A stretch of DNA of 34,341 nt from Leptospiraceae bacterium (lineage in GTDB: Bacteria > Spirochaetota > Leptospiria > Leptospirales > Leptospiraceae): assembly GCA_947458405.1 (NCBI GenBank), contig CANGZW010000030.1, positions 1 to 34,341 on the forward strand, in the 5' to 3' direction. The notes beneath the pieces are model-generated. The model ran no database searches and was not told the DNA's origin. It was given only the letters and a program-made list of their open reading frames with translations. Positions 1 to 34,341 of this stretch are shown here, piece by piece (the first letter of the stretch is position 1; the number at the start of each line of letters is the position of its first letter). The translations under genes and the position numbers were made by a program.

Positions 1-360
1 CCTACAGATACTAAATGTGTGATAAACTGGAATACGTTTCTAAAGGGTCATACACCATTCCGGATGAGAGAAAAATATGCGAAATCTGTCTGTGTTAATC
101 CCTTAAACTGGAAAAGTGATAATTCCCATGCAGATGAGAATCTTCATCTCGGAGGACTGAATTCGAAGTTTTCCATATCCGCTCCTCGTCTTACCGATGC
201 AAAGTGTGAAAATGGAATTCTTTTGATAAGCGAACCTAAAGAAAAGAATTTTCCTTCTCTACCCAATGGAAATTATCATATTCTGGACTATAGTCTGTTC
301 TATATGAATATAAGGAAGAATTTAGAGGAAAGAATTCTGGCATATAGGAGAGGAAATTAG
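1..360 (+). CDS. DUF3089 (lipase-like alpha/beta hydrolase) protein, C-terminal part
   Basis: The reading frame is open from base 1 to the TAG at 358-360, so this is the last 119 residues of a gene that starts outside the window. A GTG at 19 is in frame but there is no reason to start there. The end of the protein reads like DUF3089 family members: a cysteine followed by VNPLNW (residues 31-37 of the fragment), a second conserved C-rich turn (KCENGILLI), and the typical close LPNGNYHILDYSLFYMNIRKN. DUF3089 proteins have an alpha/beta hydrolase fold related to lipases; the substrate is not known. The catalytic serine would lie upstream of the window, so activity cannot be judged. Family call from remembered motif pattern only. 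Confidence 0.7.
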   Translation, partial: PTDTKCVINWNTFLKGHTPFRMREKYAKSVCVNPLNWKSDNSHADENLHLGGLNSKFSISAPRLTDAKCENGILLISEPKEKNFPSLPNGNYHILDYSLFYMNIRKNLEERILAYRRGN

Positions 361-456
361 CTTACTCTAAATATTTCTAGCTAAAAAATAAACATTCCAC
401 AAAAAGGCATTGATTAGATACCAAATGCCTATGAACCTAAAGAACGAGGAAATGAA

Positions 457-1377
457 ATGTCACTATTAGCACTTATCAAACCAAAAGGATCCAATGGATT
501 TGGATATGGTACCACAGCCGAAGAAGTAACAGAAGGAATTGATCTAACAGGAAAAACTATACTGATTACTGGTTGTAATTCAGGACTAGGAAAAGAATCC
601 ATGCGGGTTCTCTCTCTACGGGGAGCCACCATAATCGGACTCGGAAGAACCAAAGAGAAAGTAGAAGAGGCCTTCAAAGAAGCGGGCGTAAAACAAGGAA
701 AAGCTTTTACTTGCGAACTCTCCGATCCCAAGAGCGTAAAACTGTGTGTAGAGGAAATAAAAAAAGAAAATTCCAAAATAGATGTATTACTTTGTAATGC
801 CGGAATCATGGCTTTACCTAAACTAGAAAAATCCAATGGATATGAGCTACAATTTTTTACAAATCATATAGGCCATTTTATATTGGTAACAGGACTTCTT
901 GATTCTCTCACAGAGAATGGTCGGGTTGTCATGCTCAGCAGTGCGGCTCACAATGCCGCTCCTAAAGATGGAATTGAATTTGATAATCTCTCGGGAGAAA
1001 AAAGTTACAGTGCCTGGACTGCATACGGTCAATCTAAGATTGCCAACCTACTCTTTGCTAAAGAACTGGCACGTCGTTTTCAAGGATCCAAAAAAACTGC
1101 CTATGCCGTACACCCTGGTGTAATACCAACTAATTTGGGAAGACACATGAACCCCATCGCTATCGCAATCTTTGGACTCTCCAAACATCTATTTCTAAAA
1201 TCTATTGAACAGGGCTCCGCTACACAGTGTTATACAGCAACCAATCCTAATGTGATACAAAATTCAGGTTCGTACTTTGCAGATTGTAATGTGGCTGTTA
1301 CCAGAAAAGAAGCGGAAGATGTGGATTTAGCCAAAAAGCTCTGGGAAGTTTCCGAGGGAATTGTTTCAAAGCTGTAA
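457..1377 (+). CDS. Short-chain dehydrogenase/reductase, retinol dehydrogenase/WWOX-like
   Basis: A 306-residue NAD(P)-dependent oxidoreductase of the classical SDR superfamily, predicted cytosolic. The Rossmann nucleotide motif TGCNSGLG is at residues 38-45, the structural NAG at 114-116, the catalytic serine in LSSAAHN (161-162) and the catalytic YGQSK with Tyr190 and Lys194. The layout and the phrase TNHIGHF resemble retinol dehydrogenase and WW-domain oxidoreductase types, which act on hydrophobic alcohols or ketones, but the substrate cannot be read from sequence. The ATG at 457 has an AGGA at 447-450 as ribosome binding site. The gene stands alone; nothing nearby suggests a pathway. The active site is complete, so a working enzyme is expected. 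Confidence 0.92.
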   Translation: MSLLALIKPKGSNGFGYGTTAEEVTEGIDLTGKTILITGCNSGLGKESMRVLSLRGATIIGLGRTKEKVEEAFKEAGVKQGKAFTCELSDPKSVKLCVEEIKKENSKIDVLLCNAGIMALPKLEKSNGYELQFFTNHIGHFILVTGLLDSLTENGRVVMLSSAAHNAAPKDGIEFDNLSGEKSYSAWTAYGQSKIANLLFAKELARRFQGSKKTAYAVHPGVIPTNLGRHMNPIAIAIFGLSKHLFLKSIEQGSATQCYTATNPNVIQNSGSYFADCNVAVTRKEAEDVDLAKKLWEVSEGIVSKL

Positions 1378-1578
1378 ACAAGTATTACACAATTAATGAA
1401 ATCCCCATGGATCAAGCGGCATTTTGTAGCTGGATATCATGGGTTAGGATTTTAAAAACTTCTGAAGGACGACTTTCTATTAATACCAATAGAGTGGATA
1501 GATATGCTTATATCATGTTTCAAAATAATTTAATAATATTCTCTTGAATTTATTTCGTGTTCGTATTTAGTGAATCTC

Positions 1579-1815
1579 ATGGAAGAGAATTTATTAGATC
1601 GAATTGGTTTCAATGATGAAGTTCTAAGTGGGAAACCAATTATTAGGAATAAGAGGATATCTGTAGAAACGATACTAGAGTTTTTGAGTGCAGGAGAAAC
1701 TCATGAAGAAATTCTTCATCAATTTCCAAGTTTAGAAGAAAAAGATATATTAGCTTGTTTACAATTTGCAGTCAAATTAATAAAACAAAATATTTCAATT
1801 AAAAATGTTGCTTAG
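1579..1815 (+). CDS. DUF433 antitoxin-like protein
   Basis: A 78-residue protein of the DUF433 family, whose members carry a small winged/HTH-like fold and act as the antitoxin partner of PIN-like toxins (VapB45 type). Family signs are GKPIIRNKRISVETILEFL near the N-terminus and EEILHQFPSLEEKDILACL after it. A GTG at 1570 is also in frame, but ATG 1579 is preferred: a TTGAAT box at 1544-1549 lies 29 bases before it, the same distance as in several other genes of this window that lack a ribosome binding site. Its stop codon TAG (1813-1815) shares one base with the GTG start of the toxin gene, so the two are translated in tandem. It should bind and block the DUF5615 protein and repress the operon. 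Confidence 0.85.
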   Translation: MEENLLDRIGFNDEVLSGKPIIRNKRISVETILEFLSAGETHEEILHQFPSLEEKDILACLQFAVKLIKQNISIKNVA

Positions 1816-2156
1816 TGTCTAGAACCTTAATTGATGTTAATCTACCCTATTATTTTTCCCTATGGGAAGGGGATGAATATATTCATCAAAAAGATATAAA
1901 CGATGAATGGAGTGATTCACAGATATGGGAATATGCAAAAAAAAATAATTTAATTATTATTACTAAGGATGCTGACTTCTCTAAAAGAATATTTCTATCA
2001 ATTCCACCTCCGAAAGTGATTCATATTAAATTTGGAAATAAAAAAATGAAAGAGTTTTACTCTATTTTATCAAAGAGTTGGGGAAAAGCTAGGGAATTAA
2101 TTGAACTTAATAAGTTAGTAAATATATATGAGGAAAGAATTGAAGCAATAGAATAA
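1815..2156 (+). CDS. DUF5615 PIN-like toxin (putative ribonuclease)
   Basis: A 113-residue DUF5615 protein, a branch of the PIN ribonuclease fold. Acidic residues expected for metal binding are visible: Asp7 in IDVNLP, Asp34 in SDSQIWEYA, and Asp52 and Asp54 in TKDADF. PIN-type toxins cut RNA; the target here is unknown. The start is GTG 1815, overlapping the antitoxin stop by one base, with no independent ribosome binding site, so expression depends on translational coupling. This fits a VapBC-like module in which the toxin is made only after the antitoxin. Acidic residues and length are intact, so it is likely functional. Confidence 0.85.
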   Translation: MSRTLIDVNLPYYFSLWEGDEYIHQKDINDEWSDSQIWEYAKKNNLIIITKDADFSKRIFLSIPPPKVIHIKFGNKKMKEFYSILSKSWGKARELIELNKLVNIYEERIEAIE

Positions 2157-2183
2157 AAAAGTTAGGTTACTACTTACTTTTTT
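2155..2183. terminator. Bidirectional hairpin between convergent genes
   Basis: AAAAAAGT (2155-2162) pairs perfectly with ACTTTTTT (2176-2183) around a 13-base loop. It lies between the DUF5615 toxin (+) and the Uma2 gene (-) and overlaps the last codons of the latter. Runs of A and T on both sides would give a U-tract in either direction. The stem is weak because it is nearly all A-T. Confidence 0.45.
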
Positions 2184-2712
2184 CAGGAAAGAGATCCTTC
2201 AATGGTAATACGAAATCTTTCATCCAATCTCCTGGAGTTATGGTATCGTTGATATGAAATAATCTTGCCGTATTATCTGTGTAATACACCTGAATCGTTT
2301 TTCTCTTTGGAAATACAAGCCAAACTTCCCTTGCTCCATTCTGCAAATAATCTTCAATTTTTATTAGCATTCGATTTGCATCGTTGGAATCTGAAATGAT
2401 TTCAACCATCAGTGGGAGAGAAGAAGAAGGAATCTCCTCATCAGGAATGGGCTTATCTGACCAACCCAAATCAAACGAATAGCGGGTGTCTTCCCCAAAA
2501 CGAATACCTGATTCCCCTCCCGTAACTTCTCCATACCCTCCATTTTGGATCCAAAACTTAATTAAGAAAAAAAGATCTCCAAGGGTTTTACCATGTATAG
2601 GATAAGAATATGTCACTTCAATAGGTTCTCCTCGGTACAGTTCAAAACGATCCCATTTTTGGGGCTCATCTATCATTTGTTGAACAGTTAGTTTTTCAAT
2701 GGTTACCGTCAT
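2170..2712 (-). CDS. Uma2 family PD-(D/E)XK nuclease-like protein
   Basis: A 180-residue full-length member of the Uma2 (DUF820) family, which has a restriction-endonuclease-like fold. The likely active-site set is Asp81 (in FDLGW), Glu104 (in MVEIIS) and Lys118 (in IKIEDY); the C-terminal part REVWLVFP corresponds to the usual EYWIVDP strand. The family is abundant in cyanobacteria, Leptospira and similar genomes; its biological role is unproven. The ATG at 2712 has no Shine-Dalgarno sequence. A TTGACA box lies at 2747-2742, 29 bases ahead of the start. The gene is convergent with the toxin pair. This copy diverges most from the other Uma2 genes of the window. Confidence 0.85.
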   Translation of the reverse strand: MTVTIEKLTVQQMIDEPQKWDRFELYRGEPIEVTYSYPIHGKTLGDLFFLIKFWIQNGGYGEVTGGESGIRFGEDTRYSFDLGWSDKPIPDEEIPSSSLPLMVEIISDSNDANRMLIKIEDYLQNGAREVWLVFPKRKTIQVYYTDNTARLFHINDTITPGDWMKDFVLPLKDLFPEKSK

Positions 2713-2801
2713 AATTTCAAGGTGAATGATAAAAATAAAAATGTCAAGGGAATTACCTATATTCGAAAGAGAAAGAAAGATTTCTATGAAATACTATTAC
2801 T

Positions 2802-2823
2802 CAGATTTCTATTTAGAAATCTG
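2802..2823. repeat. Perfect inverted repeat, 9-bp stem
   Basis: CAGATTTCT (2802-2810), loop ATTT, AGAAATCTG (2815-2823). It is followed on the plus strand by GAAAAAA rather than a T-run, so it is not a typical intrinsic terminator for either neighbour. Confidence 0.7.
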
Positions 2824-2866
2824 GAAAAAAGCATTTTAGCATACTAACCAGACCGCTTCCGCGGGG

Positions 2867-2885
2867 CTTTTTGCAGGGCAAAAAG
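2867..2885. repeat. Perfect inverted repeat, 8-bp stem with 3-base loop
   Basis: CTTTTTGC (2867-2874), loop AGG, GCAAAAAG (2878-2885), inside a GC-rich patch that begins CCGCTTCCGCGGGG. The patch differs in composition from the rest of the intergenic DNA and may be a remnant of inserted sequence. Confidence 0.65.
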
Positions 2886-3043
2886 TCTCACGATCAGATA
2901 TCTATTAAAATGTATTTGAATGAATTATTAATTGATTCACTGTTTCATAATCCAGCATAGTTTTATGAAAAAATCTACCTTTAGAAAAGTATTTGAACAT
3001 ATAAGTATGAGAAAGCAGAATACTAAAAAAGGATTATCAGAAT

Positions 3044-3463
3044 TTGTTCACACTCTTTAAAATATTCATTTACATCTTCTTACTATTATTAATTCTCTCT
3101 TGCGGTGTAAATGACTCGGATGCTATTGATGGGAAAGCTGTCTGCATTGAGCTTCAAACTATTATGTATTTGAGAACCCAAGAAATAGCGATAAAGAATA
3201 ATAGAACATCTCCATTTGATCCAATAGGATCCATCTTACCTTTCAGTCTATGCAGTAGTGATACTATTTTGGGTATAAATACAATTTACTCCGAAAAGGA
3301 AGTAAAAAAGTGTAAAAATTTATTACTTGTATTTCCTTTTCAAAATGAATCCGATGCCTACCTAACGTACTTGTATTACTTAGCACCGGAATTATGTGGT
3401 CTTAATAAAAATAATTTGTTCAAAACTTCACCCAACATTAAGCTCAAGAGTGATAATTTTTGA
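3044..3463 (+). CDS. Putative small lipoprotein
   Basis: A 139-residue protein with a hydrophobic N-terminus ending in LLILSC, a spirochaete-type lipobox with Cys20 as the lipidated residue, so it should sit in a membrane facing the periplasm or outside. No known domain was recognised; the mature part has further cysteines at spaced positions (VCIEL, SLCSS, KKCKN, ELCGL) that could form disulphides. The frame has no ATG start: TTG at 3044 is used because AAGGA (3030-3034) lies about 9 bases before it and the signal peptide begins there. It points away from the Uma2 gene and towards the HepT gene. The same general design (short lipoprotein, several cysteines) appears at 5689-6183. Confidence 0.65.
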   Translation: MFTLFKIFIYIFLLLLILSCGVNDSDAIDGKAVCIELQTIMYLRTQEIAIKNNRTSPFDPIGSILPFSLCSSDTILGINTIYSEKEVKKCKNLLLVFPFQNESDAYLTYLYYLAPELCGLNKNNLFKTSPNIKLKSDNF

Positions 3464-3472
3464 TAGATAAAA

Positions 3473-3805
3473 TCATTCTAAAAGGGATTTTACCTTAGAC
3501 TTTAGCTCGGGTAAATCATTCTGAATAGTATTATATACCATTTCATAATCTACTCCAAAGTATTGATGAATAAGGACATTTCTAAAATCTTTCCAACCTT
3601 GCCATGGAAAAATCGTTTCACTTTCTTTTATATCCATAGATAGTGAATTAACTGCTTCTCCTATGATTTCAAAACTTCTTATAGTAGCATTTCGAACGAG
3701 CCTGTTTGTTTGAAATGTAGTCAGATCAATTGAATCAGTAAACTCTTCTATTTCATTGATTGCATCTAGAATATGATGTAATCTTACTTTATCACTTTCG
3801 TTCAT
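3473..3805 (-). CDS. hepT: HepT-like HEPN ribonuclease toxin (DUF86)
   Basis: A 110-residue HEPN-domain protein, the toxin half of a type VII toxin-antitoxin system. The catalytic RX4HXY motif is complete at Arg75-His80-Tyr82 (RNVLIHQY), and the family block FEIIGEA is at 45-51. HEPN toxins of this type cut RNA; the cognate MntA enzyme disarms them by attaching AMP to the tyrosine of this motif. The gene overlaps the 3' end of the mntA-like gene by 14 bases and is transcribed after it, the usual operon order. Motif and length are intact, so a functional toxin is expected. Confidence 0.9.
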   Translation of the reverse strand: MNESDKVRLHHILDAINEIEEFTDSIDLTTFQTNRLVRNATIRSFEIIGEAVNSLSMDIKESETIFPWQGWKDFRNVLIHQYFGVDYEMVYNTIQNDLPELKSKVKSLLE

Positions 3806-4088
3806 AAATCAATTTTAAATCTTTTTGGATCAAGGGTAGAATATACGGTGATAGCGAAGAGGGAGTTTGAAGATCAATTTTTATTTGGAGAATATTTTCC
3901 AATTCTCTTTTATACCTTACAAACGTAAGGAGGCTGATTGAAGGCTTAAAATCAACCAGAATATCTAAATCGCTAGTCACCTCTTGCTTTCCTTTAGCAT
4001 AAGAGCCAAAAATATATGCTTTATTTGCTTCTGTTTTTTCAAGATACTTTTTTAACGATTCAATTAAATCTGAATTTATGGAAATCAT
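3792..4088 (-). CDS. mntA: MntA-like minimal nucleotidyltransferase antitoxin
   Basis: A 98-residue minimal nucleotidyltransferase with the motif GSX10DXD: Gly28-Ser29 in IFGSYAKG and Asp40/Asp42 in SDLDILVDF, plus a likely third metal ligand Asp72 in IKIDLQT. In the known MntA/HepT pairs this enzyme adds AMP units to the HepT tyrosine and neutralises it. The start ATG at 4088 is preferred because the protein then begins as family members do and GGAG (4094-4091) sits just upstream, though close. An in-frame ATG at 4160 would add 24 residues that look unlike the family. It overlaps the hepT start by 14 bases. Confidence 0.88.
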   Translation of the reverse strand: MISINSDLIESLKKYLEKTEANKAYIFGSYAKGKQEVTSDLDILVDFKPSISLLTFVRYKRELENILQIKIDLQTPSSLSPYILPLIQKDLKLIYERK

Positions 4089-4205
4089 CTCTCCACAAGA
4101 ATGCCTATATTCATAGAAGAATGCAACATTAAATTTAAAATCCCAAGAGAAATCACACATACAAAATCTCTCTCAGGCAATTCAAATCATATTATTTTCT
4201 TTTAT

Positions 4206-5228
4206 TCATCGAAACTGAATTCTAGCAGTAAATAGTTTGATAGCTTTAAGAATATGATATTCCAGTTCCTCTTGTTGCTTTTCTCCTAGGTTTAAGCCCT
4301 CAATTTCAATTACATCCTCTATTAGTTTAGATAGTTTTTTCTCATAGAAACCCACCTCAATATCTCCAAAATCATCATCATAAAAAGAATCAAATTGCTG
4401 TTGTTCCTCTTCGCTAAATCTTCTTTTGTCTATTTCTTCTTTGTAGGGAACCAAATAAAAAGTATCACGGGTAAAGAATTTACCAGAAGAAATTCCTATA
4501 TGTTCGTAGTACTTCTTAAGAGTCTCATTTCCTTTATGTGCTCTAAAGAATTTCTCAAATTGGTCTAGATGCTCTTTTCTAGGAATGATAATAAAATCAC
4601 GAAATCCATGAACTCTATTTCTCATGGAATAGATTGGAATTGGTTCTCCAATTTCATTAGCAATGGAGTAAAGTTTATCGGTGTATCTATCCTGAGGAGA
4701 ACGATCTCTAAAGTTTATTAAAATAATAGATTTTCCACTTCGATATAATTCCTTAATCTCTGAAGAATAGATATGCTTTGATGACTGCTTCTTATTATTT
4801 TCCTTAAAACCATTATCCGGATCAAGAAATATAATTTCACTAGTTTGTAATACGGAAAGAGATTTAGTAATCCATTCTTTTCTTTTTTCTAATGACAACT
4901 CTGGATTTCCTTCCACTTGGGGAATTGGTTCAGAGAAGTAAGAAGCACCCTTCCGAAAGAGATCTAATGACTCTAAAGAAGAAATAGAAATTTGGTTATT
5001 TTCAATCAGTCCTTTGAGCTTTGTAAATAATTCCGGATCTAAATTTTTATATTCTTCCTCTGTAATCCAATTTTTCTTTTTTCCATCCTTATCAGATTCT
5101 GTATCCACTACCTTATCGGTAGGAACACACCAATTGATTCCAATGCGTAGTCCCGTTTCCTTCTCTATATTTCTAAGAAGTAAAAATTTAAAAAAATCTG
5201 TAATATCTGCTGTGTATTTATCCTGCAT
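4206..5228 (-). CDS. Uncharacterised conserved protein with FLDPDNG motif
   Basis: A 340-residue soluble protein. The first ~230 residues match a widespread unnamed family that I recognise by its pattern but cannot name: YTADITDFFKFLLLRNI, then GINWCVPTD, then a DPELF block, then IIFLDPDNG, then ILINFRDRS. A DPDNG strand end followed by a KH.YSSEIK helix recalls nucleotide- or metal-binding Rossmann-like enzymes, but no catalytic motif is proven. The last ~100 residues are charged (EEEQQQFDSFYDDDFGD and a helical end) and look like an added domain. The GTG at 5240 is in frame, but ATG 5228 has GAGGG (5236-5232) in the right place. It lies 118 bases upstream of mntA/hepT on the same strand and is divergent from the shortened Uma2 gene. 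Confidence 0.8.
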   Translation of the reverse strand: MQDKYTADITDFFKFLLLRNIEKETGLRIGINWCVPTDKVVDTESDKDGKKKNWITEEEYKNLDPELFTKLKGLIENNQISISSLESLDLFRKGASYFSEPIPQVEGNPELSLEKRKEWITKSLSVLQTSEIIFLDPDNGFKENNKKQSSKHIYSSEIKELYRSGKSIILINFRDRSPQDRYTDKLYSIANEIGEPIPIYSMRNRVHGFRDFIIIPRKEHLDQFEKFFRAHKGNETLKKYYEHIGISSGKFFTRDTFYLVPYKEEIDKRRFSEEEQQQFDSFYDDDFGDIEVGFYEKKLSKLIEDVIEIEGLNLGEKQQEELEYHILKAIKLFTARIQFR

Positions 5229-5286
5229 ATTTGCCCTCACTTATATTATTATTATAAACCCTTCCCCGGACAAAAACTATTTTTCA

Positions 5287-5315
5287 TTGACAAAACTCAA
5301 AATCAACCCTAAAGT
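5287..5315 (+). promoter_or_regulatory. Promoter of shortened Uma2 gene, leaderless type
   Basis: TTGACA (5287-5292), 17-base spacer, TAAAGT (5310-5315), then only 7 bases to the ATG at 5323. No Shine-Dalgarno sequence fits in between, so transcription should start at or next to the start codon. Confidence 0.55.
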
Positions 5316-5322
5316 CTGAAGC

Positions 5323-5649
5323 ATGGTATCCACTGTCGAAAAACAAGTTCCAAAATATTTGGGATTACATGTAAGTCGTGAAGAGTATCTGGATCTCGAA
5401 GAAGATGGATTTCGCTATGATCTGATAGCTGAAGTTCTGTCCCCTTCTACCCGGAGTAGAGATCTAGGAATAAAAGCGGAGAGATACCTTGCTTGTGGTG
5501 TAAAAGAATATTGGATTGTAGATCCTGAAAACTCTAAAATTCATCTCTGGAGAAATCTGGGAAATGAGTGGAAAAAAGAATCGGGTGATGAATTGGTAAG
5601 CTCAGTATTACAAGGGTTAGTGATAGTAAAGAAAGAAATATTTGAGTAA
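5323..5649 (+). pseudogene. Uma2 family gene with in-frame internal deletion
   Basis: 108 codons remain of a family normally about 180-190 residues long. The N-terminal helix VSREEYLDLEEDG and the strand FRYDLI (30-35) run straight into AEVLSPSTRSRD, which in intact copies comes about 70 residues later. The missing part would carry the helical middle and the EPD strand with the first catalytic aspartate; Glu37 and Lys51 of the second half are still present, as is EYWIVDP. The frame is kept and the promoter is intact, so a short protein may still be made, but nuclease activity is unlikely. Start ATG 5323 with the -10 box 7 bases ahead. Confidence 0.72.
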
Positions 5650-5688
5650 GTAGATTTAGTAAAAATTACATTTCTTAGAAAATTTCTA

Positions 5689-6183
5689 ATGATTCATAAA
5701 ATATTAAAATTAATTATCATATTATTACTTAACTCTTGTATAAATGATATAGGGCAACCTTCTCGTGAAATCGAGTATAGAATGAACAAGGACAAAATAT
5801 TCAGAGAAGACGCCAAAAAGCAAATCACAGGCGCATTGGCTATATTTTATTCGAGTTGTCCCACGAATGCAAGTAGTGGTTTGAATCCTGGACTCAATTG
5901 GCAAATTCTTCTCTCCGAAAAAAAATGTAAACAAGATACGTTTCCCGGAATTAGTGGCTTAACAGATTTAACTGAGGGAAATGAGTATTTCTTGAATGGA
6001 TGTGCTGATTATAATTATTTAAGCAGAAAAGGTGTTGGAATTTGCATCCTTGCTATTTTAAATCTGAAGTGTAGTAATAGTAGTTATTTGAGTAAAGATG
6101 CACGGGACTCTTATTTTTCAACTTTCAATTTATGCAATAATGTTCTGAAAAATGAAGTTTATTTACCTACCTTTTTCTTTTGA
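5689..6183 (+). CDS. Putative small lipoprotein
   Basis: A 164-residue protein whose N-terminus ends in LLLNSC (Cys17), a spirochaete-type lipobox, so it is probably exported and lipidated. The mature part begins INDIGQPSREIEYR and has about seven further cysteines in spaced pairs (SSCPT, KKCKQ, NGCAD, GICIL, LKCSN, NLCNN), which suggests disulphides. No family recognised. Start ATG 5689; no clear ribosome binding site is seen, though GAAAATT precedes it. It follows the shortened Uma2 gene by 39 bases. Confidence 0.62.
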   Translation: MIHKILKLIIILLLNSCINDIGQPSREIEYRMNKDKIFREDAKKQITGALAIFYSSCPTNASSGLNPGLNWQILLSEKKCKQDTFPGISGLTDLTEGNEYFLNGCADYNYLSRKGVGICILAILNLKCSNSSYLSKDARDSYFSTFNLCNNVLKNEVYLPTFFF

Positions 6184-6218
6184 TTTTTAAACTTATAATA
6201 AAAATAAGAATTATTATT

Positions 6219-6359
6219 TTAATATAATTTATAAATTTTTATTTTTTCTTCTCTTCCCTTTATATCAACCTCATCTAAAAATTCATCCCTCTTTTTATCG
6301 TACAAGTTCCATACATCTTCAGAGACTAAAATTTGAGTTGCATATTTTTTATTTAATTG
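6219..6359 (-). pseudogene. Class III adenylate/guanylate cyclase, C-terminal remnant
   Basis: Forty-six codons with the end of a class III nucleotide cyclase domain: LNKKYATQILVSEDVW (the strand and helix after the active site) and, later, EVDIKGREEKIKIYKLY, matching the usual VKGK...V.IYEL close of this fold. The frame is blocked by TAA at 6362-6360 just before it and no start codon precedes. The rest of the enzyme is gone, so it is a relic. Its source gene would have made cAMP or cGMP. Confidence 0.7.
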
Positions 6360-6404
6360 TTATTTATTTTCATATTATCTGAAATTTAAACGATTACTTA
6401 AGTC

Positions 6405-6536
6405 CTATTGATTATCAAAAGCATAAAACTCTTGTCCCACTCTATTTATATGCTCAATAAGATCTAGATTTTCAAGACTAAAAAAGATCAATACATCTAA
6501 AAGATACGGGAGATTCAACTCATCTAGTTTTGTTCG
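6405..6536 (-). pseudogene. Minimal nucleotidyltransferase, C-terminal remnant
   Basis: Forty-three codons ending at TAG 6407-6405. The text LDELNLPYLLDVLIF followed by LIEHINRVGQEFY is the C-terminal third of HI0073-like minimal nucleotidyltransferases (the LPY.VDL strand and the HI.RVG helix). The GSX10DXD active site is missing. It begins inside the end of the HEPN-partner relic in another frame, the gene order expected for a HI0074/HI0073 pair. Confidence 0.65.
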
Positions 6537-6677
6537 AATACTATAGATTCTTGGTATGTATGACTAGATTGAATCAGACTTTCTACCATTTCCATCAAAA
6601 CTGACCCATCCTCTAGTAGATTTCTATGAAATGAAATACGAAATGCATCTCATCTTCCATCGAATATCCTTTTCCAT
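6524..6677 (-). pseudogene. HI0074-like HEPN nucleotidyltransferase-partner, collapsed
   Basis: Begins ATG 6677 with MEKDIRWKMR, the standard opening of the NTase_sub_bind (HI0074) family, then loses frame and most of its middle. In the next frame (6619-6524) it resumes as LLEDGSVLMEMVESL and SSHTYQES, the family's C-terminal LIEDG..W..M...R...SHTY block. About 80 residues are missing and a frameshift joins the halves. TATAAT lies at 6686-6681, three bases before the ATG. Such proteins pair with the nucleotidyltransferase whose remnant follows. Confidence 0.7.
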
Positions 6678-6773
6678 AAGATTATAATCTTACTCCTACT
6701 TAGAAAATCAATAGAGTTTTAATGAAAACTTAGATTGATAAAGAGACATAATTATTTTTAGGTTAGGTAAATC
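6678..6773 (-). repeat. Shared upstream flank, copy A
   Basis: The ~95 bases before the ATG of the HEPN relic resemble the ~98 bases before the YdeI-like gene (8311-8408). Read on the minus strand both contain ACCTAACC, ATTATGTC then CTTTA, AAACTC, TTGATTTTCTA and TAGGA, in order and at similar spacing, ending at the ATG. Includes a TTGATT (6711-6706) 28 bases before the start. Confidence 0.6.
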
Positions 6774-7212
6774 ATATTATTACAAGTTTTCAACTATAAC
6801 AATTGAGATTGCTTGGAAGATAAAAAGTAGGAATACTCAATTTCTAAGTATCATAACATAGTCTTTAAACTTAGAGCCTTAGTATATATATTTCATTCTT
6901 GATTCAGTTATCTTTTTAAATAGTAATTAAACTACTAAAAAAAATTATCTATTTACTTATGGAAATCCTCTATTTTTTAAGAAGACAATATCTTTGAGAA
7001 TATAAGAATTTGCTAACCTTTGCAATTATTACTATAAACAAAAAAATTCTTTATTAATTTATTGACCTTTTTTAATATGTACTATGAACTTAATATATAT
7101 TATTTCTTTAATTTTATTGCTGGCTTAAGTATAGTTCAAGAGTACAATTGAATTACATAGAATACTTTCAGTAGATACTGATTCAAAAAAAAATCATATA
7201 AGGTAAATAGTT
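6774..7212. other. AT-rich stretch, no gene seen
   Basis: Very AT-rich DNA with stops in all frames and no recognisable protein fragment. A TTGACC at 7062-7067 could be a -35 box, but no matching -10 and gene follow it closely. AAGG at 7200-7203 serves the next gene. Confidence 0.5.
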
Positions 7213-7503
7213 ATGATATTAGAAGTAGCCTTACTACAAATCATAGAATCTAAAACAGATGAATTTGAAATAAATTTCAAAAAAGCAAGTGAGATTATTT
7301 ATAAAAAAAAAGGATACATCAATCATGAACTACATAAATATTCATATAATAAAAATAATTATATTTTAATGGTTTAATGGGAAACTCTTGAAGACCATAC
7401 CGTTGGATTTAGAGCATCCGAGGAATATAAAGAATGGAAAAATCTACTCCATCACTTCTATGATCCATTTCCAGAAGTTGAATATTATAAAAAAATATAT
7501 TAA
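7213..7503 (+). pseudogene. Antibiotic biosynthesis monooxygenase (ABM) protein, one in-frame stop
   Basis: A 96-codon frame of the ABM dimeric ferredoxin-like fold, complete from ATG 7213 to TAA 7501-7503 except for a TAA at codon 55 (7375-7377). Before the stop: MILEVALLQI and KKKGYINHELHKY; directly after it, in the same frame: [20 protein letters not shown] and [13 protein letters not shown], both typical of the family. Intact relatives have E, K or R at this position, so a single base change (for example GAA to TAA) explains it. AAGG (7200-7203) precedes the start. These proteins are small heme- or quinone-handling monooxygenases. Either recently inactivated, or a sequencing error. Confidence 0.75.
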
Positions 7504-7710
7504 TAAATAGTAAAAACTTAGCCTATAAATAGCAATATAAATTGATATATTTAATGTAAATAATTATTATTTACATTATGATGTTCCTGAAAAAAGTTAG
7601 TTTTTGCAAATTTATTCGCAATAATCCATGTCTTTTTTCCGCCAACCGGGAGGAAAAAGATAGTAATTGCAGTTTTTTCATATTATTAAATATAAATATA
7701 TTAAATAATA

Positions 7711-8310
7711 TCACTGTTTATAATGATTTGCTCTGATATTATCTGCCGCCAAACTTACGGTTTCCTCAATACGTTTCTCGCGTGTTTCTGCCTTTTTTGC
7801 ATTTAAAATCCATTCCAATATACCTCTTTTAGATGATGGTGGAAAGGCTTCCCAGTTTTGTAAGGCTATTCTATTTTTCTGAAACAATTCATTCAAATCC
7901 TCGGGGACTTTTAGGCTTTCTACCTCATCAAGTGCATTCCAAGTTCCACTTTTCTTTGCCAGCTCTATCATTTTTAATCCAGAAGAATGCATCAGTCCCT
8001 CTTTGATAAGTTTTGAAACTTTATCTTTATTGACCTTACTCCAATTGCTTTTTATATTTCTTTTAGAAAAAAATTGATAATAGCTTTCCTTATCTCTCTT
8101 GTTGGGTTTACTATCGATCCAACCAAAACAAAGTGCCTCGTCCACTGCCTCTGGATAATATACACTCTTTGTATTACATTCTTTTTTATAGATGATGAGC
8201 CAAATAGATTTTTCACTTTCATGGTTTTTTTCTAACCAATTTCTCCAGTCTTTTCTAGTCTTCGCATGAAAGGTTTTTATACCATTTTTTAGTTCCATCG
8301 AATGCTCCAT
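7711..8310 (-). CDS. YdeI/OmdA family protein
   Basis: A 199-residue protein of the YdeI/OmpD-associated (OmdA) family, described as linked to outer-membrane protein levels and bacteriocin protection in enterobacteria; biochemical function unknown. Family signs are TFHAKTRKDWRNWLEKNH, then SVYYPEAVDEALCFGWIDSKPNKRD, then the YYQFFSKRNIKSNWSK block and the C-terminal EWILNAKKAETREKRIEE helix. ATG 8310 lines up with the ATG of the HEPN relic in the shared upstream flank; an in-frame ATG at 8298 has GGAG (8308-8305) six bases ahead and could be the real start (195 residues). Length and conserved blocks are complete. Confidence 0.88.
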   Translation of the reverse strand: MEHSMELKNGIKTFHAKTRKDWRNWLEKNHESEKSIWLIIYKKECNTKSVYYPEAVDEALCFGWIDSKPNKRDKESYYQFFSKRNIKSNWSKVNKDKVSKLIKEGLMHSSGLKMIELAKKSGTWNALDEVESLKVPEDLNELFQKNRIALQNWEAFPPSSKRGILEWILNAKKAETREKRIEETVSLAADNIRANHYKQ

Positions 8311-8408
8311 AATTGAAAAGTCATATTCCTAGATAGAAAATCAAATGAGTTTTTAGACTTTTACTCTAACTTAAAGCGACATAATCCCTAGTAGTAGGGT
8401 TAGGTTAC
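8311..8408 (-). repeat. Shared upstream flank, copy B
   Basis: Counterpart of the flank at 6678-6773, in the same orientation, ending at the ATG of the YdeI-like gene. TTGATT (8344-8339) lies 28 bases before ATG 8310, the same distance as in copy A. This copy has an extra CCCTA-GTAG-TAGGG hairpin (8387-8400) absent from copy A. Confidence 0.6.
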
Positions 8409-8440
8409 TTTGTTAAGAAGCTGAGATACACTTATAATAT

Positions 8441-8680
8441 TTAAGCTGATTTTTGTAATTTATGATAGGGACGAATTTTGGACAGTTTTTCCCAATTTTC
8501 AATTTTTTCCTTTTTGATATCATAATGATTTTGGATTTTCAAAAAATATTCTTCATTCAGTTGAAAAAATTTCCCTAAGAGAAGCGAGATATGTGCTGTA
8601 ATATTTCTCTTTCCTTTTAGAATTTGGCTGATATTTGATTTAAGAAATGCTCTCCCTTTTCCTAATGAAAAATATTTCCT
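8441..8680 (-). pseudogene. HigA-type HTH antitoxin, 5'-truncated remnant
   Basis: Seventy-nine codons open from a stop at 8683-8681 to TAA 8443-8441 with no start codon. The text ISQILKGKRNITAHISLLLG followed by KFFQLNEEYFLKIQNHYDI matches the second half of the XRE helix-turn-helix and the C-terminal helix of HigA antitoxins. The first helices are lost and there is no HigB toxin next to it. The break falls just before the promoter of the desaturase gene. Confidence 0.7.
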
Positions 8681-8707
8681 TTAATTTAAATTATAAAAAT
8701 GAATTTA

Positions 8708-8735
8708 TTGACACGAATCAAAGGTGTGTTACAAA
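8708..8735 (+). promoter_or_regulatory. Promoter of the desaturase gene
   Basis: TTGACA (8708-8713), 16-base spacer, TACAAA (8730-8735), then 6 bases to ATG 8742. The arrangement predicts a leaderless message and argues against the in-frame GTG at 8724 as the start. Confidence 0.5.
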
Positions 8736-8741
8736 CAATGT

Positions 8742-9578
8742 ATGGAAGATTTCTTAAATTTTATGGCAGGTTTGAGCTCAGCTCAAAAAGGAATATGGCT
8801 CTTCGCATGGGTTTCAATGGGATTATTTTTTGAACAGATATTTCCATTTACCTCTAAAGATTATCATAAAGTTAAACATAATCTGGTAAATCTCACTTTC
8901 TTAGCCATAACAATGATAATCAATACTCTCTTTAGTATCTTCATTGTTAAGATTCTTTACCCTTTCATAGAGAGCAATCAAATTGGATTGTTGTATTTAA
9001 TCGAACTCCCCACCTGGGCTGAGTTACTCATCGCCCTACTCTTCTTTGACTTTTCTGCTCAGTTTTTTATCCATCTATTATTGCATAAAATAAAGCCTAT
9101 CTGGCGTTTTCACATGATTCATCACAGTGACACAATGGTTGTCGCAACCACCGGGACACGTCATCATCCTCTAGATTATTTAACTAGGGAGCTTTTTTCT
9201 CTTGTTGTAATCTTAGTAACAGGTGCTCCCTTCGCTTATTATATGGTTTACCGTATTATCACAATTCCCTGTACATACTTTACGCATTCCAATATAAATC
9301 TACCTCTTTGGCTGGATAAAGCTCTCAGTTATTTGATTGTAACACCTAATCTTCATCGCTTTCATCATCACTACCAACTCCCTTATACAGATAGTAACTA
9401 TGGAAATATCTTATCTATCTGGGATCGATTATTCGGAACATTACGGTATGACGATCCAAATATGATAAAGTTTGGTATAGATATTCTAGAAGGAAAGAAT
9501 GATGAAGATATTTTGTTTCAACTGGGAGTTCCTTTTAATAGAAACATACCTTCCACTGTTGTAGTCAAAGGATCTTAA
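8742..9578 (+). CDS. Fatty acid hydroxylase / sterol desaturase family membrane protein
   Basis: A 278-residue integral membrane di-iron oxygenase of the fatty acid hydroxylase superfamily. The histidine clusters that hold the two irons are all visible: HLLLH (111-115), HMIHH (124-128), RHHP (140-143) and HRFHHHY near residue 210. Hydrophobic segments lie at about 18-35, 48-75 and 92-110 and after 150. The usual reaction is O2-dependent hydroxylation or desaturation of a lipid; whether the substrate is a fatty acid, sterol-like lipid or carotenoid cannot be told. No neighbour of lipid metabolism helps. GTG 8724 is in frame but lies inside the promoter, so ATG 8742 is chosen. Confidence 0.9.
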   Translation: MEDFLNFMAGLSSAQKGIWLFAWVSMGLFFEQIFPFTSKDYHKVKHNLVNLTFLAITMIINTLFSIFIVKILYPFIESNQIGLLYLIELPTWAELLIALLFFDFSAQFFIHLLLHKIKPIWRFHMIHHSDTMVVATTGTRHHPLDYLTRELFSLVVILVTGAPFAYYMVYRIITIPCTYFTHSNINLPLWLDKALSYLIVTPNLHRFHHHYQLPYTDSNYGNILSIWDRLFGTLRYDDPNMIKFGIDILEGKNDEDILFQLGVPFNRNIPSTVVVKGS

Positions 9579-9612
9579 GATTTATATAATTATTACTATA
9601 TACAAATAATCA

Positions 9613-10023
9613 CTATTTATTTGTATATAGTAACGCAGGCACTTCTCCAATACTCCCTATTACAATTGCATTCTGTTTAAACTCTTTTCCGAGCCCATAA
9701 GCCAATTCTCGATTTCCACCCAACGCACAAAAGGAATCTTCATGCCACTTCATATCAAGAGAATAACCCACTCCGTCGTACACTAATAAATCTAAAGATA
9801 ATAATCTCTCTTTTAACTTTATATTTGCTTCTTCGTTTTTTTTAGGAGAAGTAACTTCAGAAAATGGATTCCATGCGGTAATATAAAAATAGAAAGTTTG
9901 TTTTTTCAGTTTTAGAAATTCTGACCACTCTAAATTTTCACAATCAATATTGATGGTAAATTTTTTTGATTCGACATTTACAGTGTAATTTGTATTTCGA
10001 TAGGCTTCTTCTAATGAGTCCAT
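9613..10023 (-). CDS. DUF3293 family protein
   Basis: A 136-residue soluble protein of the DUF3293 family, function unknown. Visible family blocks are EAYRNTNYTV at the N-terminus, FYFYITAWNPFSE in the middle (the signature), the DGVGYSLDMKWHEDSF block and LGKEFKQNAIV near the end. ATG 10023 is preferred over the in-frame TTG at 10062 because the family normally begins just before the YR.T.Y motif; neither has a good ribosome binding site, and the -10-like TATAAA just ahead suggests a short or absent leader. It lies downstream of mqo on the same strand but is separated from it by a strong terminator. Confidence 0.85.
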   Translation of the reverse strand: MDSLEEAYRNTNYTVNVESKKFTINIDCENLEWSEFLKLKKQTFYFYITAWNPFSEVTSPKKNEEANIKLKERLLSLDLLVYDGVGYSLDMKWHEDSFCALGGNRELAYGLGKEFKQNAIVIGSIGEVPALLYTNK

Positions 10024-10067
10024 TTTTATATTTATAGAAGAAAAATTAGGATTGTATACCAAAAAAG

Positions 10068-10108
10068 AAGATGAAAAATTATACCGCCTTAGGTTAATTT
10101 TTCATCTT
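10068..10108 (-). terminator. Intrinsic terminator of mqo
   Basis: TAATTTTTCATCTT (plus strand 10095-10108) pairs perfectly over 14 bases with AAGATGAAAAATTA (10068-10081) around a 13-base loop. Read on the minus strand the hairpin is followed by CTTTTTT (10067-10061), as in rho-independent terminators. It ends the mqo transcript before DUF3293. Confidence 0.75.
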
Positions 10109-10165
10109 TTTCGCTTTTACCAAGGATAGAGAAATTCTCTCCATTTAACTTAATAAATTAATTTA

Positions 10166-11731
10166 TCAAACTCCAGCAGCTTGGTATTTCACTGCCTCAT
10201 CTAGTTTTAATAACTTCTGAGTTCTAGCCCGAATACTAGCACAAAGTTCTTCATTATCATGCAAAGTTTGCCCATAGCTTGGAATCATTTCTTTTAATTT
10301 ATTTTTCCACTCTGATGATTCTACCCTTGTAGAGAAACAATCCACCAATACTTCAATCATAATAGCAACGGAAGTAGATGCCCCGGGAGAAGCCCCTAGT
10401 AGTGCCGCAAGAGTTCCGTCATGTGCAAACACAACTTCGGTTCCAAATTCAAGTACACCGCCCTCTTTTTCGTCAGACTTAATTACTTGAACTCGTTTTC
10501 CTGCCACAACCAACTCCCAATCATCGGGATCTACATCGGGAAAGTATTCTCTCAATGCTTCAATTCTATCTTCATGAGATTGAGTTGCTTGTTGAATTAG
10601 GTATTTAGTGAGGGGAAAATTATGCATTCCAGCTGAAATCATAGGAAAAATATTCCCTAATTCCAATGATTTAGCCAAATCCCAGTAGGAACCTTTCTTT
10701 AAAAACTTGGTAGTAAATCCTGCGTAAGGCCCAAAAAGTAATTCTTTGTGTCCGTTGATGATTCTTGTATCCAAATGAGGAACAGACATAGGGGGAGTCC
10801 CCACTTTCGCCTTTCCATAGACTTTAGCAAAATGAGATTCGATCACTTCATGGTTTGTGCATCTTAGCCATTGTCCACTTACCGGAAAACCACCGTATCC
10901 CTTTGCCTCAGGAATTTCTGATTTTTCCAATAGAGGCAATGATCCCCCACCCGCACCTATAAATACAAAGGCTGATTCATGGTGTTCTTTTTCATGTGTA
11001 ATTAAATTTGTAGAGGTTAGGTTCCATAGACCATTCTCTTCTCTTTCTAAATCCTTCACTTCTTCATGGAATTTCAATGCAACACCATCCAGCTTGGATA
11101 AATACTGAAAAATGGCTCTAGTGAGTGTACCATAATCTACATCAGTGCCTCTTATCATCTTAGTTGCGGCTACTGCTTCATCAGGATTTCTATCTTTCAT
11201 TACCAATGGAATCCACTCTGCTATTTTTTCTTTATCCTCAGTGAATTCCATTTCTTTAAATAAAGGGTCTTTTACTAATGCTTCAAATCTTTTCTTTAAG
11301 AATGAAACATCTTCCTCACCAGTAACAAAACTATAATGGGGTACTGAATGGATAAATGTTTCTGGAATAATCACCTTTTTTTCGACTAAGTATGCCCAAA
11401 ACTCCTTAGATATCTCGTAAGAGGAAGCAATATCAAAGGCTTTTTTAACATTCACAGTTCCATCTGGCTTAAGAGGCGTGTAATTTAATTCGCAAAATGC
11501 AGAGTGACCAGTTCCAGCATTGTTCCATGCATTTGTACTCTCCCTAGCCGCTGCATCCAGTCTTTCTAATATTGTAATTGTCAGGGTAGGATCTAGCTCT
11601 TTTAATAAAATACCAAGTGTAGCACTCATGATCCCTGCCCCAATAAGTATTACATCTGACTTGGTTTTTATTTTGTGCTTAATATCATCTAGAGTAATTT
11701 GAGAATTTTCTAGTTGGTGTTTAATATCCAT
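10166..11731 (-). CDS. mqo: Malate:quinone oxidoreductase
   Basis: A 521-residue FAD enzyme that oxidises L-malate to oxaloacetate and passes electrons to the membrane quinone pool, replacing or helping NAD-dependent malate dehydrogenase in the TCA cycle. The FAD-binding LIGAGIMSATLG is at residues 29-40, followed by ERLDAAARESTNAWNNAGTG, GTDVDYGTLTRA, and the C-terminal HDGTLAALLGASPGAST, all characteristic of Mqo. Peripheral inner-membrane enzyme, cytoplasmic side. Length is normal for the family. AAAGGA precedes the ATG at 11731 by about 8 bases. Monocistronic, with a hairpin terminator downstream. Confidence 0.97.
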   Translation of the reverse strand: MDIKHQLENSQITLDDIKHKIKTKSDVILIGAGIMSATLGILLKELDPTLTITILERLDAAARESTNAWNNAGTGHSAFCELNYTPLKPDGTVNVKKAFDIASSYEISKEFWAYLVEKKVIIPETFIHSVPHYSFVTGEEDVSFLKKRFEALVKDPLFKEMEFTEDKEKIAEWIPLVMKDRNPDEAVAATKMIRGTDVDYGTLTRAIFQYLSKLDGVALKFHEEVKDLEREENGLWNLTSTNLITHEKEHHESAFVFIGAGGGSLPLLEKSEIPEAKGYGGFPVSGQWLRCTNHEVIESHFAKVYGKAKVGTPPMSVPHLDTRIINGHKELLFGPYAGFTTKFLKKGSYWDLAKSLELGNIFPMISAGMHNFPLTKYLIQQATQSHEDRIEALREYFPDVDPDDWELVVAGKRVQVIKSDEKEGGVLEFGTEVVFAHDGTLAALLGASPGASTSVAIMIEVLVDCFSTRVESSEWKNKLKEMIPSYGQTLHDNEELCASIRARTQKLLKLDEAVKYQAAGV

Positions 11732-12187
11732 TTTTACAATCCTTTTATAAGAAATTTTATATATTACAATTATTTTTGTTTTACAAGCTCACTATCAAAA
11801 TGTACAATTTTTTAAACTTATTATATAATTGATACTAAATTTAATATCTGATTTTCTACATTATTGGTATGAATTAATAGTCTTTTCATCAAAAAATAGA
11901 TAACTTATTCCCTGTCTCAAAAAAATAATTCTGAATTTCAAATCAACAATAAGAATGTTTTTACCCTTAAGGTTCAAATAATACTTATATTTTCCATTTT
12001 ATAATTATTCTAGTTTGGAAGTCAAACTTTCTATTGCAATCTATAATCTAAAAAGTATTGTAAGAGCTTTTTAGTAAAACCAAGATGAAAAAATTTGAAA
12101 ACATATAAATCTCTCTAACTTCAGAAAATCAACTGAATAGAATATTAGAGAAATCATACTGTTTTTATGAGAAATGAAAAAAAGTTA
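11732..12187. other. AT-rich intergenic stretch, no gene seen
   Basis: About 450 bases with stops in every frame. It contains the ribosome binding site and presumably the promoter of mqo (minus strand) and the 3' end region of the basic protein gene. No repeat or protein fragment was recognised. Confidence 0.5.
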
Positions 12188-12496
12188 TCATGTAAGCAAA
12201 CGTACTTTCTTGGGATTATAAATAGGATTAAAACCCTGTTCTAGAAGAGAGGAGATTGCTTGCTCTATTGTCATTGCCGGCTTTAAATTACTCGCAAAGA
12301 TAGCGATGTTCTCAAAAGCCTTCTTGGAAACTTCCACATTATTAATTACTACTTTCTTTGAATCGAGCATCTCTGTAACTAAACCAGGACCGATTGTTCT
12401 TTTTTTACTCTTTAGAATACTTTCTTTGCTATTTTTAAGAACTGACTTTGGCTTTTTTTTAGCTATTTTAGTATTAATTGGACTTTTTTTCGGCAT
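12188..12496 (-). CDS. Small basic protein with lysine-rich N-terminal tail, unknown function
   Basis: A 102-residue protein not recognised as a known family. The first ~34 residues are dominated by lysine and serine (PKKSPINTKIAKKKPKS and ILKSKKRTI), like histone-type or nucleic-acid-binding tails; the rest looks folded, with EMLDSKKVVINNVEVSKKAF and a helix LKPAMTIEQAISSLLEQGF. It could bind DNA or RNA by charge, but this is inference. GTG 12499 is directly before ATG 12496; GGATGG lies a few bases upstream. It is divergent from fcpA, 447 bases away. Confidence 0.6.
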   Translation of the reverse strand: MPKKSPINTKIAKKKPKSVLKNSKESILKSKKRTIGPGLVTEMLDSKKVVINNVEVSKKAFENIAIFASNLKPAMTIEQAISSLLEQGFNPIYNPKKVRLLT

Positions 12497-12848
12497 CACT
12501 CACCATCCGAATATTTATTTAGAGTATTATTTTACTCTATAATTCTCTTCGGCGAAGTAAAGAAGCATAAGTTATAATTCTTTTCTTAAATTAATTTATT
12601 TAAAAATGAGATAGCATTCGAAAGAACATTTTTATTTTTTTTCCAACCCTAATAAAGTAAAAACACCTTTTTTACTTGAAAAAAATAATAAAATTTGTAT
12701 GATAATCAAACGAAACATAAGAAATAGAGTATTCTTACTCCATTAAAAAAAAAGAATTATATTCAAAAAATGTCATTTTATCGGTAATAATTTTAATATG
12801 TCTCATTAAAAAAAACATCTTTTATCAAGAAAATAATATTTTATTAGA
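12497..12848. other. Intergenic region upstream of fcpA
   Basis: Very AT-rich, no reading frame of note. It holds an A-T hairpin, AAGTAAAAA (12655-12663) with TTTTTACTT (12669-12677) around CACCT, which could end transcription from the left on either strand, and a small CTTC-GGC-GAAG hairpin near 12547. The fcpA promoter follows. Confidence 0.5.
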
Positions 12849-12890
12849 TTGACCAACTATCCCCCGTTTCCGATACTAAATAAGGGGGAT
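12849..12890 (+). promoter_or_regulatory. fcpA promoter with flanking inverted repeat
   Basis: TTGACC (12849-12854), 17-base spacer, GATACT (12872-12877). The -10 area reads TCCGATAC (12869-12876), 6 of 8 matches to the flagellar sigma-28 -10 box GCCGATAA, so either the main sigma factor or FliA could use it. ATCCCCC (12859-12865) and GGGGGAT (12884-12890) form a perfect 7-bp inverted repeat around the -10, a possible operator. The leader to ATG 12944 is about 60 bases. Confidence 0.5.
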
Positions 12891-12943
12891 ATTATTTTCA
12901 TAATCTTCCTCAAATATTGAAAGAGAGTTAAAGGTATAACAAA

Positions 12944-13831
12944 ATGAAGATTTTCAATAGACTAGTCATTCTCCTAGTGTTGATGAACTTTAATCTTCTT
13001 TATTCTCAGGACGCTGCAGCAGCGGCTCCTACTAAAGAAGAAGAAGTTACAATCAAAGGTGAACTTATAGTAGATGATGAAGCAGGGCTTTCCGAAGACG
13101 ATAAAGCTCGTAAAAAAGATATCATCAAACAAGAAGCTATGTGGAAAAATCCAGATTTCGTAGGCTACAATAAGGCTTTCGAAGATCTACATAAACTTTC
13201 AAAGGCTTTTGCTAATAATAAATATAGATTAGCTCTATCAGCATATCAATCAGGTATGAACTCCATTTTAAAAATGAGAGAAAATGTTGAGCAGTTTAGA
13301 AAAGAGCAGGCTGAAAAGAAACGTCTCGATGAGAAGTGGTATTGGCAAAAAATCGATCGTAGAGCGAACGAAGAAAGATATGTTCAGCGTGAAAAAATGG
13401 CTGCTAAATTAGCTGCTGTTACTTATTTCACAAAAGCTATCAATCACCTCGACGATATAAAAAATGCTGACTTAAGAGAAGAAAAAGCTTATAAAACTCT
13501 TTTATCTTCTGTTTATAGAGCATGGATTATTGCTGAGTTTGACACACAAAACTACCCACAGTGTATCCCAATTCTTGAGCTCTATCTTGAACTAGATGCT
13601 AATGAAAAAGAATACCCAGCTCACAAGTATCTTGCAAGTTGCTACTCTTTCGAAGAAAACACAATGAAAAAGTACAAAGGTGGATCGGACGACCAAATTC
13701 AAAAGCTCAAAAACAAGAAGAATATGCACCTCTTAAGAGCTACTGAATTAAAGTATGGTAAAGGTTCTATCGAGTACAAACACATTGTAGACCTCGTCAA
13801 TAAAGACGAAGTTATTGCAGTAACTCCTTAA
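12944..13831 (+). CDS. fcpA: Flagellar-coiling protein FcpA
   Basis: A 295-residue exported protein that coats the periplasmic flagellum of Leptospira-type spirochaetes, giving the filament its coiled shape and enabling translational motility. Signal peptide [21 protein letters not shown], then an Ala/Glu-rich linker and the conserved body: [55 protein letters not shown] and the end [14 protein letters not shown]. These blocks match FcpA as I remember it closely and over the whole length. It should work with FcpB and the FlaA/FlaB filament proteins, none of which are in the window. AAAGG lies 9 bases before ATG 12944. A strong hairpin terminator follows, so it is transcribed alone. Confidence 0.93.
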
Positions 13832-13855
13832 TTTTCCACTCTTTCAATGATATAG

Positions 13856-13878
13856 AACAGTCCAGTGGGCTGTTTTAT
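13856..13878 (+). terminator. Intrinsic terminator of fcpA
   Basis: AACAGTCC (13856-13863), loop AGT, GGGCTGTT (13867-13874): an 8-bp stem with one G-U pair, followed by TTATAT. It lies 25 bases after the fcpA stop. Confidence 0.8.
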
Positions 13879-13971
13879 ATACTTGAAAAAATCCCATTTT
13901 TAATTAATAAAAGTAATCCTGTTGGGATAATCTAATTTTTTAGAAAATCTCAGCAGATTCTTTTATATCCA

Positions 13972-14817
13972 ATGCAAGAAAAAGATACAATACTATACGT
14001 ATTAACTAAATCGCAAGAATACCTCAAAACAAAAGGTATTTTGAATCCACGATTAGACGCAGAAATTTTACTTTCTGAACTATTATCCCTCCAAAGAATC
14101 AAACTTTATACTAACTTCGAAAGAAAATTAACAGAATCCGAAAAAGATCAATATAGAGATAAAATTAAACGACGCGGAAATAACGAACCTGTAGCGTTCA
14201 TAATCGGAAAAAAAAGTTTTTATAAATCAGAATTTAAGGTAAATTCTAATGTTCTAATTCCAAGACCTGAAACAGAAGAATTACTAGAATGGATTCTTTC
14301 CGAAAACTCCCTTTCTAATAGAAGAGTCCTAGATTTAGGAACTGGTTCAGGTTGTATTGCAATTAGTTTAAAATTAGAACGTCCTGATTGGGATATTTCA
14401 GCCCTTGATATTTCGGATGATGCATTACAATTGGCTATTGAGAATTCGAATCAGCTATTGGGAGAGGGGAAAATTAGTTTTTTAAAAAGTGATTGGTTTT
14501 CAAATATTGAGAATAATAAGTTTTCAATTATAGTATCAAATCCTCCCTATATTCCTCTCAATGAAAAAGATTCATTGATGCAAGACGTACTACAATTTGA
14601 ACCACATCTTGCATTATTTATTGAAAAACCTGAAGATTTCTATAAAATGTTCATAGAAAAATCAAAAGTGGTTCTAGAATCAAATGGTAAAATCTATCTT
14701 GAAACACATCATGATTGGGCTTTTAAAGTTCAAGAAATCGGTAGTTCATTAGGCTTTAAAAGTGAAGTACGCCAAGATTTAAGTAAAAAAAATAGGATGG
14801 TCAAACTAACTCTATGA
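13972..14817 (+). CDS. prmC: Peptide chain release factor N5-glutamine methyltransferase
   Basis: A 281-residue SAM-dependent methyltransferase that modifies the GGQ glutamine of release factors RF1 and RF2, needed for efficient translation stop. The N-terminal helical domain (residues 1-90) is followed by IPRPETE (96-102), the SAM loop DLGTGSG (121-127) and the catalytic NPPY (190-193) in VSNPPYIP. All expected residues are present and length is normal. No Shine-Dalgarno sequence precedes ATG 13972; TTATAT is just ahead, so the message may have a very short leader. The last four bases ATGA are shared with the next gene, so the two are co-translated. Confidence 0.95.
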   Translation: MQEKDTILYVLTKSQEYLKTKGILNPRLDAEILLSELLSLQRIKLYTNFERKLTESEKDQYRDKIKRRGNNEPVAFIIGKKSFYKSEFKVNSNVLIPRPETEELLEWILSENSLSNRRVLDLGTGSGCIAISLKLERPDWDISALDISDDALQLAIENSNQLLGEGKISFLKSDWFSNIENNKFSIIVSNPPYIPLNEKDSLMQDVLQFEPHLALFIEKPEDFYKMFIEKSKVVLESNGKIYLETHHDWAFKVQEIGSSLGFKSEVRQDLSKKNRMVKLTL

Positions 14818-15257
14818 GTTTATTAAATAAAAAAGCACCTAACTTTTCTCTCCCCTCTACTGAAGGAAAAAATATTTCTCTTTCTGATTTCTTAAACCAA
14901 AAAGTTCTATTGGTATTTTATCCTGGGGATGATACTCCTGTATGCACAAAACAACTTTGCTCTTATGCGAGTGGATTTGAGGAATTTAATTCTAAGGGAA
15001 TTGTTATTCTTGGAATAAATCAGGATAATATAGAATCTCATAAGAAATTTAAAGAAAAACACAAATTACCTTTTCCCTTAATCAGTGATACAGATGGTAA
15101 AATATGCGATGAATATGGAGCAAAAGGGTTACTAGGAACAAAGAGAGCTACCTTCATTATAAATGAATCTGGAGTGATAATTTATGAGGATTTTATTTTT
15201 CCATTTTTTTTCAGAGATAAAAAAGATATTTTGAAAGTACTAGAGTCTAAAGTTTAA
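14814..15257 (+). CDS. Peroxiredoxin, PrxQ/BCP type
   Basis: A 147-residue thiol peroxidase of the PrxQ (bacterioferritin comigratory protein) class that reduces hydrogen peroxide and organic hydroperoxides with thioredoxin as reductant. The active site is DDTPVCTKQLC: peroxidatic Cys44 and resolving Cys49, the five-residue spacing of the intramolecular 2-Cys type. KKAPNFSLPSTEG at the start is the usual opening. Near the end the stretch FPFFFRDKKD is unusually phenylalanine-rich. It starts inside the end of prmC (ATGA overlap), an operon pairing that may simply be convenient. Cytoplasmic. Confidence 0.92.
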   Translation: MSLLNKKAPNFSLPSTEGKNISLSDFLNQKVLLVFYPGDDTPVCTKQLCSYASGFEEFNSKGIVILGINQDNIESHKKFKEKHKLPFPLISDTDGKICDEYGAKGLLGTKRATFIINESGVIIYEDFIFPFFFRDKKDILKVLESKV

Positions 15258-15297
15258 ATTAATTCTTTAAATATTTACGTATGGAAAAAATTAGCCT

Positions 15298-15609
15298 ATG
15301 AAAATATATCTTATGATTTTGAGAAAGATTATTTATTATTTTTTGATAAGTATATATTGTATTTCATGTGTGAATCATAGATACAAGATTACCGATTTAG
15401 AAAGACCTAGAAGTAAAGAAACCTTACATTTAAGTTTATTTACTATTGGTGGATTAGTACCAATTTTTAATAATTTAGATAAAGATAATGTATGTCCCAA
15501 TAGTAAAATTCGATCAATAAATTTACATGATAGTGTGATAAATACTACAATTTGTACTGTATCACTTTTTCTTGTTTGTCCACACACAGTAGGGATTGTT
15601 TGCGAATAA
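15298..15609 (+). CDS. Bor-like small lipoprotein
   Basis: A 103-residue protein with a hydrophobic leader ending in YCISC (Cys24), so probably a lipoprotein. The mature part resembles the lambda Bor/Iss group in order of features: a segment like KETLHLSLFTIGGL, then a cysteine after a DKDNVCPN turn, then SINLHDSVINTTICTVSLF and a C-terminal VGIVCE, corresponding to Bor's VKTETQQTF.NGLL..IT.GIYTP...VYC. Bor proteins of phages add serum resistance; here the role is unknown. Start ATG 15298; an in-frame ATG at 15313 is an alternative. It is followed five bases later by another lipoprotein gene, likely one operon. Confidence 0.62.
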   Translation: MKIYLMILRKIIYYFLISIYCISCVNHRYKITDLERPRSKETLHLSLFTIGGLVPIFNNLDKDNVCPNSKIRSINLHDSVINTTICTVSLFLVCPHTVGIVCE

Positions 15610-15613
15610 TTAC

Positions 15614-15871
15614 ATGGTAATTAATTACTTAAAAATAGGTTTAATTTGGTTAACACTGCTAATAATCAGTAATTGTTATTCCTATGAAATTATGCTTCAT
15701 AGCAAATATGATACAATAAAAACTAGAAGAGTGACTCCTCCCCCAAAAATATGGGCTTCTTTTGATACTATCGGAGAGGAAGATCTTAGAAGCTATTGTG
15801 GGAATAAACAGCTATTATTAGTAAAATTTAGAAATAATAGCCCTATTGAAATATGGTGCGATGAAAATTAA
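15614..15871 (+). CDS. Small lipoprotein, operon partner of the Bor-like protein
   Basis: An 85-residue protein with N-terminal leader MVINYLKIGLIWLTLLIISNC, giving a predicted lipidated Cys21 in a loose IISNC lipobox. The short mature part contains a VTPPPKIW turn and two further cysteines (SYCGN and EIWCDEN) that may form a disulphide. No family recognised. TTG 15596 is in frame and overlaps the preceding gene, but ATG 15614 gives a proper signal peptide. The size and position right after the Bor-like gene suggest a two-lipoprotein cassette. Confidence 0.6.
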   Translation: MVINYLKIGLIWLTLLIISNCYSYEIMLHSKYDTIKTRRVTPPPKIWASFDTIGEEDLRSYCGNKQLLLVKFRNNSPIEIWCDEN

Positions 15872-15900
15872 TTTATAATTCTAATTTAGAAAAAATTGTA

Positions 15901-17139
15901 TTACTCTTTTTTCCAAACTGTCCACTCTCCTTTTCTCTCTAATGCAACAGACCATCCTTCCCCAGGACCTGTGTAATTAGAAAGAATGGAAACAGCAAGG
16001 GATTCTCTTCCGGTTTCATTTAGAACGACTCCCGCAAATCCTGAATATTGATTGGTTAAATCTATCCATTCTGAGCCAGAAACAATACCTGCCTCTTTTC
16101 TTATTTTTATAAGATCCTTGATTTCAATTAAGTCCCAATCAAAGAGATCAGGCCAATAGATACAAGGTGTACCGGGCATTGTAAGTATAAAGCAATAGGC
16201 ACGTGACTTATAATCTGGATTGCATTCCCAGACCCTCTGACCCCAGCCATTGGCAGAGCTAAAAGGGGAAGCACCTGTATCATGATTGTCAACAAGTGTA
16301 ACAGAAAGTTCTCTTTCTTCTTTTGAGGAGCTAGAATTTATGCCATACTTAAACTTGGAAGGATCCCCGGTGTTTAGCTCTCTTTTTAAAATCATATCAA
16401 AAACACAATTTCCGCTATCTGTCGCCCAACCTACAATGCGGGATCTTTCGCTTCCTCCATAGCGTAAAAACATGGGATCATCGGAGATTCCTGCCGACTG
16501 CCAGTACTCTCCAACGGAAAAATATTCTTCCTTAGAGGTATCGTTTATAAGTGAAAAAACATCCTTGGGATGATAGCCCCAAACAAAATCCCATCTCCAG
16601 CCATCTACCTTGCAATCATCTAGTAATTCATTTAAAGCCTTTTTAAATCGATTGTAAACTTCTGGGTTGTCTAATTTTAGATCACAACTTCCATCTAAGA
16701 AAGCTCCCCCCGTTTCTTTGCCTGATGCTCTCCATTGGGAACCTGGGTATGACCAAATATCATCTTTCATGCGATGCCTATCTCTATGATTTAGAACTAT
16801 ATCAATAATGATTTTTACCCCATTTGCATGTGCTTCAGAAACCAAATCAACAAGGTCTTGTTTGGAACCATATCTGGAATTCAAATCAAAATCTCTCCAA
16901 AAATAACCCTCACCGCCCCCGTGTTTACCATTCCCTTCCCAATAGGAATCATCCACCCAAGGAGGGGGAAGATAGAGAATTGTAAAACCTATCTCAGAAA
17001 TTTCTTTCATTTTAGATTTTAATATTGAATACCAAGATTCTCCTCTTGCATCTAATGTGCCCGTACCTGCCGTCTTCACTAGATTCCAATGAAATCCTTG
17101 TAAAATTATATCTTTTCCATTGCCCCTGGTAGTCTTCAT
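15901..17139 (-). CDS. Alpha-amylase, glycoside hydrolase family 13
   Basis: A 412-residue GH13 enzyme that hydrolyses alpha-1,4-glucan bonds. The (beta/alpha)8 barrel motifs are in order: ILQGFHWNL at the start, DIVLNH (113-118), GWRWDF with nucleophile Asp184, VGEYW with acid/base Glu211, and VDNHDTG with Asp287. The set resembles the compact plant-type and bacterial alpha-amylases. There is no signal peptide, so it should act in the cytoplasm, perhaps on stored glycogen or imported maltodextrins. GAGG about 9 bases before ATG 17139 serves as ribosome binding site. It is convergent with the lipoprotein pair and divergent from the DUF4442 gene. Confidence 0.94.
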   Translation of the reverse strand: MKTTRGNGKDIILQGFHWNLVKTAGTGTLDARGESWYSILKSKMKEISEIGFTILYLPPPWVDDSYWEGNGKHGGGEGYFWRDFDLNSRYGSKQDLVDLVSEAHANGVKIIIDIVLNHRDRHRMKDDIWSYPGSQWRASGKETGGAFLDGSCDLKLDNPEVYNRFKKALNELLDDCKVDGWRWDFVWGYHPKDVFSLINDTSKEEYFSVGEYWQSAGISDDPMFLRYGGSERSRIVGWATDSGNCVFDMILKRELNTGDPSKFKYGINSSSSKEERELSVTLVDNHDTGASPFSSANGWGQRVWECNPDYKSRAYCFILTMPGTPCIYWPDLFDWDLIEIKDLIKIRKEAGIVSGSEWIDLTNQYSGFAGVVLNETGRESLAVSILSNYTGPGEGWSVALERKGEWTVWKKE

Positions 17140-17419
17140 TCACAAATCCTCGATTTATATATATAGATCATCCAGACTATATGGATATTTTTTAATCAAA
17201 TATACAATCATTTTTATGATTTTATATAAAAATGAAAGTAAAGTAACAAAATAAGAAAAAAAACTAGGAAACCAAGATCAATTGAGATCATTATCTTATT
17301 TTGTTGAAAAACTACAAAGATAGATTCTTTTTCTATTGTCTAAAGCATTTACAGACACATGAATAATTGTATCTTAGCCATTCTATTTACATGGATTCTT
17401 ACAATATAATAATGGTGAT

Positions 17420-17911
17420 ATGGAAAAGAAAAAAAATCGATTGGAATACGAAGTATTTCCTCTTTGGAAATTTTTAGGTGATACGTTTGGTATGGAAGCA
17501 ACTTTTGAACAATTCGGTCCCTACCATGGAGCAAACATTAAACCCAAAATACTAGATAAAAATACAATAGAAGTTAATATGCCTCTTGTTCTCTCGAATA
17601 CAAACTATGTGGGAACTCATTTTGGAGGCTCTCTCTATTCCATGTGTGATCCTTTTTTTATGTTCATACTTATGTGGAACTTGGGTGAGAACTACATAGT
17701 CTGGGATAAGAGTGCAAAAATAGATTTCGTATCACCAGGAAAAGGAACGGTAAAAGCAATCTTTCATTTAGCGGATGAAGAAATTGAAACTGTAAAACAA
17801 ATTGTAGCAGAGAACAAAAAAACATCTCGATTTTATAAAGCAGAAGTAGTTGATGAAAATGGAAAAATCGTAGCAAGGCTTGAAAAAGAATTATACATTA
17901 GAAGAAGATAA
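17420..17911 (+). CDS. DUF4442 hotdog-fold thioesterase-like protein
   Basis: A 163-residue protein of the DUF4442 family, which has a hotdog fold related to acyl-CoA thioesterases. Typical features are FGPYHGANIK near residue 32-42, NTNYVGTHFGGSLYSMCDPFFM (split over the central helix) and the strand DKSAKIDFVSPGKG. The position of the central helix after HFGG is where hotdog enzymes bind the acyl group. No exact substrate is known. GGTGAT precedes ATG 17420. It ends in a shared hairpin with the convergent CBS gene. Confidence 0.86.
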   Translation: MEKKKNRLEYEVFPLWKFLGDTFGMEATFEQFGPYHGANIKPKILDKNTIEVNMPLVLSNTNYVGTHFGGSLYSMCDPFFMFILMWNLGENYIVWDKSAKIDFVSPGKGTVKAIFHLADEEIETVKQIVAENKKTSRFYKAEVVDENGKIVARLEKELYIRRR

Positions 17912-17957
17912 TATAATCTTAATTCCCGGATGATTAGTATCAAACGATAGTAAAATT

Positions 17958-17991
17958 ATTTTACCACAAAAGTAAATTGATGTGGTAAAAT
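17958..17991. terminator. Bidirectional terminator between DUF4442 and CBS genes
   Basis: ATTTTACCACA (17958-17968) pairs perfectly over 11 bases with TGTGGTAAAAT (17981-17991) around a 12-base loop. T-rich sequence follows on the plus strand and AATAATTTTA on the minus strand, suiting both convergent genes. Confidence 0.75.
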
Positions 17992-18005
17992 TTAATTTTA
18001 TTAAG

Positions 18006-18443
18006 TTAGCTTTTTATATAGGCTTCTAGTTGTTCTATAAGATCTTTCTGTTGTTGCATAACTTGTTTTAATACATCTCCAATAGAAATTAAACCTAGAA
18101 CCTTTCCACCAGATATAACCGGAAGATGTCGAATATGATTTTCTGTCATCATATTCATACAATCATCTACTTTTTGAGATTCTTCTACAGTAATGACTTT
18201 TGTTGTCATAATTTCAGATACTTTAGTAGAACTCGATGTTTTTCCTTCAAGAACAACTTTTCTAGCATAATCTCTTTCGGAAAGAATACCAACTAGATTG
18301 TCATCCTGCAAAACCACAACTGCTCCAATATTTTCCTTTGCCATGAGCTTTAGTGCCTCTATTACATTGACATCGGGGGATATGGAAATAACATTCCTAG
18401 GCTTTAACCTTAAATATTGATTTAATGAAATAGACATAGCCAT
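18006..18443 (-). CDS. CBS-domain pair protein
   Basis: A 145-residue protein made of two CBS domains in tandem (about residues 14-68 and 78-134), forming a Bateman module that binds adenosine nucleotides or similar ligands. Visible signs are ENIGAVVVLQDDNLVGILSE with RDYARKV in the first domain and ENHIRHLPVISGGKVLGLIS with IGDVLK in the second. There is no attached enzyme, so it is probably a stand-alone energy or redox sensor. A C-terminal helix QQKDLIEQLEAYIKS follows. GGAG at 18450-18447 sits 3 bases before ATG 18443 and 9 bases before ATG 18437, so the second (143 residues) may be the true start. Confidence 0.93.
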   Translation of the reverse strand: MAMSISLNQYLRLKPRNVISISPDVNVIEALKLMAKENIGAVVVLQDDNLVGILSERDYARKVVLEGKTSSSTKVSEIMTTKVITVEESQKVDDCMNMMTENHIRHLPVISGGKVLGLISIGDVLKQVMQQQKDLIEQLEAYIKS

Positions 18444-18604
18444 TTTCTCCTATTATATTTTGAATTGTAGAATAAATCTTATAATATTGATTATATCTAG
18501 GAAATAAAAAAATATAAATTATAAATTTTTAATGTGTTTAATTTATCAAATAATCTATAGAAATAAGATTTTGATGTATATAAAATGAAAATTTTAATGA
18601 ATAT

Positions 18605-19411
18605 ATGAATGCTATCGGAATAGATTACTCTGCTTCAAAGAAACCCGCAAATAAAATCTGGGTAGCTGATTGTAAACTAGAAAATAATTCGATTGTTCTA
18701 AATCAAATTTATAGTCTAAAAGAAAAAATTAAATATAATTCTTTAAATTCTTGCAATTTATACTTAGTTAATTTAGTAAAAAATAATATAAATTATTCAT
18801 TTGGTTTTGATTTCTCTTTCAGTATTCCTGATGTTTTCTTTCCTGAACATACTTGGGAGGAATTAATCTTAGTTTTCAAAAAAAAATGGATTTCAGCGAA
18901 TCTATTCAAAGAAAATCTTTTATTTCTATCAGATAAAAAAGAATTAAAGCGAAGTACAGAGATAGAGGCAAAAGTTCCATTTTCTACTTATAATCTTTGG
19001 ATATATAAACAAACTTATTATGGAATCACAGAAATTCTTGCCCCTTTACTACAAGCAAATTGTTGTAAAATAATTCCATTCCAATCTAGAAAGAAAAACT
19101 ATCCAGCAATTTTAGAAACCTGTCCTGCCTCATTTTTAAAATTTAATTCAGGTGATTCTGATCTTTCTAAGTATTACAAAGGTAAAAAAGAAGCTAACTT
19201 AGAGAGAAGAACTATGATATTAGAAATTTTAGAAAATAATTTTAACTTAAAATATAACTCAAATGATTTTAAAAATAAAATATTATCAAACATGGATGGA
19301 GATGCATTAGACAGTTTAATATGTGCGATAATAGTTATTAAAAGATCGTATAATAACTTTGAAATTACTAAAAACTCTAAATTAAAAAAAGAAGGATATG
19401 TTTATTACTAG
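18605..19411 (+). CDS. DUF429 family protein (RNase H-like fold)
   Basis: A 268-residue protein of the DUF429 family, predicted to have an RNase H-like nuclease fold. Family signs: the opening AIGIDYSAS (first acidic residue of the fold), SFGFDFSFSIP, ETCPASFLK in the middle and DGDALDSLICAII near the end, whose aspartates would complete a metal site. No activity is proven for the family. ATG 18605 has no ribosome binding site; TTGATG (18571-18576) and TTTAAT (18593-18598) ahead of it give the same near-leaderless layout as several other genes here. It is lysine- and asparagine-rich, more AT-biased than its neighbours. Confidence 0.82.
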   Translation: MNAIGIDYSASKKPANKIWVADCKLENNSIVLNQIYSLKEKIKYNSLNSCNLYLVNLVKNNINYSFGFDFSFSIPDVFFPEHTWEELILVFKKKWISANLFKENLLFLSDKKELKRSTEIEAKVPFSTYNLWIYKQTYYGITEILAPLLQANCCKIIPFQSRKKNYPAILETCPASFLKFNSGDSDLSKYYKGKKEANLERRTMILEILENNFNLKYNSNDFKNKILSNMDGDALDSLICAIIVIKRSYNNFEITKNSKLKKEGYVYY

Positions 19412-19505
19412 AAAATAAGGAATATAAAATGTTTAAAATGATCTCCCTTAGTAAGGGGTAAAAATTTAATTCCTTCTTTAACTTGTGAAAATATGAGAAT
19501 TTGAC

Positions 19506-19871
19506 TCATTTCTTTTCCTCTAGCTTTGAAAGGAGATTTCGTAAATAGACTGCAGATTCAGTCTGTTTACCATCAGGAGATTTTACATAATAGCTTTTTC
19601 CAGAAAGGGAAGATTTTGTAGCAATATATGTAATAAATTGATCAGCTGTTGTAATACGATTTCCAGCATAGTCTAGTTTTTTTTGCATGTGATCCCTAGC
19701 ATCTTTGGCAGAATATTCATCCCCATTTCGAATAAAGATAAGTTTCGATTTTTCTAGTTCATCTAATAGATAAGTGATTTTTTCTTTTTCTGTTAGTTTA
19801 GGGTAAGATTGAGAAGTAAGAAAAAGAAATGGATAAATAATTAATAAAAATAAAATTTTCCTTTTGAACAT
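19506..19871 (-). CDS. DUF5329/YfeK-like exported protein
   Basis: A 121-residue protein with signal peptide MFKRKILFLLIIYPFLFLTS, then the DUF5329 (YfeK) pattern: YLLDELEKSKLIFIRNGDEY, SAKDARDHMQKKLDY, then TTADQFITYIATKSSLSGKS and YYVKSPDGK. The IRNG.EY and SSLSGK blocks are the family signatures. Predicted periplasmic; function unknown. An in-frame ATG at 19952 would put 27 residues in front of the signal peptide, so 19871 is chosen. The cysteine usually found before FIRNG is replaced by a leucine/isoleucine stretch here. Confidence 0.8.
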   Translation of the reverse strand: MFKRKILFLLIIYPFLFLTSQSYPKLTEKEKITYLLDELEKSKLIFIRNGDEYSAKDARDHMQKKLDYAGNRITTADQFITYIATKSSLSGKSYYVKSPDGKQTESAVYLRNLLSKLEEKK

Positions 19872-20156
19872 AGATACAAAATAAAAATAAGTGAGAATTC
19901 TCCAATAATTTTTTGTATTTTTAACTAAAAATAATGTGATACTATTACCCAAGTTATAATTTATAAATTGAATTTTTTAAAATTGAAACAATAGATAACT
20001 TAAAAGAAAGAATTAGAATAAATGAAATAAAAAATAAATCTAATTCACTTATAAAGTATAAAAATAGATTCTATTTTTCTTAAAAAATTTTAAAAATCTG
20101 CAATAATTTTCCCTAAACTTGAAATATAATTAGTAAGTCTCTCAATTAGTTTTACT

Positions 20157-20192
20157 GGAATCAATCGATCAGATTTTAGAAGGATTGATTCC
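20157..20192 (+). promoter_or_regulatory. Perfect 10-bp inverted repeat upstream of 20223 gene
   Basis: GGAATCAATC (20157-20166) and GATTGATTCC (20183-20192) with a 16-base loop. A consensus TATAAT at 20125-20130 would put it in the 5' leader of the next gene as an RNA hairpin; otherwise it could be an operator. GGAGG (20213-20217) follows it. Confidence 0.55.
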
Positions 20193-20222
20193 GGGTTTTG
20201 GAGAGTTTACAGTGGAGGTTAC

Positions 20223-20885
20223 ATGTACTTACATGATCATTCTAGTGAGTTTAAAGAGGCTTACGATTTGGTTTCTGAGTATTTTTCGGGAATTAATCAG
20301 ACTATTTCTGAACACATCCCGGTTGCTTGTATGATTAAGACTGCTCTATCAAAGAAATGGAGTCTTAAAAAATTAGTAGATATTGGAAGAGAAGAAAAAG
20401 AACCTCCCTTTTGGTGTAAAGAATATGAGAATTTACTAGATTATTTGGAAAAAGAGTATAGTATTCAATTTCCTCCAAAAAAACTAATAGAGGAAGATGA
20501 ATCCTATAAGTACTATAAAATAATGAATTCAAATTTGAATGTGGAAACACTTTGTGAAATTATTAGTCATTTAAGACAGGAAGAGAAACTTCCAAAAAAA
20601 TTCTTTATAACAATTTCTGAAGAAATTCAACCGATGGAAATTCATGTGCCAAAATGGTCAAAAGGACTTCAGGATACAACTAGGAGATGTTTGGAAAATT
20701 TAGAGATTAGTTCCTTTTTTCAAGGATTCTGCGTATTAAAAAATATAAAAGGCGGATTTGGAAAGTTGACACTAGGAGATGCGTCAAGTGATAAGTATTA
20801 CATAAGAGATATGAAAAGTGATACAATAATTTTAAAATGTAGTAATATAGATGACCTCCTCGAAAAAGGATGGGTGGTAGATTAG
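20223..20885 (+). CDS. Uncharacterised protein, unknown family
   Basis: A 220-residue soluble protein, not recognised. The N-terminal half is helical with a run of charged residues (EFKEAYDLVSEYFSG, DIGREEKEPPFWCKEYENLL); a middle segment reads NSNLNVETLCEIISHLRQEE; the end is beta-rich (GFGKLTLGDASSDKYYIRDM, DDLLEKGWVVD). No signal peptide or membrane segment. It has one of the strongest ribosome binding sites in the window (GGAGG, 5 bases before ATG 20223) and a preceding hairpin, which suggests regulated and possibly strong expression. It is not in an operon. The EKEYSIQFPP region gives no clue to function. Confidence 0.7.
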   Translation: MYLHDHSSEFKEAYDLVSEYFSGINQTISEHIPVACMIKTALSKKWSLKKLVDIGREEKEPPFWCKEYENLLDYLEKEYSIQFPPKKLIEEDESYKYYKIMNSNLNVETLCEIISHLRQEEKLPKKFFITISEEIQPMEIHVPKWSKGLQDTTRRCLENLEISSFFQGFCVLKNIKGGFGKLTLGDASSDKYYIRDMKSDTIILKCSNIDDLLEKGWVVD

Positions 20886-21135
20886 ATATTTATAATTCAA
20901 GATCTAGTCTGTGATACTTAAATAAATTTCAATATTGGATACATCCCATCAAGTGACATTTTAAGATATAAGATTACTTTTCTTATAAGAATTCTTTTAC
21001 TTTCTAAGTGAAATATAGGTTAAAAAAGAGCAATTTTAATTTATTAGTTAAATTTTGTATTAAAATTTTAAATGAGACGACTTTAAAGGAACTTTTCTTT
21101 ATGCTACTTTGAATACATCATTGGAGATTATACGC

Positions 21136-21975
21136 ATGGGAAAAATTTTAGTTACAGGTGCAACGGGAAACATTGGAAAATTTCTAGTCGATAAGTTAGT
21201 TGAAGACGGCCATTCTGTAAAGGCTTTCACAAGAAATCCCGAAAAGGCAAATTTAAATAGTAATATTGAAATTTGCAAAGGAGATTTAACGAATAAAGAT
21301 GAAATTTTTCAAGCATTGACTGGAGTAGATAAGGCTTTTTTGCTTTTAGCAAATATCCCAGCAGATCCATTTATCGAAGTTGCATCACAAATTGGATTAA
21401 AACATCTTGTTTTTCTTTCGTCCTATTCAGTGGATATAAACTGGAAAAGTAAAAATAATTTTATAGCAAAACATCATGCTGAAGTTGAGAGTAAAATTAA
21501 ATCAAATGGGATTCCTTATACTTTCCTAAGACCGGCAGGATTTATGACCACAGTTTATCAATGGCTAGGAAGTATAAAAACTCAAGGAATTGCATTTTTA
21601 CCATATCCTGATATAAGTCATGCAGTAATACATTCGAAAGATATAGCTTTGTCAGCCGCAGAAGTTTTAAAAAATAATAGCCATATAGGGAAATCATACT
21701 TCTTATCAGGCCCTGAATTGATAACTCCCCGTGAAATGGTAAAACAAATTTCAGATGTAATTGGAAAAGAATTAAGTGTAGTACAACCTGAAAGGCAACA
21801 AACTATAAATATGATGTCTCACAACTTACCCATTTCCATAATTGAATCCATCTTAGAATTACTTGAGTCTTCTCCAAAAATAATTGAAGTTTCTGATAAT
21901 GTAAGACGATTAACTCATACTAGGGGAATTACTTTTAAGACTTGGATTGAAGAAAATAAGGTATTTTTTTTATAG
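21136..21975 (+). CDS. NmrA-like atypical SDR, NAD(P)-binding protein
   Basis: A 279-residue Rossmann-fold protein of the NmrA/HSCARG-like atypical SDR group. The cofactor motif GATGNIG is at residues 8-14, FTRNP at about 32-36 marks NADP preference, followed by GDLTNKDEIFQAL, LVFLSSYSVD and YTFLRPAGFM. Members act as NADP sensors, quinone or azo reductases, or redox-linked regulators; no choice can be made here. TTG 21109 is in frame, but ATG 21136 has GGAG (21123-21126) 9 bases ahead. The catalytic Tyr-Lys pair of classical SDRs is absent, as usual in this group. Confidence 0.88.
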   Translation: MGKILVTGATGNIGKFLVDKLVEDGHSVKAFTRNPEKANLNSNIEICKGDLTNKDEIFQALTGVDKAFLLLANIPADPFIEVASQIGLKHLVFLSSYSVDINWKSKNNFIAKHHAEVESKIKSNGIPYTFLRPAGFMTTVYQWLGSIKTQGIAFLPYPDISHAVIHSKDIALSAAEVLKNNSHIGKSYFLSGPELITPREMVKQISDVIGKELSVVQPERQQTINMMSHNLPISIIESILELLESSPKIIEVSDNVRRLTHTRGITFKTWIEENKVFFL

Positions 21976-22403
21976 GGTTAGTTTCTGTAACTTACTCTTA
22001 ACTCACATATTGATACTAATTCAAAATAGAGATTGAAAAGAATTATTTATAAGCTGAATTAAACTGAAAAATTAAAGAGAATTCCTATATAATTTGTAAA
22101 ACTAGATAATTGATCGCTTTTATTTTTGATAATATAACTATTAAACTCAAACCTATATTTTTTATATTAGAGTTAGTCTATTTTTATATAGATGAAAATT
22201 TCTATTATAAAATAATCAATTGCTCTGCTTCAAATAATAATTTTAAATCCAAGTCCTGAGTTATTTTTATAATCCAATGAGTTTGCATATCTAGGTTATT
22301 GATTATAAAAGTAATTAAATCGGGGCTGAAAGTTAACGACTGAGTAAACACAATAAAATAATATTATTTACATAAATAAGTTAATTTATAATATTTAAAA
22401 AAT
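21976..22403. other. AT-rich intergenic stretch with one doubtful small frame
   Basis: Mostly featureless AT-rich DNA. On the minus strand 22351-22205 there is a 48-codon frame from a GTG, containing an in-frame ATG and the words LDMQTHWIIKITQDLD and LLFEAEQLI, which reads like real protein but matches nothing I know; it could be a relic. TATAAT at 22387-22392 is a likely -10 for the phosphatase gene. Confidence 0.4.
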
Positions 22404-23342
22404 ATGATATCAAATGATACTAATACAAAGCAACTTGATTTTATTGGAGATGTTCATGGTCATTTTAATGCTTTAGAATCGCTTTTAATAAAGATGGGAT
22501 ATGAAAAAAAGAATAGAGTTTATGCTCATTCAGAAAGGTATCCTGTGTTTCTTGGGGATTATATAGATAGAGGACCTAATATTAAAGAAGTACTACATTT
22601 AGTTCGTTCCATGCAAGAAAATGGATCCGCAATTGCAATAATGGGGAATCATGAATATAATTATTTGTGTTATCATTTAAAAGATGAAAATGACCTCCCT
22701 TTTCGAGAAAATTCAGATAAAAATGAAAAGCAAATAAGAGAAACAAATAAGGCCTTAGAGAATATTTCAGAACGTGAAAGCTATTTAGACTGGATGGCAT
22801 CTCTCCCAATCACTATAGAAACAAATAATTACAGAGCAGTTCATGCTCAGTGGAAAAATTCTTCTGTTGAGCAAATTAAATATTCAGGCATAAAAAAATT
22901 TAATCGTGATGGTTTACTAAAACTTTATTCGAATAGCAATCTTATAATAAACTTAAATATTTTACTAAAAGGATTCGAAGTATTACTTCCAGAAAAATTT
23001 CAATACAAAGATAATGAAGGAAATGAAAGAAAAGAATCAAGATTAAAATGGTGGAATTCAAGTTCTGGAAAAAAATTTGGCGATGTTTTTGCATCTCTTC
23101 CAGAAAAATTGATGAATATAGATATTTCTGAATTATTTTTTGATTTTACAGATTTTTACTACTTAGAGGATAAGCCAGTCTTTTTTGGACACTATTGGTT
23201 AAAACCTCGAGAATTTGGTTTAACCTCAAGTAATACATGTTGTTTGGATTTCAGTATTGTAAAAGGAGGATTTCTCGCATCATATAGATTTTCAGGAGAG
23301 TCTCAATTAAATCCTAAAAATCTAGTAAAACATATTGATTAA
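22404..23342 (+). CDS. Calcineurin-like metallophosphoesterase (PPP type)
   Basis: A 312-residue phosphoesterase with the metal-binding blocks of the PPP family in order: FIGDVHGH (Asp16, His18), LGDYIDRGP (Asp52, Asp55), MGNHEYN (Asn82, His83), VHAQW and FFGHYW near the end. It should hydrolyse a phosphoester with two metal ions; candidates are phosphoproteins, diadenosine polyphosphates or nucleic-acid ends. An insert between GNHE and VHAQW, including a lysine/glutamate-rich segment, is longer than in ApaH. ATG 22404 lacks a ribosome binding site and lies 11 bases after TATAAT. It stands alone. Confidence 0.88.
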   Translation: MISNDTNTKQLDFIGDVHGHFNALESLLIKMGYEKKNRVYAHSERYPVFLGDYIDRGPNIKEVLHLVRSMQENGSAIAIMGNHEYNYLCYHLKDENDLPFRENSDKNEKQIRETNKALENISERESYLDWMASLPITIETNNYRAVHAQWKNSSVEQIKYSGIKKFNRDGLLKLYSNSNLIINLNILLKGFEVLLPEKFQYKDNEGNERKESRLKWWNSSSGKKFGDVFASLPEKLMNIDISELFFDFTDFYYLEDKPVFFGHYWLKPREFGLTSSNTCCLDFSIVKGGFLASYRFSGESQLNPKNLVKHID

Positions 23343-23406
23343 TTTAGCGATATCTAATAAGAAATTTAAGTAATTTGTACATAATTTAAAAAAGGATAAT
23401 AAATCA

Positions 23407-24060
23407 ATGCTACAAAATCATGTCATACGACTTCATCTTTTTTTCATCCCACCTACCCTAGTTCTTTTTCTACTTCCATTGAGCTTGGGAAGAAGTATCT
23501 TATTTTCTGTAATCCTTTATCATATTCTCTTTCTGGGATATGTGATGTATTACAAGCTATCTGAATGGAAATCCATTTATCAATTTTTGGCTCCACTCAG
23601 TTTTTTTCTCGTATTTCCCGATCTCTTTCTTTCCAATTTTTTGGGAGTTCTCGTTTTTCCTAATTCTGGTTTTTTTCATTGGATCAGTGTTTCCGATTAT
23701 ATGGCGGGGATGTGGGTCATACCTTTGTTTCTTGCACTTCAATTCGGAAAAGAAATTTCTTTACGATATAGTGATACATTGGGAGCCATTGCCGCAGGTA
23801 TTTTTGCCCTTGTTTTGTTTTCAGTTTCAGAAGAACTGTGTGCTCTCATTCCCATTTGGTATGCACAAAAAGTTCATATGATTTCTCATGTGGCTCTCTA
23901 TGTGATTGTACCCGAGGGTATTTTAGGTTATTCCGTCTATTGGATGTATGACAAAGTAAAAGGAAATTTAGCTATGTCTGTGGTGGGAAGTTTTCTCACT
24001 GCTATGATCTATACGGGATCTTTAGTATTTTTCTTCTTTTTTATCGAGGTTGTATTTTAA
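23407..24060 (+). CDS. Multi-pass membrane protein, unknown function
   Basis: A 217-residue protein with about six to seven membrane segments and almost no soluble part; aromatic-rich segments include LHLFFIPPTLVLFLLPL and FALVLFSVSEELCALI. SVSEELCAL and KVHMISHVALYVIVPEG have polar residues (Glu, His) within or beside helices, which may bind a ligand or metal. No family recognised with certainty. AAGGA about 10 bases before ATG 23407. Codon and base composition are less AT-biased than the phosphatase gene just before it. The two following genes also encode small membrane proteins. Confidence 0.72.
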   Translation: MLQNHVIRLHLFFIPPTLVLFLLPLSLGRSILFSVILYHILFLGYVMYYKLSEWKSIYQFLAPLSFFLVFPDLFLSNFLGVLVFPNSGFFHWISVSDYMAGMWVIPLFLALQFGKEISLRYSDTLGAIAAGIFALVLFSVSEELCALIPIWYAQKVHMISHVALYVIVPEGILGYSVYWMYDKVKGNLAMSVVGSFLTAMIYTGSLVFFFFFIEVVF

Positions 24061-24172
24061 GTTTATTGATTTATGAGTTCCTCGATGTATTGTCCGAGGT
24101 TTTAGAAAAAACATCTAAATAAAAAAAGGGTTGCGTTTTACATGAGAAATAGAATAACTTAACGAATATTAA

Positions 24173-24535
24173 ATGGATATCATCAATGTAGTAGCAATAT
24201 TAATGTCAAGTCTCTCCTTTTTAATTTATGGTGCTATGCTCTTAAAATTGGAGAGTATGCAATTGGAATTTAAGCGTTTCCAATTAGAGAAATTTATGAT
24301 TCTAACTGGAATCTTGGAACTTTTAGGGGGTGCTGGACTATTGGTAGGATTTTACATTGACTTCATCTTACTATTCTCCTCTGCAGGATTGGGTCTTTTA
24401 ATGTTTTTTGCCTTTTTGGTCAGGCTCAAAATGAAAGATAGCTTTTTGGTCAGTCTTCCTTCCTTATTCTTCATGGTCTTAAATTTTTATATCTTTTACA
24501 GTAATTTTTATAAGGTAAAAGATTTGAGTTTTTGA
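24173..24535 (+). CDS. DoxX-like small membrane protein
   Basis: A 120-residue protein with four predicted membrane helices. The order EKFMILTGILELLGGAGLL, then a helix with SAGLGLLMFFAFLVRLKMKD, then a last helix matches the DoxX-like fold (LE..GG.GLL and a polar R.K..D between helices 3 and 4). DoxX-type proteins are linked to quinone or redox functions at the membrane, but the role of this subgroup is open. No strong ribosome binding site before ATG 24173. It is 112 bases after the previous membrane protein and 113 before the next DoxX-type gene. Confidence 0.68.
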   Translation: MDIINVVAILMSSLSFLIYGAMLLKLESMQLEFKRFQLEKFMILTGILELLGGAGLLVGFYIDFILLFSSAGLGLLMFFAFLVRLKMKDSFLVSLPSLFFMVLNFYIFYSNFYKVKDLSF

Positions 24536-24648
24536 GAAACATCAGTCGAAAATTTCGTATCACTTTTTCAAAAAATTTTTTTGTAGTAGAAAAAAGTAAT
24601 AATATAACAAAAAGTTAATTAAAGTTTAAAAAATAAAGGAGAAATAAA

Positions 24649-25050
24649 ATGGAATGGATTAAAATCGCAAAAATCGCAGTTCAGCTTATAGTAGCAATTG
24701 GTATCTATAATGTGTGGCTCGTTCGATTCGGAAAGTCGACAAAATGGCGCGGGGGTTCAGCAACAGATATGAAATCTGAATTTGAAGCCTATGGGATGCC
24801 CCATTGGTTTATGATGGTGATTGGGTTTATGAAGGTAACCTTTGCTACACTTTTAATAGCAGGGATTTGGTTTCCTATGTTGGTTGCACCAGCGGCAATT
24901 GGCTTGACATCACTTATGGTAGGTGCTATCGGTATGCATATAAAAGTCAAAGATCCTTTGCTCAAATCTCTTCCTGCTTTTACTATGTTTTCGCTCTCTT
25001 TAATTTTAGCTCTAATCAGCCTAGAAGACTTTTTGAAACTCATATCCTAA
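24649..25050 (+). CDS. DoxX family membrane protein
   Basis: A 133-residue four-helix membrane protein of the DoxX_2 type. Typical features: IYNVWLVRFGKSTKWRGGSA after the first helix, FEAYGMPHWFMMVIGFMKV, then LLIAGIWFPMLVAPAAIGL and the polar IKVKDPLLKSLPA between helices 3 and 4. GGAG (24638-24641) 7 bases before ATG 24649 makes a good ribosome binding site. It shares its fold with the gene just before it but the two are not close copies, so an old duplication or a two-subunit pair are both possible. Confidence 0.82.
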   Translation: MEWIKIAKIAVQLIVAIGIYNVWLVRFGKSTKWRGGSATDMKSEFEAYGMPHWFMMVIGFMKVTFATLLIAGIWFPMLVAPAAIGLTSLMVGAIGMHIKVKDPLLKSLPAFTMFSLSLILALISLEDFLKLIS

Positions 25051-25083
25051 CAAACTGTAAAGAAATCAATAGAATTTATTAAA

Positions 25084-25449
25084 TTATGCTGGAAGTCTAA
25101 ATTTCACCCTTGACTTGTAATACGCACTCAAGGGAATTTCCAGCATTTCAGCGATTTCTTCTGGGAGTAGCTTTCCTTTTTGAAGAGCATTTTTTTTAGC
25201 TAAATCTTCTTTTTTTCTTTGACCGATTTGCTGTCCCTTTCCTAAACCAATCTACTCTCCTTCATTAAAAGATATATCAATTACTCCTTTGAGATCTCTG
25301 TATCGCTTTACACTTAAGTTATACGCATCCCGTTCTAGGGCATTGAACTTTGCCATTTCTGCTTTGCGGAATCCATCGAGAAAGACTTCTTCGTTATTGG
25401 AAAATTAAAGATTGTTGATTCCATGCACATCCGTAAGCAATAAATAAAA
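25084..25449 (-). pseudogene. Rpn/PD-(D/E)XK transposase-family nuclease, C-terminal remnant with two stops
   Basis: About 120 codons on the minus strand ending at TAA 25086-25084. The text reads LTDVHGINNL, stop (25407-25405), FSNNEEVFLDGFRKAEMAKF, RDAYNLSVKRYRDLKGVID, stop (25254-25252), IGLGKGQQIGQRKKEDLAKK and KLLPEEIAEMLEIPLSAYY. This is the C-terminal half of recombination-promoting Rpn-like nucleases (PF12784), including the G-rich linker and small HTH-like end. The N-terminal nuclease domain is absent; the remnant abuts the 3' end of the alpha/beta hydrolase gene. Confidence 0.78.
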
Positions 25450-25452
25450 GCC

Positions 25453-26364
25453 TTACGGCTGGATAGAGGAGACAAACTGTAGTATGTGTGAGGCTACTTC
25501 TTCGGGTCTTTCTATTTGAGGAGAGTGTCCACAGTCTTTTAAAACAATCAGTTTTGAATTTTTAATATTTTTTTGAAATACCTGTGTAGAGGAGACATGT
25601 ATAATTCTATCTGTATCTCCCCAGAGTATAAGTGTGTGGGATTTTATTTTAGACAGAGAAACTTCCACTGGATTTTTTTCATTTCGGATATCATTTAAAA
25701 TTTTTACATTGATATTTGTGTTTTCAAGTGCTTTTTCTACGAAGTACTCTTTAATAGAACCAAGTATATAGGGTTTTTTTACGAATATGAAATTGTTTAG
25801 CTTATCAAAATCATCCATATTTTTCACAAGTAAGGGATTATAACCTTTTTCGATTTCTATTTCTAGATCACTTTTATTGGGAGATGTGACTCCCGCAGAA
25901 TCGATTAAAATTAAGGATATTATTTCATCAGGATATTGTGATGCGTAGTACGCAGAAATAGATCCTCCCATGGAGTTACCGACTATGTGAAATTTTTTAA
26001 GCCCTAATTTTTCTGTAAATTTCTTGACACGTTTTACTTGCTCTGCAATAGAATAGTTCTCATCGGGGAGTCGGTTCGATTCACCAAAACCTGGAAGATC
26101 CAATGAAATAGCTCTATATTGATCCTTTAAATGGGGAATCATTCGGATCCAATTGTCTTTATCTCCACCAAAACCATGTAAAAAAACAATGGGAATTTTA
26201 TTGGAACTTGAAGATTCGAGAAAAGGAACGGAGAACTTCTCTATATCCATCTGTTTACGTTCGAGATTTCCCTTTCCCCTTTCGGCCTGTATGGCTGTTT
26301 TTAGTAAGAAGCCCGCACAATTAGAGAAAATTAGAAAAGGTAAGATCAATACAAATTGTTTCAT
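25453..26364 (-). CDS. Lipoprotein alpha/beta hydrolase
   Basis: A 303-residue serine hydrolase, probably membrane-anchored: the leader ends in LIFSNC (Cys16). The fold signs are VFLHGFGGDKDNW (oxyanion region), LDLPGFGES, the nucleophile elbow GNSMGG with Ser131, LILWGDTDRI with the acid residue and DCGHSPQIERPE with the catalytic histidine. Such enzymes hydrolyse esters or C-C bonds; the substrate is unknown, but the lipid anchor suggests an envelope target. The stop codon lies inside an inverted repeat, CCGTAAG (25431-25437) and CTTACGG (25452-25458) on the plus strand, which may help to end transcription. Confidence 0.9.
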   Translation of the reverse strand: MKQFVLILPFLIFSNCAGFLLKTAIQAERGKGNLERKQMDIEKFSVPFLESSSSNKIPIVFLHGFGGDKDNWIRMIPHLKDQYRAISLDLPGFGESNRLPDENYSIAEQVKRVKKFTEKLGLKKFHIVGNSMGGSISAYYASQYPDEIISLILIDSAGVTSPNKSDLEIEIEKGYNPLLVKNMDDFDKLNNFIFVKKPYILGSIKEYFVEKALENTNINVKILNDIRNEKNPVEVSLSKIKSHTLILWGDTDRIIHVSSTQVFQKNIKNSKLIVLKDCGHSPQIERPEEVASHILQFVSSIQP

Positions 26365-26559
26365 AGTGAGTTTATTCCGGAAATGTAGATAAATAATGTA
26401 AACTTTTTTTTTCTGAAAAATAATTTTTATTTTAAAATAAATTATGGTAAATAAATTACAAGTGAAGTGAATTACGTCACAGTCAGAAGTTTATTTTTTT
26501 ATTTCAGAGGAAATAAAAATCTATTTCTACTAATTATATAAAATAAGAGGAGAAAATCT

Positions 26560-26916
26560 ATGCTAAAACCCTATTCATCTATTTACAAAGAAATGGCAGT
26601 GGTAGGCCCGTCTTACAAGGGGCTTCAATTCAAAGTAATCCCTAGAAATCATGGAAAAGAAAATTTTCATGTAATCAAAAAAGATACCTTCGAGGTAGAA
26701 ATTTTAATTCCAGAAAATAAACCAATGAGTATTCATGATTTTACTATTCTGGGCTATAAACTTAAAAAAAGAGAAATTTCTGTTAAAGAATTAAATATTG
26801 TACTACATTGGTTGGAACTTTCTATGAAAAATCCAAAGGGAAAAGCAATTGAACCAAATCTTACTAATTTACAGGGTATAAAAGCATTGGGAGCATCCTT
26901 AGAAGGAGGGAATTAG
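26560..26916 (+). CDS. Small conserved-looking protein, weakly DUF4160-like
   Basis: A 118-residue soluble protein. The central part, NHGKENFHVIKKDTFEVEI followed by LGYKLKKREISVKELNIVL and HWLELSMKNPKG, recalls the DUF4160 layout (a histidine-containing strand, a polar strand, then a helix ending in W), but the match is too loose to assign. DUF4160 proteins are often partners in toxin-antitoxin-like pairs; no partner is adjacent here. GGAG about 9 bases before ATG 26560 is a good ribosome binding site. The last residues LGASLEGGN are disordered-looking. Confidence 0.62.
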   Translation: MLKPYSSIYKEMAVVGPSYKGLQFKVIPRNHGKENFHVIKKDTFEVEILIPENKPMSIHDFTILGYKLKKREISVKELNIVLHWLELSMKNPKGKAIEPNLTNLQGIKALGASLEGGN

Positions 26917-26981
26917 ATGGATTCTACATAAAAAGAATTTTTGAAAATAGCATGAAACCAAAAGTTTTCTAGCATTTACCC

Positions 26982-27010
26982 TTGACAAATCATCCAATAA
27001 ATATTACAAT
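26982..27010 (+). promoter_or_regulatory. Promoter of Uma2 gene, leaderless type
   Basis: TTGACA (26982-26987), exactly 17 bases, TACAAT (27005-27010), then 6 bases to ATG 27017. This is the best match to the main sigma factor consensus seen in the window, and it leaves no room for a ribosome binding site. Confidence 0.7.
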
Positions 27011-27016
27011 TAAATC

Positions 27017-27559
27017 ATGAGTGCCATTCCACAAGAGTATATCAAAAAGTTTACAAAGGATGATTACTATGCTCTCCACAAAGAAGGGAGATTGTCCCGT
27101 CATACAGAACTATTGGACGGGGTATTGATTGAACACATGACCATATCCCCCAAACACAGACAAATCGTTTATAGACTTCGTAGAATCTTAGAAAATATTT
27201 TACCTGATAAAAAACTTGTGTTACAAGAAAGTCCCTTATCCACACCCACATCCGAACCCGAACCCGATTTGAGTATCGTGACAGGCACATTGGATGATTT
27301 TCGAGAGACTCATCCCAGCACAGCCGATTGGGTCATAGAAGTAGCAGTCACCTCTCTTTCCCTTGATCTTAGCAAACGCAAAATCTATGCCAATGCAGGG
27401 ATACAAGAGTATTGGATTTTAGATCCCGAAGAAAATAGAGTCCTTATTTTTTCTGATCCATTTGAGGATGGGTATCGTAACGAGAGGGTAATACGTAAGA
27501 CTGAAGTTATTAAAATTCCGGTGGAGCCGTTTACGGAAATACTTTTGGATTGGATGTGA
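27017..27559 (+). CDS. Uma2 family PD-(D/E)XK nuclease-like protein
   Basis: A 180-residue intact Uma2 protein. TKDDYYALHKEG opens the fold; the likely active site is Asp84 (EPDLSIV), Glu108 (WVIEVAV) and Lys120 or Lys122 (LSKRKIYANAG), followed by EYWILDPEENRV. The sequence SEPEPDLS just before Asp84 is typical. Biological role of the family is unproven. ATG 27017 is preceded by a consensus promoter and no Shine-Dalgarno. The base composition is less AT-biased than that of its left-hand neighbour. It lies 124 bases before the RNA ligase gene on the same strand. Confidence 0.9.
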   Translation: MSAIPQEYIKKFTKDDYYALHKEGRLSRHTELLDGVLIEHMTISPKHRQIVYRLRRILENILPDKKLVLQESPLSTPTSEPEPDLSIVTGTLDDFRETHPSTADWVIEVAVTSLSLDLSKRKIYANAGIQEYWILDPEENRVLIFSDPFEDGYRNERVIRKTEVIKIPVEPFTEILLDWM

Positions 27560-27683
27560 ATATGAAAGGAGGAAAATAGTCCAACTTCATTATAGACTTT
27601 CTATTTAGTATTTGAATTTATAAAACTATCTTCTCCCCGTAATTTTTACTAGATTTTTTCTACAAACCAAATAGACTTAGATC

Positions 27684-28676
27684 ATGAGAAAACTAGCATC
27701 GATTCAAAGAATCAAATCCTTGGAGCCCATAGCGGGAGCGGACTCTATTGAAATGGCGATCGTATTGGGCTGGCAATTGGTCGTTAAGAAAGGAGAATTT
27801 CAGGTGAATGACCTCTGTGTTTACTTTGAAATTGATAGCATTTTACCCGATAGACCTGAATTTGAATTTTTGCGTCCGAGAAGTTTTAGAATCAAGACAA
27901 TCAAATTGCGAGGTCAAATTTCACAGGGGATCTGCTTTCCTCTCTCTATTCTCCCTCAAGAAATAAGTATCGAAGAAGGAAAAGATCTAACAGAGCTATT
28001 GGATGTAAAACAATATGAACCCCCTATTCCCTTTTATCTGGCTGGAAAAAAGAAAGGTCCCTTTCCCGATTTTATCCCGAAGACAGATGAGCCGAGAGCA
28101 CAGGTCATCACGGACATACTCGGACAACACAGCGGAGAAAAATGCTATATCACAGAAAAATTGGATGGTTCAAGTATCACAATTTTCCGTAAGGATGGTA
28201 CCTTTGGAGTATGCAGTCGCAATCTGGAACTCGAAGAAGATACAGAAAATTCCCTCTGGAAACTTGCAAGAGAATTGGATGTCGAAAACAAATTGAAACT
28301 CTTAAACGGAAATTTTGCATTACAGGGGGAAGCTGTTGGAAAGAGTATCCAAAAAAATACCCTAAACTTAAAAGGTCATGCTATTTATTTTTTTAACATA
28401 TATGATATAGACAAACTGTCTTACTTAGATTTCAAAGAGTTCAAAGAAACTATCCTAAGAATGGGATTAGACACCGTGCCCATTATAAGAGAAGAATACA
28501 TCTTAGACATAAACATGAAATCCTTGGTGGAATTATCTATTGGAAAGTCTCTCGTCAACAAAGAAGGATGGCGGGAAGGAATCGTGATTAGACCCGTCAC
28601 CGAAAAAAAACTAGAAGGTGAACGGTTTTCTTTTAAAGTTATTAATCCGAATTTTTTGTTGAAATATGATGATTGA
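27684..28676 (+). CDS. RNA ligase, DraRnl (Rnl5) type
   Basis: A 330-residue ATP-dependent RNA ligase related to Deinococcus DraRnl. The N-terminal ~110 residues (IQRIKSLEPIAGADSIEMA, GWQLVVKKGEF, IKTIKLRGQISQG) form the OB-fold module typical of this branch. The nucleotidyltransferase core follows: motif I EKLDGSS with the AMP-accepting Lys159, motif III FALQGEAVG (211-219), motif IV EGIVIRP (298-304) and motif V FSFKVINPNF with Lys318. DraRnl seals nicks whose 3' end is RNA, so a repair role is likely. No other RNA-repair gene is next to it. ATG 27684 has no ribosome binding site; TAGACT six bases ahead could be a -10. It converges on the DUF29 gene with only 7 bases between. Confidence 0.92.
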   Translation: MRKLASIQRIKSLEPIAGADSIEMAIVLGWQLVVKKGEFQVNDLCVYFEIDSILPDRPEFEFLRPRSFRIKTIKLRGQISQGICFPLSILPQEISIEEGKDLTELLDVKQYEPPIPFYLAGKKKGPFPDFIPKTDEPRAQVITDILGQHSGEKCYITEKLDGSSITIFRKDGTFGVCSRNLELEEDTENSLWKLARELDVENKLKLLNGNFALQGEAVGKSIQKNTLNLKGHAIYFFNIYDIDKLSYLDFKEFKETILRMGLDTVPIIREEYILDINMKSLVELSIGKSLVNKEGWREGIVIRPVTEKKLEGERFSFKVINPNFLLKYDD

Positions 28677-28683
28677 GGACGTT

Positions 28684-29133
28684 TCACTCTGGTAAATAAT
28701 CCTCTCCAATTACCTGTTCAAAACTAAAGGGGGGTTCTTCGGGAAAGTGGCGGAGAGGCAGTCCGGTTTCATCTGAGGCTATCTCCCGTGCTTTTGTATA
28801 TGATTTACTAAAGCTTTCTTCTGCATGTTTTTTTAAATAATTGCTATCTTCAAACAGAGAATTTAGTTCATCTCTTTGGTGGCGAATTGTCCCTTTCCAA
28901 CTACTAGATCTTGCCTCTGCTTGGTAAATCCATTTCAAAAGATGAATCATCAAAACTTTCATTCTGCTGACTACTTCCCTAAGATCTCTTTTGCCCATAT
29001 CTTCTAATGTCTCCGCAATGTTCTCTGAATCCGCCTGCTCCCATTTCCCTTCGCGAAGTAATCTAGCATTTTCCATGAGCCAAAGATGTTCATCTTTTTC
29101 ATAAAGACTCTTTAGATTTACCACTGTCTGCAT
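28684..29133 (-). CDS. DUF29 family protein
   Basis: A 149-residue protein of the DUF29 family, an all-helical group common in cyanobacteria and other genomes rich in Uma2 and toxin-antitoxin genes; function unknown. Family blocks: LYEKDEHLWLMENARLLREG, DSENIAETLEDMGKRDLREV, the RMKVLMIHLLKW helix, SSSWKGTIRHQRDEL and the P-rich end LRHFPEEPPFSFEQVIGEDYLPE (given in pieces, it is continuous). ATG 29133 lacks a ribosome binding site; TTGACA lies 29 bases before it, the same distance as in the Uma2 genes. Confidence 0.88.
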   Translation of the reverse strand: MQTVVNLKSLYEKDEHLWLMENARLLREGKWEQADSENIAETLEDMGKRDLREVVSRMKVLMIHLLKWIYQAEARSSSWKGTIRHQRDELNSLFEDSNYLKKHAEESFSKSYTKAREIASDETGLPLRHFPEEPPFSFEQVIGEDYLPE

Positions 29134-29137
29134 ATAT

Positions 29138-29168
29138 ATAATCTTGTGAAAAATATTGATCTTGTCAA
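29138..29168 (-). promoter_or_regulatory. Promoter of the DUF29 gene, leaderless type
   Basis: On the minus strand TTGACA (29168-29163), a 19-base gap, GATTAT (29143-29138), then four bases to ATG 29133. No Shine-Dalgarno sequence is present. Confidence 0.5.
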
Positions 29169-29228
29169 GGGAGAAAAAAGATTGAATCAGTTAGATAATT
29201 TTTTACGTAGCCAAAAGGAAAAAAATCA

Positions 29229-29744
29229 GTGATTAAACTCGAACACCCCTATTCATTTGACCCCATATTAGATTTGATAATAGAGAGAACCGTAGATGTC
29301 CCCAAAGAACTCGTCTGGAAGGCATGGACTACACCCAGCCAACTCGTTCAATGGTTTTGTCCTCTACCCTGGAAAACCATTCATTGTGAGATTGATCTGA
29401 TTCCCGGTGGGAAATTTCATACCATCATGGCCTCTCCCGAAGGAGAACAATTTCCGAATACAGGTTGCTACTTAGAAATCATTCCCCAAAAAAGATTGGT
29501 ATGGACAGATGCACTCAGTCCCGGATTTAGACCCTCTGTCTCCAAACCTATGAATTCATTTACGTATCTCACTGCGATCATCGAATTGGAATCTGTTGGG
29601 AACTCTACTAAATACAGAGCAATTGCATTACACAGTGATGAAGAGAATCGAAAACGCCACGAAGAAATGGGATTTGATGTTGGTTGGAATACAGTTCTCG
29701 ATCAAATGGTGGCACTCATCAAAGAAGGTAAATTAGGAAATTAA
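29229..29744 (+). CDS. SRPBCC / AHSA1-domain protein
   Basis: A 171-residue protein with the START/Bet v1-like fold of the AHSA1 group. Typical blocks: [63 protein letters not shown] and the C-terminal [19 protein letters not shown]. These proteins bind small hydrophobic ligands in a deep pocket; the bacterial versions are mostly uncharacterised. The start is GTG 29229 with AGGA about 10 bases upstream. It is followed by a long perfect hairpin. Confidence 0.9.
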
Positions 29745-29753
29745 GGACTTGAT

Positions 29754-29793
29754 CCAATTAATCCAAAGTTAAATAGTTCTTTGGATTAATTGG
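29754..29793. repeat. Perfect 15-bp inverted repeat
   Basis: CCAATTAATCCAAAG (29754-29768), a 10-base loop, CTTTGGATTAATTGG (29779-29793). It begins 10 bases after the SRPBCC stop, so it may stabilise or end that transcript, but AAAAAT rather than a T-run follows. Confidence 0.75.
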
Positions 29794-29829
29794 AAAAATA
29801 TTGGAGTTTTAGAAAAAAATAAAAAACAC

Positions 29830-29860
29830 TTGAAAATAAATTATCTTGGAATAGTATAAA
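29830..29860 (+). promoter_or_regulatory. Promoter of third intact Uma2 gene
   Basis: TTGAAA (29830-29835) with TAGTAT (29852-29857, 16-base spacer) or TATAAA (29855-29860) as -10. ATG 29864 follows within 3-6 bases, so the mRNA should be leaderless. Confidence 0.5.
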
Positions 29861-29863
29861 AGT

Positions 29864-30421
29864 ATGAGTGTTAATTTACTAGAAAGTAAGAATATCAAGT
29901 TAACGAAAATTTCCAGAGATGATTATGCTCTTTTATGTCGGGAGAATCCAGAACATTATAAAAAAACTGAATTACTAGAGGGAGTGATCGTAGATAAGAT
30001 GACGAAAAGTAATCTTCATGACTATTATTCGCAAATATTTTTTGATGAAATACAAAAAGTTCTCCCAAAAGGCTATATCCTCCGAACAGAAAAAGGAATC
30101 AATTTTAATGATTCTGAACTCGAACCTGACATCTCTATCGTAAAAGGGAAAGTACAAGATTATAAAAATAATAAACCAAGTACCGCAACACTGATTATAG
30201 AAATTTCAGTAAGTTCATTAATGTATGACAGAGAAAAGGTCAAGGCTTATGCAAAAGGATTTGTAGATGAGTATTGGATTGTAGATGTCAGTAGTAAATG
30301 TGTTGAAGTCTATAAACAACCTGAAGAAGATTCCTACACACAAAAACAAATCTACACAGAGGAAGGTGAGATTCCTCTATTTGGAAAAGTACTCTCATTA
30401 AAACAAATCTTCGGTGAGTAA
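29864..30421 (+). CDS. Uma2 family PD-(D/E)XK nuclease-like protein
   Basis: A 185-residue intact Uma2 protein. ISRDDYALLCRENPEHYKK opens it; TELLEGVIVDKMTKS is the usual strand pair; the likely active site is Asp89 (LEPDISIV), Glu113 (LIIEISV) and Lys125 (REKVKAYAKG), followed by VDEYWIVDV. It is closest in design to the copy at 27017 (same KPSTA.L.IE.. and YKKTELLEG/RHTELLDG order), so the two may be an old duplication around the RNA ligase, DUF29 and SRPBCC genes. No ribosome binding site. Confidence 0.9.
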   Translation: MSVNLLESKNIKLTKISRDDYALLCRENPEHYKKTELLEGVIVDKMTKSNLHDYYSQIFFDEIQKVLPKGYILRTEKGINFNDSELEPDISIVKGKVQDYKNNKPSTATLIIEISVSSLMYDREKVKAYAKGFVDEYWIVDVSSKCVEVYKQPEEDSYTQKQIYTEEGEIPLFGKVLSLKQIFGE

Positions 30422-30514
30422 TGATTCATTATTCTAGTAGCATTTTTATCAGGGACTTTTGTTTATTTACATCAGATTCATCCACTGTCTTAAAATAATT
30501 TCAATTCAAACATC

Positions 30515-30543
30515 TTGACAATTTCGGAATTTTAATCTACGAT
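30515..30543 (+). promoter_or_regulatory. Promoter left in front of a relic
   Basis: TTGACA (30515-30520), exactly 17 bases, TACGAT (30538-30543), then 6 bases to an ATG at 30550. Same geometry as the Uma2 promoter at 26982, but the gene behind it is only 22 codons long. Confidence 0.55.
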
Positions 30544-30549
30544 TCATTT

Positions 30550-30618
30550 ATGCACAATACTCTCTCAAATAGTAAATGGAGTCACCATTATGGTTTCAAA
30601 CCCTATCCTAGGAGATAA
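30550..30618 (+). pseudogene. 22-codon 5' relic of an unidentified gene
   Basis: ATG 30550 to TAA 30616-30618, reading MHNTLSNSKWSHHYGFKPYP and two arginines. The WSHHYGFKPYPRR core is protein-like rather than random, and the start sits correctly behind a good promoter, so this looks like the 5' end of a small accessory gene cut off where the FGE-like gene's 3' end begins. The family was not identified. Confidence 0.4.
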
Positions 30619-30619
30619 A

Positions 30620-31396
30620 CTATGGGAGAAAAACTAAGCGGAAACCATCGTATTCTTCCCCACTGTCGGGATCGGAGCCACCCCGATACGAGAGACGACC
30701 GTCCCCAGCCTTGAAGTTCCAAGAACCGCCGCGGAGAACCCGAATCTTACCACTTGAGGGTCCATTTATATCAGGACTTTTAATATAATATACTTCGTCG
30801 TACCAATCCTCTACCCACTCCCAAACATTCCCACTCATGTCGTACAGACCCCAAGCATTGGGCTTCTTTTTGCCTACAGGATTAGTAGTACCTCCTGAAT
30901 TATTGTTATACCAAAAGTACGCATCATTGATTGTATCTCCCCAGTAATATTTTGTCTTAGTCCCAGCACGAGCGGCGTACTCCCACTCGGCTTCTGTAGG
31001 TAGGCGATATTTGCAAGGGCTGTAATTTTCTCTTACGCAAAGTCTCTTAATGAACTCTTGGGCGTCATTCCAGCTCACACTTTCTACAGGACAATTTTCC
31101 CCACATTCTTGAAATCCACTGGGATTGTTTCCCATCAACATTTTCCACTGTCCCTGCGTTACCTCAAACTTTCCCATGTAAAACGATTTTGAAATCTTTA
31201 CTTTGTGTTGCGGTTTTTCATTATAATTACATTCTGTATCACCCTTGGTACAACCCATCTGAAATTCTCCTGCAGGAATCGGAACAAACTCTATTCCTAG
31301 AGAATTTTTATATGGCTTGCCTTCGGGAGCCTTGACTTCTCTTGATGAACAGGAGACGATGATAATGAATAATAATAGATGAATTAGGGTTTTCAT
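30620..31396 (-). CDS. FGE-sulfatase (SUMF1) domain lipoprotein
   Basis: A 258-residue protein with leader ending IIIVSC (Cys16), so a predicted envelope lipoprotein, followed by one formylglycine-generating-enzyme domain: FVPIPAGEFQMGC, FEVTQGQWKMLMGNNPSGF, CPVESVSWNDAQEF, YRLPTEAEWEYAARAG, NAWGLYDMSGNVWEWVEDWY and RVLRGGSWNF...GFRLV. True FGE has two active cysteines after RGGSW; here that segment is NFKAGDGRLSYRGG with none, so it is not expected to make formylglycine and probably has a binding or structural role. ATG 31396 is chosen over 31444 because GGAG lies 5 bases ahead and the signal peptide starts there. Confidence 0.9.
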   Translation of the reverse strand: MKTLIHLLLFIIIVSCSSREVKAPEGKPYKNSLGIEFVPIPAGEFQMGCTKGDTECNYNEKPQHKVKISKSFYMGKFEVTQGQWKMLMGNNPSGFQECGENCPVESVSWNDAQEFIKRLCVRENYSPCKYRLPTEAEWEYAARAGTKTKYYWGDTINDAYFWYNNNSGGTTNPVGKKKPNAWGLYDMSGNVWEWVEDWYDEVYYIKSPDINGPSSGKIRVLRGGSWNFKAGDGRLSYRGGSDPDSGEEYDGFRLVFLP

Positions 31397-31794
31397 ATAT
31401 ACTCCTGTAAAATACACACTTAGTAGTTTCATTGAATTTCTCATTTTTTCTCAAAATGATTCTAATTTATGTTGATAGTCTGTAAATTAGATTTTATAGT
31501 TTTATTTCCTAAAAGGATAGAGATTATCCAATGCAAAGCAATCCATTGGCTTAAGGCCGCTCGAAACCAACTAGAAAGGAAAACTTCATATTAAAACTTC
31601 TCTCAATACCATCCTTCGATAAACTCAGGATGACACTAATACTCGACCCTCAGGGAGCGGATTGGTCAATTCACCAAGTTCCAAAAATCTAACCTAAGAT
31701 GCACTTTTCCAAAAAAAATATCCCCCTCCCCAATAAATTTCACACGAAACACTCATTTCTGAGAACTATATAAATAGAACCTAAGGAGAAATCA
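31397..31794. other. Intergenic stretch with an interspersed repeat
   Basis: No gene seen. It contains the repeat at 31608-31634 and, just before the next gene, AAGGAG as ribosome binding site. The centre (31540-31700) is less AT-rich than most intergenic DNA here. Confidence 0.5.
31608..31634 (+). repeat. Interspersed palindromic repeat of the FDKLRMT / PELVEG kind
   Basis: The core ATCCTTCGATAAACTCAGGA followed by TGAC encodes the peptide SFDKLRMT in one plus frame. This is the well-known dispersed repeat that shows up in many bacterial genomes as false peptides FDKLRMT and PELVEG. It is an imperfect palindrome (ATCCT...AGGAT). Confidence 0.7.
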
Positions 31795-32214
31795 ATGATC
31801 CAACTCTATACTGCCCTTATCCATGCACATATCCCAGAACTCGAAGCAAAAAATGTATTGACCGAACTCGAAAATACCATTCACACTGAAGTGGAAAGAG
31901 AATTCCTAACTATGAATTTAACGACCATCACTCCCATAGTCCGAGAACAGGACGGAATTAGAAACGAAGTCCGTCGATTGAATGATAAGATTGATACAGT
32001 AGAAGAGCGTTTAAATACAAAGATTGATGCTGTTGAAGAGCGATTAACTGCAAAGATTGATGCTGTCGAAGAACGATTAACTGCAAAGATTGATGTTATA
32101 GATGCCAAATTTCAATTTCATGATAAACTTCTCTGGACAATCATCGGCCTTCTCGTCGCACTCTCTGGATTTGTGGTCACTAATTCTATTTTTATTTATC
32201 AAAAATTTAAATAG
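31795..32214 (+). CDS. Coiled-coil protein with C-terminal membrane anchor
   Basis: A 139-residue protein: an N-terminal helical part (about 1-60), a coiled coil of 11-residue repeats KIDAVEERLTA (about 65-108), and one C-terminal membrane helix LLWTIIGLLVALSGFVVTNS followed by a short tail IFIYQKFK. The layout resembles small DUF1640-like tail-anchored coiled-coil proteins; the function is unknown. The coil would stand off the cytoplasmic membrane and probably oligomerise. AAGGAG lies 7 bases before ATG 31795. The same DUF-type proteins are often found near Uma2 genes, though that is a general impression. Confidence 0.8.
   Translation: MIQLYTALIHAHIPELEAKNVLTELENTIHTEVEREFLTMNLTTITPIVREQDGIRNEVRRLNDKIDTVEERLNTKIDAVEERLTAKIDAVEERLTAKIDVIDAKFQFHDKLLWTIIGLLVALSGFVVTNSIFIYQKFK
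31987..32118 (+). repeat. 33-bp tandem repeats inside the coiled-coil gene
   Basis: Three full units (31987-32019, 32020-32052, 32053-32085), each beginning AAGATTGAT, and a fourth degenerate unit (32086-32118). Units 2 and 3 differ at only a few third positions, so the last duplication is recent. Each unit adds 11 residues, three turns of an undecad coiled coil. Confidence 0.85.
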
Positions 32215-32261
32215 AGATAGCAATACAGTAGCTTGCCTTTAGTTTGTATTTCATACATCCC

Positions 32262-33221
32262 CTACCCAATCTCTCCCGGGAAATGACAATAGACCTTATG
32301 TGTATCACTCACATTTTTTAGGGGAGGGTCTACTTCTTTACAAATATCTTTTGCAATCGGGCATCGAGTGTGGAAATAGCAACCCTTAGGTTTGTTCACC
32401 ACTCCTGGAATTTCTCCTTTTACTACATAACGTTTTTTCTTTCGATTGTGAATGTCATACACACTGGAGAAGAGGGCAAATGTATAAGGGTGATGGGGGG
32501 AGTTTAGGATTTCGGATTTATTTCCGTATTCTACAATTTTACCGAGATACATGATGGCTATTTCATCGGAGATGTAGCTGACAATTTTTAGATCATGGGA
32601 AATAAAGAGGAGAGATAGACCCATTGAAGACTTGAAATCATTGAGTAAATTAATGACCTGTGCCTGATTGGAAACATCTAGGGCGGAGGAAACTTCGTCA
32701 CACACGATGAATTTGGGCTCGAGGATGAGAGTTCTGGCTATGGCAATTCTTTGTCTTTGACCACCCGAGAACTCATGGGGGTATCTTTCTAGTATATCGG
32801 ATTTCATGCCTACTTTTTCGAGCATGGCAATGGATAGGGAGCGGGCTTCTGAAGAGGGGATATTTTTGTGATGCAGTAAGCCCTCTGTGAGAATCTCAAA
32901 TATTGTCATACGTGGGTTGAGAGAGGAATAGGGGTCTTGGAAGATGATTTGTAAATTTTTACGGTAGGGGAGAAATTCTCGATTAGAAAGAGATAGAAGG
33001 TTTTTATCTTCGTAGAGAACTTTGCCTTCGGTGGATTTTGTAAGACCTAAAATTGTCTTACCGAGTGTGGACTTTCCGCAACCCGATTCTCCCACAAGGC
33101 CTACCACCCGATTGGAGGCTACCGAAAAACTGACATTTTCTACTGCCTTGAGAGTTAGCTTTTGAAAGAGCTTCGTAGAATTGATATGAAAATGTGTGGA
33201 GAGGTTTTGTATCTCAAGCAT
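32262..33221 (-). CDS. Peptide ABC transporter ATP-binding protein, OppF/DppF type
   Basis: A 319-residue ATPase that powers uptake of peptides (or nickel) together with the OppD-type partner. Walker A is GESGCGKST, the signature is FSGGQRQR, Walker B is KFIVCDE and the D-loop SSALDV; the switch histidine is in FISHD. The C-terminal oligo_HPY segment GCYFHTRCPIAKDIC with clustered cysteines is typical. ATG 33221 (MLEIQNLS) is the likely start, with AAGGAG 12 bases ahead; an ATG at 33242 lies in frame upstream. It overlaps the end of the OppD-type gene by 8 bases. Last gene of the operon. Confidence 0.93.
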   Translation of the reverse strand: MLEIQNLSTHFHINSTKLFQKLTLKAVENVSFSVASNRVVGLVGESGCGKSTLGKTILGLTKSTEGKVLYEDKNLLSLSNREFLPYRKNLQIIFQDPYSSLNPRMTIFEILTEGLLHHKNIPSSEARSLSIAMLEKVGMKSDILERYPHEFSGGQRQRIAIARTLILEPKFIVCDEVSSALDVSNQAQVINLLNDFKSSMGLSLLFISHDLKIVSYISDEIAIMYLGKIVEYGNKSEILNSPHHPYTFALFSSVYDIHNRKKKRYVVKGEIPGVVNKPKGCYFHTRCPIAKDICKEVDPPLKNVSDTHKVYCHFPGEIG

Positions 33222-34200
33222 TTTTTGTTTGCTCTCCTTCATAGAGAAAACATCTCACCGATTGTGCTTCTCTGTCTGTCATATTTGGATTTTTTGTCTT
33301 ACATATATCCAATGCTTTTGTACATCTAGCATGAAAGTGACATCCCTTTGGAAAATCTATTGGAGCAGGAACAATCCCCGGAATGGAATCCAGGCGTTTA
33401 TGGGATAAATCTCCTATGGTGGGGATCGCCCCCAGGAGTGCGGTTGTATAGGGATGCAAAGGTGCGTCCATCACGCTATCCACAGTTCCAGACTCTACAA
33501 TTTGGCCTGCATACATGATAATGATTCGATCCGATATGGAAGAAACTAGTCCTATATCATGAGAAATAAATAGTATGGACATCTTGTTTTCTTTCCGGAT
33601 TTCCATGAGGAGATCTACCAATTGGGATTGGATGGTCACATCTAAGGCACTGGTGGGCTCATCGGCTACCAGAAGTTTAGGATTACACATGAGAGACATA
33701 GCTATCGAGATACGCTGTAAAATTCCCCCACTCATCTGCCCGGGGTACGCCTCCATCCTATCTTTTATATCTGTAATACCTACTTTTCCTAAGAGAAATT
33801 CTGCCTTTTCTATGGCTTCTTTTTTGTTTTGTGAGATATGAATGATATAGGGCTCTATGATTTGGTCTTTGATTTTCTTAATGGGATTGAGAGACGTAAA
33901 TGGATCCTGAAATATATAAGCAATTTCTCCCCCTCTTAGAGAATAAAGCTCTGTCTCTGAAAATTCTAAAACATTCTTATTCTGGAAAAGAATTTTTCCT
34001 GAGTGATACGAAAATACTTTTTCGGGAAGAAGCCTTGTGAGGGCAAGGGATGTGAGTGATTTTCCGCAACCAGATTCTCCTACCACTGCTAAAATTTCTC
34101 CTTCTGCTACAGAAAAATTAATATCTTGTAGTACAGGAATAGAAGAATGATTGGCTAGGAGATGAACGGATAGATTTTCTAGTCGTAGGAGGTCTGTCAT
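33214..34200 (-). CDS. Peptide ABC transporter ATP-binding protein, OppD/DppD type
   Basis: A 328-residue ATPase of the dipeptide/oligopeptide importer family. Walker A GESGCGKS (followed by L), Q-loop [10 protein letters not shown], signature MSGGILQR, Walker [13 protein letters not shown] and FISHDIGLV; the C-terminal region holds [15 protein letters not shown]. Start ATG 34200 is chosen because it overlaps the stop of the upstream permease gene (ATGA) and begins [14 protein letters not shown] as family members do; the in-frame ATG at 34314 lies inside the permease gene. It forms a heterodimer with the OppF-type protein on the cytoplasmic side of the permeases. Confidence 0.94.
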
Positions 34201-34341
34201 TTGAGTGAATTTTTCTCCTTGGCATCGAATGCATCCCGGAGACCTTCTCCTACAAAAGACGTGAGTTGTATGATAGAAAATAAGGCAAACGAAGGAAAAC
34301 CAATGAGCCACCAAGCACTGAGTCGTTCCCTACCCTGACCG
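34197..34341 (-). CDS. Peptide ABC transporter permease, OppC/DppC type, C-terminal end
   Basis: The last 47 residues of a permease gene that continues beyond the right edge. The text [18 protein letters not shown] then [15 protein letters not shown] is the characteristic end of OppC/DppC permeases (W....P...L.....N..GD.LRD.LDP). The stop TGA (34199-34197) overlaps the ATG of the OppD-type gene. It fixes the operon order permease, OppD, OppF on the minus strand. The last transmembrane helix is complete. Confidence 0.85.

Follow-up and report, generated by a model that had tools for sequence, protein, structure and literature searches.

Two unrelated genes on the minus strand of a Leptospiraceae contig are preceded by similar sequence, which raises the question of how one flank came to stand before two different genes. 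The first-pass annotation of the window (the whole stretch of DNA analysed, 34,341 nucleotides) offered two readings, namely a shared element of cassette type, bearing an integron-like core, into which genes have been placed, or a duplicated flank behind which the gene was later replaced. Its flank alignment, from ACCTAACC to the start codon, is as claimed and also extends roughly 20 bases beyond the ATG. In all, the two copies share about 113 bases of the minus strand, running from ACCTAACC through the ATG to ATTCGATGGAA:

6655..6768, minus strand: copy A of the shared stretch, from ACCTAACC through a -35-like TTGATT and the ATG at 6677-6675 into the first HEPN codons, to ATTCGATGGAA
8293..8405, minus strand: copy B of the shared stretch, ending inside the start of the YdeI-like gene, with an upstream ATG at 8310-8308 and an in-frame ATG at 8298-8296

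Three blocks anchor the alignment on the minus strand: ACCTAACC (6768-6761 in copy A, 8405-8398 in copy B), ATTATGTC (6752-6745 and 8385-8378) and TTGATTTTCTA (6711-6701 and 8344-8334). The motifs CTTTA and AAACTC align after ATTATGTC, and TAGGA followed by the ATG aligns after TTGATTTTCTA. Beyond this point the match enters both reading frames as ATGGA and then ATTCGATGGAA (6665-6655 and 8303-8293). The copies are 71% identical over the ungapped columns of the longer alignment, and the event that produced them is therefore old and blurred. Similarity is limited by ACCTAACC upstream and ATGGAA downstream, and local tests outside either limit stay at the level of chance. These local tests leave unsupported a larger duplication that would reach past the shared stretch and include a nearby helix-turn-helix (HTH) remnant. 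In a global test, the 60 bases upstream of the stretch are borderline (168 of 3000 shuffles score as high), so the upper boundary is not beyond doubt. The HTH remnant itself lies directly upstream of copy B, at 8443-8680 on the minus strand; it resembles a HigA-like antitoxin by eye, has lost its N-terminus and matches HTH_3 with an E value of 0.0021, below the cut-off.

The similarity between the flanks is far beyond chance. The gapped A-B score is 73, compared with a mean of 23.0 (s.d. 4.2, maximum 48) for 5000 dinucleotide-shuffle pairs. When the copies are compared without gaps in the register set by the ATG, they score 22, against a maximum of 19 among 300,000 random AT-rich pairs from the same genome and of 17 among 10,296 pairs drawn from 144 of its ATG-anchored flanks. 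The alignment is thus better than random AT-rich intergenic pairs, the comparison by which the first-pass annotation had proposed to judge it. The margin is weaker in another gapped scheme, wherein A-B scores 46 and the best of 6548 AT-rich upstream pairs scores 44. That single pair speaks for a chance resemblance of AT-rich flanks, but no control reaches the A-B value among the 5000 shuffles, the 300,000 AT-rich pairs or the 10,296 flank pairs, and we consider such a coincidence extremely improbable. Scores above the controls, combined with chance-level results just outside the ends, indicate that the similarity is real and forms a block of about 113 bases, bounded on both sides.

If this block were a cassette-type element, many copies before different genes might be expected, as had been proposed. 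A blastn search of the own genome with either flank returns the other copy at an E value of 0.034, amid short matches of similar or weaker score, and flank A additionally gives two short matches at an E value of 0.018. In the own genome, which is 96.5% complete, a profile built from both copies recovers only A and B (E up to 0.1). The wider profile search took in the order (30 genomes at E up to 0.1) and, with stricter filters, the phylum (296 genomes at E up to 0.001); both sets include the own genome. It yielded ten weak matches outside the own genome, nine of which (L072, L073, L074, L075, L076, L079, L080, L116 and L117) fall inside open frames of 199-801 codons measured stop to stop. The tenth, L077, is short, promoter-like and located before a short frame. 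Thus, the sequence searched holds no further copies, and the expectation of many copies in this and related genomes was not borne out.

The cassette reading also drew on a heptamer that is present, as had been noted, at the far end of both copies:

6762..6768, plus strand: GTTAGGT, bounding copy A on the side away from the ATG; ordinary for this genome
8399..8405, plus strand: GTTAGGT, bounding copy B on the side away from the ATG; ordinary for this genome

The integron core-site consensus is GTTRRRY, which GTTAGGT fits. This heptamer occurs 12 times in 196,660 bases of the own genome (both strands, copies A and B included, with some loci overlapping) and is therefore not special, so the meaning of an integron core that had been attached to it does not stand. 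Folding with RNA parameters gives the plus strand of copy A one long hairpin that reaches the heptamer. Under DNA parameters, another fold is better than this hairpin, the two copies have no hairpin in common, and the folds of either strand of either copy are not clearly better than those of shuffled sequences (z of -1.15 to -0.08). Furthermore, an integron integrase scoring above the TIGR02249 cut-off was found in none of the eight family genomes; sub-threshold matches occur in all eight and also in all 14 control genomes. The own genome does encode a 356-amino-acid tyrosine recombinase (L115, on G000:C102) whose similarity to integron integrases (E 3e-29) is under the curated cut-off.

Compared with integron attC sites and gene cassettes, the locus shares a heptamer of GTTRRRY form near a gene boundary and differs in having no integrase over the cut-off, no array, no shared hairpin and two copies only. 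A mobile, attC-like element that receives genes would account for the same flank before two unrelated genes, for the fit of the heptamer and for the copy A hairpin obtained with RNA parameters. But the small copy number, the integrase result, the commonness of GTTAGGT and the DNA folds together rule out, for the sequences searched, a family of cassettes, and leave this explanation with a very slim probability. Searches of positions 6000-9000 against Rfam gave no match up to an E value of 1, plasmid sequences gave no match, and phage sequences gave one partial match of 41 bases (E 1e-2) in an unannotated record.

The identity of the gene behind copy A bears on where the flank came from. This gene is the relic of a HEPN(PF08780)-MNT toxin-antitoxin operon that has been deleted twice, and it persists in three pieces:

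6648..6677, minus strand: HEPN N-terminus, MEKDIRWKMR, found by tblastn with family HEPN proteins
6542..6649, minus strand: middle part of HEPN, in another frame after the loss of about 50 codons, found by a PF08780 profile match and tblastn
6423..6539, minus strand: C-terminal part of the MNT nucleotidyltransferase antitoxin, found by tblastn (E 4e-10)

The E value for the MNT piece was obtained with the MNT protein of L066 as the query and a target of 3 kb only. Roughly 50 HEPN codons are missing at the first joint, and the end of HEPN together with the N-terminus of MNT is missing at the second. The HI0074-like HEPN label of the first-pass annotation is upheld by a PF08780 match to the relic with an E value of 4.7e-5 and 24.9 bits, which carries one internal stop and does not reach the curated cut-off of 31.8. 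Joining the two HEPN fragments improves the match to an E value of 3.1e-7 and 30.9 bits, still short of this cut-off. The MNT piece, at 44 residues, has no Pfam match.

Intact counterparts exist at five HEPN loci in three family genomes (L065, L066, L067, L069 and L070), and all five have HEPN as the upstream gene and, by eye, an MNT-like frame just downstream. The relic has the same order, HEPN and then MNT, but unlike these operons it carries two deletions and a HEPN split between two frames, whereas copy B keeps at most the first codons. Operons that pair a PF08780 HEPN with MNT are called type VII in PMC11586414 and also figure in PMC7641770. The arrangement in which HEPN is upstream, seen in the five family operons and in the relic, departs from the statement in PMC3710099 that MNT is almost always the upstream gene. 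Nearby, at 3473-4160 on the minus strand, the window also carries an intact HepT-like/nucleotidyltransferase pair, which belongs to the other HEPN-MNT type.

Copy A runs in frame into MEKDIRWK, a HEPN signature that resembles the starts of family HEPN genes, and the 11-mer ATTCGATGGAA encodes I-R-W-K in this frame. In 393,320 both-strand bases of the own genome (overlapping loci counted twice), ATGGAA occurs 301 times and the 11-mer at copies A and B alone. After its ATG, copy B matches copy A at ATGGA and, following a gap, at ATTCG, and this match is too short for comparison at the protein level. A HEPN promoter conserved across the family was considered and rejected, as the flank is present at none of the five intact loci (the upstream sequence of L070 is partly masked). 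Because an intact HEPN gene with the flank was not found among them, the case for HEPN as the original owner, which we infer, is built on copy A and a few codons.

The gene behind copy B had likewise been labelled correctly:

7711..8310, minus strand: intact OmdA/YdeI-like gene, 199 amino acids from 8310 (PF13376, E 1.5e-20), with its start at 8310 or 8298

An ATG corresponding to codon 5 of this gene (8298) is present in 14 of 23 inspected relatives, and three more have one at codon 4. Only the final six bases of the shared stretch reach into codon 5 and beyond. In addition, the blastn match to the nearest Leptospirales relative (in genome G005) begins at window position 8295, right by the end of the shared stretch. 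Given both observations, the first four codons (MEHS) and the flank upstream of them look like an addition. The G005 protein carries a separate N-terminal extension, MEIK... with MS before it, which equals MEHS in length, and for this reason the ATGGA of copy B could be native. The last six shared bases, ATGGAA, coincide with the usual YdeI start and with part of the HEPN R-W-K codons. The joint between flank and gene is close to the YdeI start.

The YdeI/OmdA gene was probably acquired from Bacteroidota, judging from its relatives. Of 31 YdeI loci found, 26 are Bacteroidota by title and one is from Leptospirales. A tree of 26 rows places the window gene with the Leptospirales gene (support 94/93, not starred) among Bacteroidota rows; no starred clade contains the window gene, and transfer is not proven by this tree. 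A close DNA match to the gene is present in two of the eight family genomes, the own genome being one of them. When window frames of at least 90 codons were compared with 16 kb around the G005 gene, YdeI was the sole match.

Genes with an OmdA domain are present in four of the eight family genomes. The flank is absent from six other family OmdA loci, where the best scores are 31 in a scheme in which shuffles of A and B average 23, and the idea that it forms part of the YdeI family was rejected. The own genome contains two further OmdA-domain genes of another type, L122 (G000:C3) and L124 (G000:C21), both without the flank. These results bear on a reversed account, in which YdeI or a third gene was the first owner of the flank and a HEPN-MNT operon was placed behind one copy. 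The direction is not directly evident and none of the five HEPN relatives shares the flank, which leaves room for this alternative. But codons of HEPN type precede the usual YdeI start within the shared stretch, which is absent from all six OmdA loci, and we rate the reversed account as improbable.

Both copies have a promoter-like element at the same distance from the start codon:

6707..6711, minus strand: TTGAT, -35-like (predicted), 34 bases before the copy A ATG
8340..8344, minus strand: TTGAT, 34 bases before the copy B ATG

Copy A also has TATAAT as a -10 box, whereas copy B has no clear -10 box at that place. Across 121 upstream regions, TTGA[CT] peaks at 31-35 bases before the ATG with 11 matches, copy B among them, against 0-5 in other 5-base bins. 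This clustering suggests that many mRNAs of this genome may be leaderless. In Leptospira interrogans, about 440 mRNAs have a leader under 10 nucleotides (PMC5243855). The gene-anchored count is the layout evidence used. Genome-wide, TTGAC occurs 361 times at 28-31 bases before any ATG and 290 times at 38-41, a comparison that is not clean because reversed-pattern controls give 407 and 383. A promoter scan was uninformative (22 sites, against 19.1 in shuffles). TTGAC-type -35 boxes about 31-36 bases before the ATG also precede Uma2-family genes at 2712 and 5323 (identified by Pfam), and another precedes a Uma2-like gene at 27017 (by eye).

Such a layout might produce similar flanks by convergence, with each gene independently having a -35 box about 34 bases before the ATG and a leaderless mRNA, and perhaps a shared operator, in the absence of common descent. 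The peak at 31-35 bases, the short leaders of L. interrogans and the presence of ATTGACTTTCTAA at the same distance from the ATG of frame L077 in G004 (Uma2-looking by eye) are all in keeping with this. However, 11 leaderless-like flanks reach an in-register score of at most 12 among their 55 pairs, compared with 22 for A-B. Taken alone, the sequence upstream of the -35-like box has a significant score of 32, attained by four of 5000 shuffles, although 14 of the 10,296 real flank pairs attain its in-register score of 12. The match also carries on into the reading frames. The placement of TTGAT at 34 bases, common in this genome, accounts for part of the A-B similarity and not for the rest. We consider convergence unlikely and infer common descent.

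The explanation that we favour, and hold to be probable, is promoter capture, wherein YdeI was joined, near its start codon, to a paralogous copy of the 5′ end of a HEPN-MNT operon and the toxin genes were lost. The shared stretch would then be the 5′ end of a type VII operon, comprising a promoter region, probably of the leaderless type, and roughly six initial codons of HEPN. Two copies, since diverged, would once have stood side by side. At copy A, the operon would have decayed to the relic through two internal deletions. At copy B, the operon body would have been lost and the YdeI/OmdA gene joined at its own start codon or immediately ahead of it, possibly through microhomology at ATGGAA, a sequence that the HEPN codons share with the YdeI start. 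YdeI is predicted to be driven by the captured toxin-antitoxin promoter, the flanks being putative promoters; the order of events at the two copies is likewise a reconstruction. Of the two original readings, flank duplication with later gene replacement fits the evidence, and the cassette-element half falls away. The locus represents genome rearrangement of an ordinary kind and no new mobile element.

Promoter capture is a known kind of event, and the finding is real but ordinary. PMC11111574 describes, in its introduction, how horizontally acquired genes capture promoters by illegitimate recombination. In the cases it describes, as in the fusion proposed here, a silent or foreign coding sequence is joined to a nearby promoter by deletion or duplication in the absence of long homology; the window case differs in that it is reconstructed from an old natural locus, in which activity and selection are putative. 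If the favoured explanation is true, the locus is a natural example of an acquired gene gaining its promoter from a decaying toxin-antitoxin module. Where promoters are apparently leaderless, promoter and start codon make up one short travelling unit, and fusions of this type are therefore simple. As a single old case, it leaves current views unchanged. A broader proposal is that the 5′ ends of toxin-antitoxin operons, whose compact leaderless promoters extend no further than the start codon, are recurrent landing and fusion points that give incoming genes expression in these spirochaetes. We regard it as a long shot; were it true, the window would show one such fusion beside its parent type.

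Between the copies, at 7213-7503 on the plus strand, lies a pseudogene for an ABM-domain protein (antibiotic biosynthesis monooxygenase) with an in-frame TAA at 7375-7377, which matches PF03992 with an E value of 1.4e-8 when the stop is read as X. Imperfect palindromes that are 82-96% self-complementary, possibly terminators, are located between small genes at 6183-6236, 7552-7578 and 7680-7711.
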